Positions 1 to 64,000 of a stretch of 64,000 nucleotides of DNA are shown here, in pieces. Under the pieces are notes generated by a model. That model was given only the letters and a program-made list of their open reading frames with translations, had not been told where the DNA came from and searched no databases. Each line of letters begins with the position of its first letter. The stretch's first letter is position 1. The translations under genes and the position numbers were made by a program. The stretch is from Aquipseudomonas alcaligenes MRY13-0052 (GTDB lineage Bacteria > Pseudomonadota > Gammaproteobacteria > Pseudomonadales > Pseudomonadaceae): contig BATO01000012.1 in the NCBI GenBank assembly GCA_000474255.1, positions 1 to 64,000 on the forward strand. Direction: 5' to 3'.

Positions 1-97
1 ACAATCGTTGAAAAGGAACCAAAAAACTTGCCCCATCATCCGGCCCGACTGCGTCGGGTTCCCTCACTCCATCGCCGCTCTGGGGGCCGGCGCGATG

Positions 98-140
98 GGC
101 CATCCATGGCCTGGCGCGCCTCTCGCGGCATCCATGCCGC
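98..140. repeat. Tandem palindromes with a shared CATCCATG core
   Basis: GGCCATCCATGGCC (98-111) and GCGGCATCCATGCCGC (125-140) are both perfect inverted repeats around a two-base CC centre and lie 13 bp apart. They sit in a longer stretch (about 28-185) that resembles, from memory, a dispersed sequence seen in many Pseudomonas intergenic regions. No second copy was seen in this window. Function is unknown. Confidence 0.5.
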
Positions 141-244
141 TCGTCCCCCGGCGCAACGACTGCGTTCGGCCTCCTGGAGGGGCGTTGGCGGCTGCTCCAA
201 CTTTCTTCGTCCAGCGCATCGCTACGTGGTGCGCACGGGCTTTC

Positions 245-287
245 GTAGGATGGGTCAGGCGGCGTTCTGCGAGAGGAGCGAAACCCA
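245..287 (+). repeat. Divergent copy of the GTAGGATGGGT dispersed repeat
   Basis: It begins GTAGGATGGGT and ends GCGAAACCCA, the same ends as the tighter copies at 5649-5679, 22740-22770 and 32079-32108, but it has a longer and different middle. The outer parts (TGGGT and ACCCA) are complementary, so it can fold as an imperfect hairpin. Confidence 0.5.
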
Positions 288-338
288 CACGGCGCCCTGA
301 GCCCCAACAGACCCGTAGCCCGGGGGGCCTGGCAGATC

Positions 339-363
339 GTTCCCGGGCTGAAGCCCGGGCTAC
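339..363 (+). repeat. REP-like palindrome, copy 1
   Basis: It contains the palindrome CCCGGGCTGAAGCCCGGG (342-359) followed by CTAC. The whole 25 bp from 339 to 363 is identical to 18063-18087, which marks it as a dispersed REP-type element. It lies just beyond the stop codon of the efflux outer-membrane factor and may serve as a 3' stem. Confidence 0.65.
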
Positions 364-380
364 CGTTGGGCCCGGCACCA

Positions 381-1829
381 TCAAGCACCAGGAGTCCTCC
401 CCCCTTCCAACGCCTGCCAACCACCCCCGAGGGCGCGGTAGAGGTCCACCAGCGCCAGGGCGGCGGCGGTGGCGCTGTCCACCTGTTCGGCCTGGTTGGC
501 CAGCAGCGCGTTCTGCACGCTGAGCACATTGAGGAAGTCCACCGTGCCCTGGTGGTACTGGCGTTCGGCGTTGTCGAGGGCCACGCGGGCGTGTTCCACC
601 GCCTGGTCCAAGCTGACCTGGCGGCGTTGCTGCGCCTGGTAGGCGCCGAGGGTGTCGTCCACTTCGTGCCAGGCGGCGAGCACGGTGCTGCGGTAGGCGA
701 TGGCGGCTTCCTGCTGGCGGGCCTTGCTCAGTTCCAGGGTGCCGCGCCGGCGGCCGCCGTCGAACAGCGGCAGGCTCAGGGCCGGGCCGAAGGCGAAGCG
801 CCGGGCGTCCCAGCCCAGGTCGTCCAGTTGCAGGGCCTGGAAGCCGAGGTCGCCGGAGAGGGTGATGCGCGGGTAGAAGTCGCCCTCGGCCACGCCGATT
901 TCGGCGGTGGCGGCGTGCAAGGCGGCTTCGGCGCGGCGGATGTCCGGGCGGCGCTCGGCCAGTTCACTGGGCAGGCCCAGGGGCACCCGTGCCGGGCCCG
1001 TGGGAATGGCCGGTGTCTCCCGGGCCGCCAGCTCCTCGCGCAGTGCACCGGGCGGCAGGGCCAGCAGCAGGGCCAGGGCATTGGCCAGCTGCGCCTCGCG
1101 CTGACGCAGGGGCGGCAGGCGCGATTCGAGGCTGGCCACCTGGGCCGCCGCTTCGGCCACCTCCAGCTGGGTGGCGACGCCATCGGCCAGGCGGGTGCGG
1201 TTCAGCGCCAGGCTGCGCCGGGCGATTTCCAGGTTCTGCAGCGTGATGGCCAGGGCGTTCTGCGCGCCACGCAGCTCGATGTAGCCGCGCGCGGTTTCCG
1301 CCGTCACCGCCAGCAGCACGCCCCGGCGGGTTTCCTCGGAGACCTGGACGCCCGCGTCCGCCGCTTCCACCTCGCGCCTTACCCGGCCCCAGAGGTCCAG
1401 CTCCCAGGCCATGTCCAGGCCGCCCTGCCAGAGGCTGTAGGCAGCGCGACCCGACTCGCCGGAGGGGTCGGAGAGGCCGCGTTGGCTGTTGCGTGCGCGG
1501 CTGTAGCCCGCGCCGACACCGAGGTCCGGCGCCTGCCCGGCGGCCACGCTGCGACGTGCGGCGCGGCTCTGCTCCACGCGGCTGGCGGCGGCGAGCAGGT
1601 CGAGGTTCTCGTGGGTGGCGCGGTGGATAAGCGAGGCCAGCAGCGGGTCGCCGAAGCCCTCCCACCAGCGTTCGTCCAGATCGGCCTGGAGCGCGCGGCT
1701 CGGCAGGTCGGCGTCGTCGGCCAGGGTCCAGTGGGTGTCCAGTTCGGCGTCGGGCCGGGTGAAGTCCGGGCCGACGCTGCAGGCGCCGAGGCCCATCGCC
1801 AGGACCAGCAGGGTCGCGTGTCGACGCAT
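381..1829 (-). CDS. NodT/OprM-family efflux outer-membrane lipoprotein
   Basis: 482 residues, last gene of a three-gene efflux operon. The N-terminus is a lipoprotein signal with the lipobox LGAC and Cys at about residue 17, followed by SVGPDF, the typical start of NodT-type outer-membrane factors. Two outer-membrane efflux (OEP) repeats with long alpha-helical hairpins follow; LSLPLFDGGRRRGTLE in the second half is characteristic. It should form the trimeric TolC-like channel linking the periplasmic adaptor encoded just upstream (1 bp away) to the outside. Because the operon supplies its own channel, the pump need not borrow a chromosomal TolC/OprM. Substrate cannot be told from sequence. 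Confidence 0.92.
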   Translation of the reverse strand: MRRHATLLVLAMGLGACSVGPDFTRPDAELDTHWTLADDADLPSRALQADLDERWWEGFGDPLLASLIHRATHENLDLLAAASRVEQSRAARRSVAAGQAPDLGVGAGYSRARNSQRGLSDPSGESGRAAYSLWQGGLDMAWELDLWGRVRREVEAADAGVQVSEETRRGVLLAVTAETARGYIELRGAQNALAITLQNLEIARRSLALNRTRLADGVATQLEVAEAAAQVASLESRLPPLRQREAQLANALALLLALPPGALREELAARETPAIPTGPARVPLGLPSELAERRPDIRRAEAALHAATAEIGVAEGDFYPRITLSGDLGFQALQLDDLGWDARRFAFGPALSLPLFDGGRRRGTLELSKARQQEAAIAYRSTVLAAWHEVDDTLGAYQAQQRRQVSLDQAVEHARVALDNAERQYHQGTVDFLNVLSVQNALLANQAEQVDSATAAALALVDLYRALGGGWQALEGGRTPGA

Positions 1830-1830
1830 C

Positions 1831-2892
1831 TCAGTTCACCCCCGCCAGGGCTTCGGGCTCGCCACGGGTGTCCACGTCGGCTTCCACCGACATGCCCACC
1901 CGCAAGCGCGCAGCCAGGGGCTGGCCCTCGTCAAGGCGGACCTTCACCGGGATGCGCTGCACCACCTTGGTGAAGTTGCCGGTGGCGTTGTCCGGGGCGA
2001 TGGCGGCGAAGGTCACACCGGTGGCCGGGGCGATGCTCTCGATGCGACCGCGCAGCACCTCGCCGGGGAAGCTGTCCACGGTCACCTGCACTACTTGGCC
2101 GGGGCGCATGTGGGTGAGCTGGGTTTCCTGGAAGTTGGCGACCACGTAGGCACGCGCCAGGGGCACCACCGCCAGCAGGGCCTGGCCGGGGCTGACGAAG
2201 GCGCCGACCCGCACCGCTCGACGGCCGATCGTGCCGTCCATGGGCGCACGCAGCTCGGTGTGGGAAAGGTCCAGCTCGGCCCGTTCGAGGCCGGCACGGG
2301 CTTGCTCCAGGGCGGCCTGGGCGGCGTCGCGCTGGGCGGCGAGCACGTCGGTCTGCTTGCGCGTGGCCAGCAATGCGGCGGCGTGTTCGGCCTGGCGCGC
2401 ACGGCTGGTGTCGAAGCGGCTGCGCGCCTGCTGGGCGCTCTGCAGGGTGCCGGCGCCCTGCCTGGCCAGGTGCTGGTAGCGCTCCAGCTCGTGACGGGCG
2501 AACTCCATCTCGGCGCGGTCCGCCTCCACCGTGGCCTCGGCCTGGCGGATCAGCGCGTCCTGCCGTTCCAGGGTGGCCCGGGCGTTGGTCAGGCGGGCCT
2601 CGGCACTGGCCACTTCGGCGCGGGCGCCGGAGAGCGCGGCGCGGTAGTCGCGGTCGTCGATGCGCGCCAGCAGCTGGCCGGCCGTCACCGGCTGGTTGTC
2701 CTCCACCAGCACCTCGCCGATGAAGCCGGAGACCTTGGGTGCCACCAGGGTGAAATCGGCCTGGACGAAGGCGTCGTTGGTGCCTTCGCCACGGCCGCCG
2801 GCGGTGAAGTGCCAGGCGCTCCAGGCGATGAGGCCGGCGCCGGCCAGCAAGGCGCCGGCGATCAGGGGGGTACGGGGTCGTGTGTCGGTCAT
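1831..2892 (-). CDS. EmrA/HlyD-type periplasmic adaptor of an MFS efflux pump
   Basis: 353 residues from the ATG at 2892, chosen because it follows the stop codon of the upstream MFS gene (2906) by 13 bp and has GGAAGAA at a good distance; the longer frame would overlap that gene. A single N-terminal membrane anchor (about residues 8-27) is followed by a barrel-sandwich (biotinyl-lipoyl-like) hybrid domain and a long coiled coil rich in Ala, Arg and Glu, then the beta-barrel with the family motif VGAFVSPGQALLAVVPL. The family bridges an inner-membrane MFS pump and an outer-membrane factor, and both partners flank it here. Confidence 0.92.
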   Translation of the reverse strand: MTDTRPRTPLIAGALLAGAGLIAWSAWHFTAGGRGEGTNDAFVQADFTLVAPKVSGFIGEVLVEDNQPVTAGQLLARIDDRDYRAALSGARAEVASAEARLTNARATLERQDALIRQAEATVEADRAEMEFARHELERYQHLARQGAGTLQSAQQARSRFDTSRARQAEHAAALLATRKQTDVLAAQRDAAQAALEQARAGLERAELDLSHTELRAPMDGTIGRRAVRVGAFVSPGQALLAVVPLARAYVVANFQETQLTHMRPGQVVQVTVDSFPGEVLRGRIESIAPATGVTFAAIAPDNATGNFTKVVQRIPVKVRLDEGQPLAARLRVGMSVEADVDTRGEPEALAGVN

Positions 2893-2905
2893 GATGATTC
2901 TTCCG

Positions 2906-4438
2906 TTAGCTCGGGGCACGCGGCGGGTAGATGCGCGTGGGCACGAAGGGGATGGCGATGATCAATGCGGCCGCCAGAACGGCCAGGCACAGGTAGAGGT
3001 CGGCGGAGGCCAGCACCGAGGCCTGCTGGTGGACGCGGCGGGCCAGTTGCGCGCCCTCCTCCAGCAGCGGGCTGTTGCCCAGGCGATCCACCAGCTGGGT
3101 GGAATGCAGGTGCAGACGCAGGGTGCCGAGGGCTTCCAGCACGCCCCCGGCGAGCACTGCGGCGAAGCCCTTGATGGTGTTGAACCAGGCCGAGGCGAAG
3201 GGGCCGTCCGGCGGTGTGATGCTGCCGGTGGAGAGCATCAGCAGCGGCAGCACCGCCATGGGCTGGCCGAAGATCTGCAGCGCCTGCACCAGGTAGAAGT
3301 CTTCGCGCACCCAGGCCGAGGTCAGCCCGGCACCCAGCCAGCAGGCGACGGCGAGCATGGCCAGGCCACAGGCCAGCACCCAGCGGCAGTCCACCCAGCG
3401 CAGGTTGCACAGGGCCGCCGCCAGGGGCAGTGCCAGCAGTTGCGGCAGGGCCACCACGAGGAACACCGGGGCGCTCTGCAGCGGCCGGTAGCCTTGCACC
3501 TGGGCCAGGTAGGCGGAGGGCACGCTGATGACCCCGAGCAGCACGAAGAGCACGCCACCGAGCACGAACAGGGCGAAGCTGAGGTTGCGCAGCTTGAGCA
3601 GCTGCAGCTTGAAGAACGGCAGCGGGTGCTTCCATTCGTTGAGCAGGAACAGCACCAGCAGCACCGAGCCCCCGCCCAGCAGCAGGCAGATCAGCGGCGA
3701 CTCGAACCAGTCCAGGCGGTCACCCTGCACCAGGCCGACCACCAGCATAGACAGCGCCGGGAAGCCCAATAGCAGGCCCAGCCAATCGAACTGGCGGAAG
3801 CGTTCCAGGCGCAGCGGGTCCTGGGGCAGCCCCCAGGACACGGCAGCCAGGGCCAACAGGCTCAGGGGCATGATCTGCCAGAAGGCCCAGCGCCAGCCGA
3901 CGACCTCCACCCAGAAGGCCGCCAGCGGCGTGCCCAGGCCAGGGCCGAAGGTGGCGGTCAGGGCGTAGCCGGCCAGGCCGTAGAGCTTGATGTTGGCGGG
4001 CAGGAAGCGCAGCGCCACGGTCATCAGCATCGGCGGCAGCGCCCCGCCGGCCAGGCCCTGCAAGGCGCGCAGGGCCATCAGGCACTGCAGGTTGGGCGCC
4101 AGGGGGCTGAGCAGGCCCAGCACCATGAAGGCACCGATGGCCGCGAGGGTGAAGCGGCGCAGGGAGAAGGTCACCGAGAACCAGGGGGCGAAGGCCATGG
4201 CGCAGACCGAAGGCGCAGCGTAGAGCGCCAGCAGCCAGGTGCCTTCGTCACGGCCGATGCCCATGGCGCCGCGGATATCGGCCAGGGCGACCTTGGTGAC
4301 GTTTTCATTGAAGCCGGCCACCAGCACCGCCAGCAACACGCCCACCAGGCCGACGACGATGCGCAGCCCGAAGGGCGTCGGCACCGGTGCGGCGGCGGGT
4401 TTGGCGGCGGCCTGGGGCAGGGACAGGGGCGCGTTCAT
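2906..4438 (-). CDS. DHA2-family (EmrB-like) MFS multidrug transporter
   Basis: 510 residues from the ATG at 4438 (MNAPLSLPQ); a longer frame begins 12 codons earlier. It is strongly hydrophobic with about 14 membrane spans, as expected of the 14-TMS drug:H+ antiporter subfamily. The early segment GFNENVTKVALADIRGAMG and the conserved GTWLLALYAAPSV lie in the first two helices. It is the first gene of the operon emrB-like / emrA-like / outer-membrane factor. The LysR gene at 4615-5520 lies directly upstream on the same strand and may control it, which is inference from position. Confidence 0.92.
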   Translation of the reverse strand: MNAPLSLPQAAAKPAAAPVPTPFGLRIVVGLVGVLLAVLVAGFNENVTKVALADIRGAMGIGRDEGTWLLALYAAPSVCAMAFAPWFSVTFSLRRFTLAAIGAFMVLGLLSPLAPNLQCLMALRALQGLAGGALPPMLMTVALRFLPANIKLYGLAGYALTATFGPGLGTPLAAFWVEVVGWRWAFWQIMPLSLLALAAVSWGLPQDPLRLERFRQFDWLGLLLGFPALSMLVVGLVQGDRLDWFESPLICLLLGGGSVLLVLFLLNEWKHPLPFFKLQLLKLRNLSFALFVLGGVLFVLLGVISVPSAYLAQVQGYRPLQSAPVFLVVALPQLLALPLAAALCNLRWVDCRWVLACGLAMLAVACWLGAGLTSAWVREDFYLVQALQIFGQPMAVLPLLMLSTGSITPPDGPFASAWFNTIKGFAAVLAGGVLEALGTLRLHLHSTQLVDRLGNSPLLEEGAQLARRVHQQASVLASADLYLCLAVLAAALIIAIPFVPTRIYPPRAPS

Positions 4439-4560
4439 CGGAGCGGTGCTCCGCTGGCGCGCGAGTGCATGCAAGACATGGGGACTTCCGGGTTTCAGGG
4501 ATACGCGGAAAGTCTATGGGCGGCCATGGCATGCCGAAAATTGCAATATTTCTAATTTAC

Positions 4561-4579
4561 GAGTGCGTCAGACGCACTC
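4561..4579. promoter_or_regulatory. Perfect inverted repeat between the LysR gene and the efflux operon
   Basis: GAGTGCGTC-A-GACGCACTC is a perfect inverted repeat with 9-base arms and a single central base. It sits 36 bp after the LysR stop codon and about 120 bp before the efflux operon start (4438). There is no U-tract on either side, so a simple intrinsic terminator is unlikely. It may be a regulator-binding site or an mRNA 3' stem. Confidence 0.5.
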
Positions 4580-4614
4580 ATAAACAAACACCAGCGTGTC
4601 GGGGCGAGCCTCGA

Positions 4615-5520
4615 TTAGCCGGGCAGGCCTTCCTCGCAGCAGCGCTTGATCAGGCCACGCAGCCAGCGGTGGGCCGGGTCGCTGTCGAAGCGTGGGTGCC
4701 AGGACTGGCGCACCCGCACCGTCTCCAGCGCCAGGGGGATGTCGAAGGCGCGCAAGGGCAGGCCGAGGCGCCGGCAGGTGGCGACCACGGGGTCGGGCAT
4801 CGGCAGGATCAGGTCGGACTCCAGCATGGCCAGCACGGCGGAGAAGAAGCTGGGGGCGATCATCACCACCTTGCGCGACAGGCCCAGCTCGGCCAGCGCC
4901 TGGTCGATGGGGCCCCGGGCCAGGCCACGGCGGGAGACGCTGATCTGCTCGAAGGTGGCGAAGCGCGCCGCATCGAGGGGGCCTTCCAGCACCGGGTGGC
5001 CCTCGCGCACCAGGCCGGTGAAGCGGCATTCGAACAGACCCTGGGACTTGATCTCCGGGGACAGGGTGAGCGAGGCGCCGATCATCAGGTCGATGCGCCC
5101 GGCGCGCATGGCGTCGTCGTCGCCGTCGATTTCCGGGACGAAGCGCAGCACGGCCCCGGGCGCCTCGCGGTGGGCCAGTTCGAACAGGCGGCCGCCGTAG
5201 CAGACCATGAAGATGTCGTTGGTGCGGATGTTGAAGGTGCGCTCCAGGCCGGAGAGGTCCACCTGGTCGGCATGGAACAGGCTGCTGGCGCGTTCCACCA
5301 GGTCGCGCACCTGCTCGCGCAGCTCCAAGGCCCGGGGCGTGGGCACCAGGCCGCGACCGGCGCGCACCAGGATCGGGTCGCCCACCGCCTCGCGGATGCG
5401 CGCCAGGGTGCGGCTCATGGCCGGCGCGCTCAGGTGCATGCGCCGCGCGGCCCCGGCGACGCTGCCTTCGTCGAGCAGCACGTCCAGGGCTACCAGCAGG
5501 TTGAGATCGGGCAAGGGCAT
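4615..5520 (-). CDS. LysR-family transcriptional regulator
   Basis: 301 residues from the ATG at 5520 (MPLPDLNLL); a longer in-frame start would add a non-conserved stretch. The N-terminal winged helix-turn-helix is plain (GSVAGAARRMHLSAPAMSR, about residues 18-36), and the rest is a periplasmic-binding-like effector domain. The subgroup with the PLPDLNLL start resembles NodD/NahR-like regulators. It sits immediately upstream of the EmrAB-type operon on the same strand, which makes that operon the obvious candidate target. The effector is unknown. Confidence 0.88.
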   Translation of the reverse strand: MPLPDLNLLVALDVLLDEGSVAGAARRMHLSAPAMSRTLARIREAVGDPILVRAGRGLVPTPRALELREQVRDLVERASSLFHADQVDLSGLERTFNIRTNDIFMVCYGGRLFELAHREAPGAVLRFVPEIDGDDDAMRAGRIDLMIGASLTLSPEIKSQGLFECRFTGLVREGHPVLEGPLDAARFATFEQISVSRRGLARGPIDQALAELGLSRKVVMIAPSFFSAVLAMLESDLILPMPDPVVATCRRLGLPLRAFDIPLALETVRVRQSWHPRFDSDPAHRWLRGLIKRCCEEGLPG

Positions 5521-5648
5521 GGCCGGCTCCAGGGCGGTCGCGAGAGTCGGCACTCTAGCGGGCGGGAAATGGGGCGTCGAGGCATCACAGGCGGGATCGG
5601 GTCCATCGCCCGGCACCCAGCTGTGGAGCAGGCCGGCTACTTCGCAGT

Positions 5649-5679
5649 GATGGGTTTCGCAGAGCTCTACCCATCCTAC
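5649..5679 (-). repeat. GTAGGATGGGT dispersed repeat
   Basis: On the minus strand it reads GTAGGATGGGTAGAGC, then TCTGCGAAACCCATC. It matches the copies at 22740 and 32079 in all but the centre. GATGGGT and ACCCATC are complementary, so each copy can form a hairpin. It lies between the LysR gene start and the fadD1 terminator. Confidence 0.65.
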
Positions 5680-5710
5680 GGAGGCGCACCTAGATGCGAC
5701 TGCCAGAAAA

Positions 5711-5735
5711 GAAAAAGCCCCGCAGAGGCGGGGCT
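5711..5735 (-). terminator. Intrinsic terminator of fadD1
   Basis: On the minus strand a GCCCCGC / GCGGGGC stem (5717-5723 and 5728-5734) with a 4-base loop is followed by a run of T with one C. It lies 19 bp beyond the fadD1 stop codon. Confidence 0.9.
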
Positions 5736-5753
5736 TGTTCAGGGCGGAACGGA

Positions 5754-7439
5754 TCAGCCCTTGAGCTTCTTCAGTTCCTGGTCACGCAGTTCACGGCGCA
5801 GGATCTTGCCGACGTTGGTGGTCGGCAGGCTGTCACGGAACTCGACGGCCTTGGGCATCTTGTAACCGGTGACGTTGGCGCGCATGTGCTGCATCACCTC
5901 GTCCTTGGTCAGGTTGGCGCCCGGCTTGACCACCACGAAGACCTTGATCGCCTCGCCGGATTTCTCGTCCGGGATGCCGATGGCGGCGCATTGCAGCACG
6001 CCCGGCAGGGTGGCGAGCACGTCTTCGAGCTCGTTCGGGTACACGTTGAAACCGGAGACCAGGATCATGTCCTTCTTGCGGTCGACGATGCGCATGTAGC
6101 CGTCTTCCTGGATCAGGCCGATGTCGCCGGTCTTCAGCCAGCCGTCCGCCGAGAGAATCTCGTCGGTGGCGTCCTGGCGCTGCCAGTAGCCCTTCATCAC
6201 CTGCGGGCCCTTGACGCAGAGCTCACCGATGGCGCCGATGGCGAGGTCGTTGCCCTCGTCGTCGACCACCTTGCACTCGGTCGAGGGGACCGGGATGCCG
6301 ATGGTGCCGATCTGGATGCTTTGGAACGGGTTCACCGACACCACCGGGCTGGTTTCGGTCATGCCGAAGCCTTCGCAGATGGCGCAACCGGTGACGTCTT
6401 TCCAGCGCTCGGCCGCGGCCAGTTGCAGGGCCATGCCGCCGGACAGGGTCAGCTTCAGGGCGGAGAAGTCGAGCTTGCGGAAGTCCTCGTTATTGCACAG
6501 GGCGACGAACAGGGTGTTGAGGCCGACGAAGCCGGTGAACTTCCAGTTGCCCAGTTCCTTGACCATGGTCGGCAGGTCACGCGGGTTGCTGATCAGCACG
6601 TTGTGGTTGCCGGTCAGCATCATGGACATGCAATGGAAGGTGAAGGCGTAGATGTGGTACAGCGGCAGCGGCGTGATCAGCACCTCGCAACCTTCATTGA
6701 GGTTGGCGCCCATCAGTGCCTTGCACTGCAGCATGTTGGCGATCAGGTTGCGGTGGGTGAGCATCGCGCCCTTGGCCACGCCCGTGGTGCCGCCGGTGTA
6801 CTGCAGCACGGCGATGTCGCCCGCTGCCGGGGAGGCATCCTTGACCGGCTTGCCACGGCCCTTGGCCAGGGCATCGTTGAGCTTCACCGCCTGGGGCAGG
6901 TGGAAGGCCGGGACCATCTTCTTCACGTACTTGACGACACTGTTGACCAGCAGGCGCTTGAGCGCCGGCAGCATGTCGCCGACTTCGGTGACCACGACGT
7001 GCTTGATGCCGGTGCGCGGCAGTACGTCCTGGGCCAGGTGGGCCATGTTGGCCAGGCAGACCAGGGCCTTGGCGCCGGAGTCGTTGAACTGGTGCTCCAT
7101 CTCCCGCGCGGTGTACAGCGGGTTGGTGTTGACCACGGTGAGGCCGGCGCGCAGGGCACCGAAGACCACCACGGGGTACTGCAGCACGTTCGGCAGCTGC
7201 ACGGCGATGCGATCGCCCGGTTGCAGGTCGGTGTTCTGTTGCAGGTAGGCCGCGAAGGCGCCGGACAGCTCGTAGAGCTCACCGTAGGTGATGGTCTTGC
7301 CCAGGTTGCTGAAAGCGGGCTTGTCGGCAAAGCGTTGGCAGGACTCTTTCAATACCGCCTGGATATTGGGATACGCGTCGGCATTGATTTCCGCAGGAAT
7401 GCCTGCTGGATACTTGTCCTTCCAGAAATTTTCGGTCAT
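5754..7439 (-). CDS. fadD1: Long-chain fatty-acid-CoA ligase FadD1
   Basis: 561 residues, the usual length. It adenylates a long-chain fatty acid and transfers the acyl group to CoA at the inner membrane, the entry step of beta-oxidation. The AMP-binding motif YTGGTTGVAKGAMLTH is at about residues 214-229. The fatty-acid signature with GDIG, then IVDRKKDMI and the C-terminal GKILRRELRDQE, is intact. It lies downstream of a close paralogue (fadD2) in the order known from P. aeruginosa. The 285-bp gap to fadD2 contains inverted repeats, so fadD1 probably has its own promoter as well as any read-through. Confidence 0.95.
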   Translation of the reverse strand: MTENFWKDKYPAGIPAEINADAYPNIQAVLKESCQRFADKPAFSNLGKTITYGELYELSGAFAAYLQQNTDLQPGDRIAVQLPNVLQYPVVVFGALRAGLTVVNTNPLYTAREMEHQFNDSGAKALVCLANMAHLAQDVLPRTGIKHVVVTEVGDMLPALKRLLVNSVVKYVKKMVPAFHLPQAVKLNDALAKGRGKPVKDASPAAGDIAVLQYTGGTTGVAKGAMLTHRNLIANMLQCKALMGANLNEGCEVLITPLPLYHIYAFTFHCMSMMLTGNHNVLISNPRDLPTMVKELGNWKFTGFVGLNTLFVALCNNEDFRKLDFSALKLTLSGGMALQLAAAERWKDVTGCAICEGFGMTETSPVVSVNPFQSIQIGTIGIPVPSTECKVVDDEGNDLAIGAIGELCVKGPQVMKGYWQRQDATDEILSADGWLKTGDIGLIQEDGYMRIVDRKKDMILVSGFNVYPNELEDVLATLPGVLQCAAIGIPDEKSGEAIKVFVVVKPGANLTKDEVMQHMRANVTGYKMPKAVEFRDSLPTTNVGKILRRELRDQELKKLKG

Positions 7440-7615
7440 GGAAGCCCACTCCTAAGCAACAGCTGATCTTCACTGCCGGAGGCAGTTGTTTGTTGTGTTC
7501 TGTGCAGTCGTTCAAGCCCTTTCCAGGGCAAAAAAACGCGCCGAGAGTAGCAGCTTTGCAAATGGGCGACCAGAGCCAAAGAAGGCCTTATCAGTCATTA
7601 AAATGACCGAATGCA

Positions 7616-7650
7616 ATGACCCTGGTCATCTTTAGAGTAGTTTCTCTAAA
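7616..7650. promoter_or_regulatory. Two adjacent inverted repeats upstream of fadD1
   Basis: ATGACC-CT-GGTCAT (7616-7629) and TTTAGAG-TAGTTT-CTCTAAA (7631-7650) are both perfect inverted repeats and lie side by side about 180 bp upstream of fadD1. The local base composition is far more A+T-rich than the coding sequence around it. They may be operators for a fatty-acid-responsive regulator. I could not match them to a PsrA or FadR consensus. Confidence 0.4.
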
Positions 7651-7691
7651 CAGCGTGCAGAAGGCGTCGCAGAGGGATCGCAGCGCATCCG

Positions 7692-7709
7692 CCGGCCCTC
7701 GCGGGCCGG
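7692..7709 (-). other. GC-rich hairpin after fadD2
   Basis: CCGGCCC-TCGC-GGGCCGG forms a perfect 7-bp stem 16 bp beyond the fadD2 stop codon. There is no U-tract, so it is more likely an mRNA-stabilising or partially terminating stem than a full terminator. Confidence 0.45.
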
Positions 7710-7724
7710 GGATGGGGGGAAGGG

Positions 7725-9413
7725 TCAGGCGATGTCGCGCAGTTCGCGACGGAGGATCTTGCCGACCGGCGTCATCGGCAGGGCGTCCTTGAGGACGATG
7801 TGCTTGGGCACCTTGTAGCCGGTGAAGTTGGCCTTGCAGTAGGCCTTCAGCTCGTCGACGCTGAGGCCGCCCTCGCGGGCCACGACGAACAGCTTCACCG
7901 CCTCGCCGGACTTGTCGTCCGGCACGCCGATGGCGGCGCAGCTGGCCACCTTCGGGTGGGCCATGACCACGTCCTCGATCTCGTTGGGATAGACGTTGAA
8001 GCCGGAGACGATGATCAGGTCCTTCTTGCGGTCGACGATGCGCACGTAGCCGTCCGGGTCGATCACCGCGATGTCGCCGGTCTTCAGCCAGCCCTCGGCG
8101 TCGAGCACCTCGGCGGTGGCTTCCTCGCGCTGCCAGTAGCCCTTCATCACCTGCGGGCCCTTGATGCACAGCTCGCCGCGCTCGCCCAGGGGCAGCTCGG
8201 CGCCGTCATCATCGATCACCTTGAAGGCGGTGCCCGGTACCGGGATGCCCACGGTGCCCAGGCGCGCCAGGGTGCCGTAGGGGTTGGTGCTGGCCACCGG
8301 GGAGGTTTCAGTGAGGCCGTAGCCCTCCACCACCGAGCAGCCGGTCATGGCCTGCCAGCGTTCGGCGGTGGCCTTCACCAGGGCGGTGCCGCCGGAGTTG
8401 GTGACCTTGAGGTTGGAGAAATCCAGGTCCTTGAACTCGGGGTGGTCCATCAGCGCGACGAACAGGGTGTTGAGGCCCAGCAGCGCGGAGAAGCGCCATT
8501 TCTTCAGCTCCTTGACGAAGCCGGGGATGTCGCGCGGGTTGGTGATCAGCACGTTGTGGTTGCCGTTGACCATCATGCACATGCAGTTCGCGGTGAAGGC
8601 ATAGATGTGATAGAGCGGCAGCGGCGCGATCATGATCTCCTGGCCCTGCTTCATCAGCGGCTGGCCGTCCGGGCCGAGCTGCGACAGGCAGGCATCCACC
8701 TGCTGCATGTTGGCCACCAGGTTGCCGTGGGTGAGCATCGCGCCCTTGGCCACGCCCGTGGTGCCGCCGGTGTACTGCAGCACGGCGATGTCGTCCAGGC
8801 TCACCTTCACCGGTTTCAGCGCGTGGCCCTGGCCCTGCTTCAGCGCGGCCTTGAAGGACACCGCCTGGGGCAGGTGGAAGTCGGGGACCATCTTCTTGAC
8901 CTTCTTCACCACGGTGTTGACCAGCCAGCCCTTGAGGCTCGGCAGCATGTCACCCATGCGCGCTTCGATCAGGTAGTCGATTTCGGTGTCCGGCAGCACT
9001 TCCTGCACCAGCTTGCCGAACAGGTTGACGTAGACCAGTGCCCGCACGCCGGCGTCCTTGAACTGGTGGCGCATCTCGCGGGCGGTGTACAGCGGGTTGG
9101 TGTTGACCACGATGAGCCCGGCGCGCAGGGCGCCGAACACGGCGATCGGGTACTGCAGCACGTTGGGCATCTGCACCGCGATGCGGTCGCCGGGCTTGAG
9201 GTCGGTGTGCTTCTGCAGGTAGGCGGCGAAGGCGCCGGAGAGGCGGTCCAGCTCGGCGTAGGTCAGGGTGACGCCGAGGTTGCTGAAGGCCGGTCGGTCG
9301 GCGAATTTCTTGCAGGAACGTTCGAAGACCTCGATCACCGAGCGATAGGCGGTCAGGTCGATCTGGTCGGGTACGCCAGCAGGGCGTTTGTCGCTCCAGA
9401 AATCAGGTTGCAT
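7725..9413 (-). CDS. fadD2: Long-chain fatty-acid-CoA ligase FadD2
   Basis: 562 residues and closely similar to FadD1 along its full length (for example TNPLYTAREM, YTGGTTGVAKGAMLTH and RKKDLIIVSGFNVYPNEIED occur in both with few changes), so this is a tandem duplication. It performs the same acyl-adenylation and thioesterification chemistry. In P. aeruginosa the two enzymes differ in preferred chain length and in induction, which is family knowledge rather than something visible here. It is divergent from the lipase-like gene at 9688, with a shared 274-bp intergenic region. Confidence 0.94.
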   Translation of the reverse strand: MQPDFWSDKRPAGVPDQIDLTAYRSVIEVFERSCKKFADRPAFSNLGVTLTYAELDRLSGAFAAYLQKHTDLKPGDRIAVQMPNVLQYPIAVFGALRAGLIVVNTNPLYTAREMRHQFKDAGVRALVYVNLFGKLVQEVLPDTEIDYLIEARMGDMLPSLKGWLVNTVVKKVKKMVPDFHLPQAVSFKAALKQGQGHALKPVKVSLDDIAVLQYTGGTTGVAKGAMLTHGNLVANMQQVDACLSQLGPDGQPLMKQGQEIMIAPLPLYHIYAFTANCMCMMVNGNHNVLITNPRDIPGFVKELKKWRFSALLGLNTLFVALMDHPEFKDLDFSNLKVTNSGGTALVKATAERWQAMTGCSVVEGYGLTETSPVASTNPYGTLARLGTVGIPVPGTAFKVIDDDGAELPLGERGELCIKGPQVMKGYWQREEATAEVLDAEGWLKTGDIAVIDPDGYVRIVDRKKDLIIVSGFNVYPNEIEDVVMAHPKVASCAAIGVPDDKSGEAVKLFVVAREGGLSVDELKAYCKANFTGYKVPKHIVLKDALPMTPVGKILRRELRDIA

Positions 9414-9687
9414 TGTTCTTATCCTCTTTGCCCTGAATGTGTCTGGCCCGCGAGCGGGACTGCCCGGAAATTAGCAGGTCCGCACCCGTACGCAAATACT
9501 CGCGAACGCGTCATAGACAGTGTGAATCTTGCCGCCATCGCCCGTGCCTGAGCGGCCCGCTGCTCCTTGACCGGCCATTGCCCGGTCGGTCCCGCAGGGA
9601 ACCGATCAGTCAGCCACGTGCCGAGCTTTGCGCCGCCAGGCCGCCCGTGCACAATGCGTCGACACCCCAACGCCACAAGGATTGGCC

Positions 9688-10644
9688 ATGCACCACGATG
9701 CTTTCTGGCTCACCGCCAGCGACGGCGCCTCCCTGCACGTCAACCGCTGGAGCGGCGACGCCCAGCCCCGGGCCGTGGTGATGGTCGCCCACGGCATGGC
9801 CGAGCACGGCGGCCGTTACGCACGCCTGGGCCAGGCCCTGGTGGCAGCGGGCCTGGAACTCTACGTGCATGACCAGCGCGGCCACGGCCGCACCGCCCAG
9901 CACGGCATCCTCGGGCTGTACGCCGAGCACGACGGCTGGAACAAGGTGATCGGCGACCTGGCCAGCCTCAACCACCACATCCGCCAGCAGCACCCGCAAG
10001 CGCCGATCTTCCTCCTCGGCCACAGCATGGGCAGCTACATCGGCCAGGCCTACCTGATGCAGCACAGCTGCAGCCTGCAGGGCGCGATCCTCTCCGGCTC
10101 CAACTACCAGCCGGTGTCGCTGTACCGCAGCGGCGCCCTGGTGGCCCGCCTGGAGCGCTGGCGCCAGGGCGCCAATGGCCGCAGCGCGCTGATCGAGTTC
10201 CTCTCCTTCGGCTCGTTCAACAAGGCCTTCAAGCCCAACCGCACTGCCTTCGACTGGCTCAGCCGCGACCCGGACGAAGTGGACAAGTACGTCAACGACC
10301 CGCTGTGCGGCTTCCGCTGCACCAACCAGTTGTGGCTCGACCTGCTCGGCGGGCTTCAGAACATCACCCCGGTCAAGCACCTGGCGCAGATCGACCCCGA
10401 CCTGCCGCTGCTGGTGGTGGGCGGCGCACGCGACCCGGTCAGCGACGGCCGCCGCCTGGACGACCTCGCCCGCGCCCTGCGCGAGGCCGGGATCAAGGAC
10501 GTGCAACTGAAAATCTACCCGGACGCCCGCCACGAGCTGCTCAACGAGACCAACCGTGACGAGGTGACGGCCCACCTGCTCGACTGGCTGGAGCATGCCC
10601 TTGCCCACAGTCGCTACTGCCAACCGAACAAGGACACCCCATGA
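9688..10644 (+). CDS. Alpha/beta hydrolase, monoacylglycerol-lipase type
   Basis: 318 residues from the ATG at 9688, which has AAGGA six bases upstream. Serine hydrolase 'lysophospholipase/MGLL' fold: an oxyanion-region HGMAEHGGRY, the nucleophile elbow GHSMG with Ser at about residue 113, an acidic residue in GGARDPVS and the catalytic His in YPDARHELLNE. No signal peptide, so it is cytoplasmic. The stop codon overlaps the phaJ1 start by ATGA, so the two genes are translationally coupled. Its place beside fadD1/fadD2 suggests it releases fatty acids from glycerides or acyl esters for activation. The natural substrate is inferred. Confidence 0.88.
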   Translation: MHHDAFWLTASDGASLHVNRWSGDAQPRAVVMVAHGMAEHGGRYARLGQALVAAGLELYVHDQRGHGRTAQHGILGLYAEHDGWNKVIGDLASLNHHIRQQHPQAPIFLLGHSMGSYIGQAYLMQHSCSLQGAILSGSNYQPVSLYRSGALVARLERWRQGANGRSALIEFLSFGSFNKAFKPNRTAFDWLSRDPDEVDKYVNDPLCGFRCTNQLWLDLLGGLQNITPVKHLAQIDPDLPLLVVGGARDPVSDGRRLDDLARALREAGIKDVQLKIYPDARHELLNETNRDEVTAHLLDWLEHALAHSRYCQPNKDTP

Positions 10645-11111
10645 CCCAGGTAACCAACTTCACCTACGACGCCCTCGAAGTCGGCCAGAAGGCCAGCTAT
10701 GCCAAGACCGTGGAAGAGCGTGACATCCAGCTGTTCGCCGCCCTCTCCGGCGACCGCAACCCGGTGCACCTGGACGCCGAGTACGCGGCCGGCACGATCT
10801 TCAAGGAGCGCATCGCCCACGGCATGTTCAGCGGCGCCCTGATCAGCGCGGCCATCGCCTGCGAGCTGCCCGGCCCGGGCACCATCTACCTCGGCCAGCA
10901 ACTGAAGTTCACCCGCCCGGTGAAGCTCGGCGACGCCCTGACCGTGGAACTGGAAATCCTCGAGAAGCTGCCGAAGAACCGCGTGCGCATCGCCACCCGC
11001 GTGTTCAACCAGAACGCCGAACAGGTGGTGGACGGCGAGGCCGAGGTCCTCGCGCCCAAGCAGTCCCTCGCCATCGAACTGCCGGAGCTGCCGCCGATCA
11101 CCATCGGCTGA
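10641..11111 (+). CDS. phaJ1: (R)-specific enoyl-CoA hydratase, MaoC family (PhaJ1)
   Basis: 156 residues, the same length as P. aeruginosa PhaJ1, and in the same context (next to the hydrolase and fadD pair). The hotdog-fold hydratase 2 motif is clear: GDRNPVHLD carries the catalytic Asp and His and is followed by AHGMFSGALIS. It hydrates trans-2-enoyl-CoA to (R)-3-hydroxyacyl-CoA, which diverts beta-oxidation intermediates to polyhydroxyalkanoate synthesis. Start overlaps the preceding stop codon (ATGA). A strong terminator follows. Confidence 0.92.
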   Translation: MTQVTNFTYDALEVGQKASYAKTVEERDIQLFAALSGDRNPVHLDAEYAAGTIFKERIAHGMFSGALISAAIACELPGPGTIYLGQQLKFTRPVKLGDALTVELEILEKLPKNRVRIATRVFNQNAEQVVDGEAEVLAPKQSLAIELPELPPITIG

Positions 11112-11133
11112 GCCCTGCAGGCAGGATGAAAGA

Positions 11134-11158
11134 AGCCCGGCAATCGCCGGGCTTTTTC
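11134..11158 (+). terminator. Intrinsic terminator after phaJ1
   Basis: AAGCCCGGC-AATC-GCCGGGCTT followed by TTTC. It lies between the convergent phaJ1 and the adaptor gene ending at 11174, and the opposite strand also has a short T-rich flank, so it may serve both. Confidence 0.9.
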
Positions 11159-11173
11159 GTTGCGGGGGGCCGG

Positions 11174-12046
11174 CTATCGCTGCGCCTGCGGCTGCTCCCC
11201 GACCGTGACGCTGGCGGTCATCCCGGCGCTGAGCTGGATGTCGTCCGGCACCGGGTCGAGCCTGATCCGCACCGGAATGCGCTGGGCCAGGCGCACCCAG
11301 TTGAAGGTGGGCTCGACGTTGGCCAGCAACTGGCCGTCGGGGCTAGCGTTGCGGTCGGTGATGCCGCGGCTGATGCTTTCCACCGAGCCGGTCAGGGGGC
11401 GACCGGCGCTCATCAGCCAGATCTTCACCGGTGCGCCGACCTTGATCCCCGGCAGCTTGGTCTCCTCGAAATAGGCCTGCACATAGAAGGAGGCGTCATC
11501 CACCAGCGCCATCACCGGCTGCCCGGCGTTGGCGTAGTTGCCCTGGGCCAGGCGCAGGTTGGTGACCTGCCCGCTGCGCGGCGCGCGCACTTCGCTGCGG
11601 GCCAGGTTGAGCTCGGCGACCTTCACGTCCGCCTGGGCCTGGCGATATTCGCCCCGGGCGATGTCGGCGGTGATCTGCGCGTTCTCCTTCAGCTCGGCGC
11701 TGATCGCCTTGGGCCCCAGGTGGGCACGGCGCGAGGCTTCGTGTTCACGCAGGCGCAGCTGCTGCTGGCGGGTGTCGGCCACGGCATGGGCCTTTTCCAG
11801 CGCCGCCTGGTAGCGCTCGCGGTCGACGCTGAGCAGCAGGTCGCCGGCCTTCACCTGCTGGTTGTCATGGACCTTGAGGTCGACGACCCAGCCGGAAACG
11901 TCCGGCGAGATCACCACCACGTCGGCGCGGATGCGCGCATCGCGCGTCCAGGGCGAGAGCATGTAGTGCTGCCAGAGGCTCCAGCCGCCGACGAGGGCCG
12001 CGGCTACCAGGGCCAGGGTGATAACGATACGCAGGGTGGAACGCAT
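11174..12046 (-). CDS. AaeA-like HlyD-family efflux adaptor
   Basis: 290 residues from the ATG at 12046 (MRSTLRIVI); the longer frame would run through the upstream DUF1656 gene. One N-terminal membrane anchor (about residues 5-22) is followed by the lipoyl-like domain (VVISPDVSGWVVDLKVHDNQ), a coiled-coil hairpin and the beta-barrel (VDDASFYVQAYFEETKL). It is the adaptor subunit of p-hydroxybenzoate-type efflux (AaeA) systems. It is third in the operon FUSC pump / DUF1656 / adaptor, the usual aaeB-aaeX-aaeA set in reverse order relative to E. coli. No outer-membrane factor is encoded alongside. Confidence 0.9.
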   Translation of the reverse strand: MRSTLRIVITLALVAAALVGGWSLWQHYMLSPWTRDARIRADVVVISPDVSGWVVDLKVHDNQQVKAGDLLLSVDRERYQAALEKAHAVADTRQQQLRLREHEASRRAHLGPKAISAELKENAQITADIARGEYRQAQADVKVAELNLARSEVRAPRSGQVTNLRLAQGNYANAGQPVMALVDDASFYVQAYFEETKLPGIKVGAPVKIWLMSAGRPLTGSVESISRGITDRNASPDGQLLANVEPTFNWVRLAQRIPVRIRLDPVPDDIQLSAGMTASVTVGEQPQAQR

Positions 12047-12057
12047 GGGTTTCTCCT

Positions 12058-12264
12058 TCACCAGTGCCCGAACCAGGCGACCAGCAACGACAGGACACAG
12101 ACATACAGGGCACAGTCGAACAACGCTTCGTGCCAGATCCAGCGCGCCATGCCGACACGCTGCAGGGCCAGGCGCAACACGCCCGTCACCAGCAACGCCG
12201 CCAGCGCATACATCAGAATGGGGCTCAGCAACACGCCGCCCAGGGACCACTCACGCAAGCCCAT
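12058..12264 (-). CDS. DUF1656 (AaeX-like) small membrane protein
   Basis: 68 residues from the ATG at 12264 (MGLREWSLGG). Two hydrophobic spans (about residues 10-28 and 45-64) match the DUF1656/AaeX family, which is nearly always encoded between the FUSC pump and its HlyD adaptor. It overlaps the end of the FUSC gene by 14 bp and is 11 bp upstream of the adaptor start, so the three are translated from one message. Its role in the pump is not known. Confidence 0.88.
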   Translation of the reverse strand: MGLREWSLGGVLLSPILMYALAALLVTGVLRLALQRVGMARWIWHEALFDCALYVCVLSLLVAWFGHW

Positions 12265-14239
12265 GGCTCGCCTCCTGTTGTTCACACCATTGGCGCCAGC
12301 TTTGCCGCAGCTGCAGCAGGGCCGCCTGGGCCAGGCGCCGGTCGATGCTGCTGCCGGCCTGGCGCAGCGCCTGGATCAGTTGTTCTGAGGGCTCGTCCAT
12401 CGCCCCCGCCAGGGAGGCGGCGGGGCCGCGCTCCAGCAGGGGCTCGATGCTGCGCAGGAAGCGCGCCTCGGAGGCTTCGATGGAGCGCTCGCCGGCGGCC
12501 AGGCAACGGCGCAGGTGCAGCAGTTCGTCACCGATATCGAGGCTGGTGATGCCGTCGTCCCAGCGGTTGCGCGATTGGCTGGGCAGCGCCGGGTAGTGCC
12601 GCGCCAGTTGCAGCAGGCGGTCGGCCATGCGCCCGCCGAACCAGTTCTCGGCGCCCACCAGCGCACGCTGGGTAAGGCGGCCCAGGTCATGGAAGGTGGC
12701 CTTGAGCAGGCGCCGCCCATGCCAGCCCGGGTTGGTCAGCACGATGACGCGGAACACCAGCACCGCGAAGCCGACGCCCAGGAGGATGGCGATGGCCTCG
12801 TTGAGGAACAGCGCCACGTCGAAATGCATGGTGTTCTGCGGCGCGCAGAGCACGATGAAGTGCAGGCAGAAGGAGGTCGAGGTCGCCCCCAGCGCCGGCT
12901 TGGCCATGCCCAGGGCGCCGAAGAACAGCGGCACGCCGAGGGCCATGCAGAGCAATGGGAAGCCGCTCATCTGCGGCAGCACGACCTGGCCGATGAAGAA
13001 GGCCACCGGCAGCGCGTAGAGGATGCCGCGCAGGAACATGAAGCCGATCTGCTCGGCGTTCTCGCGGCTGGCGAACAGGCTGCAGACCACGCAGGTGAGG
13101 GTCAGCGCGCCCACCGAGGAGGTCCAGGCGGTGGCCAGCCAGAACGACGCCAGGCCGACGAAGGCCACGCTGCTGCGCAGGCCGTAGAGCAGCGCGGTGG
13201 GCAGGTCGCGGTGCCAGGACAGCGGCGCCCCCGCATCGTCCGGTGCCTCGCCACGTTCCACCGCACGCAGGGCCGCAGCGGCCGCACGCATCTGCCGCAG
13301 CATCACCGCCAGGCGGCCCAGGCAGTATTGCTGCACGGGCACCAGGTCATCGGCTTCGGCGGCGTCCAGCAGGCGCTGGCTGAGGGCTCCGCAGGCGGCG
13401 TCATCGGGCTCGGCCAGGCATTGCAGCACCTCGTCCATCCAGGGCGCCAGGCGCTCGGCCTCCCCCGCTGATAGCTGCCGCCACTGCCGCGCCACGCCCC
13501 GGGCCAGGCGCAGCAGGCTGAGCAAATCGCGGCTGAGCACCCGCAGGGCGGCGGCGCGCTGGCGGCCACGGTTGCCTTCGAACCAGGCGTGCTCGCGCTG
13601 GGCGTCCACGGCGACGATGCGCCCTAGCACGCCGAGCAGGCCCTGGCGTTCATGGGGCTCGCCGCGCAAGGCCGAGCGCGCGGCGGCGATGCCGGCGTTC
13701 CAGGCATCCCCGGCCTGGCGCGCCAGTTGGCGCTCCACCCGTTGCGGCCAGACCAGCGCGCTGACGGCGGTGGCGCAGATGATGCCGAGGCAGATCTCGG
13801 TGCAGCGCGCCACGGCCTGGTCGAACACGGTGAGCGGGTGGGCGATGGCCGGCAGGCCGATGATCGCCACCGTGTAGCCCGCCAGCACGAAGGAATAGGA
13901 CCAGGCGCTGCGCAGCATGGTCGAGGCGGCGGTGCACAGCCCCAGCCAGGTGGCCAGGGCGAGGATGAACAGCCAGGGCGTCTGCGCGAACAGGGCCATC
14001 GCCACCACCGCCATGACGGTGCCGACTAGGGTGCCGAGCAACCGCGCCAGGCCCTTCTGCACCACCATGCCGGACAGCGGCTGGGCGACGATGAAGGCCG
14101 TCATCAGGGCCCACTGCGGTTGCTCCAGGCCGAAACGCAGCGCACACCAGAGCGCCAGCCCCCCACCCAGGAGGGTCTTGATGGCGAACTGGAGAGCCGG
14201 GATGTCGGGGGCGACGAACGCCCGCAGGGAATCGCGCAC
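12251..14239 (-). CDS. FUSC/AaeB-family inner-membrane efflux pump
   Basis: 662 residues, with two hydrophobic blocks of about five spans each (residues about 15-170 and 350-500) separated by a soluble helical region, the layout of FUSC/aromatic-acid exporter (AaeB, PET family) proteins. With the DUF1656 protein and HlyD adaptor downstream it forms an aromatic carboxylic-acid efflux system at the inner membrane. Substrate is inferred from the E. coli AaeAB relatives. It is divergent from the TetR gene at 14416. Confidence 0.9.
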   Translation of the reverse strand: MRDSLRAFVAPDIPALQFAIKTLLGGGLALWCALRFGLEQPQWALMTAFIVAQPLSGMVVQKGLARLLGTLVGTVMAVVAMALFAQTPWLFILALATWLGLCTAASTMLRSAWSYSFVLAGYTVAIIGLPAIAHPLTVFDQAVARCTEICLGIICATAVSALVWPQRVERQLARQAGDAWNAGIAAARSALRGEPHERQGLLGVLGRIVAVDAQREHAWFEGNRGRQRAAALRVLSRDLLSLLRLARGVARQWRQLSAGEAERLAPWMDEVLQCLAEPDDAACGALSQRLLDAAEADDLVPVQQYCLGRLAVMLRQMRAAAAALRAVERGEAPDDAGAPLSWHRDLPTALLYGLRSSVAFVGLASFWLATAWTSSVGALTLTCVVCSLFASRENAEQIGFMFLRGILYALPVAFFIGQVVLPQMSGFPLLCMALGVPLFFGALGMAKPALGATSTSFCLHFIVLCAPQNTMHFDVALFLNEAIAILLGVGFAVLVFRVIVLTNPGWHGRRLLKATFHDLGRLTQRALVGAENWFGGRMADRLLQLARHYPALPSQSRNRWDDGITSLDIGDELLHLRRCLAAGERSIEASEARFLRSIEPLLERGPAASLAGAMDEPSEQLIQALRQAGSSIDRRLAQAALLQLRQSWRQWCEQQEASHGLA

Positions 14240-14362
14240 GCGCAGGACCTTGAAGGAAATTGCCAGAAGGATAGGCCGCTTCGGCCGGTGATGAATTCAA
14301 CGACGACAATTATTAGCAAGCTATCTAATTGCCGTCCAGCAGATCGTAGAACTGCCCATTGA

Positions 14363-14392
14363 AAATTAATTAAATGAGTATTTAAATAATTT
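14363..14392. promoter_or_regulatory. A+T-rich inverted repeat, candidate TetR operator
   Basis: AAATTAATTAAAT (14363-14375) and ATTTAAATAATTT (14380-14392) are inverted copies matching at 12 of 13 positions with a 4-bp gap. It lies 23 bp upstream of the TetR start codon in the divergent region shared with the FUSC operon. The size and position fit an autoregulatory operator of a TetR dimer. This is inference from symmetry and place. Confidence 0.5.
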
Positions 14393-14415
14393 CCATCGCC
14401 TCCCAGGACAGCTCC

Positions 14416-15051
14416 ATGACCACTCCCCGCGCCCCCGGCCGCCCCAGCGGTGAAGCCCAGCAGCGTGAACGCCTGCTGGACACCGCCTGCGACGCCTTCG
14501 CCCACCAGGGCATCAATGCCAGCAGCCTGCGCGGCATCGCCCAGAGCACCGGGGTGACGCCGGCGATGGTCAATTACTACTTCGGCAACAAGCAGCGCCT
14601 GGTGGATGCGGTGGTGGAGGAGCGTTTCCTGCCCTTGATCCGCACCCTGGCCGCGCGCCTGCAAGAGGCCGGCGACGATCCCCTGGAACTGGTGCGCCTG
14701 TTCGTGCGCGGCATCAGCGCCACGGTGGAAGAGCACCCCTGGATTCCACCGCTGTGGGTGCGCGAGATCCTCTGCGAAGGCGGTGTGCTGCGCGAACAGC
14801 TGCCCCAGCGCATCGCCCCGCTGATTCCGGTGCTGCTGGCCCAGCGCTTCGCCGCCGCCCAAGGGCGCGGCGCCCTCAACAAGGACCTCGACCCGCGCCT
14901 GCTGGTGGTCTCGCTGATCGGCCTGACCATGCTGCCCCACGCGGCAGCGCCGCTCTGGCGCGGCATCTTCGCCAACCCGGAGATCGGCAACGACGCTCTG
15001 GTCAACCACACCCTGGCCCTGCTCGAACGCGGCCTGGAGGTATCGCCATGA
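14416..15051 (+). CDS. TetR-family transcriptional regulator
   Basis: 211 residues. The N-terminal TetR DNA-binding domain is evident (RERLLDTACDAFAHQG, then GIAQSTGVTPAMVNYYFGNK, about residues 18-60). The C-terminal ligand domain is of the type found beside YbhGFSR-like exporters (CerR/YbiH group). It is the first gene of a four-gene operon; its stop codon overlaps the adaptor start by ATGA, so repressor and exporter are made together, as expected of autoregulated efflux. Confidence 0.9.
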   Translation: MTTPRAPGRPSGEAQQRERLLDTACDAFAHQGINASSLRGIAQSTGVTPAMVNYYFGNKQRLVDAVVEERFLPLIRTLAARLQEAGDDPLELVRLFVRGISATVEEHPWIPPLWVREILCEGGVLREQLPQRIAPLIPVLLAQRFAAAQGRGALNKDLDPRLLVVSLIGLTMLPHAAAPLWRGIFANPEIGNDALVNHTLALLERGLEVSP

Positions 15052-16010
15052 CCGCCCGCACCTTCATTCCCGGCCTGCTTTGCCTGGCCCTGTTGAGCGG
15101 TTGCGACCGCGGTGACAGCGAACCGCTGCTCGGCACCCTGGAGTGGGACCGGATCGGCGTGCCCGCCGAGACCTCGGAAACCATCCTCGACTGGAAGGTG
15201 GCCGAAGGCGATTCGGTGCAGGCCGGGCAACTGCTGCTGGAGCTGGACCCGCGTCGCCTCGACGCCCGCCTCGACCAGGCACGGGGCCAGGTGGCCCAGG
15301 CCCAGGCGCGCCTGGATGAGCTGAGCAACGGCACACGCCAGGAAAGCATCGACGCCGCCCGCGCCACCCTGGTGCGCAACCGCGCCGATGCCACCGAAGC
15401 CGGGCGCAATTACCAGCGGGTCGCCGCCCTTTATGCGCGAGGCCAGGTGGCCATCGCCGAACGTGACCGCGCCCGCGCCAGCCGCGACCAGGCCGATGCG
15501 GCGGTGAAGAACGCCGATGCGCAGTTGCGCGAACTCACCAACGGCACCCGCCCGGAACAACTGGCCCAGGCCGATGCCGAGCTGCAGACGGCCCGTGCCG
15601 AGCTGGCGCGCCTGCAGGTGGACCGCGAGCACCTGGACATACGCGCCCCCCGCGCCGGCCGGGTCGACGCCCTGCCCTTCCGCCCCGGTGACCAGCCACC
15701 GGCCAATGCCGAGGTGGCCAGCCTGCTGGTGGGCGAGACGCCCTATGCGCGGCTGTTCATCCCGGCGCCGCTGCGCCCGCACATCGCCATCGGCGACCGC
15801 CTGCAGGTGGGCATTGAGGGCGTCGACGGCCTGTTCACCGGGCGGGTGCGCAGCATCGCCAGCGAGGCCAGCTTCACCCCCTACTACGCCCTGACCGGCA
15901 GCGACGCCAGCCGCCTAGTGTACCGCGCCGAACTGGTGCTGGAAGGCGAACTCGCCGCGCGCCTGCCCGCCGGCCTGCCGCTGCATGCGGAGCGCCCGGG
16001 CGATGAATGA
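15048..16010 (+). CDS. YbhG-like HlyD-family adaptor lipoprotein of an ABC exporter
   Basis: 320 residues from the ATG at 15048, coupled to the TetR stop codon (ATGA). It begins with a lipoprotein signal ending LALLSGC (Cys at about residue 18), so unlike YbhG of E. coli it is probably lipid-anchored. Two alpha-hairpin repeats each carry a LRELTNGTRPE-like sequence (LDELSNGTRQE and LRELTNGTRPE), a hallmark of YbhG-type adaptors. The beta-barrel follows (IRAPRAGRVDALPFRPGD). It should connect the ABC pump encoded by the next two genes to an outer-membrane channel supplied from elsewhere. Confidence 0.88.
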   Translation: MTARTFIPGLLCLALLSGCDRGDSEPLLGTLEWDRIGVPAETSETILDWKVAEGDSVQAGQLLLELDPRRLDARLDQARGQVAQAQARLDELSNGTRQESIDAARATLVRNRADATEAGRNYQRVAALYARGQVAIAERDRARASRDQADAAVKNADAQLRELTNGTRPEQLAQADAELQTARAELARLQVDREHLDIRAPRAGRVDALPFRPGDQPPANAEVASLLVGETPYARLFIPAPLRPHIAIGDRLQVGIEGVDGLFTGRVRSIASEASFTPYYALTGSDASRLVYRAELVLEGELAARLPAGLPLHAERPGDE

Positions 16011-16947
16011 CGGCGAGGCGGTGATCCGCGCGCGCGGCCTGACCAAGCGCTTCGGCCAGTTGGCGGCGGTGGACGGGCTCAACCTCCAGGTGAACCGCGC
16101 CGAGGTGTTCGGCTTCCTCGGCCCCAACGGCTGCGGCAAGTCCACCACCATCCGCATGCTCTGCGGCCTGCTGCTGCCCAGCGAAGGCGAGATCGAGGTG
16201 CTCGGCTGCCAGATCCCCCGCGACGCCGAGGCGCTGAAGCGACGCATCGGCTACATGACGCAGAAGTTCTCCCTCTACGAAGACCTGACCATCGGCGAGA
16301 ACCTGGAATTCCTCGCCGCCGTGCAGGGCCTGCCCCGCAACGAAGGGCGCCAGCGCATCGATGAACTGCTGGAGCGCTACTGGCTGGCGGACCGCCGCAA
16401 GCAGCTCGCCGGTACCCTCAGCGGCGGCCAGAAACAACGCCTGGCGCTGGCTGGCGCGGTGCTGCACAAGCCCGACCTGCTGCTGCTCGACGAACCCACC
16501 AGCGCGGTGGACCCGCAATCACGCCGGGAATTCTGGGATTCGCTGTTCGAGCTGGCCGAGGCCGGTACCACGCTGCTGGTGTCCACCCACTACATGGACG
16601 AAGCCGAGCGCTGCACGCGCCTGGGCATCCTCGACGCCGGGCGCCTGGTGGCCGATGGCAGCCCGGCCGAGCTGATGAGCGCCCTGCCCGGCCACCCGCT
16701 GCTGATCGAATGCGCGCAGCCACGCCAGGCGCAACGGGCGCTGCAGGGCGCCGAAGAGGTGATAGCCATGGCTCAGATCGGCGCCTCGCTGCGGGTGCTC
16801 AGCGCCGAGGCCGATGCCCATGAACGCATCGCCCGGCGCCTGGCCGAGCAGGGTGTGGAGGCCGAGGTGAAGGAGACCGAGCCGAACCTGGAGGACGTCT
16901 TCGTCACCGTCACCCACCAGCCGCTGCAGAAAGCGGAGGCCAAGTGA
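16003..16947 (+). CDS. ABC exporter ATP-binding subunit (YbhF-like, single domain)
   Basis: 314 residues from the ATG at 16003 (MNDGEAVIRA), overlapping the adaptor gene by 8 bp. Walker A GPNGCGKST, signature LSGGQKQRLALAGA, Walker B LLLLDEPTSAVDP and the H-loop region VSTHYMDEAE are all intact. E. coli YbhF has two fused nucleotide-binding domains; this protein has only one, so it must act as a dimer. The C-terminal 80 residues form the regulatory extension usual in the DrrA/CcmA-like exporter group. Confidence 0.92.
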   Translation: MNDGEAVIRARGLTKRFGQLAAVDGLNLQVNRAEVFGFLGPNGCGKSTTIRMLCGLLLPSEGEIEVLGCQIPRDAEALKRRIGYMTQKFSLYEDLTIGENLEFLAAVQGLPRNEGRQRIDELLERYWLADRRKQLAGTLSGGQKQRLALAGAVLHKPDLLLLDEPTSAVDPQSRREFWDSLFELAEAGTTLLVSTHYMDEAERCTRLGILDAGRLVADGSPAELMSALPGHPLLIECAQPRQAQRALQGAEEVIAMAQIGASLRVLSAEADAHERIARRLAEQGVEAEVKETEPNLEDVFVTVTHQPLQKAEAK

Positions 16948-18032
16948 TGAACCTGCACCGCCTGGGCGCCATCGTCCTCAAGGAGCTGCGCCAGTTGCGC
17001 CGCGACCGCCTGACCTTCGCCATGATCGTCGGCATCCCCATCATGCAACTGGTGCTGTTCGGCTACGCCATCAACATGGATGTGCGCGGCCTCGACGCCG
17101 CGGTGCTGGACCAGGCGAACACCGCCCGCTCCCGCGAGGCGGTGGCGGAGATCGGCTCCAGCCAGGTGGTGAACTTCCGCTACCACCTGGGCAGCCCCCA
17201 GGAGATCGACCAGTTGCTGCGCGCCGGGCGCATCAGCGCCGCGCTGGTGATTCCCCGGGATTTCGAGGCGCGCGTCCAGCGCCAGGACCCGGAGCGCCCG
17301 CCGCTGCAACTGGTGGTGGATGGCTCCGACCAGGTGGTGCAGGCCTCGGCCCGGCAACTGGCGGGCTTCCCCCCGGAGGGCTGGCGCAGCAACCAGGCGA
17401 TGTCGGTGGTGAACTTCTACAACCCCGAGCGCCTGGCACCGCTGAACACGGTGCCGGGGCTGATCGGGGTGATCCTGACCATGACCATGGTGCTGTTCAC
17501 CGCCATCGCCCTGGTGCGCGAACGGGAACGCGGCAACATGGAGATGCTGATCACCACGCCGGTCTCGCCCTGGGAGCTGACCATCGGCAAGGTGCTGCCC
17601 TTCGTCGGCATCGGCCTGGTGCAGGTGACGGTGATCCTTATCGTCGGCCTGCTGCTGTTCGAGGTGCCGGTGCGCGGTTCGCTGCTGGCGCTCTACGCGG
17701 CGGCGCTGCTGTTCATCTTCGCCAGCCTGACCCTGGGCGTGTTCATCTCCACCCTGGCGCAGAGCCAGTTCCAGGCGATGCAGATGGCCTTCTTCACCTT
17801 CCTGCCGCAGATCCTGGTGTCGGGCTTCATGTTCCCTTTCGCCGGCATGCCGCGCGTCGCCCAGTGGATCGCCGAGGTGCTGCCGCTCACCCACTTCCTG
17901 CGCCTGGCGCGGGGCATCATGCTGCGCAGCGCCACACTGGCCGAGTTGTGGATGGAGATGGCGGCGCTGGTGGCCTTCACCGCGGTGATGCTCGGCGTCG
18001 CCGTATCACGGGTGCACAAGCGGCTGGATTGA
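16947..18032 (+). CDS. ABC-2 type exporter permease (YbhS/YbhR-like)
   Basis: 361 residues from the ATG at 16947, whose first base is the last base of the preceding stop codon; a GTG three bases earlier is also possible. One N-terminal span (about residues 22-42), a large periplasmic loop, then five C-terminal spans, the layout of ABC-2 permeases. Conserved elements include GNMEMLITTPVSPWELTIGK and SGFMFPFAGMP. E. coli carries two permeases (YbhS and YbhR) in the corresponding operon. Only one is present here, so a homodimer is expected. Confidence 0.9.
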   Translation: MNLHRLGAIVLKELRQLRRDRLTFAMIVGIPIMQLVLFGYAINMDVRGLDAAVLDQANTARSREAVAEIGSSQVVNFRYHLGSPQEIDQLLRAGRISAALVIPRDFEARVQRQDPERPPLQLVVDGSDQVVQASARQLAGFPPEGWRSNQAMSVVNFYNPERLAPLNTVPGLIGVILTMTMVLFTAIALVRERERGNMEMLITTPVSPWELTIGKVLPFVGIGLVQVTVILIVGLLLFEVPVRGSLLALYAAALLFIFASLTLGVFISTLAQSQFQAMQMAFFTFLPQILVSGFMFPFAGMPRVAQWIAEVLPLTHFLRLARGIMLRSATLAELWMEMAALVAFTAVMLGVAVSRVHKRLD

Positions 18033-18062
18033 GAAGCGGGCCTGGGCCCTGTGCGGGTGGGG

Positions 18063-18087
18063 GTTCCCGGGCTGAAGCCCGGGCTAC
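18063..18087 (+). repeat. REP-like palindrome, copy 2
   Basis: Identical over 25 bp to 339-363, with the core CCCGGGCTGAAGCCCGGG (18066-18083). It lies 30 bp after the ABC permease stop codon. Confidence 0.65.
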
Positions 18088-18115
18088 GGGGAGCGCGCGG
18101 TTTCACACCTAGCCG

Positions 18116-18176
18116 TAGATCGGGTGAAACCCGACATTGCGGAGCAAGAGCGCGCGCGGGTTTCACCCGCCCTACG
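18116..18176. repeat. Inverted pair of REP units
   Basis: The left unit starts GTAG and contains CGGGTGAAACCCG; the right unit contains CGGGTTTCACCCG and ends CTAC, so the two are in head-to-head orientation about 15 bp apart. This is the arrangement of a bacterial interspersed mosaic element. It fills the space between the exporter operon and the PhrS-like RNA. Confidence 0.6.
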
Positions 18177-18214
18177 TGAAGGTTTGGGCCATCACGGGAT
18201 AAAAATCGTGGACG

Positions 18215-18239
18215 AAAAAAAGGGCGACCGAAGTCGCCC
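18215..18239 (-). terminator. Terminator of the PhrS-like RNA
   Basis: On the minus strand GGGCGAC-TTCG-GTCGCCC is followed by seven T. The UUCG tetraloop makes it unusually stable. Confidence 0.92.
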
Positions 18240-18272
18240 GAGGTGCCTTGCGTGCCTGTGAACCTGGTGAAC

Positions 18273-18392
18273 TCAAGCCTTCTTGTTGCGCTTGTGGGAG
18301 TCCTTCCAGATGAAATATCCGAACCCTCCAAGGAAGGCGACCATCAGACCTACGGTCCCGATACCGGCGAGAACCACTACATCGATGAACAT
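18273..18392 (-). CDS. 39-residue single-span membrane peptide, CcoM-like, inside the PhrS-like RNA
   Basis: The reading frame encodes 39 residues starting MFIDVVVLAGIG and ending SHKRNKKA: one hydrophobic span (about residues 4-28), then a short basic cytoplasmic tail with FIWKDSHK. The Shine-Dalgarno AGAAGGAGG lies seven bases upstream and is among the strongest in the window, so translation is very likely. From memory it resembles CcoM, the approximately 37-residue accessory subunit of cbb3 cytochrome oxidase in P. stutzeri, and the short peptide reported inside PhrS. Control by ANR would fit a low-oxygen oxidase subunit. The CcoM assignment is inference. Confidence 0.75.
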   Translation of the reverse strand: MFIDVVVLAGIGTVGLMVAFLGGFGYFIWKDSHKRNKKA

Positions 18393-18465
18393 TTGAGTGC
18401 CTCCTTCTCTTGTGGCGTTCCGTGTTTCGATGGGTCAAAGGTAAGCCCGCACCGGGAAGGGGAAA

Positions 18466-18479
18466 TTGATCTGGATCAA
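18466..18479 (-). promoter_or_regulatory. ANR/FNR box 1 of the PhrS-like RNA
   Basis: TTGAT-CTGG-ATCAA is a perfect match to the FNR-family consensus TTGAT-N4-ATCAA. Centred at 18472.5, it would drive the minus-strand transcript as a class II activator site, implying induction under oxygen limitation. Confidence 0.88.
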
Positions 18480-18515
18480 TAGGCGCAGAGCCCCACCGGC
18501 AAGGCCGTTGGGGAA

Positions 18516-18529
18516 CTGATCCAGGTCAA
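18516..18529 (-). promoter_or_regulatory. Second, weaker FNR-type box
   Basis: CTGAT-CCAG-GTCAA matches the FNR-family consensus at 8 of 10 positions. It is centred exactly 50 bp upstream of box 1, close to five helical turns, so two ANR dimers could sit on the same face of the DNA. Confidence 0.5.
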
Positions 18530-18556
18530 TTTAAAAGGGGGGTACAGCGGAGGGTT

Positions 18557-18712
18557 TCAGCGTTTTTTCGGCTTGCGCGGCTTTTTCGACTTGCCCAGGG
18601 GCATGGCCTGCTCGAAGGCGTTGCGCACATCGTTCAGGCGTTTCTCGTGCAGGTCATGGATGCGTTTGTCACGCTCGGCGCCGAAGTCGACCAGTTTCTC
18701 GTCATTGCTCAT
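18557..18712 (-). CDS. Conserved small basic protein, function unknown
   Basis: 51 residues from the ATG at 18712 ([10 protein letters not shown]). It is charged and soluble, with a helical middle (ERDKRIHDLHEKRLNDVRNAFEQA) and a very basic end (KSKKPRKPKKR) that could contact nucleic acid. The start overlaps the stop codon of the AlkB-like gene by four bases, so it is translated with it. I do not recognise a named family. The longer in-frame start at 18787 lies inside alkB and is not favoured. Confidence 0.75.
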   Translation of the reverse strand: MSNDEKLVDFGAERDKRIHDLHEKRLNDVRNAFEQAMPLGKSKKPRKPKKR

Positions 18713-19305
18713 GAACGGATCCAGCGGAAGGTGAGATTCAGGCGAGGGTCGCAAGGGCTGCGGGTCTTCGCCACCTGATGCTGCCAATGATGCTGTGTCG
18801 GGCCGCTCATGACCAGCAGCGCGCCATGGCCGAGCTGCAATGAGTGCTCGATGCGCCCACTGCCCTTACGACGCAGGTCGAAACGCCGAGTTCCGCCGAG
18901 GTTGAGCGAAGCGATAAGCGGGTCGCGGCCCAGCTCGGGCTCGTCGTCGCTGTGCCAGCCCATGGAATCCTGGCCGTCGCGGTAGTAGTTGAGCAGCGCG
19001 CCGTTGAGCGGCTGGCCGACGGTCTGCTGCAGGCGCTCGCGAATCTGCGCCAGCAGCGGCGTCCAGGGCAGCGGCCGGTGCACCAGGCCGGAGTAGCGGT
19101 AGCCGGCCTCGGGGTCGCCGTACCAGGCCAGCAGGCGGGGCACCGGGTAGTCGCGGCCATGCAGGTGGACGCTGGGTTGCTCCCAGGGGGTTTCCTCGCG
19201 CAGCCGGGCCAGCCATTCGTCGGCTTCTTCGGCGGCCAGCCAGTGGGGTTCGTAACGCAGGTGGGCGTCGGGCAGGTCCAGGGGGATGTCGTCGAACAGG
19301 TCCAC
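18709..19305 (-). CDS. AlkB-like 2-oxoglutarate/Fe(II) dioxygenase
   Basis: 198 residues. Iron ligands of the HxD...H type are visible as His118 and Asp120 in GWHSDDEPE and His176 in WQHQV; the 2-oxoglutarate-binding motif RLNLTFR is at 188-194. The sequence layout ([22 protein letters not shown]) is that of the ABH2/ABH3-like group, which reverses alkylation of DNA or RNA bases by oxidative demethylation. It is first in a two-gene unit with the small basic protein. Substrate preference is not visible. Confidence 0.9.
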
Positions 19306-19346
19306 GGGGTCAACCGAGCAGGTGCGGGCAGGGGATCATGCGCGCC

Positions 19347-19643
19347 TCAGACTTCCACATCCACCCACAGCCCCTGGCGCGGGAGCTGCTCGATCACTGC
19401 TTCGTCGGCCTGCTCGACATCGCCCTCGGCGATCTCTTCGGCGGTGTAGCCACGGCGCTGGCGGCGGCGCTGCTCCTCGCGAAGCAGTTCCTCGGCCTCC
19501 TGGGGGTGGCGCCGGTCCAGGCCGATGGCGCTTTCCTCGGAGCCTTCTTTCGCCGGGGTGACGGGCGGAATGTCGGGGCGTGGCTTGATCACGTCCTGCT
19601 GGGCGGTCACGGGCACCAGGCTATGGGGTATAGGCGGCAACAT
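19347..19643 (-). CDS. Conserved hypothetical protein (PA3307-like position)
   Basis: 98 residues, acidic and predicted largely unstructured at the N-terminus (Pro-rich to about residue 30), with a charged helical stretch ([20 protein letters not shown]) in the middle. No domain is recognised. It occupies the same slot, between alkB and rapA, as a conserved hypothetical of P. aeruginosa. It is transcribed away from rapA and toward alkB (41 bp gap). Confidence 0.65.
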
Positions 19644-19799
19644 GGTTTTGGCCCTCCTCTGATCAGCCTGTCGGCAGGGCGAGTCACTACTTTAGCGCCG
19701 CTCGCTACACTGCAACAGACATATGGAGCGCAAGTCCCGTCGCTCTTGGCACGGCGTTCCGTTAAACTTGCCGGCTTTTTTGCATGGTGGGAGAGACGC

Positions 19800-22649
19800 A
19801 TGGCGCAGCAGTACCAACCGGGGCAACGCTGGATCAGTGACAGCGAAGCGGAACTGGGGCTCGGGACCATCCTGGCATCGGATGGACGCCTGCTTACAGT
19901 GCTCTACCCGGCCACGGGCGAAACCCGCCAGTACGCCTTGCGCAATGCGCCCCTGACCCGCGTGCGCTTCGCGCCGGGCGACGAGATCACCCACTTCGAC
20001 GGCTGGAAGCTGACCGTCCAGGAAGTCGACGACATCGACGGCCTGCTGGTCTATCACGGCCTCACCGCGCAGCACGAAGAACGCACCCTGCCGGAAACCC
20101 AGCTCTCCAACTTCATCCAGTTCCGCCTGGCCAGCGACCGCCTGTTCGCCGGGCAGATCGACCCGATGAACTGGTTCGGCCTGCGCTACCACACCCTGCA
20201 ACACCAGAGCCGCCTGCTGCAGTCCTCCCTCTGGGGCCTGGGCGGCGCCCGCGCACAACCCATCGCCCACCAGCTGCACATCGCCCGTGAAGTGGCCGAC
20301 CGCGTCGCCCCGCGCGTGCTGCTGGCGGACGAAGTGGGCCTGGGCAAGACCATCGAGGCCGGCCTGGTGATCCATCGCCAGCTGCTCTCGGGCCGCGCCA
20401 ACCGCGTGCTGATCCTGGTGCCGGAGAACCTCCAGCACCAGTGGCTGGTGGAGATGCGCCGCCGCTTCAACCTGCAGGTCGCCCTGTTCGACGCCGAGCG
20501 CTTCCTCGAGAGCGACGCCAGCAACCCCTTCGAGGACGCGCAACTGGCGCTGGTCTCCCTGGAGTGGCTGAAGGGCAGCGAGAAGGCCCAGGACGCCGCC
20601 TTCGCCGCCGGCTGGGACCTGCTGGTGGTGGACGAAGCCCACCACCTGGTCTGGCACCCGGAACAGGCCAGCGATGAATACCGCCTGGTGGAGCAACTGG
20701 CCGAGGTCATCCCCGGCGTGCTGCTGCTCACCGCCACCCCGGAACAGCTGGGCCAGGACAGCCACTTCGCCCGCCTGCGCCTGCTCGACCCGGCGCGCTT
20801 CCATGACCTGGAAGCCTTCCGCGCCGAAAGCGCCAACTACAAGCCGATCGCCGAAGCCGTGCAGGAGCTGCTGGACCAGGGCCGCCTGTCCCCCGGCGCC
20901 CACGCCACCATCTCCGGCTTCCTCGGTGCCGAGGGCGAAGCCCTACTGGCCGCCGTCACCGATGGCGACAGCGAAGCCGCTGCGCGCCTGGTGCGCGAGC
21001 TGCTGGACCGCCACGGCACCGGCCGCCTGCTGTTCCGCAATACCCGCGCCGCCGTGCAGGGCTTCCCCGAGCGCAACCTGCACCCCTACCCGCTGCCGAG
21101 CCCCGTGGAATACATGGAGCTGCCGGTGGGCGAGCACCCCGACCTGTACCCGGAAGTCAGCTTCCAGGCGCAGCAGGAAAGCGGTGATGAAGCCGAGCGC
21201 TGGTGGCGCTTCGACCCCCGCGTCGAGTGGCTGATCGACACCCTGAAGATGCTCAAGAAGTTCAAGGTGCTGGTGATCTGCGCCCACGCCGAGACCGCCC
21301 TGGACCTGGAAGACGCTCTGCGCGTGCGCTCCGGCATCCCCGCCACCGTGTTCCACGAAGGCATGAGCATTCTCGAGCGCGACCGCGCGGCGGCCTACTT
21401 CGCCGACGAGGAGTTCGGCGCCCAGGTGCTGATCTGCTCCGAGATCGGCAGCGAAGGCCGCAACTTCCAGTTCTCCCATCACCTGGTGCTGTTCGACCTG
21501 CCGGCCCACCCGGACCTGCTGGAACAGCGCATCGGCCGTCTCGACCGTATCGGCCAGAAGCACACCATCCAGCTGCACGTGCCCTACCTGGAAACCAGCC
21601 CGCAAGAGCGCCTGTTCCAGTGGTACAACCAGGCCCTCAACGCCTTCCTCGCCACCTGCCCCACCGGCAACGCCCTGCAGCACCAGTTCGGCCCGCGCCT
21701 GCTGCCGCTGCTGGACGGCGGTGACGACGAGCAATGGCAGGCCCTGGTGGACGAGGCCGAGGCCGAGCGCAAGCGCCTGGAAGGCGAACTGCACGCCGGC
21801 CGCGACCGCCTGCTGGAACTCAACTCCGGCGGCACCGGCGAAGGCCAGGCCCTGGTGGAAGCCATCCACGAGCAGGACGACGAGTTCGCCCTGCCCATCT
21901 ATATGGAAGCCCTGTTCGACGCCTTCGGCATCGACAGCGAGGACCACTCCGAGAACGCCCTGGTGCTCAAGCCGGGCGAGAAGATGCTCGACGCCGGCTT
22001 CCCCCTGGGCGACGACGAAGGCGTGACCATCACCTACGACCGCAACCAGGCGCTGTCCCGCGAGGACATGCAGTTCCTCACCTGGGAACACCCCATGGTG
22101 CAGGGCGGCATGGACCTGGTGCTGTCCGGCTCCATGGGCAACACCTCGGTGGCGCTGATCAAGAACAAGGCGCTGAAACCCGGCACCGTGTTGCTGGAGC
22201 TGCTCTACGTCAGCGAAGTGGTGGCACCCCGCTCCCTGCAGCTGGGCCGCTACCTGCCGCCGGCCGCCCTGCGCTGCCTGCTCGACGCCAACGGCAACGA
22301 CCTGGCCAGCAAGGTGGCCTTCGACACCCTCAACGACCAGCTGGAAAGCGTGCCGCGCGGCAGCGCCAACAAGTTCGTCCAGGCCCAGCGCGACGTGCTC
22401 TCGGCCCAGATCCACGCCGCCGAAGCGAAGATCCGCCCGCGTCACGAAGCCCGCGTGGCCGATGCGGTGAAACGCCTGACCGCCGAGCTGGACGAGGAGC
22501 TGGCGCGCATGATCGCCCTCAAGGCCGTCAACCCCAGCGTCCGCGACAGCGAGATCGATGCCCTGCGCAAGCAGCGTGACGACGGCCTGGCGCTGATGGA
22601 AAAAGCCGCCCTGCGCCTGGAGGCGATCCGCGTGCTGGTAGCGGGTTGA
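19800..22649 (+). CDS. rapA: RNA polymerase-associated ATPase RapA (HepA)
   Basis: 949 residues from the ATG at 19800 ([13 protein letters not shown]), the normal RapA length; the frame is open far upstream but that part is not conserved. A Tudor/SH3-like N-terminal region (residues 1-110) is followed by the Swi2/Snf2 ATPase: Walker A DEVGLGKT at about 177-184, DEAH at 278-281 and the helicase C motif [13 protein letters not shown]. It binds core RNA polymerase and recycles it after transcription, especially in high salt. It is monocistronic with its own terminator. Confidence 0.96.
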
Positions 22650-22668
22650 CCGAGGTTCGCGGGAAATG

Positions 22669-22694
22669 AAAAAGCGCGCTTCGGCGCGCTTTTT
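22669..22694 (+). terminator. Intrinsic terminator of rapA
   Basis: AAAAAGCGCGC-TTCG-GCGCGCTTTTT is a perfect 11-bp stem with a UUCG loop and a T-run, 19 bp after the rapA stop codon. Confidence 0.93.
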
Positions 22695-22739
22695 CTTTGC
22701 CCTACATAACCGCTTCGGCGCCTGTAGGCTGGTCATCTC

Positions 22740-22770
22740 GTAGGATGGGTAGAGCGAAGCGAAACCCATC
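22740..22770 (+). repeat. GTAGGATGGGT dispersed repeat
   Basis: It reads GTAGGATGGGTAGAGC then GAAGCGAAACCCATC. It is nearly identical to 32079-32108 and closely related to 5649-5679. A second common Pseudomonas intergenic motif, with GCGAATGAATTCGC, lies nearby at about 22809-22823. Confidence 0.65.
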
Positions 22771-22881
22771 GAGCGGAGTTACAGGAAGGGCCCTGCGCCA
22801 GGGTTCATCGCGAATGAATTCGCTCCCACGCCGGCTAGACGGCATTCAGGGAACGCCGCCCTTATCCACAAGACATAGGCC

Positions 22882-24231
22882 TCAGGCCGGCACCGCATTG
22901 ACGCTGCCCGTCTCCAGCCCCGCGCGCATGCTGCGGGCATCGCGGCCGAAGCAGCGGGCGGCCTGGAACAGCGCCAGCATGGTCAGGCCCAGGGCCACGG
23001 GGATCAGGTACATGGCGTCGTGCAGGCCGATGGCCTTGAACTGCTCGGTCATCTCGCTGGCGCCGGCGGCGTACATCGCGGCGTGGGCGAAGTGGTCGGA
23101 GAGCAGGCCTACGACCACCGGGCCGAGGCCGCCGCCGAGCAGGTAGAGGCCGGCGAAGAACAGCGCCATGGCGGTGGCCCGCAGGCGCGGTTCGATCACG
23201 TCCTGGATGGCGGTGTAGACGCAGGTATAGAAGGTGTAGGCGAACAGCCAGCCGATGCTGAACACGCCCACGAACAGGCCGATCTCGATGCGTCCGGAGA
23301 ACAGTGCGAAACCGGTGGCGAGGGTGGCGACCAGCATGCTGCCGGTGGCCAGCAGCAGGCGCCCGCGCTCGGATTTCTCGTGGGCCTTGTCCGCCAGCCA
23401 GCCGCCGACGGTGAGGCCGATCAGCCCGGTGACGCCGCAGATAATCCCGGTGGCCACGGCCGCGCTCTGCAGCGGCAGCAGGAAGTAGCGTTGCAGCATC
23501 GGCACCATGAAGGAGTTGCAGGCGTAGGTGGCGAAGTTGAAGGTGAGGCCCGCCAGGGTCAGCCACCAGAAGGTGCGGATGGCCAGGACCCGGCGCAAGG
23601 GTTTATCCACAGGCGAGAGGTCGACCTTGACCGACTCCGCCGCGCCACGGGCCGGTTCCTTGATGAAGAACATGAACAGCGCCAGGATCAGCCCCGGGAT
23701 GGCGGCGATGACGAAGGGCGCGCGCCAGCTGCCGAAGGCCTGGACCATGGCGCCGATGGTGAAGAAGGCCAATACCAGGCCCAGCGGCAGGCCGAGCATG
23801 AAGATGCCCATGGCGCGGGCGCGCTTGTTGGCCGGGAACAGGTCGCCGATCAGCGAGTTGGCGGCCGGCGCGTAGCTGGCCTCGCCAATGCCGACGCCCA
23901 TGCGGATCAGCAGGAAGCTCCAGAAATTCCAGGCCAGGGCGTTGACCGCCGTGAGGCCGCTCCACACCGCCAGGCCCCAGCCCATGATCTTCTTGCGCGA
24001 GCCGGTGTCGGCCATGCGCCCCAGGGGCAGGCCGGCGATGGCATAGACGAGGGTGAAGGCCGTGCCGATCAGGCCGAGCTGGAAGTCGCTGAGGCTCCAC
24101 TCATGGCGCACCGGCTCGATGATGATGGCCGGAATGGTGCGGTCGAAGAAATTGAACAGGTTCGCAAGGAACAGCAGGAACAGAACGCGCCAGGCGTTCG
24201 CCGCCTGGGGGGAAGGCTGCAAAGGCTGCAT
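22882..24231 (-). CDS. MFS transporter, spinster/hexuronate-type
   Basis: 449 residues with 12 hydrophobic spans. LANLFNFFDRTIPAIIIEPV in helix 1, LPLGRMADTGSRKKIM in the loop between helices 2 and 3 and GIGEASYAPAANSLIGDLFP are typical of the spinster-like/ACS branch, which carries organic acids or sphingolipid-like substrates. It lies 200 bp downstream of the hydroxypyruvate isomerase gene on the same strand, which suggests uptake of a hydroxyacid handled by the next two enzymes. That is inference. Confidence 0.85.
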   Translation of the reverse strand: MQPLQPSPQAANAWRVLFLLFLANLFNFFDRTIPAIIIEPVRHEWSLSDFQLGLIGTAFTLVYAIAGLPLGRMADTGSRKKIMGWGLAVWSGLTAVNALAWNFWSFLLIRMGVGIGEASYAPAANSLIGDLFPANKRARAMGIFMLGLPLGLVLAFFTIGAMVQAFGSWRAPFVIAAIPGLILALFMFFIKEPARGAAESVKVDLSPVDKPLRRVLAIRTFWWLTLAGLTFNFATYACNSFMVPMLQRYFLLPLQSAAVATGIICGVTGLIGLTVGGWLADKAHEKSERGRLLLATGSMLVATLATGFALFSGRIEIGLFVGVFSIGWLFAYTFYTCVYTAIQDVIEPRLRATAMALFFAGLYLLGGGLGPVVVGLLSDHFAHAAMYAAGASEMTEQFKAIGLHDAMYLIPVALGLTMLALFQAARCFGRDARSMRAGLETGSVNAVPA

Positions 24232-24433
24232 GGGGTCGGTCTCGATTGTTGTTATCTGCCAGGCAAACCGCCTGCCGGGCTTGTAAGCCGCAATCTAGAC
24301 CTTGCGCACCGTTCCTGTCTGCGAACATTCGCCAGCTTTATGTAGGACAATCCAACACTTCCGCCGAATCGTCCTGCTCACAGGCTCCCGCCCCGAACGG
24401 AGCGGTGAGCCGGCCCGGAGCCCCGGAGCCCCT

Positions 24434-25213
24434 TCAGCGGGCCTTGAACGCGGGCAGCCAGCCGAGCGACTCCCCGGTCGGCTTGCCCGGCCGGTATTCG
24501 GCGGCCAGCCAGCCGGCGTAGCCGCTCGCGTCCAGAGCATCGAGCAAGGGCGGGAAATCCGTCGCCCCCGAGCCCGGTTCGCCACGGCCGGGACTGTCGG
24601 CGAACTGCACATGGCCGATGCGCCCGGCCAGCAGCCGGATGCCGGCGACCACGTCCAGCCCCTGGCGGGCCATGTGGTAGAGGTCGAACTGGGCGGCGAA
24701 GTTGGGCCGGTCGACGGCGCGCACCAGCTCATCCAGGTGCTCCGGCGTGTTGATCAGGAAGCCCGGCATGTCGATGGGGTTGATGGCCTCGGCCAGCACC
24801 TGGATACCCAGCGGGTGCAGGGTGTCGGCGGCCTTGCGCAGGTTGGCCACCAGGGTCGCCAGCGCGGTGTCGCGGTCCAGCCCCTCAACCAGGCGGCCGG
24901 GCAGCACGTTGACGAACAGCGGGTTGACCACCGCCGCGTAGGCGTAGACCTGGCGTAGGGCGGCCTCGAATTCGTCCTGGCGCGACGGCACCGCCGCCAG
25001 GCCCGGGCCGCCCTGCAGCAGGTCGGCGGCGGGCAGGTTGATCAGCAGCAGCGGCAGGCCGGCCTGCTCCAGCGCAGCCTTCAGCTCGCCGGCCGGCAGT
25101 TCGTAGGGGAACTGGATTTCCACGGCCTCGAAGCCCGCCTGCGCGGCGGCGCCGATGCGCTCGATCAGCGGCACCTCGGTGAACAGCATGGACAGGTTGG
25201 CGGCGATCTTCAT
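24434..25213 (-). CDS. hyi: Hydroxypyruvate isomerase family protein
   Basis: 259 residues, a TIM-barrel (xylose isomerase-like) enzyme starting MKIAANLSMLFTEVPLIERI, the usual start of Hyi and of the related 2-oxo-tetronate isomerase OtnI. Metal ligands are expected in LAEAINPIDMPGFL and QFDLYHM. Hyi interconverts hydroxypyruvate and tartronate semialdehyde. Its start overlaps the stop codon of the dehydrogenase gene (ATGA), so the two are co-translated. The Hyi/OtnI choice depends on alignment I cannot run; no OtnK/OtnC partner is nearby, which favours Hyi. Confidence 0.82.
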   Translation of the reverse strand: MKIAANLSMLFTEVPLIERIGAAAQAGFEAVEIQFPYELPAGELKAALEQAGLPLLLINLPAADLLQGGPGLAAVPSRQDEFEAALRQVYAYAAVVNPLFVNVLPGRLVEGLDRDTALATLVANLRKAADTLHPLGIQVLAEAINPIDMPGFLINTPEHLDELVRAVDRPNFAAQFDLYHMARQGLDVVAGIRLLAGRIGHVQFADSPGRGEPGSGATDFPPLLDALDASGYAGWLAAEYRPGKPTGESLGWLPAFKAR

Positions 25214-26094
25214 GCCTGCTCCTCGCGGTACATCTCGACCAGGGTCGCCGGGTCACGTGCCAGGTTGCCCTGGCTGCCGTGCAAGCGCATCAGTTGCGCG
25301 GCCAGGCCACTCATGGGCGTGGCGCTGCCCTCCTCGCGGGACAACCGGGTGGCGGTGTCCAGGTCCTTGAGCAGGGTGCGTACGTGCCACTTGATCGGCT
25401 CGAAGCGGCTCTCGGCCATTTGCGGAGCAAGGATCTGCAGCGGCTTGGAGTCGGCGAAGCCACCGGCCAGCGCCGGGGCCAGCAGGCTGGCATCGACACC
25501 GGACTTCTCCGCCAGGGCCACCACTTCGGCGATGACCAGGGCATTGCAGGCGACGATCATCTGGTTGCACACCTTGGTCACCTGGCCGGCACCCACATCG
25601 CCCATGCGCGTCAGGCGCTGGCCGAGGTGGGCGAGGACCGGGCGTACCCGCTCGACATCCTCCACCCGGCCGCCGGCCATGATCGCCAGGGTGCCGGCTT
25701 CGGCACCGGGGGTGCCACCGGAGACCGGCGCGTCCACCCAGCGCATGCCGCTGCGGCGCTCCAACTCGGCGGCCATCTCGCGGGTGGCGGCGGGCTCCAG
25801 GCTGGAGAAATCCACCAGCAACTGACCGGGCTTCGCGCGTTCGACGATGCCGCCAGGGCCGAAGACCACCTCGCGCACCACCGCCGTATCGGCCAGGCAG
25901 AGCATGACGATATCGGCGCTGCCGCAAAGTGCAGCGGGGCTGTCGACACGGCGGGCGCCGAGGGTTTCGAGAGGGGCGCATTTGTCGGGGCTGCGGTTCC
26001 ACACCGACAGCGGGTAGCCGGCAGCGAGCAGGCGGCGGGTCATGGGCAGGCCCATCAGGCCGATGCCGGCGAAGGCGATGCTGGGGAGGGTCAT
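25210..26094 (-). CDS. Beta-hydroxyacid dehydrogenase (tartronate semialdehyde reductase type)
   Basis: 294 residues. The N-terminal dinucleotide motif FAGIGLMGLPM, the substrate signature FVDAPVSGGTPGA-type segment (here WVDAPVSGGTPGAEAG) and the catalytic Lys region GQVTKVCNQ (about residue 170) define the 3-hydroxyisobutyrate/tartronate semialdehyde dehydrogenase family. Paired with Hyi it would reduce tartronate semialdehyde to D-glycerate. The specific substrate (GlxR/GarR versus LtnD-type) is not settled by sequence alone. Confidence 0.82.
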   Translation of the reverse strand: MTLPSIAFAGIGLMGLPMTRRLLAAGYPLSVWNRSPDKCAPLETLGARRVDSPAALCGSADIVMLCLADTAVVREVVFGPGGIVERAKPGQLLVDFSSLEPAATREMAAELERRSGMRWVDAPVSGGTPGAEAGTLAIMAGGRVEDVERVRPVLAHLGQRLTRMGDVGAGQVTKVCNQMIVACNALVIAEVVALAEKSGVDASLLAPALAGGFADSKPLQILAPQMAESRFEPIKWHVRTLLKDLDTATRLSREEGSATPMSGLAAQLMRLHGSQGNLARDPATLVEMYREEQA

Positions 26095-26423
26095 GGAGGG
26101 CTCCGGAAAAACGGGGAGCCCAATCTAAACCCAACGGTCAACGCGTGCACGCACCGGAAAAGGTAAAGGGGTGCCGCCCACCACTCGCCACGCACCACAA
26201 GGAGGCAACGGGTAACACTGCGCGCCATATAAGGGCATAAGAAACCCCCAAGGCCCGTCCTTGAGCGGGTGCTCGAACGCTGGCAGTGCGCCCGTTCAGA
26301 CGCCGGAATGCGGGACATGCCCCCGAATATCGCATCGGGCGCGGCGGGTCAGGGGATTAGAAAGGCGGGATCGAGCAGGGAGGCATTCCCGAACGGAGTC
26401 GTCCGCGCGGGAATGCCAGGGGA
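26095..26423. other. Intergenic stretch without a recognisable gene
   Basis: This 329-bp gap separates two minus-strand genes. It should hold the promoter of the dehydrogenase/hyi genes near 26100-26200 and, at its far end, the hairpin at 26382-26417. No conserved small reading frame was recognised. It is also where the order stops following one P. aeruginosa block and joins the other. Confidence 0.5.
26382..26417 (-). other. Long imperfect hairpin after the DUF2288 gene
   Basis: GGCATTCCCG (26382-26391) pairs with CGGGAATGCC (26408-26417), and an inner CGGA/TCCG stem (26394-26397, 26402-26405) continues it past a small internal loop. It starts 7 bp after the DUF2288 stop codon. Without a T-run it is a poor terminator and may act as a stabilising 3' stem. 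Confidence 0.5.
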
Positions 26424-26741
26424 TCAGTGCCGGGTCGGCGCCTCGTCGCGCTCCTGGACCAGCACCCAGGGCGCCACCACCACGGCCCACAGCTTCGGGT
26501 TCCGCGCCAGCAGGTCCTCGGCACGGCTTTCCTCGACCTTGGCGAGGCTGCCGGCGCCCAGCAGCTGGGCCACCTTGGGCTTGTCGTCCTCGGCCACCGC
26601 CAGGGCGACGCCGACCAGATCCTCCGCGCCCTCGACCCAGAGCAGCGCGCCCCGTGCGAAGAAGGGCTGCAGCTCCTCCCAGGTGATGGCGGCGGTCTCG
26701 CCGAGCAGCTTGGCATAGAGGGTGCTTGATGAATCGTTCAT
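26424..26741 (-). CDS. DUF2288 family protein
   Basis: 105 residues from the ATG at 26741 (MNDSSSTLYAKLLGETA). It carries the family hallmarks TLYAKLLGETAAITWEELQPFFARGALLWV and is a soluble, acidic cytoplasmic protein. DUF2288 has no assigned function. It stands between the catabolic trio and the braC promoter, in the position of a conserved hypothetical next to braC in P. aeruginosa. Confidence 0.82.
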   Translation of the reverse strand: MNDSSSTLYAKLLGETAAITWEELQPFFARGALLWVEGAEDLVGVALAVAEDDKPKVAQLLGAGSLAKVEESRAEDLLARNPKLWAVVVAPWVLVQERDEAPTRH

Positions 26742-26910
26742 GGCTTGCTCTGAGTGGAAAGGTAACGGTTGCAGGGCGGGCAATGATAACGCCGGCCATC
26801 TTGTTCACAAGTCCAGCCTGACGCCTCCCGCTCACTCCAGGGCACGCCGTTTTTCTATACGTTTGTTGCGATTTAGCGACATAGGAACATTCCGCCCCCA
26901 TGTGTCGGCT

Positions 26911-26952
26911 TTTCAAGCCGCAAATCGGCACTCTACACTGTACCGGTACAGT
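26911..26952 (+). promoter_or_regulatory. braC promoter region with a 16-bp palindrome
   Basis: ACTGTACCGGTACAGT (26937-26952) is a perfect palindrome 88 bp upstream of braC. A candidate sigma-70 promoter overlaps it: -35-like TTTCAA at 26911-26916 and -10-like TACACT at 26934-26939 with 17-bp spacing. A protein bound to the palindrome would cover the -10 and start site. The regulator is unknown. Confidence 0.5.
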
Positions 26953-27040
26953 TGCCGCGGGATATGGCGGGGTGGTTCAAAGGACCCTGTCCTGTAGGCA
27001 ATCAGGACAAAAACAACGAAAAACATAAGAGTGGAGCACT

Positions 27041-28162
27041 ATGAACAAGGCTACCAAGCAGATTTCCAAACTGTTCGCCGCTATGGCCCTCGCCGGTGTT
27101 GCCAGCTACTCCGTAGCCGCCGACACCATCAAGATCGCCCTGGCCGGCCCGGTGACCGGTGCTGTTGCCCAGTACGGTGAGATGCAATTCATCGGCGCCA
27201 AGATGGCGATCGAGCAGATCAACAAGGCTGGCGGCGTGAACGGCGCTCAACTGGAAGGCGTGGTCTACGACGACGCCTGCGACCCGAAACAAGCGGTCGC
27301 CGTAGCCAACAAGATCGTCAACGACGGCGTCAAATACGTTGTTGGCCACCTCTGCTCCAGCTCCACTCAGCCCGCGTCCGACATCTACGAAGACGAAGGC
27401 ATCCTGATGATCACCGCGGCGTCCACCAGCCCGGAAATCACCTCCCGTGGCTACCAGCTGGTGTTCCGCACCATCGGCCTGGACAGCCTGCAGGGCCCGA
27501 CCGCCGGCAACTTCATCGCTGACCACATCAAGCCGAAGACCGTCGCCGTCATCCACGACAAGCAGCAGTACGGCGAAGGCATCGCCACTGCCGTGAAGCA
27601 GACCCTGGAAGCCAAAGGCGGCAAGGTCGCCCTGTTCGAAGGCATCAACGCCGGCGACAAGGACTTCTCCGCCCTGATCGCCAAGCTGAAGCAAGCCAAC
27701 GTCGACTTCGTCTACTACGGCGGCTACCACCCGGAACTGGGCCTGCTGCTGCGCCAGTCGGCTGAAAAAGGCCTGAAAGCCCGCTTCATGGGTCCGGAAG
27801 GCGTAGGCAACAAGGAAATCTCGGCCATCGCCGGCCCGGCCTCCGAAGGCCTGCTGGTCACCCTGCCGAAATCCTTCGACCAGGATCCGAAGAACCAGGC
27901 CCTGGTAGATGCCTTCAAAGCCAAGAACGAAGACCCCACCGGCCCGTTCGTATTCCCGGCCTACGCCGCCGTGCAAGTGATTGCCGAAGGCATCAAGAAA
28001 GCCGGCGAAGACGACACCGCCAAAGTGGCCGCAGCCCTGCGCGCCAACAGCTTCGCCACCCCCACCGGCAACCTCTCCTTCGATGAGAAGGGCGATCTGA
28101 AGGACTTCAGCTTCGTGGTTTACGAATGGCACAAGGACGGCACCAAAACCGAAGCCAAATAA
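27041..28162 (+). CDS. braC: Branched-chain amino acid ABC transporter, periplasmic binding protein BraC
   Basis: 373 residues with a cleavable signal peptide (basic start, hydrophobic core, cleavage after about ASYSVAA at residue 26). The mature protein is a Leu/Ile/Val-binding type I periplasmic receptor (IKIALAGPVTGAVAQYGEMQ, ITAASTSPEIT). It captures Leu, Ile, Val and probably Ala/Thr for the BraDEFG permease encoded just downstream. Codon choice is more biased to a few preferred codons than in neighbours, consistent with high expression. A stem-loop between braC and braD probably makes its mRNA more abundant. Confidence 0.96.
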   Translation: MNKATKQISKLFAAMALAGVASYSVAADTIKIALAGPVTGAVAQYGEMQFIGAKMAIEQINKAGGVNGAQLEGVVYDDACDPKQAVAVANKIVNDGVKYVVGHLCSSSTQPASDIYEDEGILMITAASTSPEITSRGYQLVFRTIGLDSLQGPTAGNFIADHIKPKTVAVIHDKQQYGEGIATAVKQTLEAKGGKVALFEGINAGDKDFSALIAKLKQANVDFVYYGGYHPELGLLLRQSAEKGLKARFMGPEGVGNKEISAIAGPASEGLLVTLPKSFDQDPKNQALVDAFKAKNEDPTGPFVFPAYAAVQVIAEGIKKAGEDDTAKVAAALRANSFATPTGNLSFDEKGDLKDFSFVVYEWHKDGTKTEAK

Positions 28163-28182
28163 GCTTCCCGCCTTAAGCCCAG

Positions 28183-28212
28183 AGCCCACTGCACCCGCAG
28201 TGGGCTTTGTTT
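28183..28212 (+). terminator. Intercistronic stem-loop between braC and braD
   Basis: AGCCCACTGC-ACCC-GCAGTGGGCT followed by TTGTTT is a terminator-like hairpin 20 bp after braC. Since braD-G have no clear promoter of their own in the remaining 67 bp, partial read-through is the likely design, giving excess binding protein over permease. Confidence 0.8.
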
Positions 28213-28278
28213 ATCCGAGTTTTACGGGCTCCGCTGCGCCACAAGCGCCGCTTTACGTGATGCCCGAGGAGTTGGGGA

Positions 28279-29198
<920 letters not shown>

Positions 29199-29202
<4 letters not shown>

Positions 29203-30458
29203 TCACCCAGAAATCCCTCAAGACCGCGTTCTTCAGCGCGCTGCTGGTGCTGGCCGTCGCCTACCCGGTGATGGGCCTGAAGCTCAGCACCGTGGGCATC
29301 AGCCTGCAGGTGCAGGGCGCCAGCCCCGCCGTGCTCTGGACCATCGCCGGTTGCGCCATCGCCATGTTCTTCTGGCAGTTGTTCCGCACCCGCCTGACGA
29401 GTGCCCTGGAAAACGCGCCGAAGCTGCCGAAGCTTTCTAGCAAAACCAGCAACTTCCTCACCCTGCCCTCCACCCAGCGCTGGATCATCCTCGGCCTGGT
29501 GGTGGTCGCCCTCGCCTGGCCGTTCTTTGGCTCCCGCGGCGCGGTGGACATCGCCACCCTGATCCTGATCTACGTGATGCTCGGCCTCGGCCTGAACATC
29601 GTGGTCGGCCTCGCCGGCCTGCTGGACCTGGGCTACGTGGGCTTCTACGCCGTGGGCGCCTACAGCTACGCGCTGCTGTCGCACTACTACGGCCTGGGCT
29701 TCTGGGTATGCCTGCCGATCGCCGGCCTGATGGCGGCCTTCTTCGGCTTCATCCTCGGCTTCCCGGTGCTGCGCCTGCGCGGTGACTACCTGGCCATCGT
29801 GACCCTCGGCTTCGGCGAGATCATCCGCATCCTGCTGCGCAACCTCACCGAGATCACCGGCGGCCCCAACGGCATCAGCAACATCGAGAAGCCGAGCCTG
29901 TTCGGCCTCTCCTTCGAGCGCCGCGCGGCCGAAGGCATGCAGACCTTCCACGAGTACTTCGGCATTGCCTACAACTCGGTGAACAAGGTGGTGTTCCTCT
30001 ACCTGATCGCCCTGCTGCTGGTGCTGCTGACCCTGTTCGTGATCAACCGCCTCCTGCGCATGCCCATCGGCCGTGCCTGGGAAGCGCTGCGTGAAGACGA
30101 GATCGCCTGCCGCGCACTGGGCATGAACCCCACCATCATCAAGCTCTCCGCATTCACCCTGGGCGCCTGCTTCGCCGGTTTCGCCGGCAGCTTCTTCGCC
30201 GCGCGCCAAGGCCTGGTGACCCCGGAGTCCTTCACCTTCATCGAGTCGGCGATCATCCTCGCCATCGTCGTGCTGGGTGGCATGGGGTCGCAGCTGGGGA
30301 TCATCCTCGCCGCGATCGTGATGATCCTGCTGCCGGAACTCGCCCGTGAATTCAACGAGTACCGCATGCTGATGTTCGGCGCCCTGATGGTGCTGATGAT
30401 GATCTGGCGTCCGCAGGGCCTGCTGCCCATGCAACGTCCCCACCTGGAGCTGAAGTGA
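29199..30458 (+). CDS. braE: Branched-chain amino acid ABC permease BraE (LivM-like)
   Basis: 419 residues, with an N-terminal extension of two spans ahead of the conserved LivM core, normal for Pseudomonas Bra[37 protein letters not shown] and the cytoplasmic coupling loop [22 protein letters not shown] are diagnostic. It is coupled to braD upstream by ATGA and to braF downstream (last base of the stop is the first base of the braF ATG). Confidence 0.95.
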
Positions 30459-31225
30459 TGAGCCGCCCGATCCTGGAAGTAAGCGGCCTTTCCATGCGTT
30501 TCGGCGGCCTCCTGGCCGTCAACGGCGTGGCACTGTCCGTCCAAGAAAAACAGGTGGTCTCGATGATCGGCCCGAACGGCGCCGGCAAGACCACCGTATT
30601 CAACTGCCTGACCGGCTTCTACCAGCCCACCGGCGGCAGCATCCGCCTCGACGGTGAGCAGATCGAAGGCCTGCCGGGCCACAAGATCGCCCGCAAGGGC
30701 GTGGTGCGTACCTTCCAGAACGTCCGCCTGTTCAAGGAAATGACCGCTGTCGAGAACCTGCTGGTCGCCCAGCATCGTCACCTCAACACCAATTTCCTTG
30801 CCGGCCTGTTCAAGACCCCGGGCTTCCGCAAGAGCGAGCGCGAGGCCATGGACTACGCCGCGCACTGGCTCGAGCAGGTCAACCTGACCGACGTCGCCAA
30901 CCGCCCGGCGGGTACCCTCGCCTACGGCCAGCAGCGTCGCCTGGAAATCGCCCGCTGCATGATGACGCGCCCGCGCATCCTCATGCTCGACGAGCCGGCC
31001 GCCGGCCTCAACCCGCGCGAGACCGAGGACCTCAAGGCCCTGATCGCCCTGCTGCGCAACGAGTACAACGTCACCGTGCTGCTGATCGAGCACGACATGC
31101 ACCTGGTGATGAGCATTTCCGACCATATCTACGTGATCAACCAGGGCACCCCCCTGGCCGACGGTACGCCGGAGCAGATCCGCAGCAACCCGGATGTGAT
31201 CAAAGCCTATCTGGGGGAGGCCTGA
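30458..31225 (+). CDS. braF: Branched-chain amino acid ABC ATPase BraF (LivG-like)
   Basis: 255 residues from the ATG at 30458; a GTG one codon earlier is also possible. Walker A GPNGAGKTT, signature LAYGQQRRLEIAR (a LivG-type variant of LSGGQ), Walker B ILMLDEPAAGLNP and the switch His in LLIEHDMHLVMS are present. Together with BraG it powers transport from the cytoplasmic side. Confidence 0.95.
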   Translation: MSRPILEVSGLSMRFGGLLAVNGVALSVQEKQVVSMIGPNGAGKTTVFNCLTGFYQPTGGSIRLDGEQIEGLPGHKIARKGVVRTFQNVRLFKEMTAVENLLVAQHRHLNTNFLAGLFKTPGFRKSEREAMDYAAHWLEQVNLTDVANRPAGTLAYGQQRRLEIARCMMTRPRILMLDEPAAGLNPRETEDLKALIALLRNEYNVTVLLIEHDMHLVMSISDHIYVINQGTPLADGTPEQIRSNPDVIKAYLGEA

Positions 31226-31228
31226 GCC

Positions 31229-31930
31229 ATGCTGAGTTTCGACAAGGTTTCCACCTTCTACGGCAAGGTCCAGGCGCTGCACGAGGTCAGCATGGAAGTC
31301 AGCCGTGGCGAGATCGTCACCCTGATCGGCGCCAACGGTGCCGGCAAGTCGACCCTGCTGATGACCCTCTGCGGCTCGCCACGCGCGGCCAGCGGCAGCA
31401 TCCGCTACCTGGGCGAGGAACTGGTCGGCCAGGAATCCAGCGACATCATGCGCAAGAGCATCGCGGTGGTGCCGGAAGGCCGCCGCGTGTTCGCCCGCCT
31501 GACGGTCGAGGAGAACCTGGCCATGGGCGGTTTCTTCACGCCCAAGGGTGATTACGACGAGCAGATGGACAAGATCCTCGGCCTCTTCCCGCGCCTCAAG
31601 GAACGCTTCGAGCAGCGCGCCGGCACCATGTCCGGTGGCGAACAGCAGATGCTCGCCATCGGCCGCGCGCTGATGAGCAAGCCGCAACTGCTGCTGCTCG
31701 ACGAACCCTCCCTGGGCCTGGCGCCGATCATCATCCAGCAGATCTTCGACATCATCGAACAGCTGCGCCGTGATGGCGTGACCGTGTTCCTCGTCGAGCA
31801 GAACGCCAACCAGGCGCTCAAGCTCGCCGACCGCGGCTACGTGCTGGAGAACGGTCGCATCGTCATGCAAGGCACCGGCGAAGCACTGCTCACCGACCCC
31901 AAGGTGCGCGACGCCTACCTGGGCGGCTGA
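31229..31930 (+). CDS. braG: Branched-chain amino acid ABC ATPase BraG (LivF-like)
   Basis: 233 residues. Walker A GANGAGKST, signature MSGGEQQMLAIGRALM, Walker B LLLLDEPSLGLAP and the LivF-typical VPEGRRVFARLTVEENL are intact. It starts 3 bp after the braF stop codon and ends the operon, followed by a strong terminator. Confidence 0.95.
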   Translation: MLSFDKVSTFYGKVQALHEVSMEVSRGEIVTLIGANGAGKSTLLMTLCGSPRAASGSIRYLGEELVGQESSDIMRKSIAVVPEGRRVFARLTVEENLAMGGFFTPKGDYDEQMDKILGLFPRLKERFEQRAGTMSGGEQQMLAIGRALMSKPQLLLLDEPSLGLAPIIIQQIFDIIEQLRRDGVTVFLVEQNANQALKLADRGYVLENGRIVMQGTGEALLTDPKVRDAYLGG

Positions 31931-31948
31931 TCCCCGCGGCAATACGAC

Positions 31949-31973
31949 AACGGCCCCTTTCGGGGCCGTTTTC
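31949..31973 (+). terminator. Intrinsic terminator of the bra operon
   Basis: AACGGCCCC-TTTC-GGGGCCGTT followed by TTC, 18 bp after the braG stop codon. Confidence 0.9.
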
Positions 31974-32078
31974 ATTGGTGCCGGAAACAAAGGCCGGGAG
32001 CCGCACCGCAGGTTGGTGCCGAGCGCAGCGAGGCCCAACATCAGGCTGCCCGGCCCCGCTGCGCTGGGTTTCTCAGAC

Positions 32079-32108
32079 GTAGGATGGGTAGAGCGCAGCG
32101 AAACCCAT
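32079..32108 (+). repeat. GTAGGATGGGT dispersed repeat
   Basis: It reads GTAGGATGGGTAGAGC then GCAGCGAAACCCAT. Directly before it (about 32018-32072) lies a related arrangement with GAGCGCAGCGAGGCCCAAC facing CGCTGCGCTGGGTTTC, so this gap holds two members of the same repeat superfamily side by side. Confidence 0.6.
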
Positions 32109-32124
32109 GCTGAGCAGGAGCCCT

Positions 32125-33039
32125 CTACAGCCCCAACCTGTCCAGCGCCCGACGGCTGCGCTCGAACCAGTCCAGCAGGTAATCCATCAGCACCTGGGTG
32201 CGCCGGGGCAGGCCGCCCTGGAAGGGATGCACGAGGAACACCGGTGACTGCCGCGTCTGGTAGCCACGCAGCAGCCACACCAGGCGCCCATCGGCCAGTT
32301 CGTCATGCAACATGTAGGACGGCAGCCGGGCGATGCCGGCCCCGGACAACGCCGCCTTCTTCAGCAGGCTGTAGTGATTGCTCGCCAGGTTGCCGGCCAC
32401 GCTGACCCGCTCCAGCTGGTGCTGGCGGTGGTAGAGCCATTCTTCAAAGCCGGCGTAATGGGTGTTGAGCAGGCACTGGTGCCCGGCCAGGTCCGCCGGT
32501 GCCTGGGGCTCGCCATGGCGGGCCAGGTACGCGGGCGCGGCGCAGGTGATCTCCTCCAGGGAGAACAGCGGCCGCGCCACCAGGCGCTCGTCCAGGTGCG
32601 GACCGGAGCGCACCCCCAGGTCATAGCCCTCCCCCACCAGGTCGCGGTAGCTGTTGCTCAGGTCCAGCTCCACCCGCACCTCGGGGTAGCGACGGGTGAA
32701 CTCCAGCAACAGCGCATCGAAGAAGGTCTCCCCCAGGGACACCGGCACCGTGATGCGCACCCGTCCGGCTATCTCCTCCTGCAGGCGCTGCACCGCCTGG
32801 CGTGCCCGGTTGGCCTGGGCCAGCAACGCCTGGGCCTCGGGCAGCAGCGCGGCGCCGGCGGCGGTCAGGTCCAGCCGTCGCGTGGTGCGGTGCAGCAGGG
32901 TGGCGCCGAGGCCCTGCTCCAGCTGGCGCATGCGCTTGGACAGTTGGCCCTTGCTGCACCCCAGGCGCTCGGCGGCGCCGGTGAAGCTGCCCACCTCCAG
33001 CAGCACGGCGAAGGCCGCCAGGTCATCCATCTCGCTCAT
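32125..33039 (-). CDS. LysR-family transcriptional regulator
   Basis: 304 residues, full length. The winged helix-turn-helix (GSFTGAAERLGCSKGQLSKRMRQLEQGLG, about residues 17-45) and the effector-binding domain (AGRVRITVPVSLGETFFDALLLEF) place it in the large CrgA/DsdC-like branch. It is transcribed divergently from the SDR gene at 33155 over a 115-bp gap, the usual arrangement for a LysR protein and its target. Confidence 0.9.
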   Translation of the reverse strand: MSEMDDLAAFAVLLEVGSFTGAAERLGCSKGQLSKRMRQLEQGLGATLLHRTTRRLDLTAAGAALLPEAQALLAQANRARQAVQRLQEEIAGRVRITVPVSLGETFFDALLLEFTRRYPEVRVELDLSNSYRDLVGEGYDLGVRSGPHLDERLVARPLFSLEEITCAAPAYLARHGEPQAPADLAGHQCLLNTHYAGFEEWLYHRQHQLERVSVAGNLASNHYSLLKKAALSGAGIARLPSYMLHDELADGRLVWLLRGYQTRQSPVFLVHPFQGGLPRRTQVLMDYLLDWFERSRRALDRLGL

Positions 33040-33154
33040 GGGAGCCCCTCACTGTTTCCATATGAGAACCACAGGTTTCCGATTGCCTGGATTATCGACA
33101 ACAAAAGCGACTCTACACTGGCGTCAGTCATCCACACACGCAGGAATCGAACCC

Positions 33155-33754
33155 ATGAAGATCATCCTCATTGGCGCCAGCGGCACCATCGGCCAGGCCA
33201 TCGACAACGAGCTCAAGGAACGCCACGAGATCATCCGCGTCGGCCACAGCAGCGGCGACTTCCAGGTGGACATCCGCGACGCCGCGTCGATCCGCCGCCT
33301 GTTCGAGCAGACCGGCCGCTTCGATGCGCTGATCAGCGCCACCGGCAAGGTGCACTTCGGCGCGCTGGCGGAAATGGGCGAGGCGCAGTTCGCCGTGGGC
33401 CTGGCGGACAAGCTGATGGGCCAGGTGAACCTGGTGCTGATCGGCCGCGAGTTCGCCAACGACGGCGCCTCCTTCACCCTCACCTCGGGCGTGCTCAGCG
33501 ACGACCCGATCCGCGCCGGCTCCTCGGCGAGCATGGTCAACGGTGCCCTCGACAGCTTCGTGAAAAGCGCCGCCATCGAGCTGCCCCGCGGCCTGCGCAT
33601 CAACAGCGTCAGCCCCACGGTGATCGAAGAGGCCCTGCCCTCCTACGGCCCCTTCTTCCGTGGCTACAAGGCCGTGCCGGCCGCCGTCGCCGCCCTGGCC
33701 TATGCGAAGAGCGCCGAGGGCGCGCAGACCGGCCAGGTGTACCGCGTCTGGTAA
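33155..33754 (+). CDS. Atypical short-chain dehydrogenase-like protein without the YxxxK pair
   Basis: 199 residues from the ATG at 33155. The nucleotide-binding start IILIGASGTIGQAI is an intact Rossmann glycine motif. Aligning the helix that normally carries Tyr-x-x-x-Lys (here within GSSASMVNGALDSFVKSA) leaves Ala and Asn in those positions, so the classical catalytic residues are missing. This fits, from memory, the Lin1944-like SDR subgroup of unknown function. It may bind NAD(P)H without ordinary oxidoreductase activity. The divergent LysR gene is its likely regulator. Confidence 0.82.
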   Translation: MKIILIGASGTIGQAIDNELKERHEIIRVGHSSGDFQVDIRDAASIRRLFEQTGRFDALISATGKVHFGALAEMGEAQFAVGLADKLMGQVNLVLIGREFANDGASFTLTSGVLSDDPIRAGSSASMVNGALDSFVKSAAIELPRGLRINSVSPTVIEEALPSYGPFFRGYKAVPAAVAALAYAKSAEGAQTGQVYRVW

Positions 33755-33757
33755 GGC

Positions 33758-34153
33758 TCAAGCCTCGCCGGCGTAACACACCGGCGAGCTGGACGGGCCT
33801 TCGCGGTCCAGTTCCTCCTCGAGGAACTCGGCCAGCACCCGGGCGTTGTTGGCCTGCTCCTCGCGGGCGGCGAACAGCAGCGTGAGGGTGCCCTGCCGGG
33901 CCATCTGCAGCAGCCCCTGCCAATGCTCGGGGTGGGCGGCCAGCTCACCGCGATAGCGCAGGCGGAATTCCTCGAACAGCGCCGGATCGTGGCAGAAGTC
34001 CCGGCGCAGCTCGGCCGAAGGCGCCACCTCGCGCAACCAGGCGTCGAGCCCCAGCGCCTCCTTGCGGCAGCCCCGGGGCCACAGCCGGTCCACCAGCACC
34101 CGCTGGCCGTCGTCGTCCCGCTTCTCCTCGTACACCCGCCTGCACTGGATCAT
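33758..34153 (-). CDS. DUF488 (YeaO-like) protein
   Basis: 131 residues. The start MIQCRRVYEE, then VLVDRLWPRG and a conserved LFAAREEQANNARVL segment, define the COG3189/DUF488 family. Its function is not established. It is convergent with the SDR gene (3-bp gap) and divergent from the lipoprotein gene at 34224. Confidence 0.85.
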   Translation of the reverse strand: MIQCRRVYEEKRDDDGQRVLVDRLWPRGCRKEALGLDAWLREVAPSAELRRDFCHDPALFEEFRLRYRGELAAHPEHWQGLLQMARQGTLTLLFAAREEQANNARVLAEFLEEELDREGPSSSPVCYAGEA

Positions 34154-34223
34154 CCTGCTTCCCCGCCCTTGAGATCACCGAGGCGCCCCGGTAACGTGGC
34201 CGCTCCCTTCAGGAGGCCCACCG

Positions 34224-34886
34224 ATGCGCGTTGTCCGTCCACTGCTTTTCAGTCTGCTCCCCCTCTTCGCCGGCTGCCAGATGCTCGCCACCGAAGACGC
34301 ACCCGCGCCCCTGGCGCCACGCACCCAGGGTGAGCTGAGCGCCGACGCCGGCCACCTGCTGTTCCGCCCCTGCTCCGAGCAGCGCCGCTTCGTGGTCGCC
34401 GACAGCGGCGCCACCGGCATCCTCCAGGAAGCCGCCACCCTGCTGGACGATGGCCCCGGCCCGCTGTTCGTCGACCTGCGCGGCAACCTCGGCGCCAGCA
34501 AGGGCGCCGACGGCCAGATGGACGTCACCCAGCTCTATCGCCTGCAGCGCGAAGGCCATGGCTGCGAAGACCTCAACTTCAAGCGCCTGCTGCTGCGCGC
34601 CAGCGGCCACGAGCCGGAGTGGAACATCAACGTCAACGCCAAGGGCCTGGTGCTGGAGCAGCTCGGCCAGGAGCCCGTCGCCCTGCCCTACATGGAAGAA
34701 CAGCTGCCCGACGGCCGCTTCAACCTCACCAGCGAAGCCAACGGCAAGCGCGTGGAGCTCTGGGTCGCCCCGCAGCGCTGCGTCGACGCCATGAGCGGCT
34801 CGGTGCAGCACCTGACCGCCGAATTGCGCCTGGACGGCAAGCCCCTGCGTGGCTGCGCCTACTTCGGCGGCTCGCGCAACGAGTGA
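34224..34886 (+). CDS. Putative lipoprotein, COG3650-like
   Basis: 220 residues with AGGAG eight bases before the start. The signal ends LLPLFAGC (Cys at about residue 18) with Gln at +2, predicting an outer-membrane lipoprotein. The remainder has two similar beta-rich halves, with ASGHEPEWNINV in the second, a segment typical of COG3650 proteins. Four cysteines in the mature part could form disulphides. Function unknown. Confidence 0.8.
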   Translation: MRVVRPLLFSLLPLFAGCQMLATEDAPAPLAPRTQGELSADAGHLLFRPCSEQRRFVVADSGATGILQEAATLLDDGPGPLFVDLRGNLGASKGADGQMDVTQLYRLQREGHGCEDLNFKRLLLRASGHEPEWNINVNAKGLVLEQLGQEPVALPYMEEQLPDGRFNLTSEANGKRVELWVAPQRCVDAMSGSVQHLTAELRLDGKPLRGCAYFGGSRNE

Positions 34887-35016
34887 GCCCCTGCCCGGCC
34901 GACCCCGGCCGGGCCGCTTTCCCGCTGCACACTCGGCCGCCATAACCGGGCGGTCGGGGCGCGCCACCGGCGGCGACCTCCTAAGCTTGTCCATGGACAA
35001 GCACAAGGAGAACGAC

Positions 35017-36015
35017 ATGCTGCGCATCGCATTGAACGGATATGGCCGCATCGGCCGCGCCCTGGTCCGCGCCCTCTTCGAACGGGGCCTCGACGCCCGC
35101 GTACGGATCGAGGCGATCAACGACCTCGGCGACGCCGCCACCCTCGCCCACCTGACCCGCTTCGACTCCACCTTCGGCCGCTTCGCCTGCCCCGTGAAGC
35201 TCAACGGCGATTGCATGGACATCGGCCTGCAATCCATCCGCCTGCTCGCCCAGAGCGACCCGGTACGCCTGCCCTGGAGCGAGCTGGGCGTGGACCTGGT
35301 GGTGGAATGCTCCGGCCGCATGAAGAGCCGCGAACAGGTGGAACGCCACCTCGCCGCCGGCGCCCCCCGGGTGCTGCTCTCCCACCCGCTGGACAGCGCC
35401 GACCTGACCCTGGTCTACGGCGTCAACCATGGGCTGCTGGGCGAGCAGCGCATCGTTTCCAACGCCTCCTGCACCACCAACTGCTTGGCGCCCCTGGCCC
35501 AGGTGCTGCACCAGGCATTCGGCATCCGCAGCGGCCTGGTGACCACGGTGCACGCCTACACCAACGACCAGAACCTGCTGGACAAGACCCACGACGATCT
35601 CTACCGCGCCCGCGCCGCCGCCCTGTCGATGATCCCCACCGCCACCGGGGCGGCGCGGGCCATCGGCCTGGTCATCCCCGAGCTGGCCGGGCGCCTGGAC
35701 GGCATGGCGGTGCGGGTGCCGACACCCAACGTATCGCTGGTGGACCTGAGCTTCATCGCCGAGCGCCCGGCCACCCGCGAGGCGGTCAACGCCGCCCTGC
35801 GCGAAGGGGCCGCGCGCATGCCTGCGGGGGTGATGGAGTGCAACGAAGAGGCCTTGGTGTCCGTGGACTTCAATGGCCACCCGGTGTCCTGCGTGGCGGA
35901 CCTCGCCCACACCCGCGTGCAGGGCGAACTGGTCAAGGTGCTGGCCTGGTACGACAACGAATGGGCCTTCGCCAACCGCATGCTGGACGTGATGCTGGCC
36001 TGGCTGGAGCGCTGA
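35017..36015 (+). CDS. Type I glyceraldehyde-3-phosphate dehydrogenase family protein
   Basis: 332 residues from the ATG at 35017, which has AAGGAG seven bases before it; an ATG at 34993 is possible. NAD-binding start IALNGYGRIGRALVRAL, catalytic SNASCTTNC (Cys at about 149) and HAYTNDQ (His at about 176) are intact, and the C-terminus WYDNEWAFANRMLDV is typical. It is stand-alone, not next to other glycolytic or pdx genes. It could be a GAPDH paralogue or an erythrose-4-phosphate dehydrogenase; the sequence does not settle which. Confidence 0.85.
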   Translation: MLRIALNGYGRIGRALVRALFERGLDARVRIEAINDLGDAATLAHLTRFDSTFGRFACPVKLNGDCMDIGLQSIRLLAQSDPVRLPWSELGVDLVVECSGRMKSREQVERHLAAGAPRVLLSHPLDSADLTLVYGVNHGLLGEQRIVSNASCTTNCLAPLAQVLHQAFGIRSGLVTTVHAYTNDQNLLDKTHDDLYRARAAALSMIPTATGAARAIGLVIPELAGRLDGMAVRVPTPNVSLVDLSFIAERPATREAVNAALREGAARMPAGVMECNEEALVSVDFNGHPVSCVADLAHTRVQGELVKVLAWYDNEWAFANRMLDVMLAWLER

Positions 36016-36018
36016 GCC

Positions 36019-36537
36019 TCAGTCCAGCCGCAGGTGACAGAGCGTCGTGCGCCGCGAACCGGTGGCACGGCGCTGCGGGTCATCGAAGGTGCGCAGCTCG
36101 CGGAAGCCCGCCTTGCGCATCATTCCTGCCGAGCCCGCGTTCTCTTCGTGGCGCTCGATATAGACATCCCCCACGCCCTGCTCCGCCAGGCGCTCGACCA
36201 CTGCCCGCAGCATGCGCGAGCCCAGGCCGCGCCCGGCCAACTCGCGGTGCACCACCGCCTCGCAGACATAGGCGCGGGGCGAGTCATCGCGGCCAGCCTC
36301 CTGGTGCTCGGCGAAGCCGGTGCTGAAGTAGAAGGTGATGAAGCCGGCCAGCAAGCCTCGCTCCTCGGCCAGCAATGCCTGCACGCGGCCATCGGCGATA
36401 CCGGCCAGGTGCTCGTGCACTTCGTCTTCCGGGAGGAAATTCCAGGGGTTGGGGCCGTGCTCGAAGATGAAGGCGGCCATCGCCTCGATATCCCCAGCCC
36501 GCGCGGTGCGCAGCTGCACGCCGTCATCCAGGCTCAC
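36019..36537 (-). CDS. GNAT-family N-acetyltransferase
   Basis: 172 residues from a GTG start at 36537, which overlaps the stop codon of the upstream gene as GTGA; without this start the frame would read into the neighbour. The acetyl-CoA loop [13 protein letters not shown] and the downstream MMRKAGFRE are typical GNAT motifs. Co-translation with a cysteine-synthase-like enzyme suggests an amino acid or small-amine substrate, which is inference. It is convergent with the GAPDH gene (3-bp gap). Confidence 0.82.
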
Positions 36538-37628
36538 AGGCCCGCCACCTGGATCGAATCGGGCAAGGCCGCGCCTTGCTCCGCGCAGGCGGCGATGGCC
36601 GCCACCAGGGGCTCCAGGGTGTAACCCTGGGCCTGCACCCAGGCATCGTCGTAGTAGGTGGTGGCGTAGCGCTCGCCGCCGTCGCAGAGGATCGCCACCA
36701 CCGAGCCCTTCTCCCCCGCCGCGACCATGCGCAGCCCCACCAGCAATGCACCCACCAGGTTGGTGCCACTGGAGCCGCCCACGCGCCGGCCCAGGCGCTG
36801 GGCCAGGTAGTGCATGGCGGCCAGGGACAGGGCATCGGGCACCTTGGCCATGGCGTCGATCAACTGGGGCAGGAAGGAGGCCTCCACCCGGGGACGGCCG
36901 ATGCCCTCGATGCGCGACCCCAGCTCCAGGGTCAGGCTGCGGTCGCCACTGCGGTAGCTGTCGAAGAACACCGAGCGCTCGGCGTCGGCGCAGAACACCC
37001 GGGTGCAGTGCTGGCGATAGCGCACGTAGCGGCCCAGGGTCGCCAGGGTGCCACCGGTGCCGGGGCTGGAGACCAGCCAGGCCGGCTCGGGGAAATGCTC
37101 GTGGCGCATCTGCTGGAAGATCGACTCGGCGATGTTGTTGTTGGCCCGCCAGTCGGTGGCGCGCTCGGCGTAGGTGAACTGGTCCATGAAGTGGCCGCCG
37201 CTCTCGCGGGCCAGGCGCTCGGACTCGGCGTAGATCTGCGTCGGGTCGTTCACCAGGTGGCTCTTGCCGCCGTAGAAGGCGATCTGGGCGATCTTCTCCG
37301 GCGAGGTGGTGGCGGGCATCACGGCGATGAAGGGCAACCCCAGCAGGCGGGCGAAATAGGCTTCGGAGATCGCCGTCGAGCCGCTGGACGCCTCGATCAC
37401 CGGCGCGCCGGCCCTGAGCCAGCCGTTGCACAGGGCATAGAGGAACAGCGAGCGCGCCAGCCGGTGCTTGAGGCTACCGGTGGGGTGGCTCGACTCGTCC
37501 TTGAAGTACAGCTCGATGCCCGGCAGGCCGGGAAGCGGCAGGGGGATCAGGTGGGTGTCGGCACTGCGCTGGAAGTCCGCCTCGATGATGCGGATGGCTT
37601 CCTGGGTCCAGGTGCGGGGGTCGTTCAT
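36534..37628 (-). CDS. PLP-dependent cysteine synthase-like enzyme (Cds1 type)
   Basis: 364 residues, fold type II PLP enzyme. The Schiff-base Lys is in [14 protein letters not shown] (about residue 54), the phosphate loop is [10 protein letters not shown] and [11 protein letters not shown] is the substrate loop. The length and start match the group that includes mycobacterial L-cysteine desulfhydrase Cds1 rather than CysK/CysM. It therefore may release H2S, pyruvate and ammonia from cysteine. Activity is inferred from the subgroup. Confidence 0.82.
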
Positions 37629-37640
37629 GTCAGCCTCTTC

Positions 37641-38546
37641 TCAATCCAGGATGCCGGCGGGGGCCGGCGGAGCGTTGCGCCATTGGCTCAGGGCCACCCC
37701 GGCGAAGACCAGGGCGGCGGCGCTCAGCTGCATGGGGCTGAGGCGCTCGTCCAGCAGGAGCATGGCGAAGATCAGGGTGAACACCGGAATCAGGTTGATG
37801 AACCCCGACGCCTGGCTGGCCGGCAGGCGGCCCACCCCGAAGTTGTACAGGCCATAGGCGCCGACGGTGACGACCACGCCCAGGTAGACCATGGCGCCGA
37901 TGGCCAGCGCGCTGGGCGATTCGGGCAGGGGCGCCGAGAGCGCCGCCACCGGCAGGAAGAACAGCGCGCCGATGAAGGCCTGCATCGCCGTCAGCAGGAA
38001 CACCGAATAGCGCGCCGACAGGTGCTTGAGCAGCAGGGTGTAGCCGGTGGCGCAGACCATGGCGAGGAATTCGTAGAAATTGCCCAGCAGGGGCGCCGAG
38101 GCGTGGGGGTCCGCCTCGCTGGCCAGGCTCAGCCACACCGCGCCGACCACCGCCAGGAGGAAGCCCAGCAGGGTGGTGCGGGTGATGCATTCACGGAGGA
38201 AGACGTAGGCGCCGACGGCCACCAGCAGGGGCAGCAGCGCGGTGATCATGCCCGCCTGGGCGGCGCTGGTGTGCTGCAGGGCCAGGGCTTCGAAGATGAA
38301 GTACAGGCAGGGTTCGCAGGCGGCCAGGCCAAGGAAGTATTTCCAGTCGCCAGGCCGCGGATCGCAGTCACCGCGCCAGCGCCAGGCGAGCAGGAAGATC
38401 AGGCTGCCCAGGGCCATGCGCGCGAAGATCACCCACATGGGCGCGACCTCGCGGAAGGCGAGCTTGAGGGCGATGAAGGAACTGCCCCACAGGGCCATGG
38501 CCAGCACCAGGCAGGCGACCGCCACCCAACGACCTTGCTGCGCCAT
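37641..38546 (-). CDS. EamA/DMT-superfamily metabolite exporter
   Basis: 301 residues from the ATG at 38546 (MAQQGRWVAV). Ten hydrophobic spans in two EamA repeats; WGSSFIALKLAF in helix 1 is typical. RhaT/YdcZ-like exporters of amino acids or other small metabolites belong here. It lies 12 bp downstream of the cysteine-synthase-like gene in the opposite sense of operon order (upstream on the minus strand), so the three genes may be one transcript and the exporter may handle a cysteine-related compound. Confidence 0.88.
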   Translation of the reverse strand: MAQQGRWVAVACLVLAMALWGSSFIALKLAFREVAPMWVIFARMALGSLIFLLAWRWRGDCDPRPGDWKYFLGLAACEPCLYFIFEALALQHTSAAQAGMITALLPLLVAVGAYVFLRECITRTTLLGFLLAVVGAVWLSLASEADPHASAPLLGNFYEFLAMVCATGYTLLLKHLSARYSVFLLTAMQAFIGALFFLPVAALSAPLPESPSALAIGAMVYLGVVVTVGAYGLYNFGVGRLPASQASGFINLIPVFTLIFAMLLLDERLSPMQLSAAALVFAGVALSQWRNAPPAPAGILD

Positions 38547-38621
38547 CGACTGCCTCCGGGGAAAACCCAAGTCTAGGCGCCAGGACGGCGCCGCGACAGG
38601 CACAGCGGGGCGATGAAACTG

Positions 38622-38969
38622 TTACTGCTCCCAGGGTTTGCCGCGGGTCTTGCGGGTCAGCGGCAGCTGCTGCAGCACCGCCGCCTTGGCCAGCATGTAG
38701 GCGCTGACCGGGGCGCTGATGAAGAGGAACAGACTGATCAGCAGCTCATGCACGCTGAGCCCCTCGCGGGTCGTCGAGAAGTAGATCAGCGAAGCCACCA
38801 CCAGGCTGCCGACGCCCAGGGTGGTGGCCTTGGTCGGCCCGTGCAGGCGCATGAAGAAGTCCGGCAGGCGGAACAGGCCGATGGCGCCGATCAGCACGAA
38901 GGCGGCGCCGAGCAGGAGGAACAGCGAGATGAGGATCTCGACCCACAGGGCCAGGGGCTCGGCGTTCAT
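38622..38969 (-). CDS. shaG: Na+/H+ antiporter subunit G
   Basis: 115 residues from the ATG at 38969, coupled to shaF by ATGA. Three spans and the diagnostic GLFRLPDFFMRLHGPTKATT segment of MnhG/MrpG/PhaG. It is the last of six genes of the multi-subunit Sha (Mrp) cation/proton antiporter in the inner membrane. Confidence 0.94.
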   Translation of the reverse strand: MNAEPLALWVEILISLFLLLGAAFVLIGAIGLFRLPDFFMRLHGPTKATTLGVGSLVVASLIYFSTTREGLSVHELLISLFLFISAPVSAYMLAKAAVLQQLPLTRKTRGKPWEQ

Positions 38970-39235
38970 TCGATGATGTCTCCTCGGAGCATGTACTTGG
39001 CCACCGCCACGGTGCCGACGAAGCCGAGCACGGCGATCAGCAGCGCCACTTCGAAGTAGAGGTTGGTGCCCTGCCAGATGCCCAGCAGCATGAGCAGGGC
39101 GATGGCGTTGACGTAGAGGGTGTCCAGGGCCAGCACCCGGTCGGGCAGGCACGGGCCGCGCACCAGGCGTGCCAGGGTCAGCAGCAGGGCGATGACCAGC
39201 AGCACGAGGCACAGCGGGATCACGTAGGCGAGCAT
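38966..39235 (-). CDS. shaF: Na+/H+ antiporter subunit F
   Basis: 89 residues from the ATG at 39235, overlapping the end of shaE by 16 bp. Three spans with LVRGPCLPDRVLALDTL, the MnhF/MrpF signature. Confidence 0.94.
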   Translation of the reverse strand: MLAYVIPLCLVLLVIALLLTLARLVRGPCLPDRVLALDTLYVNAIALLMLLGIWQGTNLYFEVALLIAVLGFVGTVAVAKYMLRGDIIE

Positions 39236-39720
39236 GGGAAGACCTCCTTCAGGGGCGCCTCGTAGCGCGACTTGATCTCGGCGATCAGCGCGGCGTCGTC
39301 CGGGACGTCGAGAGCGTGCACGAGCAAGGTCCGGCGGTCGGCCGAGAGGTCGGCGGAGACCGAGCCCGGGGTCAGCGAAACCACGCACACCAGGATGCTG
39401 ATGGCCATCTCGTCGTCCAGGTCGATGGGCACCTCGACGAAGGCCGGGCGCAGCCGCTCCAGCGGGCCGAGGGTCTGGCGCGCGACCTGGAAGTTGGCCA
39501 CCAGGATGTCCCACATCACCAGCAGCACGAAACGCCCCAGACGGGTCGGGTGCCACTCCCGGGGGCGGTCGATCATCAGCGGGTTGCACAGCAGCGGGAT
39601 GGCCACCCCGAGCAGGCCACCCAGCAGCCAGTGGCCGAAGGCGATGGAGTTCGACAACAGCAGCCATACCAGCAACAGCAGCAGGCTCATGGTCGGATGG
39701 GGCAGCAGGCGGCGGATCAT
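39220..39720 (-). CDS. shaE: Na+/H+ antiporter subunit E
   Basis: 166 residues. Two N-terminal spans and a soluble part with SILVCVVSLTPGSVSADLS and LLVHALDV, typical of MnhE/MrpE. Start overlaps the shaD stop codon (ATGA). Confidence 0.94.
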   Translation of the reverse strand: MIRRLLPHPTMSLLLLLVWLLLSNSIAFGHWLLGGLLGVAIPLLCNPLMIDRPREWHPTRLGRFVLLVMWDILVANFQVARQTLGPLERLRPAFVEVPIDLDDEMAISILVCVVSLTPGSVSADLSADRRTLLVHALDVPDDAALIAEIKSRYEAPLKEVFPCSPT

Positions 39721-41219
39721 GGCGCCACTCCTTGCAGGCTCACCTGGCGATAGAGGCCGACGTCATGCAGCTGCGCGGCGGTGGCCTGGACGTACTCCAG
39801 CAGCGGCGCGGCGAAGACCACCAGCGCCACGGCGGTGGCCAGCAGGGCCAAGGTCGCCAGCAGGCGGCCACGGTCCAGTTCGGCGCTGCCGAGCCTGTCG
39901 TTGCCGACCCGCCAGAACAGCGTGCTGCCGGCACGGCTGAGGGCGATTAGGCCGAGCAGGCTGCCGCCCAGCAGCGCCGACCACAGCAGCGCCGCCTGCA
40001 TGCCCGGCGCCACCGCCTTGAGTAACAGCACCTTGCCGATGAAACCGGACAGGGGCGGCAGGCCAGCCACGGCGATGGCAGCGAAGAAGAAGGCGCCGCC
40101 CAGCAGGTGCGGGTTCATCAGCGCTGGGCCCTGCACCAGCAGGCCGGCCTTGTCGCCGCGCTGGCGGGCGATCAGGTCGGCGAGCAGGAACATCCCGCCG
40201 GCCACCCAGGTGCTGTGCAGCAGGTAGAACAGCGCGGCGGCAAGGGACTCGGGGGTCCCCAGGGCCACGGCGGCCAGCAGGGTGCCGGCGGAGAGCAGCA
40301 CCAGGTAGGCCACCAGCCCCTGCAGGCGGTCGGCGGCCAGGGCACCGATGGCGGCCAGCGCCATGGTGGCCAGGGCCAGGGGCCAGAGCCAGTCGAGGGC
40401 GAGATCGGCCAGCTGCCCGGCACCGGCGCCGAACACCAGCAGGTAGACGCGGACGATGGAGTAGACGCCGACCTTGGTCATGATCGCGAACAGCGCCGCC
40501 ACCGGCGCACTGGCAGCCGAGTAGGCGCGTGGCAGCCAGAAGTGCAGCGGCAGCAGTGCCGCCTTGAGGGCGAACACCACCAGCAGGAGCAGCCCGGCGG
40601 CGGCCAGCAGCGGCGCGCTGTCGGCATCGGCCAGGGCCACCTTGTTGGCCAGGTCGCTCATGTTCAGGGTGCCGGTGATGCCATAGAGCACGCCGACGGC
40701 GATCAGGAAGAACGCCGAGCCCACCAGGTTGAGCAACACGTAGTGCAGCCCGGCACGCACCCGCTCCGCACCGCCGCCGTGGAACAGCAGCGCGTAGGAG
40801 GCGATCAGCATGACCTCGAAGAACACGAAAAGGTTGAACAGGTCACCCGTCAGGAAGGCGCCGTTGATGCCCAGCAGCTGGAACTGCAGTAACGCATGGA
40901 AGCGCAGGCCACGGCGGTCGTCGCCACGAATGGCATAGAGCACCACGGCGCTGCCGAGCACGGCGGTGGCCAGCAGCATCAGCGCGGCGAAGCGGTCCAG
41001 CAGCAGGACGATGCCGAACGGCGGCTGCCAGCCCCCCAGGGCATAGACCTGCAGTTGGCCGTCGTCGGCGCGGGCCATCAGCACCAGCGCCAGGGGCACC
41101 AGGGCCAGGGTGGCGAGCACCGAGATGCTGCGCTTGAGCCGCTCCAGGGAGGGCAACATCAGCAGCAATGCCCCGGCGAACATCGGAATCAGGATCGGCA
41201 GGATGGACAGGTGACTCAT
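39717..41219 (-). CDS. shaD: Na+/H+ antiporter subunit D
   Basis: 500 residues with about 14 spans. It is homologous to the proton-pumping NuoL/M/N subunits of complex I; conserved charged residues of the proton path include Lys in KSAALLP-type segments (here LKAALLPLHFWLPRAYSAA) and the Glu in FEVMLIASYALL. With ShaA it is one of the two antiport-active subunits. Start overlaps the shaC stop (ATGA). Confidence 0.95.
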   Translation of the reverse strand: MSHLSILPILIPMFAGALLLMLPSLERLKRSISVLATLALVPLALVLMARADDGQLQVYALGGWQPPFGIVLLLDRFAALMLLATAVLGSAVVLYAIRGDDRRGLRFHALLQFQLLGINGAFLTGDLFNLFVFFEVMLIASYALLFHGGGAERVRAGLHYVLLNLVGSAFFLIAVGVLYGITGTLNMSDLANKVALADADSAPLLAAAGLLLLVVFALKAALLPLHFWLPRAYSAASAPVAALFAIMTKVGVYSIVRVYLLVFGAGAGQLADLALDWLWPLALATMALAAIGALAADRLQGLVAYLVLLSAGTLLAAVALGTPESLAAALFYLLHSTWVAGGMFLLADLIARQRGDKAGLLVQGPALMNPHLLGGAFFFAAIAVAGLPPLSGFIGKVLLLKAVAPGMQAALLWSALLGGSLLGLIALSRAGSTLFWRVGNDRLGSAELDRGRLLATLALLATAVALVVFAAPLLEYVQATAAQLHDVGLYRQVSLQGVAP

Positions 41220-41547
41220 CGCCCCTCCCCGTCCGCGCGGCCATCCACGTGGTCATTGCCCAGCTCGCCCACGCCGCGCAGCGCCAGGGTCACCACGAAG
41301 GCGGTCATGGCGAAGCCGATGACGATGGCGGTGAGCACCAGCGCCTGGGGCAGCGGGTCGGCGTACTGGCCGCCGCTGCCGATCACCGCCGCGTCGCCGG
41401 CCAGGCGGCCCATGGCGAAGAGGAACAGGTTGACGGCATAGGACAGCAGGGTCAGCCCCAGTACCACGGGGAAGGTGCGCGCCCGCAGCAGCAGGTAGAT
41501 GCCGCTGGCGGTGAGCAGGCCAAGGGTGACGGCGAACAGGGCCTCCA

Positions 41548-41548
<1 letters not shown>
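41216..41548 (-). CDS. shaC: Na+/H+ antiporter subunit C
   Basis: 110 residues, three spans, a NuoK-like subunit (LYLLLRARTFPVVLGLTLLSYAVNL-type core; here ending with DPLPQALVLTAIVIGFAMTA). Its first base is the last base of the shaA gene. Confidence 0.94.
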
Positions 41549-44343
<2,795 letters not shown>

Positions 44344-44485
44344 CGATGACCCTCCCAAACTAGGCCCCGTCCAGCGCTGAAGTCCGGCAAGGCGAAAACT
44401 CGACGATTATCCATAACTATCGATTGCCGGACATGCATTGAATTATTTCAAAAAACTAGCGAAACCCGTCTCCCTGAAACGACGA

Positions 44486-44509
44486 CGGCTACCCCATGAG
44501 GGGCAGCCG
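44486..44509 (-). other. Hairpin after the glycine-zipper lipoprotein gene
   Basis: CGGCTACCCC-ATGA-GGGGCAGCCG pairs at 9 of 10 positions. It lies 69 bp beyond the lipoprotein stop codon in the gap before the sha operon. It lacks a clear T-run, so termination is only possible, not certain. Confidence 0.4.
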
Positions 44510-44578
44510 CGTTGGGAAGGCAGCGATGCAGACGGGAGACGAAACGGGGGCCGACTCGCTCCTGCAGGCGAACCGGGA

Positions 44579-45043
44579 TCAGTGGGAAACGCGGCTGGTA
44601 CCGTTGACGGTCATGATGCGAACGCGCTCGCCTACACGGAAAATCTCGTTTTCCTGCACTTCCTGCACATAGGCGCGCATGGAGCCGTCGTCTTCGCGAA
44701 CGGTGATCTCGACGCCCTGGGTACGGGTCAGGCCTTCTTCGGTCGCAGCGCCCAGCAGGCCACCGGCAACCGCACCGATCACAGCCGCTACCACACTGCC
44801 ACGCCCGCCACCGATGGCGCTGCCGCCGACACCGCCGACGACCGCACCGGCGCCTGCGCCGATCGGGGTCTTGGTGCCTTCGATCTTCACCGGACGCAGC
44901 GATTCGATGGTGCCCATGCGCACGGTCTGCACCTGGCGTGCTTCGTCGCGCGAATAGGTGTCTCCGGTCAGGCTCGACTGACAGCCGCCCAGAAGCATCG
45001 CTACCGCAGAGAACGAAGCGACTAGCAGAACGGATTTACGCAT
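44579..45043 (-). CDS. Glycine-zipper outer-membrane lipoprotein, SlyB-like
   Basis: 154 residues. Lipoprotein signal ending LLGGC (Cys at about residue 21). The middle is a glycine-zipper (GAGAGAVVGGVGGSAIGGGRGSVVAAVIGAVAGGLLGA-type GxxxG repeats, residues about 66-104) that can insert in membrane, followed by a small beta-rich SH3-like end (VREDDGSMRAYVQEVQENEIFRVGERVRI). This layout is that of SlyB/PcpY/Lip envelope lipoproteins. Stand-alone gene between sha and the divergent small gene at 45202. Confidence 0.88.
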   Translation of the reverse strand: MRKSVLLVASFSAVAMLLGGCQSSLTGDTYSRDEARQVQTVRMGTIESLRPVKIEGTKTPIGAGAGAVVGGVGGSAIGGGRGSVVAAVIGAVAGGLLGAATEEGLTRTQGVEITVREDDGSMRAYVQEVQENEIFRVGERVRIMTVNGTSRVSH

Positions 45044-45201
45044 AGCATTTCCTCCAGATTGGATGCTCGTCCATTAGACTCCGCAGCGGCGGAAACTGTC
45101 ACCCGGCGCCTGAACAAACTGCCGACCCGTTCAGTTTCCATACAGACTCACCACTCGGACAACGCCAAGGCGCCCGGGTGCCGCCAGAGCAAGGGTAGTT
45201 C

Positions 45202-45438
45202 ATGGATTACTTCATCATCGTCACCACCACCGCAGCGGGGCTGTATTTCCACTGGTGGATTTACGTGCGTATCAAGCGCTGGATGGACCGTGACCTGGCG
45301 CTGTCCCTCGCCGGCGCGGACGCCGCTCGCCGCGACTACATGCTCGAACAGCTGCAGGCCGCCCGCCGTGAGAAGGTCAAGCGCAAGGATCTGCCCGCCT
45401 GGCTGGAGCGCGCCGCCCAACGCTACCCCGGGGCCTGA
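45202..45438 (+). CDS. Conserved small protein with N-terminal membrane segment
   Basis: 78 residues. A hydrophobic N-terminal stretch (about residues 3-20, FIIVTTTAAGLYFHWWIYV) is followed by a charged helical cytoplasmic part with RRDYMLEQLQAARREKVKRKDLPAWLERAAQ. No named domain is recognised. It has a reasonable ribosome-binding site (AGGGTAG) and overlaps the convergent glycerate kinase gene by 16 bp. Confidence 0.7.
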   Translation: MDYFIIVTTTAAGLYFHWWIYVRIKRWMDRDLALSLAGADAARRDYMLEQLQAARREKVKRKDLPAWLERAAQRYPGA

Positions 45439-46571
45439 GCCCGCCCCGCCAAGGCCCAGAGCCGGGCGATATCGGCGGCACGCGCCTCCAGTTCATCACC
45501 GGCCACGGCCATCGCCCGCTCCAGCGTCATCGGCCCGGGCACCAGGCTGAAGGCCGCCTCGATACCCGCCTCGCGCAGGCGCTGGTAACCCTCCCCCAGG
45601 CTGCCCGCCAGGGCGATGACCGGCACGCCGGCGGCCCGTGCGACACGCGCCACGCCCACCGGCGTCTTGCCATGCAGGCTCTGGGAGTCGAGACGCCCTT
45701 CTCCGGTGATCACCAGGTCGGCGCCCTGCACCGCCTCGGCCAACCCGGCCAGTTCAGCGACCAGCTCGATCCCCGGACGAAAACACGCCCCGAGGAAGGC
45801 CCGGGCAGCGAAGCCCAGCCCACCGGCCGCACCGACGCCGGGTTGCTGGCTGTGGTCCTGCCCCAGTTCCTGGGCGACCACCTGTGCATAACGTTGCAGC
45901 GCCGCATCCAGCTGCTCGACCTGTGCCGGGCTCGCGCCCTTCTGCGGGCCGAAGACGTGGGAGGCGCCCCGGGGACCGCAGAGCGGGTTATCCACATCCG
46001 CCGCGACTTCGAACCGCACATGGGCGAGGCGTGAATCGAGGCCGCTGCGATCGATCCGTGCCAGGTCGGCCAGCGCGGCACCACCGGGTGGCAATTCGCG
46101 CCCGTCGGCATCCAGCAGGCGCAGCCCCAGGGCCTGCATGAGGCCGGCCCCGCCATCGTTGGTGGCGCTGCCACCGAGGCCGAGGATGATGCGCGTGGCG
46201 CCGGCGCCCAGGGCCTGGCGGATCAGCTCACCGGTGCCGAAGCTGCTGGTGCGGGTAGCGTCCCGCTCGCTGGCGGGCACCAGATGCAGCCCGCTGGCGG
46301 CAGCCATTTCGATGATGGCGCTGCCCTCCCCCAGCCAGCCCCAGTGCGCCTCGACCTCATCCCCCAGCGGCCCGCGCACGGTCGCCATACGCCGCTCGCC
46401 ACCGCTGGCCGCGAGCACCGCGTCCACCGTGCCTTCGCCGCCATCGGCCATGGGCCGCAGCAGCACTTGGGCCACCGGGAATACCGACGACCAGCCGCGC
46501 CCGATGGCGGCAGCCACTTCGGGCGCGCTCAGGCTTTCCTTGAAGGAATCGGGAGCAATCACAATCTTCAT
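45423..46571 (-). CDS. glxK: Glycerate kinase, type II family
   Basis: 382 residues, family-typical length. It begins MKIVIAPDSFKESLSAPEVA and contains PMADGGEGTVDA and LGGSATNDGGAGLMQALG, the diagnostic motifs of the GarK/GlxK family. It phosphorylates D-glycerate to 2-phosphoglycerate, feeding lower glycolysis. It is the distal gene of a unit with a GntP-type permease and a CdaR regulator, consistent with uptake and use of glycerate or a sugar diacid. Confidence 0.94.
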   Translation of the reverse strand: MKIVIAPDSFKESLSAPEVAAAIGRGWSSVFPVAQVLLRPMADGGEGTVDAVLAASGGERRMATVRGPLGDEVEAHWGWLGEGSAIIEMAAASGLHLVPASERDATRTSSFGTGELIRQALGAGATRIILGLGGSATNDGGAGLMQALGLRLLDADGRELPPGGAALADLARIDRSGLDSRLAHVRFEVAADVDNPLCGPRGASHVFGPQKGASPAQVEQLDAALQRYAQVVAQELGQDHSQQPGVGAAGGLGFAARAFLGACFRPGIELVAELAGLAEAVQGADLVITGEGRLDSQSLHGKTPVGVARVARAAGVPVIALAGSLGEGYQRLREAGIEAAFSLVPGPMTLERAMAVAGDELEARAADIARLWALAGRAQAPG

Positions 46572-46622
46572 CGGGTTACCTCGGGATGTGCCCGGAGCAC
46601 CAGGCTCCGGGCGGTACTGCGG

Positions 46623-47981
46623 TCAGAGCAGGATCAGGCTGAGCAGCCAGGTGACGAGCATGCCGACGATACCCTGTACCAGGGTCGCCAGGGTCTGCGC
46701 GCGGTAGGCCAGGGACACCGGCATACGGCTGAACTGGGTGACCACCCAGAAGAAGCTGTCGTTGGCATGGGACACGGTCATGGCGCCGGCGCCGATGGCC
46801 ATCACGGTGAGCACACGCCCCATCTCGCTGTCCAGGCCAAGCTGGCCGAGCAGCGGCGCCACCAAGGCGGAAGTGGTGACCAGCGCCACGGTGGTCGAGC
46901 CTTGTGCAGTCTTCAATGCGGCGGCGACCACGAAAGGCATGAACAGGCCGATGCCCAGCGCCGAGAGGGTGCTGCCCAGGTAGTCGCCCAGGGGGGTGAC
47001 CTTGAGCATGGCACCGAACGCGCCACCGGCACCGGTGATCAGCAGGATGGGCGCGGCGGAGACGATGCCCTCCACCACACGATCATGGAATTCCTTGCGC
47101 TTGTCGTCGCTCTTGAGCAGCGTGCAGGCCAGGGCGACACCCACGAGCAGGGCCACTACCGGCTGGCCGAGGAAGCTCAGCAGGCCGAAGAAAGTGCCGC
47201 TGCCGAAGGGCTTGGCGGGGAAGGCGGCGATGGAGCCCAGGCAGATCAGCAGGATGGGCACGAAGATCGGCGCGAAGGCCTGGAAGGCACTGGGCAGCTT
47301 GCCGTAGCCGGCACGCAGGGCGGCGAAGTCCTGGTCCGCCGATTGCGACAGCGGGTCGTCCTCCAACTCCACCTCACGGCCGATGAAGCGGTTGGCCCAC
47401 CACATGCCGGCCAGGGCGGTGGCCAGTGCCACCACCAACCCGACGGCGATCACCAGCCCGAGGCTGGCATCCAGGCCCAGGTTGCCGGCGGCGGCGATGG
47501 GGCCGGGGGTGGGCGGCACGAAGGTGTGGGTGGCATAGAGGCCGGTGGCCAAGGCCACGCTCATGGCCACGGTGGAGACGCGCATGCGCGCCGCCAGGGC
47601 GTTCTTCAGCGAGTTGAGGATGACGAAACCGGAATCGCAGAACACCGGGATGGACACCAGGTAGCCGATGATCGACATGGTCAGGGTGGGGAAGCGTTCG
47701 CCCAGCAGGCGGATGACCGTCTCGGCCATGGTGATGGCCGCGCCGCTGCGCTCGAGGATCACGCCGATGACGGTTCCCAGGACGATGACGATGCCGATGT
47801 AGCCGAGGATGCTGCCGAAGCCGGTGGTGATGGTCTTGACGATCTCGCCGGTGGGCACCTGGTAGGCGAAGCCGGCGATGAAGGCCGCGGCGAGCAGCGC
47901 GAGGAAGGGGTGCAGTTTGAAGCGGGTGGTGGACAGCACGATGAAGGCGATCAACGCCGCCAGGATCAGGACCAGGCCCAT
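46623..47981 (-). CDS. GntP-family permease
   Basis: 452 residues with about 12-14 spans. Segments such as ATGLYATHTFVPPTPGPIAAAGNLG and SHANDSFFWVVTQFSRM are typical of gluconate/glycerate GntP-type H+ symporters. Sitting 51 bp upstream of the glycerate kinase gene on the same strand, it probably imports D-glycerate or a related hydroxyacid. Confidence 0.92.
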   Translation of the reverse strand: MGLVLILAALIAFIVLSTTRFKLHPFLALLAAAFIAGFAYQVPTGEIVKTITTGFGSILGYIGIVIVLGTVIGVILERSGAAITMAETVIRLLGERFPTLTMSIIGYLVSIPVFCDSGFVILNSLKNALAARMRVSTVAMSVALATGLYATHTFVPPTPGPIAAAGNLGLDASLGLVIAVGLVVALATALAGMWWANRFIGREVELEDDPLSQSADQDFAALRAGYGKLPSAFQAFAPIFVPILLICLGSIAAFPAKPFGSGTFFGLLSFLGQPVVALLVGVALACTLLKSDDKRKEFHDRVVEGIVSAAPILLITGAGGAFGAMLKVTPLGDYLGSTLSALGIGLFMPFVVAAALKTAQGSTTVALVTTSALVAPLLGQLGLDSEMGRVLTVMAIGAGAMTVSHANDSFFWVVTQFSRMPVSLAYRAQTLATLVQGIVGMLVTWLLSLILL

Positions 47982-48067
47982 GTGCGGACTCCTTAGTTGT
48001 TGTTATGGATGCCGGATAGCCGCCCGATTCTGCGCGATCCCGAGCGCAATAGCCTTATGCATACGAC

Positions 48068-49222
48068 CTAACGGACAGCGTCTTCGATGCCACCCATCCG
48101 TGCATTCGCACAATCGACCTTGGGCCAGCCCAGCAGGTCCAGCCCCAGGCCGAGCAACAGCAACTGGTCGTGACGCGGGCGCTCCAGCCCCACCAGTTCG
48201 GCGATGCGCTCCAGCCGGTAGCGCAGGGTGTTGCGGTGAATACCGAGGGCCTGGGCGCAAGCATTGCCGTGCCCATCGTGCTCGCGCCAACACTGCAGGG
48301 TGCGACACAGCACGCCGTCGTCATCCGCATCGACCAGCGCCTGCAGCGGGCCGAGCCAGCGCCGTAGCAGCCAGTTGCTGCGCTGGCTGAACAGCAGCGT
48401 CGACAAGCGGTGCTCCTCCAGGTGGAAGATGCGCTGCTGCGCTCGGCAGGCACGGGCGAAGGCATGCAGCGACCGGGTCGCCAGGGCGGCTTCGCGCAGG
48501 TCACCGATGCCGGCCTGGGGGTCGCTGATGCACAGGCGGGCGATGCCCCAGCCGCGTTCGTCGGCCTGGGCCAGCCAGGTATCGTCATCGCGCTCGGCAC
48601 TGAAGAGGCGGCAGCAGATCAGCTCACGGGCCGACAGCGCCGCACACAGCATCCCCTGTCGGGCCAGGCCATCCAGCACCCGTGCCCGACGCTCCTGCGG
48701 GTCCCCCTCCTCCACCAGTTCCAGCACGCAGACCTGCTGCCTCCAGGGCAGTTGCAGGCCAATGCGCTCGGCTTCGGCGGCCAGGTGCACCAGGTCGGTC
48801 TGCGGATCGGCGAGCTGGTTCAGCCAGGCGTCCAGCTGGTGGCGCTGCCAGTGCCGCTCGGCCTGCAGCTGACGCTGCTCCACCAGCATCTCGGCAGCCA
48901 TGCGCACCAGTTCGGCATAGGGGCGCACCGCATCCGGCTCGCCGGTGATGCCGAGCACGCCGATCAGCCGCTCGGCATGGAACAGCGGCAGGTTCACCCC
49001 GGGGCGCACGCCGCGCAGGCAGGCGGCAGCCTGCTCGTCGATCTCCACCACGCGGCGGTTGGCCAGCACCAGTTGGGCACCCTCGTGGCGGGTATGCACG
49101 CGCAGCGGGTCGCCGCTGCCGATGATCATGCCCTGGGCATCCATGACGTTGATGTTGTAAGGAAGGATGGCCATGGCGCGGTCGACGATGTGCTGCGCCA
49201 GGGTGGAATCGAGTTCGAGCAT
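48068..49222 (-). CDS. cdaR: CdaR-family sugar-diacid regulator
   Basis: 384 residues. The N-terminal sugar-diacid recognition domain (AQHIVDRAMAILPYNINVMDAQGMIIGSGD) is followed by a linker with a GGDEF-like fold and a C-terminal PucR-type helix-turn-helix (ACAQALGIHRNTLRYRLERIAELVG). E. coli CdaR activates glucarate/galactarate/glycerate genes. Here it is 86 bp upstream of the GntP permease and glycerate kinase, which are its evident targets. Confidence 0.92.
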   Translation of the reverse strand: MLELDSTLAQHIVDRAMAILPYNINVMDAQGMIIGSGDPLRVHTRHEGAQLVLANRRVVEIDEQAAACLRGVRPGVNLPLFHAERLIGVLGITGEPDAVRPYAELVRMAAEMLVEQRQLQAERHWQRHQLDAWLNQLADPQTDLVHLAAEAERIGLQLPWRQQVCVLELVEEGDPQERRARVLDGLARQGMLCAALSARELICCRLFSAERDDDTWLAQADERGWGIARLCISDPQAGIGDLREAALATRSLHAFARACRAQQRIFHLEEHRLSTLLFSQRSNWLLRRWLGPLQALVDADDDGVLCRTLQCWREHDGHGNACAQALGIHRNTLRYRLERIAELVGLERPRHDQLLLLGLGLDLLGWPKVDCANARMGGIEDAVR

Positions 49223-49280
49223 GGGCGGCCTCCAGGGGAAGCCGCCAGTCTACAGGGCGCGCATGCCGCTCAGGAAAGCC

Positions 49281-49928
49281 TCAGGGGGCGAGGCGTTCGA
49301 ACATCCACTGGCCATCGACCAAGCGGTAGTTGAGGCGGTCGTGCAGGCGGCTCGGACGGCCCTGCCAGAACTCGACGCGCTCCGGCAGCAGGCGGTAGCC
49401 GCCCCAGTGCGGCGGGCAGGTGGGCGCCAGGTTGAGGAAGCGTCGCTCGGTCTCGGCGAGCAGCTGTTCCAGCTCGGCGCGGTCGGCGATCACCCGGCTC
49501 TGGGGTGAAGCCCAGGCACCGATGCGGCTGCCCAGCGGGCGCACCTGGAAATAGGCGTCCGACTCTTCGGCGGTGACCCGCTCCACCCGGCCTTCGATGC
49601 GCACCTGGCGCTCCAGGCTGGGCCAGAAGAAGGTCATGGCGGCGAACGGGCGGGCCGCGAGCTGCTCGCCCTTGGCGCTGTCGTAGTTGCTGAAGAAGGT
49701 GAAGCCCCGCGCATCGAGCCCCTTGAGCAGGAGCACCCGGCAATGCGGGCGGCCGTCGGCGTCGACGGTCGCCAGGGTCATGGCGTTGGGTTCGACCGGC
49801 AGCTGCTCGGTCTTCACCGCATCACCGAACCATTGCTGGAACAGGGCGAAAGGCTCCTGGGGAGCCTGGGCTTCGCTGAGGCCGTCGCGGGTGTAGTCGC
49901 GACGCATGTCGGCGAGGGTCTGGGTCAT
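49281..49928 (-). CDS. pdxH: Pyridoxamine 5'-phosphate oxidase
   Basis: 215 residues from the ATG at 49928 ([12 protein letters not shown]), the normal length; the frame is open five codons further. It uses FMN and O2 to oxidise pyridoxine or pyridoxamine phosphate to pyridoxal phosphate. [21 protein letters not shown] and [11 protein letters not shown] are FMN-site segments, and the C-terminal [16 protein letters not shown] is the signature of the family. Confidence 0.96.
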
Positions 49929-49973
49929 CTCGGCGTCCTGCAAAAGGAAAGGCCTAGCTTACCCAAGCAAGGC

Positions 49974-50678
49974 TCATTTGCCTTGATCTGCCGCAACCAC
50001 TTGCTGGGCCACCTTCGGCGGCTGGTTGTAGCGGGCCAGCAGGGCGACCAGGGTGTCCTGCGGGGTGAGGAGGATTTCCACGCGGCGGTTCAGGGCGCGG
50101 CCGTCCTTGCTGTCGTTGGCGGCACGGGGCATGTCGGAGCCGACACCCTTGAGCGACAGGCGGTCGCGCTGCAGGCCACTGAGGCGGAAGATCGCCGCCA
50201 CCGCCTGGGCGCGCTCCTGGCTGAGCTTGCGGTTGAGGGCGTCTTCGCCGGAGGTGTCGGCATGGCCGAGAACCAGCACACCGGTCTTCGGATCGCCTTC
50301 CACCAGCTTGGCGACACGACTGAAGGGGCCGAGGGTGATGGGCAGCAGCATGCTGGGGCGATCAGGGTTGAAGGAACCTTCCACCGGCGCGGTGACCACC
50401 AGCAGGTTATCGCGGCGCTCCACTTCCAGCTTGCTGTCCTTCACCGCCTCGCGCAGGCGCGGCTCGTACTGGTCCAGCCAGGCCTGGGTGAGCTTCTGGT
50501 CGACCTTGGGCACCTCGGCCTTGGCCACCTTGTCGTCGCTGCTACCGAACGGCCACCACCAATGGCTGGTGCCGCTGTTCTGCGCGTGGGCTTCCGCAGC
50601 CGGCTTGTCGTGGCTGAAGGTGCTGCAACCGGAAACGGTCATGCAGAGGATCAAGGTGGACGACTTGAGCAGCTTCAT
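49974..50678 (-). CDS. OmpA-family peptidoglycan-binding lipoprotein
   Basis: 234 residues from the ATG at 50678 (MKLLKSSTLIL). The signal ends TVSGC (Cys at about residue 18). A short middle region precedes the C-terminal OmpA domain with GHADTSGEDALNRKLSQERA and DGRALNRRVEILL, which binds diaminopimelate in peptidoglycan. It should tether the outer membrane to the wall. It is 45 bp upstream of pdxH on the same strand. Confidence 0.9.
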   Translation of the reverse strand: MKLLKSSTLILCMTVSGCSTFSHDKPAAEAHAQNSGTSHWWWPFGSSDDKVAKAEVPKVDQKLTQAWLDQYEPRLREAVKDSKLEVERRDNLLVVTAPVEGSFNPDRPSMLLPITLGPFSRVAKLVEGDPKTGVLVLGHADTSGEDALNRKLSQERAQAVAAIFRLSGLQRDRLSLKGVGSDMPRAANDSKDGRALNRRVEILLTPQDTLVALLARYNQPPKVAQQVVAADQGK

Positions 50679-50819
50679 CGCGGGGCCCCCGTAACAGGTA
50701 AAAGGAGAAGGCGATACGCCATCGCATGATGGCGCATCAATCTCAGGTACAGGCTGAAATTCTGGACGCAACCCCTTCATCCGCAAAGGGATATTCCGTG
50801 CAACTGACGAGCGGTTCCG

Positions 50820-51965
50820 CTACAGGCAGCTCGCCAGGGTGCGGGCCAGATGCTGGGCGCGCGGGTCCATCAGCACATAGGGGCCGAGGGTGTTGGTGAC
50901 GAAACCGAAAGCGACCTCACGCTCGGGATCGGCGAAACCGATGGAGCCACCGGCGCCGGGGTGACCGAAGGCCAGGCGGCCCATGCCGTAGGTGGCGTTG
51001 GCCACGTCCGGCTGGTCGAGCATGCAGCCCAGGCCGAAACGGGTGCGGGTCAGCAGGGTGCGGTCGTCGCCGATGGCGTGCTCGCGGGTGAGCTCGGCGA
51101 GCAGCGCGGAGTCAAGCAACTGGCCGTCCAGCAGGCCGGCGTAGAAACCCGCCAGGCTGCGGGCATTGCCGTGGCCGTTGGCCGCCGGCTGCTGCATGCG
51201 CCGCCATTCCGGCTTGTTGGTGCTGGTCATGATCGACGGCGGGTTGGTGAAGGCGCGGGTACTGAGGGCCGTGGGCTCGGTCATCATGCACTTGAGCAGG
51301 CGCTGGGCCGAAGCGTCGCCCATATTGCCCTTGGCGCGGGCGATGTGGGCCACCCGGTGGAACTCGGCGTCATCCAGGCCGACGTGGAAATCCAGCCCCA
51401 GGGGGCGGGCGATACGCGCGGCGATGGATTCACCCGGGCCACGGCCATCGGCCAGGCGGATCGCCTCACCGGCCAGCCAGCCGTAGGTGATGGGGGCGTA
51501 GCCGTGTTCCTCGCCGGGCGTCCACCAGGGTTCCTCGGCGGCCAGGGCGGCGGTCATCGCCTGCCAGTCGTAGAGCGCTTCGGCCGGCAGCGGCTGACGG
51601 ATCGCCGGCAGGCCGGCACGGTGACTGAGCAACTGGCGCAGGGTGATGCGCTCCTTGCCGGCGGCGGCGAACTCGGGCCAGTAGCGGGCCACGGGGACGT
51701 CCAGCTCGAGCTTGCCCTCGCCCACCAGCTGCAACGCAGTGACGGCGGTGAAGGTCTTGGTGCAGGAGAACAGGTTGAGGATGGTGTCGGTCTGCCAGGC
51801 CTCCTGGCCGTCCTTGTCGGCCACCCCGGCCCAGAGGTCGAGCACGGTCTCGCCGCCCACCTGGACGCAGAGCGCGGCGCCGCGCTCCTGGGAGTCGTCG
51901 AACAGGGCGGCGAACGCGTCGCGCACCGCTTCGAAACGCAAGTCGAAGTAACCCTGGGTCTGCAC
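50820..51965 (-). CDS. Beta-lactamase-fold serine hydrolase (EstB-like)
   Basis: 381 residues from the GTG at 51965, preferred because AGGAG is seven bases upstream; the GTG two codons earlier is too close to it. Class C beta-lactamase/penicillin-binding fold: SxxK is in NLFSCTKTFTAV (Ser at about 73), the Tyr is in YAPITYGWLAGE and the third-box region is FGHPGAGGSIGF. Without a signal peptide it is probably a cytoplasmic esterase rather than a beta-lactamase. Substrate unknown. Confidence 0.88.
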   Translation of the reverse strand: MQTQGYFDLRFEAVRDAFAALFDDSQERGAALCVQVGGETVLDLWAGVADKDGQEAWQTDTILNLFSCTKTFTAVTALQLVGEGKLELDVPVARYWPEFAAAGKERITLRQLLSHRAGLPAIRQPLPAEALYDWQAMTAALAAEEPWWTPGEEHGYAPITYGWLAGEAIRLADGRGPGESIAARIARPLGLDFHVGLDDAEFHRVAHIARAKGNMGDASAQRLLKCMMTEPTALSTRAFTNPPSIMTSTNKPEWRRMQQPAANGHGNARSLAGFYAGLLDGQLLDSALLAELTREHAIGDDRTLLTRTRFGLGCMLDQPDVANATYGMGRLAFGHPGAGGSIGFADPEREVAFGFVTNTLGPYVLMDPRAQHLARTLASCL

Positions 51966-51980
51966 CGGCACTCTCCTCGG

Positions 51981-52018
51981 AAAAAAATGACGGCGGCATT
52001 GTTACCAATGCCGCCGTC
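51981..52018 (-). terminator. Intrinsic terminator of the GH50-like gene
   Basis: On the minus strand GACGGCGGCATT-GGTAAC-AATGCCGCCGTC is a perfect 12-bp stem followed by A and seven T. It lies 53 bp after the GH50-like stop codon and just ahead of the hydrolase start. Confidence 0.93.
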
Positions 52019-52071
52019 CTTTGGGAACCTCGCCGAAGTTCGGCGCAGGGTCCATCGGTCAGTCGAATGAC

Positions 52072-54546
52072 TCAGGATGCATCAGGCGCATCCTGCTTCT
52101 GCGCCGGGTCGGTCTCGACCTTGGGCGCCGGGTCCGGCTTGGGCGTAGCTTCGTCTGTGGGCTTGCCGACGGGCTTCTCCGATTGCTCGGGCTGCTCGGC
52201 AGGCACTGGCGCAGCAGGCTCGGCTTGCGGTTTGGCCTCAGGCTTCGGCTCGGGTTTCGACTCAGGCTTGGCTTCGGGCTTGGCGGCAGGTGCCGCGGCG
52301 GGCTTCTGCTCGGGCTTGGCTGCAGCCTTCTCCGCCGGCTTGTCGGCCGGTTTGGCTTCTACGGGCTTGGCTTCGGCGGGTTTGGCCAGTTGGGCGGCGA
52401 CATCCAGGTTGGCCTTGCGCACCGCCTTGATGAAGCCGTCGTAGGGACGGTCGGTGATGCCCACCAGGCCGAGGTGGCCGTTCTCGCCGTCGAGCAGGCG
52501 GCCGCTGGCCGGCTGGTCGAGGTACTGGAACCAGTGGGCGCCGACGATCAGCTTCTCCTCCAGGGCCTTCTTGAGGAAGTTGGCGTAGGCCGGGCCACGC
52601 TCCTCTTCCTTGTAGACCTCGGCGACGCCGCCCCAGAACGGGCCGCGATCGCGGGAGCCGAAGTGGAACTCGGTGACCATCAGCGGCTTGTCCAGCTGGC
52701 GCAGGTACTCGAAGTCGTAACCGTGCTGCGGCTCGCGGGTATAGAAGTTGAAGCTCAGCACATCGCAGTACTGGGCGCAGGACTCCACCGCCTCCGGCAC
52801 GCTCGCGGCGAAACGGCCGCCCAGCAGCAGGTGGTTCGGCGCGTGCCACTTCATCGACTCGGCGATGGTCTTGAAGTAGGTGTCGGCGAAGAAGCGCTGG
52901 AAGCGCTTGAGGTCTTCCTCGATGGCCGGGTGCTCGGGGTTCGGCAGCGGCGCCTCGAAGCCCGGGTCCTCCATCAGCTCCCAGGCCGGCAGCTCGATAC
53001 CCCAGGCCTGGGACAGGCCCTGCTGGTTGCGGTACTTGTCACGCAGCTGCTTGAGGAAGGCACGCTTGGCCGGTACGTCGGTGGTCAGGCGCAGGGTGCC
53101 GTAGGCCAGGGCGTAGCGGGATTTCGGGTCGGCGCCGGGGCCGGCCCAGGCCAGCTCGTTGTCGGCGAAGTAGCCGATCAGCCAGGGGTCGTCACGGTGG
53201 TCACGGGCGGCGATGGCGATGGCACGCTCGGCGGCCATGGCGAAGCGCGGGTCGAAGGGGTCGGGCATGCCCCCCCACCAGTCGAGCCCGGTGCTGATGG
53301 TGGCGTAGTCGCCATGGATCGACAGCGGGATGGTGTAGGGCATGCGCTGGCTGGTGTTGAACTCGCCCGCGCTCCAGTTGCCGACGGTGTTGAACCCCCA
53401 GGCCTTCAGGCGCGCGATGCTGTGGTCGACCCAGCGGGCCTTGTCCTGCTTGCCGTAGGTGCGCTCCAGGTTGGCGCCGTAGAAGTCGTACCAGCGGCCA
53501 TGGTCGAAATTACGACCCTTGGTGGAACCGGTGTCGCGGCGGCTGTCGCCATTGCCGTACCAGGCGGCCAGGGGCTCGCCGTCCTTGGGCAGCGCAGTGA
53601 ACATCGACTCGCGGCCTTCGACGTAGGTCTGGCTGTGCTCGGGGGTGACGGCGTTGACGCCGAGGGAATAGAAGGGATGGCCGTCCGGGGTCACCAGGTA
53701 CCAGCGCTCGTCGCGCTTCTCGGTGCGGAAGAAGCCCTTGGCCTCGAAGCTCGGGCCGGCCAACCAGCCGCCGTAGGGGTCCTGCTCGGGCAGCTTCTTC
53801 TGCCAGTCGTCGAGCTGCTTCTGCTCCTGCTGGGCAGCGTTCTTGAGCTGCTCGTCGTTCTTGATCTTCTCCGGCCAGTCGCCGCGGGTGTACTGGCCGT
53901 AGGTGTCGATCAGGCCCTTGTAGTAGTCGTCCTGCAGGCTTTGCTCGGCGGTGCCGAAACGGCCCAGGAGGACGCTCTGCACGGCGTTGGGGTGGTCGAG
54001 GGACAGGGTCACGGCGCTGACCTTGGTCAGGTCCAGTTCGCCTTCCACCTCGGTGGCCAGCAGGTAGCGCTTGCCGTCGCGGCTCCAGGGTTGCGGCGGC
54101 GCGGCACGCATGCCATGGGCGCGGGGCGAGGTGGCGGTGAGCGGCACCAGCAGCGTCTGAGACGGGCCGGCCGGCAGGGCCAGGCGGGTGCGCACGGTCT
54201 TGCCGTCGGCGCTTTCGATGGTCACGTCCAGGGTCAGGGCCCAGTCCATGGCGCTCTGCAGGCGCAGGCTCATGGCACCGGCCTTGCTCCAGTCCCAGGT
54301 GCCGTTCTGCGGCGCGAGGCGCAGGCTGGGCTTGTCGGCCTGGTTGAAATTGAGACGGCGGAGGATTTCGCCCTCGGGCGTGTTCTCGGCGGTCACGCTG
54401 GGCAGGCCCGCGTCCTGGGTGGTGACGGTGACGGAGTCCAGCGGGCGTACGAAGTTGAACAGTGTCTCGGCCTGCGCCGCCGTGCTCAAGCCACCGATGG
54501 CGAGCAGGATGGGCAGCAGCAGCGCTGGTTTGGTTCTGGATGACAT
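52072..54546 (-). CDS. Secreted GH50-like (beta-agarase-type) glycoside hydrolase with a Pro/Ala/Lys/Glu tail
   Basis: 824 residues from the ATG at 54546. A signal peptide (cleavage after AAQA, residue 26) directs it out of the cytoplasm. An N-terminal beta-sandwich region (about 30-200) precedes a clan-A TIM barrel. Candidate catalytic acids are Glu464 in GYFADNELAW and Glu626 in MVTEFHFG, with DPRF and WGGM segments typical of the agarase-like group. Residues about 718-824 are a low-complexity tail rich in Pro, Ala, Lys and Glu (AKPEAKPESKPEPKPEAKPQ), probably disordered. Agarase is the nearest family label, not a proven substrate. Confidence 0.78.
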   Translation of the reverse strand: MSSRTKPALLLPILLAIGGLSTAAQAETLFNFVRPLDSVTVTTQDAGLPSVTAENTPEGEILRRLNFNQADKPSLRLAPQNGTWDWSKAGAMSLRLQSAMDWALTLDVTIESADGKTVRTRLALPAGPSQTLLVPLTATSPRAHGMRAAPPQPWSRDGKRYLLATEVEGELDLTKVSAVTLSLDHPNAVQSVLLGRFGTAEQSLQDDYYKGLIDTYGQYTRGDWPEKIKNDEQLKNAAQQEQKQLDDWQKKLPEQDPYGGWLAGPSFEAKGFFRTEKRDERWYLVTPDGHPFYSLGVNAVTPEHSQTYVEGRESMFTALPKDGEPLAAWYGNGDSRRDTGSTKGRNFDHGRWYDFYGANLERTYGKQDKARWVDHSIARLKAWGFNTVGNWSAGEFNTSQRMPYTIPLSIHGDYATISTGLDWWGGMPDPFDPRFAMAAERAIAIAARDHRDDPWLIGYFADNELAWAGPGADPKSRYALAYGTLRLTTDVPAKRAFLKQLRDKYRNQQGLSQAWGIELPAWELMEDPGFEAPLPNPEHPAIEEDLKRFQRFFADTYFKTIAESMKWHAPNHLLLGGRFAASVPEAVESCAQYCDVLSFNFYTREPQHGYDFEYLRQLDKPLMVTEFHFGSRDRGPFWGGVAEVYKEEERGPAYANFLKKALEEKLIVGAHWFQYLDQPASGRLLDGENGHLGLVGITDRPYDGFIKAVRKANLDVAAQLAKPAEAKPVEAKPADKPAEKAAAKPEQKPAAAPAAKPEAKPESKPEPKPEAKPQAEPAAPVPAEQPEQSEKPVGKPTDEATPKPDPAPKVETDPAQKQDAPDAS

Positions 54547-54684
54547 GAAACCGATTCCCCACATGAAGTCAGTGCATAGACAGCGGAATGGGCGAATGTT
54601 GCCCGCGATCTGCAAAACCGTGCCCGCGCAAGCCGGCAATGATCGCAGAGGCGGGCCCGGCGTCAAGCGCCGCGGTGGTCTGTT

Positions 54685-56829
54685 TCAGCCGATCTCGCGG
54701 CGGAAGGGCGGCAGCGCGTTGAGAATCGCCTTGCCATAACGCTGGGTGACGACCCGTCGGTCGAGCAGGGTGATGGTGCCGCGATCGGATTCCGTGCGCA
54801 GCAGGCGACCGCAGGCCTGCACCAGGCGCAACGAGGCGTCGGGCACGGCGATCTCCATGAAGGGGTTGCCGCCGCGCGCCTCGATCCATTCCGACAGCGC
54901 GGCTTCCACCGGGTCGTCGGGCACGGCGAAGGGGATCTTGGCGATCACCACGTGCTCGCAGTAGGCGCCGGGCAGGTCGACGCCCTCGGCGAAGCTGGCC
55001 AGGCCGAACAGCACGCTGGTCTCGCCGTCGTCCACCCGCTGCTTGTGCTTGTTCAGGGTTTCCTGCTTGGACAGGTTGCCCTGGATCAGCACGCGCTTGC
55101 GCCAGTCGCGGTCGAGGCCGTCGAAGACGTCCTGCATCTGCTTGCGCGAGGCGTAGAGCACCAGGGTGCCGCGCGAGCCTTCGACCAGCTGCGGCAGGTC
55201 GCGGATGATCGCCGCGGTGTGGGCGGCGGCATCGCGCGGGTCGGCCTTGAGGTCCGGCACCTTGAGCACGCCGGCATCGGCGTGGTGGAAGGGGCTGGGC
55301 ACCACGGCGGTGACGGCCTTCTTCGGCAGGCCGGCGCGCATGCGGTAGCGGTCGAAGGTGCCGAGCGCGGTGAGGGTCGCGGAGGTCACCAGGGCGCCGT
55401 AGGCGACGTTCCACAGGTTCCGCCGCAGGGTCTCGGCGGCGAGGATCGGGCTGGCGTTGACTTCGATGTCGTAGGCCGAACCGAACTCGGCCAGGGTCAG
55501 CCAGCGCGCCATGGGCGGGCTTTCTTCCGGGTCTTCGGCGGTGAAGGCGGTCCACAGCTCCCAGTTGCCCTGGGCACGCGTTTGCAGGCTGCCGAACAGC
55601 GGGTACCACTCCTCGGCCTGGTGGCTGGCGATGCCGACGCCGGCCTCCCCGTCCATGGCTTCCTTGAGCAGTTCGGTGAGCCGGGTGAAGACGTCGTTGA
55701 GCTTGGCGAAGCCCTTCTTCAGCTCGATGCCCATTTCGATCAGGTGCTCGGGCACCACGCCGGCCTCGAAGCGGTGGCGCGGGCGCTCGCGGCCCTCCAT
55801 GTCTTCGCCGGCACGGAAGTCGGCGACCTCCTCGCAGGCGGTGAACATGAACTGCTGCTGGGTGCGGATTTCCCGCGCCAGTTCCGGCACGTTCTCGATC
55901 AGGCGGCCCAGGTCGCCCGGCAGCGGGTGCTGGGCGAGGAGCTTGGTGAGGTTCTTGGCCACCGTCTCCAGCCAGTCGGCGGTGGAGCGCAGGCGGGTGA
56001 AATGGGCGAAGTGGCCGATGGCCTTGTCCGGCAGGTGGTGGCCTTCGTCGAACACATAGAGGGTTTCGCGCGGGTCCGGCAGCACCGCGCCGCCGCCCAG
56101 GGCCAGGTCGGCGAGGACCATGTCGTGGTTGGTGACGATCACGTCCACCTTGGTCATGCCCTCGCGCGCCTTATAGAAGGCGCACTGCTGGAAGTTGGGG
56201 CAATGGCGCTTGGTGCACTGGCTGTGGTCGGTGGTGACGCGGGCCCAGTCCTGGTCCTCGATGGCCTCGGGCCAGGAGTCGCGGTCACCGTCCCAGCGGT
56301 TGCCGGCGAGCTTCTCGATCATCTGGTTGAGCAGCTTCTGGCCGCTCTCGTCGACGTCGATGCGGAAGCCTTCATCGGCGAACAGCTGGGCGGTGGCGTT
56401 CTGCGCCTGGCCGTCCTGCAGCAGCATGTCGAGCTTGGACAGGCACAGGTAGCGGCCGCGCCCCTTGGCCAGGGCGAAGCTGAAGTTGAGACCGCTGTTG
56501 CGGATCAGGTCGGGCAGGTCCTTGTGGACGATCTGCTCCTGCAGCGCCACCGTGGCGGTGGCGATCACCAGGCGCTTGCCGGCGGCCTTGGCCGAGGGGA
56601 TGGCCGCCAGGCTGTAGGCGACCGTCTTGCCGGTGCCGGTGCCCGCCTCCACCGCGACAACGGCGGGCTCGCCATCGCGATGGCCTTCGTCGTCGGTCTT
56701 GATGGCACCCAGCACCTTGGCCACTTCGGCGATCATCAGGCGCTGGCCATAGCGGGCCTTGAGCCCCTTGGCTTCGAGAAAACGGGAGTAGGCGCCCTGG
56801 ATCTGGGACTTGAGTTCGGTGCTGAGCAT
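54685..56829 (-). CDS. dinG: ATP-dependent DNA helicase DinG
   Basis: 714 residues, typical for DinG. Walker A GTGTGKT at about 63-69, a Cys cluster around CTKRHCPNFQQC for the 4Fe-4S cluster, the DEAH-box variant DEGH in VFDEGHHLPDKA and the C-terminal helicase motif QACGRLLRTESDRGTI are visible. It is an XPD-related 5'-3' helicase that removes R-loops and unwinds DNA during repair and replication-transcription conflicts. In E. coli it is LexA-controlled; I did not see a clear LexA box here. Confidence 0.95.
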   Translation of the reverse strand: MLSTELKSQIQGAYSRFLEAKGLKARYGQRLMIAEVAKVLGAIKTDDEGHRDGEPAVVAVEAGTGTGKTVAYSLAAIPSAKAAGKRLVIATATVALQEQIVHKDLPDLIRNSGLNFSFALAKGRGRYLCLSKLDMLLQDGQAQNATAQLFADEGFRIDVDESGQKLLNQMIEKLAGNRWDGDRDSWPEAIEDQDWARVTTDHSQCTKRHCPNFQQCAFYKAREGMTKVDVIVTNHDMVLADLALGGGAVLPDPRETLYVFDEGHHLPDKAIGHFAHFTRLRSTADWLETVAKNLTKLLAQHPLPGDLGRLIENVPELAREIRTQQQFMFTACEEVADFRAGEDMEGRERPRHRFEAGVVPEHLIEMGIELKKGFAKLNDVFTRLTELLKEAMDGEAGVGIASHQAEEWYPLFGSLQTRAQGNWELWTAFTAEDPEESPPMARWLTLAEFGSAYDIEVNASPILAAETLRRNLWNVAYGALVTSATLTALGTFDRYRMRAGLPKKAVTAVVPSPFHHADAGVLKVPDLKADPRDAAAHTAAIIRDLPQLVEGSRGTLVLYASRKQMQDVFDGLDRDWRKRVLIQGNLSKQETLNKHKQRVDDGETSVLFGLASFAEGVDLPGAYCEHVVIAKIPFAVPDDPVEAALSEWIEARGGNPFMEIAVPDASLRLVQACGRLLRTESDRGTITLLDRRVVTQRYGKAILNALPPFRREIG

Positions 56830-56919
56830 GGATTCTTGCGGGCGCGAAAGGCTGGATAAATTTTCAGTACTTTAACAGGGCGGCTATCATAGCGCGCCTT
56901 GTTTCCGACTGGAGAAAAC

Positions 56920-57387
56920 CCGATGACGCCCTTCGCCGCCCTCTACGCCGTCCACGTCCTCGCCGCCCTGGTGTGGGTCGGCGGCATGTTCTTCGCGTGG
57001 ATGGTGCTGCGCCCCGCCGCCGTCCAGGCGCTCGATGCGCCGGCACGGCTGAAGCTGTGGGTGGAGGTGTTCCGCCGCTTCTTCCTCTGGGTCTGGGTGG
57101 CGGTGGTGCTGCTACCGGTGAGCGGCGTGGGGATGATGCACATGCGCTTCGCCGGCTTCGACGGTGCGCCGCGCTACGTGCACATCATGATGGGCCTGTA
57201 CATCGCCATGCTGGCGCTGTTCCTGCGGGTCAACGCACTGCAGCTGCCCGAGCTGCGCCGCGCCGTGGCCGCCGAGGATTGGCCGGCAGGCGGTGCGGTA
57301 CTGGCCCGCATCCGCCGCCTGGTGGGCAGCAACCTGCTGCTGGGTTTGTTCCTGATAGCGATCGCTGCGGCGCGCCCGAATTTCTAA
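56920..57387 (+). CDS. CopD-family membrane protein
   Basis: 155 residues from the ATG at 56920, with GGAG nine bases upstream. Four hydrophobic spans; the start LYAVHVLAALVWVGGMFFAWM with the conserved His-x-x-x-x-x-x-WVGG pattern is typical of CopD-like proteins. Some relatives take part in copper handling, others have no known role. The stop codon lies inside the left end of the inverted-repeat element that follows. Confidence 0.82.
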   Translation, partial: PMTPFAALYAVHVLAALVWVGGMFFAWMVLRPAAVQALDAPARLKLWVEVFRRFFLWVWVAVVLLPVSGVGMMHMRFAGFDGAPRYVHIMMGLYIAMLALFLRVNALQLPELRRAVAAEDWPAGGAVLARIRRLVGSNLLLGLFLIAIAAARPNF

Positions 57388-57506
57388 AAACTATCTGCGT
57401 TGCCATTGCTGCGTTAAAAACAGGCTCAACGTGCTCATTTACACTGCGTAAACTGCGCTTTTCGCCTGTTTTTGCCTTGCACTGACGGCCTCGCCTACGT
57501 TTTTAG
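57384..57506. repeat. 123-bp MITE-like inverted-repeat element
   Basis: Its ends are CTAAAAAC (57384-57391) and GTTTTTAG (57499-57506), perfect inverted repeats. A second inverted pair, AAAAACAGGC and GCCTGTTTTT, lies inside (about 57416-57425 and 57465-57474). The composition is much more A+T-rich than the flanks. From memory, similar sequences recur in many Pseudomonas genomes between convergent genes. It could serve as a bidirectional terminator here. Confidence 0.6.
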
Positions 57507-57544
57507 AGGTGCCCGAGGACGCGGCACAGCGATTCTTCAAGCTT

Positions 57545-58309
57545 TTACTGGATACGCACCACATCGAGCTGGCCGGCAGCCCCCGCGCTGCCCGGCTGGC
57601 CAGGTTGCCCCGGGCGGCCCTTGGCGCCGGCAGCGGTGCGGTAGAACAGGCAACCCTTGGCGGAACCGCCACTGCCCGCCGCGCCGGCTTCACCCGCCGG
57701 GCCACCGGCACCGCCTTCCAGGCGCACCTTCACCTGCTCGACAGGGAAGTCCGTCGGCACTTCCAGGCGGATATGGCCACCCGCGCCGCCAGCCTGGCCG
57801 TCACCGCCGTTCTGGCCGTCATAGCCACGGCTGGCACTGCCCCAGAGGCAGCCGCCGGCATCGCCATCGGCACCGGCGAGCCCGCTGTAGCCTGGCGTTC
57901 CGATGCCACCGCGGACATCCAGGGTGATCTCGTCCACCCGCACCTGCTCCAGGCGCAGGCTCAGGTCGCGCCCGGCGCTGGCGCCTTTCTTCATGCTGCC
58001 GGCCGCGCCGGATGCGGTGATGTGACCACCGGTGCCAATCTCACCCTGGCGCACCACCAGGCTGAAGGGCTGGTCGGACGGGGCGATGCCGATGCGCGCG
58101 TCGCGACCCATCACCAGCTCGCCAATGCGCAGCTCGGTGACGCTGGCCGGGATCACCAGGGTGCCGTAATCGTTGACCACCACGCGGTCGAGGCTGAGGG
58201 AGCCGACCCGGGCCGGCAGTTTGAGCAGGCTGTTGGCATCGACGCTGACGCCGCTTTCGGCCAGGACGACAGGGCTGGCCAGCAGGGCCAGCAGGCAGTA
58301 CTTACGCAT
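57545..58309 (-). CDS. Secreted collagen-like protein
   Basis: 254 residues from the ATG at 58309 (MRKYCLLALLASPVVLA, a signal peptide cleaved after about residue 17). Residues about 18-135 are a non-repetitive beta-rich domain. From about 135 to 250 the chain is dominated by Gly-X-Y-like triplets with interruptions (GYSGLAGADGDAGG, GGAGGPAGEAGAAG and GRPGQPGQPGSAG). Three Cys are in the repeat part. Collagen-like bacterial proteins are usually surface or secreted; the exact role is unknown. Its start overlaps the DUF1145 gene by 8 bp. Confidence 0.85.
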   Translation of the reverse strand: MRKYCLLALLASPVVLAESGVSVDANSLLKLPARVGSLSLDRVVVNDYGTLVIPASVTELRIGELVMGRDARIGIAPSDQPFSLVVRQGEIGTGGHITASGAAGSMKKGASAGRDLSLRLEQVRVDEITLDVRGGIGTPGYSGLAGADGDAGGCLWGSASRGYDGQNGGDGQAGGAGGHIRLEVPTDFPVEQVKVRLEGGAGGPAGEAGAAGSGGSAKGCLFYRTAAGAKGRPGQPGQPGSAGAAGQLDVVRIQ

Positions 58310-58577
58310 GTTCGCGGCCTCCCTGGGAACGGGGCAGGCCGAGCAGGTGGAAGACGCCGAACAGCAGCAGTTGCAGGCGGTCGTTCCAGGGGCGCGGGCG
58401 AGCGCGCAGCTGGCTGTTGCACACCACCAGTTCCAGCAGGTGCAGGCCGAGCACCAGGGCGGCGACGGCGTTGAGCAGTGACGCGAATGGTCGGGCAAAC
58501 GGTTCGATCAGATTGGCCAGCACCGCCAGCCAGAACACCAGGGCAACCAGCTTGCCCACCCCCAGGAAAAGTTTCAT
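58302..58577 (-). CDS. DUF1145 small membrane protein
   Basis: 91 residues with three hydrophobic segments (about 8-25, 30-52 and 66-80). LFLGVGKLVALVFWLAVLANL and NDRLQLLLFGVFHLL match the DUF1145 family of inner-membrane proteins without a known function. It is translationally coupled to the collagen-like gene downstream (8-bp overlap), which is an unexplained pairing. Confidence 0.82.
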   Translation of the reverse strand: MKLFLGVGKLVALVFWLAVLANLIEPFARPFASLLNAVAALVLGLHLLELVVCNSQLRARPRPWNDRLQLLLFGVFHLLGLPRSQGGREHA

Positions 58578-58643
58578 GCCACCCCCCTCTGTTTTTTTAG
58601 TCCGCCGACCTTACTCCTCGTCATCGTCGCTGCCAAATGGCGG

Positions 58644-58672
58644 GCAGAAAGAAGGGGCCACGAGGGCCCCTT
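58644..58672 (-). terminator. Intrinsic terminator of the first OmpA/calcium-repeat gene
   Basis: On the minus strand AAGGGGCC-CTCGT-GGCCCCTT is followed by CTTTCT, 19 bp after the stop codon at 58691. Confidence 0.85.
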
Positions 58673-58690
58673 CGGTGTTGCACCGGGTGT

Positions 58691-59428
58691 TCAGCGAGCG
58701 ACGTGGATCTCCACGCGGCGGTTCTGCGCGCGCCCGGAATCCGTGCCGTTGTCCGCCACCGGCTGGCTTTCGCCCTGCCCTTCGGTGGTGACCTTGTCCG
58801 CCGGGACGCCCTGGCTGATGAGGTAATCCGCCGCACTCCTGGCACGCCGTTCCGAAAGCCCCTGGTTATAGGTATCGGAACCGACGCTGTCGGTGTGCCC
58901 CACGACCTTGACGCTGACCATGGCGGCCCCCGTCAGGCGTGTAGCGACATCATTCAGCTGTGTCTTCGCGTCACTGGTGAGCTCGGCGGAGTCGAAGGCG
59001 AACAGCACCTTGCCCTGGTCGCTGAGCACGATGACTTCGCTCTGCGGTGCGGGAGCCGGAGGAATGGGCTCCTCGGCCTTGACCACGGCCGGGTAGGTCT
59101 TCTGCGGACAGCCATTGTGGTTGACCTGGGTCCCGGCTGGAGTATTGGGGCACGTATCACGGCGGTCGAAGACCCCGTCACCGTCCTCGTCGCCATCCTG
59201 GGCGTAACAGATCAGACCGCCGACGATGGCACCTGCAACGGCGCCTCCACCAGCCCAAGCGGAACTCTCGATAGCGCCCAGCCCACCGCCGGCCAGACCG
59301 CCAATCGCACTGCAAAGAGGCCAGTTCCCCTGGTTGAGCGGCGCGTCGCCCGTACTGGACGTCGAGGCGCAACCCGAGAGAACACTGCCGACCAGAAGAA
59401 GTAGAGCAGCCCGTGAGAAGGTTCTCAT
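58691..59428 (-). CDS. OmpA-family lipoprotein with a glycine zipper and calcium-type repeat (distal copy)
   Basis: 245 residues. Signal ends VLSGC (Cys at about residue 20). A glycine-zipper (GGLAGGGLGAIESSAWAGGG) is followed by a thrombospondin type 3-like calcium-binding repeat (DGDEDGDGVFDRRDTCPNTP), then the OmpA peptidoglycan-binding domain with GHTDSVGSDTYNQGLSERRA and GRAQNRRVEIHV. It is a tandem paralogue of the next gene upstream (60227) with the same domain order. The 5' leader can fold into a hairpin that covers its ribosome-binding site. Confidence 0.92.
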   Translation of the reverse strand: MRTFSRAALLLLVGSVLSGCASTSSTGDAPLNQGNWPLCSAIGGLAGGGLGAIESSAWAGGGAVAGAIVGGLICYAQDGDEDGDGVFDRRDTCPNTPAGTQVNHNGCPQKTYPAVVKAEEPIPPAPAPQSEVIVLSDQGKVLFAFDSAELTSDAKTQLNDVATRLTGAAMVSVKVVGHTDSVGSDTYNQGLSERRARSAADYLISQGVPADKVTTEGQGESQPVADNGTDSGRAQNRRVEIHVAR

Positions 59429-59438
59429 GGTGAGGGAT

Positions 59439-59475
59439 CTCCTGTGTCACCGGTCCCATACCGGTAACACAGGAG
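59439..59475 (-). promoter_or_regulatory. Leader hairpin that sequesters the ribosome-binding site of the distal OmpA gene
   Basis: CTCCTGTGTCACCGGT (59439-59454) and its near-perfect complement (59460-59475) pair at 15 of 16 positions around a 5-base loop. On the minus-strand mRNA the 3' arm ends in ACACAGGAG, which contains the only good Shine-Dalgarno sequence, ten bases before the ATG at 59428. Folding would block translation. The upstream arm begins with the motif GTCTTTACTCC. Confidence 0.7.
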
Positions 59476-59528
59476 TAAAGACCCGCCCGTCACGGCGCAC
59501 AAGCCGCGCGCCGCAACGGCTGCGGGAT

Positions 59529-60227
59529 TCAGCGGTCGATAAGGATTTCCACCCTGCGGTTCAGCGCGCGGCCGTCGGCCGTGCCGTTGTCAGCGACCGG
59601 CTGGCTTTCGCCCGCACCACTGACGCCGGCGATGCTGCCCTTGGGTATGCCGGTCGAGACCAGGTAGTCCGTCACGGAATGGGCGCGCTTCTCGGAGAGT
59701 TTCTGGTTGTAGCTGTCGCTGCCGACGCTGTCGGTGTGACCGGTGATGGTCAGCTTGGCGGTCGGGGCCTCGTTGCGCAGGCGGCTGGCGATGGTGTCCA
59801 GCTTGGCCTTGTCGGCCGGGTCCAGCGCGGCGGAGTCGAAGGCGAACAGCAGGTCACGGACGACGATGGTCTCGTCCTCGACCACCACCACTTCCTCGAC
59901 CTCTTCCACTACGGCAGGCTCGGGCGGGCAGCCGTTCGCATCCACCTGCACGCCCGGCGGAGTGCCCGGGCACTTGTCGCGACTGTCAGGCACGCCATCG
60001 CCATCCTCGTCGCCATCGCCATGGACCCAGCAGTAGCCGGCGGCCATGCCGCCGCCGAGCAGCGCCCCCCAACCCGCCCAGGAACTGCTTTCAATCGCAC
60101 CCAACGCTGCACCGCCTACACCGCCTACTGCTGCACACTTGGGCCAGTCGGTCTTCTGCAGGCCGGCGCAACCGGTCAGCAGGGTCGACACAAGTAGCAA
60201 GGGTATTGCTGTCCTTGTGATGCTCAT
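59529..60227 (-). CDS. OmpA-family lipoprotein with a glycine zipper and calcium-type repeat (proximal copy)
   Basis: 232 residues from the ATG at 60227 (MSITRTAIP), eight bases after GAGGAG; the ATG two codons earlier is too close to the ribosome-binding site. Signal ends LLTGC. The domain order equals that of the copy at 58691: glycine zipper (ALGAIESSSWAGWGALLGGG), calcium-type repeat (DGDEDGDGVPDSRDKCPGTP), OmpA domain (GHTDSVGSDSYNQKLSEKRA). The paralogues share long runs of identity, so the duplication is recent or under strong constraint. Confidence 0.92.
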   Translation of the reverse strand: MSITRTAIPLLLVSTLLTGCAGLQKTDWPKCAAVGGVGGAALGAIESSSWAGWGALLGGGMAAGYCWVHGDGDEDGDGVPDSRDKCPGTPPGVQVDANGCPPEPAVVEEVEEVVVVEDETIVVRDLLFAFDSAALDPADKAKLDTIASRLRNEAPTAKLTITGHTDSVGSDSYNQKLSEKRAHSVTDYLVSTGIPKGSIAGVSGAGESQPVADNGTADGRALNRRVEILIDR

Positions 60228-60237
60228 ATGCATGTCT

Positions 60238-60283
60238 CCTCGTGATATCGGCCTTTGGAAACCGATAACCTGGGAGTAAAGAC
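60238..60283 (-). promoter_or_regulatory. Related leader hairpin of the proximal OmpA gene
   Basis: On the minus strand the leader has GTCTTTACTCC (60283-60273), then TTATCGG facing CCGATAT, and ends in GAGGAG just before the ATG at 60227. The CTCC near the 5' side can pair with the GGAG of the ribosome-binding site. The stem is weaker than at 59439-59475 but the order of elements is the same. Confidence 0.5.
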
Positions 60284-60361
60284 GGGTGATTAAAAAACCG
60301 CCAGCACTAGGCCAGCAGCGGGCGGCAGGCTAGTCTTCGCAAACTTGTCCGAGGATTTTCG

Positions 60362-60859
60362 ATGACTGCCAGCTTCTCCTCCCGCACCCCGCAACAGGCC
60401 CTCGCCGCCCTGCTCGACCGCTATGCACCGGCCCGCCTGCTGCTGGTGGGCAACTCACCGCTCCCGGCCCTGGAGGCCTTCGCCAGCGCCCACCCCGACA
60501 GCCAGGTGGTGCAGGTGCCCGCCGGCCCGCTGCCGGCCGAACAGGCGGCGCAACGCTTCGACCTGGCGCTGGTCGCCGACTGCCTGGAACACCTGCCCAA
60601 GCGCACCGCCCTGGAGCTGCTGGGCGGCATCCGCAACCTCAACGCCAGCCGCATCGCCGTGCTGGTGGACCTCGGCGCCTGCGACTGGACCGACACCGAC
60701 TTCTTCGCCCTGGCATTGCAGGCCACCGAACGCTTCCAGCGCGATGACCAGGTGCTCAGCCTGTTCACCTACGACCTGCGCGAATACAAGCAGGTGCCCG
60801 ATTGGCTGAATGCGAAGTTCTGGGCCAACCCCGAGAACTTCGGCAAGTACTGGTGGTGA
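60362..60859 (+). CDS. DUF6231-type conserved protein, Rossmann-like
   Basis: 165 residues, soluble. [18 protein letters not shown] and [24 protein letters not shown] look like the first strand/loop and the post-motif region of a degenerate SAM-dependent methyltransferase fold, but the usual GxGxG glycine motif is absent. I do not know a function. It is followed 4 bp later by the YchJ-like gene. Confidence 0.7.
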
Positions 60860-60863
60860 TGCC

Positions 60864-61334
60864 ATGAGCGCAAGCACATGCCCCTGCGGCAGCGGCAACC
60901 TCCTCGACCTGTGCTGCGGCCGTCACCACGGCGGCCACCCCGCCCCCAGCGCCGAGGCGCTGATGCGTTCGCGCTACAGCGCCTATGTGCTGGGCCTGGT
61001 GGACTACCTGGTGGAGACTACCCTCCCCGCCCAGCGCGAGGGCCTGGACCGCGAGGCGATGAAGGCCTGGAGCCTGCAGAGCACCTGGCTGGGCCTGGAG
61101 GTGGAAGCCTTCGAGCTGCTGGGCGGCAAGCCCGAGCACGCACTGGTCACCTTCGTCGCCCGCTGGCACGACCAGGCCGGCGAGCACAGCCACCGCGAGC
61201 GTTCGTCCTTCGTGCAGAACGACGGGCGCTGGTACTTCATCGACCCGACCGTGGAAACCAAGGCGGGGCGCAACGACCCCTGCATCTGCGGCAGCGGGCA
61301 GAAATTCAAGAAATGCTGTGCGGGGTACCTCTGA
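60864..61334 (+). CDS. YchJ-family protein (UPF0225) with two SEC-C motifs
   Basis: 156 residues from the ATG at 60864. An N-terminal SEC-C zinc motif ([14 protein letters not shown], about residues 6-19), a central YchJ domain ([21 protein letters not shown]) and a C-terminal SEC-C motif ([16 protein letters not shown], about 138-153). SEC-C motifs bind zinc and often mediate contact with SecB or ribosomes. Function of YchJ is not known. Confidence 0.92.
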
Positions 61335-61385
61335 CCGAGCGCCCCGCCCCGGAAGGATTCGCCAACCGACAACAAGGAGATGTCC

Positions 61386-62480
61386 ATGCGCATGCGCACC
61401 CTGCTCGTCCCGCTTCTCGCGGGCCTCGCCGGCCTCGCCCAGGCTGCTGAAGTCCAGGTCAGCCTGGGCAGCCAGGAACGGGTCACCCGCCTGTTCGCCT
61501 ACCCCAACAACTGCAACGTCATCTGTTACCGCGACTGGACCCTGGAGCAAACCGTCGAGCATTACCTCGGGCAGAGCCTGAAGCGCGATGGCATCGCCGG
61601 CGGCCAGGTCAAGGTAGGCCGCGACGACAAGGGCCTCTATGCCCGCTTCAGCGGCGTGCCCGCCGACTACGGCGTGCCCCTGGTGCAACTGCTGGACAAC
61701 GGCGACCTCGCCTACAAGGGCGCCAGCCAGCTCAACAGCGACGGCAAGTGGCAGTACAGCTGGTACCTCTTCCTGCCCCTGGGCATGGCCCTGGAGAACC
61801 GCCGCAGCATCGAGCTGCTGCACTTCCCGCCGGACTATTCCCTGACCAAGGCCCAGGACTATCTGGAGTCGGCCACCACCGATCGCTGGGCCGACCTGCT
61901 GGTGCAGAACGGTGTCGCCACCGACGACACACCCGGCTACCAGACCATCATCGACATCGCCCCCATCGCCGCCCCCGCCAGCGCCGGCAGCGACCTGGAA
62001 GGCGTCTACAGCTACTTCACCCCCTACCAGACGCGCATGGTCGAGCAGCTCACCAAAGGCAAGCCGGCGCTGCCGATGGTGGCCTTCGGCGGCCCGGTGC
62101 GCAGCTGGATCAAGCAGCAGTACGGCACCACCATCGGCGTGCTCGGCCTCGGCACCATCAGCCCCACGCCCGAACAGAAGGTGTCGGTGCTGGGCAGCAA
62201 CCACCCCAGCTACATCTGGTACGCCGCCGACCCGGAAAACTACGACGGCGACCAGGCCAAGGCCGACGCCACCGGGCTCAAGGTGATGGGGCAGGACCTC
62301 TCCGCCGCCTGCTGGCAAGCCGGCATGGGCAAGGACCATTCCGCCAACCCGAGCAGCACCCTGGATAGCTGCAAGCAGAAGTGGCAGGTGACCGACAAGG
62401 TGCAGACCTGCGAGCTGTTCTACACCTCCATCCGCAAGCTGGACGCGGACAAGGCCAAGGAGAAGTGCACGGCCTCCTGA
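61386..62480 (+). CDS. Secreted protein of unknown function
   Basis: 364 residues from the ATG at 61386, which has AAGGAG six bases before it; the ATG at 61380 overlaps that site. The signal peptide ends about LAQAAE (residue 20). The mature protein has six Cys, including NNCNVICYRDW near the start and CKQKW and CELF near the end, suggesting disulphides and a periplasmic location. Segments GVLGLGTISPTPEQKVSVLGSNHPSYIWYA and YSWYLFLPLGMALENRR are striking but match no family I know. Confidence 0.78.
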   Translation: MRMRTLLVPLLAGLAGLAQAAEVQVSLGSQERVTRLFAYPNNCNVICYRDWTLEQTVEHYLGQSLKRDGIAGGQVKVGRDDKGLYARFSGVPADYGVPLVQLLDNGDLAYKGASQLNSDGKWQYSWYLFLPLGMALENRRSIELLHFPPDYSLTKAQDYLESATTDRWADLLVQNGVATDDTPGYQTIIDIAPIAAPASAGSDLEGVYSYFTPYQTRMVEQLTKGKPALPMVAFGGPVRSWIKQQYGTTIGVLGLGTISPTPEQKVSVLGSNHPSYIWYAADPENYDGDQAKADATGLKVMGQDLSAACWQAGMGKDHSANPSSTLDSCKQKWQVTDKVQTCELFYTSIRKLDADKAKEKCTAS

Positions 62481-62506
62481 AGCGCCGCCGCTCCTTCGCA
62501 CCAATG

Positions 62507-62532
62507 AAAAGCCCGCCGATCGGCGGGCTTTT
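62507..62532. terminator. Bidirectional intrinsic terminator
   Basis: AAAAGCCCGCCG-AT-CGGCGGGCTTTT is perfectly symmetrical with T-runs on both strands. It separates the convergent genes ending at 62480 and 62545 and can serve both. Confidence 0.92.
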
Positions 62533-62544
62533 CACATCAGGCAC

Positions 62545-63117
62545 TCACTCCTGCAGGCGCAGGTGCGAGATGTCCGGCGGCGGGCCGGCCGGGGCGGCCT
62601 TGGCCTGGCCCATGTCGCTGCCCACCGGCGCCAGGCTGAACTGGCTCAGGTCGACCTTGGGCGGCGTCGCGTCGGCCTTGGCGTCCTGCAGGTCGGCACC
62701 CACCGGGGCGATGCCGAAGTCCGGCGCCTCCACATCGATGAAGGCCGCCATGTACTCGTCGCGCGGGGCCACCTTGAGGCGACCCACCGCTGCCGGCTCG
62801 CCGGCCGGCTGGGTGACGGCGGCACGCACCGGGGCGGCCACCGGCGACTCCGGCGGCGGTGTAGCCAGCTCCACCTCCTCGATCTCGACGTCCATCGACA
62901 CCACGTCCACCACCGCACCGGCACGCTCAAGCGTTGCACGATATTTCTCGGCGGCAGCCTCATCGAGGTTGTTCTTGATCACGATGCGCCTGCCGGAGAA
63001 CAGCATGGCGATACGTTGCGCGTCAGCCTGAAAGAGCTTGGCCATGTTGGCCTGCACCAGCTCCAGCCGGGCTCCCGGAACCAGTTGGCCGGAGAAAGCG
63101 ATCTCGTAGCGGCTCAT
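62545..63117 (-). CDS. Conserved protein with an N-terminal small alpha/beta domain, function unknown
   Basis: 190 residues from the ATG at 63117 (MSRYEIAFSGQLVPGA). Residues 1-80 form a compact domain with ANMAKLFQADAQRIAMLFSGRRIVIKNNLDEAAAEKYRATLERAGA, recognised in several Pseudomonas proteins. The rest is Pro/Ala/Val-rich and contains two similar segments, FGIAPVGADL and FSLAPVGSDM, so it carries a short internal duplication. No catalytic motif is visible. Confidence 0.78.
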   Translation of the reverse strand: MSRYEIAFSGQLVPGARLELVQANMAKLFQADAQRIAMLFSGRRIVIKNNLDEAAAEKYRATLERAGAVVDVVSMDVEIEEVELATPPPESPVAAPVRAAVTQPAGEPAAVGRLKVAPRDEYMAAFIDVEAPDFGIAPVGADLQDAKADATPPKVDLSQFSLAPVGSDMGQAKAAPAGPPPDISHLRLQE

Positions 63118-63229
63118 GGTCACACTCCTGTCCGAAACAGACAGCAGTATGGCGCAGGTTTTTTTCTGCAAACAACAAGTTGCAGCCAAGCAGTTGCTTG
63201 TTACACTTGAGCGTCGATGGAGTAATGCA

Positions 63230-63730
63230 ATGTTTTCTCAGGCGCAAACGATAAGAATTCTCAGCCTACTGATGTTACTGGCCCTACCTTTTTCGGGCAT
63301 GACCGGATGTTCCACCTGGATGACCGGCGGCTTCCGCGATCCGGACGTACAGCTGGTGAAAGTCGATGTAATCAAGGCCAAGCTTCTCGAGCAGCAGTTC
63401 CTGCTGCGCTTCCGTGTGGACAACCCCAATGACGTCAGCCTGCCGGTGCGCGGCCTGGTCTATACCGTCCACCTCAACGACGTGAAGCTCGCCTCCGGCG
63501 AATCCAGCACCTGGTTCACCGTCCCGGCCAACGGCCACGAAACCTTCGATGTCCCGGTGCGTACCAACCTCTGGCGCCACATGAAGTACATCGTCAAGCT
63601 CCTGGAGAAACCCGACGAAGCCATTCGCTACCGCCTCGAAGGCGAAGTGAAGACCGGCCTGATGTTCGGCAAGAGCGTGCACCTCTCGCGCAATGGCGAG
63701 ATAATCCCGGGCAACTACATCCCGGAGTGA
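63230..63730 (+). CDS. LEA type 2 (WHy-domain) lipoprotein
   Basis: 166 residues from the ATG at 63230, with GGAG seven bases upstream. The signal is followed by SGMTGC (Cys at about residue 27). The mature part is a single LEA_2/WHy beta-sandwich (VDVIKAKLLEQQFLLRFRVDNPNDVSLPVRGLVYTVHLNDVKLASG), with the typical NPN motif. Such proteins in bacteria are linked to stress or desiccation tolerance and are probably envelope-anchored. It is 6 bp upstream of the SEC-C gene. Confidence 0.88.
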   Translation: MFSQAQTIRILSLLMLLALPFSGMTGCSTWMTGGFRDPDVQLVKVDVIKAKLLEQQFLLRFRVDNPNDVSLPVRGLVYTVHLNDVKLASGESSTWFTVPANGHETFDVPVRTNLWRHMKYIVKLLEKPDEAIRYRLEGEVKTGLMFGKSVHLSRNGEIIPGNYIPE

Positions 63731-63736
63731 CGTTCC

Positions 63737-63937
<201 letters not shown>

Positions 63938-63954
63938 TCCGCGCCAGCACGACC

Positions 63955-63979
63955 AAGGCCCGTCTAGCACGGGCCTTTT
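63955..63979 (+). terminator. Intrinsic terminator at the right edge
   Basis: AAGGCCCGT-CTAGC-ACGGGCCTT followed by TT, 17 bp after the SEC-C mini-protein stop codon. Confidence 0.9.
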
Positions 63980-64000
63980 CGTGGGTGCCGGGAATACTTT

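Follow-up and report, generated by a model that had tools for sequence, protein, structure and literature searches.

We find that the minus-strand RNA gene at positions 18215-18431 of the window, by which we mean the whole 64-kb stretch of DNA that was analysed, belongs to two known families, PhrS and CcoM, and that it is very probably a dual-function RNA: a monocistronic, ANR-controlled ccoM mRNA with a separate regulatory 3' element. PhrS, well known as a dual-function RNA of Pseudomonas aeruginosa, is induced when oxygen is low and activates pqsR via the upstream ORF uof. It encodes a conserved 37-aa peptide whose function was termed "elusive" in a 2021 review (PMC8395346). By homology, this peptide is the cbb3 oxidase subunit CcoM, an identity that accounts for its conservation as well as for its ANR control. 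What is new is that the PhrS and CcoM families are one gene, together with evolutionary evidence for separable functions. The two literatures, separate in the literature searched, are now joined: the PhrS papers found there do not name the ORF CcoM, whereas here the ORF is CcoM, and the CcoM papers found there treat the protein only as a subunit, whereas here the ccoM mRNA bears a conserved, putatively regulatory 3' element. Our search found no paper linking PhrS with CcoM; the original CcoM description (mBio 2016) lay outside that search, and an earlier mention is possible.

The initial annotation had proposed that a PhrS-like RNA of about 218 nt, resembling PhrS in size and neighbourhood, and a CcoM-like peptide share one transcript, and that each be aligned with its presumed relative. 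Both identities hold, by RF01673 and NF041600, with scores above the curated cut-offs. The Rfam PhrS model RF01673 covers window positions 18426-18213 (-) over its full length (model 1-212 of 212), scoring 172.3 bits (gathering score 37; E = 9e-43), and the 12-nt creg-like element of PhrS is present as well. Of 57 relatives, 35 scored above the cut-off of the covariance model. The AlkB-like gene upstream of PhrS on the same strand is 74% identical at the P. aeruginosa PA7 locus, and the small same-strand ORF beside PhrS also flanks PhrS in PA7 (61% identity). The locus thus shares with P. aeruginosa PhrS a full-length covariance match, an FNR/ANR box, an ORF of 37-39 codons, a 12-nt element before the terminator and an AlkB-like neighbour on the same strand; it differs in that P. 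aeruginosa PhrS targets pqsR, whereas the window genome lacks PqsR.

The 39-aa ORF product scores 74.8 bits against NCBIfam NF041600, the equivalog model for cytochrome c oxidase subunit CcoM (cut-off 40), and its residues 1-35 match chain N of 5DJQ, the solved Pseudomonas stutzeri cbb3 oxidase, in a phmmer search (E = 2e-15); Pfam holds no model for the peptide. With CcoM of the P. stutzeri oxidase it shares length, a single helix, sequence over 34 positions and the presence of ccoN in the genome, but the P. stutzeri protein is a physical subunit in 5DJQ, whereas the peptide described here is known from its sequence. PhrS of P. aeruginosa PA7 encodes a 37-aa CcoM MFIDEVVLAGILTVGLMVAFFGGVGYFIWKDSHSRKG, of exactly the published length of the PhrS peptide, and because this ORF too is CcoM, the identification extends to the PhrS peptide itself. 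CcoM-family ORFs also occur at the PhrS loci of P. protegens, P. guariconensis, P. benzenivorans, P. delhiensis and Stutzerimonas species. These named genomes, PA7 among them, were picked out by a 16S signature that is not specific to one species.

The locus has a compact layout on the minus strand, and each element listed in the initial annotation was recovered: a perfect FNR/ANR box, a -10-like hexamer at class II spacing, a 39-codon gene with its ribosome-binding site, and a UUCG-loop terminator. The proximal box TTGATCCAGATCAA (18479-18466, read along the minus strand) is perfect, at a class II position of about -41.5, and a distance of 28.5-29.5 bp separates its centre from the -10-like TTACCTT (TTACCT/TACCTT; 18444-18438), with TAactT kept at the same spacing across the family. 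This places the predicted transcription start near 18431 (-). The predicted PhrS/ccoM transcript, supported by the Rfam match, runs from there to 18215 and measures about 217-219 nt. Within it lie the Shine-Dalgarno sequence AAGGAGG (18406-18400; of the GCAGGAGGC type conserved in the family), ccoM (18392-18273, ATG at 18392), which encodes the single-helix membrane peptide MFIDVVVLAGIGTVGLMVAFLGGFGYFIWKDSHKRNKKA supported by NF041600, 5DJQ chain N and dN/dS, the creg-like element GCACGCAAGGCA (18255-18244) and an intrinsic terminator, GGGCGAC-UUCG-GUCGCCC followed by T7 (18239-18215; stem 18239-18222).

Conservation was assessed in an alignment of 39 full-length family loci, from which two further loci (L030 and L160) were excluded beforehand. 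The proximal FNR box is perfect in 39/39 loci, and only 0.23 perfect boxes are expected by chance in the 64-kb window. A second site, TTGACCTGGATCAG (18516-18529 (-), one mismatch, predicted centre about -91.5), had been noted exactly 50 bp upstream and left unexplained; it is real, and the same spacing recurs in 35 of the 39 loci. The distal site reads TTGAn6TCAG in 33/39, so that the imperfect form is itself conserved, and the distal box is, as judged from this conservation, the upstream FNR site of a predicted tandem promoter. A perfect box at class II spacing leads us to predict ANR-dependent, hypoxia-induced transcription. Because the terminator scan expects 1.1 such sites per 2 kb by chance, the terminator call rests on conservation: its stem is kept across the family, with a mean column identity of 0.83 over the 39 loci. 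Single parts of the locus have modest chance value each, and it is the whole architecture that is conserved among family loci. Just 3' of the -10 element, acCCATCgaa (18425-18440 (-)) is also strongly conserved around the presumed start site, for reasons that are not obvious.

Between the ccoM stop codon and the terminator, GCACGCAAGGCA is invariant at 12/12 nucleotides in all 39 loci, and the remaining 3'UTR has a mean identity of 0.50 and no invariant column. The two excluded loci carry GCATGCAAGGCT at the creg position (L030) and no creg-like element (L160, Halopseudomonas oceani). By its length, its position and its pairing with the PA7 pqsR leader, this element probably corresponds to the published 12-nt creg; the creg region gave the best of the scanned pairings with that leader, with 5+5 pairs around one mismatch and -21.8 kcal/mol. 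The combination of creg and terminator occurs in 118 of 148 Pseudomonadaceae genomes; in a set of 245 genomes from the order, it is confined to the ten that are Pseudomonadaceae. With PA7 PqsR as query, neither the window genome nor any of 13 others, close relatives included, yielded a homologue at E<=1e-30, so the conservation of creg extends to species that lack the target known for it. In the window genome and PA7, among the 12 genomes searched for a perfect complement of the 12-nt creg, only PhrS itself was found. Since PqsR is absent and no perfect creg partner exists outside the gene, any trans target of creg in the window genome is hypothetical.

The coding part and the 3' element are separable in evolution. 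Twenty-three Pseudomonadaceae genomes are without a CcoM match (three of them assigned by absence from the match list), and 15 of these, spanning five genera, retain creg and terminator; 14 of the 15 loci were inspected individually, and most of the 15 genomes also lack ccoN. None of the 13 genomes of the P. oryzihabitans genus (g6) has ccoN, and all 13 keep creg; 11 have no CcoM match, one of them (G349) with a visibly broken ORF, and the remaining two (G356, G369) keep a diverged CcoM ORF. Strains YY7 and KNF2016 of P. oryzihabitans have no ORF left at this locus. What persists there is a perfect FNR box with a TAGTCT -10, followed by a 5' hairpin, creg and the terminator, from which a non-coding RNA of about 68 nt is predicted. 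Genomes of four other genera (G028, G026, G018, G259) keep creg with ORF breaks or deletions of their own, and two of these (G018 and G259) still encode ccoN. The opposite state is less clear-cut. In the Halopseudomonas genus (g5), CcoM and ccoN are present in all 18 genomes and the exact creg pattern in none, which would give a simple double dissociation; this is softened by a two-mismatch creg variant, GCTCGCAAGGCC, before the terminator in one of the 18.

If the RNA were a plain ccoM mRNA, its 3' 12-mer acting in mRNA stability, in RNase processing or in Hfq protection at the terminator without any trans target here, the absence of PqsR, the lack of a perfect complement other than creg itself in the window genome, and an overall fold no more stable than that of shuffled sequence (z = -0.93) would be readily understood. 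We nevertheless consider this improbable, as in five genera the element outlives a deleted or broken ORF, alongside the FNR box and the terminator, and because creg persists after ORF loss, a role in mRNA stability is left without an object.

The dual-function reading requires that the ORF be selected as a protein. Mean identity at ccoM codon positions 1, 2 and 3 is 0.82, 0.87 and 0.59, and dN/dS, taken from pairs with pS<0.6, is about 0.19 over 33 codons; this substitution pattern indicates that the ORF is under protein-level selection. We also weighed, and dismissed, a constrained RNA structure overlapping its codons: synonymous sites evolve as fast as those of ccoN (divergence 0.41 vs 0.36 in the same genomes), the fold is ordinary, and since synonymous divergence is not below that of ccoN, no extra RNA constraint is apparent within the ORF. 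A selected ORF and an invariant element surviving ORF loss, combined on one RNA, mark it at the level of sequence as a dual-function sRNA.

The distribution of CcoM follows that of the cbb3 oxidase. Across the order, CcoM was found in 66 of 245 genomes, and all 66 have a strong ccoN match. CcoM is present in 5/5 ccoN-positive vs 0/4 ccoN-negative genomes in one family (f37) and in 2/2 vs 0/7 in another (f26). Within the 148 Pseudomonadaceae, where matches weaker than 1e-20 were scored as absent, it occurs in 123/128 genomes with ccoN vs 2/20 without, the latter two keeping a diverged ORF; the Fisher p of 1e-16 is inflated, because the genomes are related and the counts are not independent. A further family (f6) includes three genomes (G098, G159, G210) in which ccoM and ccoN are no more than about 10 kb apart. 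The window genome (G000) encodes ccoN alongside ccoM, in three copies, two of them adjacent; a perfect FNR box precedes the first by about 100 bp. We infer that CcoM would assemble into cbb3 oxidase in this organism. Five Pseudomonadaceae genomes have ccoN and no CcoM match (G018, G259, G297, G305, G318). In G259 (locus L286) the CcoM ORF is cleanly deleted, and ccoN, the FNR box, the -10, creg and the terminator remain; because ccoN is retained after this deletion, CcoM appears not to be strictly needed, which suggests that it is dispensable in some backgrounds.

A purely regulatory RNA, with the ORF incidental or a translation-coupled regulator, would suit the description of PhrS as an sRNA and its CRISPR effect, reported in 2019 to be independent of its ORF (PMC6700203), but is very unlikely given the dN/dS and normal synonymous rate, the equivalog match to a crystallised subunit, the loss of the ORF together with ccoN, and the occurrence of ORF and FNR box across Pseudomonadales without creg.

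For the dual-function RNA we propose the following mechanism. Low oxygen would bring ANR to the tandem sites and turn the promoter on, the site at about -41.5 activating and that at about -91.5 probably tuning activation; in E. coli, model promoters with FNR sites in tandem are known. The transcript of about 217 nt would be translated to CcoM, a one-helix subunit that would join and stabilise cbb3 oxidases, whose genes likewise bear an ANR box. Through the 12-nt creg before the terminator, this transcript or its 3' end would also regulate other RNAs in trans, and the position of creg outside the ORF would permit pairing during or after translation.

The locus resembles the dual-function RNAs SgrS/SgrT and VcdRP, in which a single transcript combines a small ORF with a base-pairing element that is conserved independently of it (PMC8672173). 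Unlike theirs, its peptide is, by homology, a structural subunit of a respiratory enzyme, its coding part is apparently older than its regulatory part, and each part has been lost alone in some lineages. Outside Pseudomonadaceae, an FNR site (<=1 mismatch, <=220 nt upstream) precedes 35 of 37 readable CcoM loci, 27 of these sites being perfect, and creg directly follows the ORF in 0/37. The economical reading is that ccoM and its FNR control are old, present across Pseudomonadales, and that the regulatory tail was added or fixed later, within Pseudomonadaceae, each part then being losable without the other; this order of gain and loss is drawn without a species tree and does not fix the exact sequence of events.

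More broadly, the ccoM mRNA may have become a regulatory RNA, with creg fixed in Pseudomonadaceae, outliving the ORF in at least five genera, and possibly with repeated recruitment elsewhere; we regard the chances for and against this history as evenly balanced. It would imply that creg has an ancestral target other than pqsR and, if true, that short oxygen-controlled non-coding RNAs are left in the ORF-less genera. In family f37 (L181, L184, L188, L193 and L194, from three genera), the ccoM 3'UTR contains an invariant GTCAGGGGAGGGGG followed by an intrinsic terminator, and this block, at the place of creg, is possibly an independent regulatory 3' tail. In family f39, three loci from three genera (L168:561, L170:586, L173:597) share a conserved TGCGYTGAGTACCTTGCCT immediately ahead of the ccoM terminator; five more f39 loci, from two other genera, gave no match to its core. 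As at least two other families thus carry unrelated conserved 3' blocks, recruitment of the ccoM mRNA as an sRNA may have happened on more than one occasion.

The identity of PhrS and ccoM also bears on existing genetics: because a phrS deletion also removes an oxidase subunit, the phenotypes published for phrS knockouts may combine respiratory effects with those of the RNA. Genomes that have lost one half of the gene offer natural material for separating coding from RNA function. Elsewhere in the window, about 6 kb from PhrS, positions 12106-12240 (-) match the Rfam P18 sRNA with 66.1 bits against a cut-off of 60.
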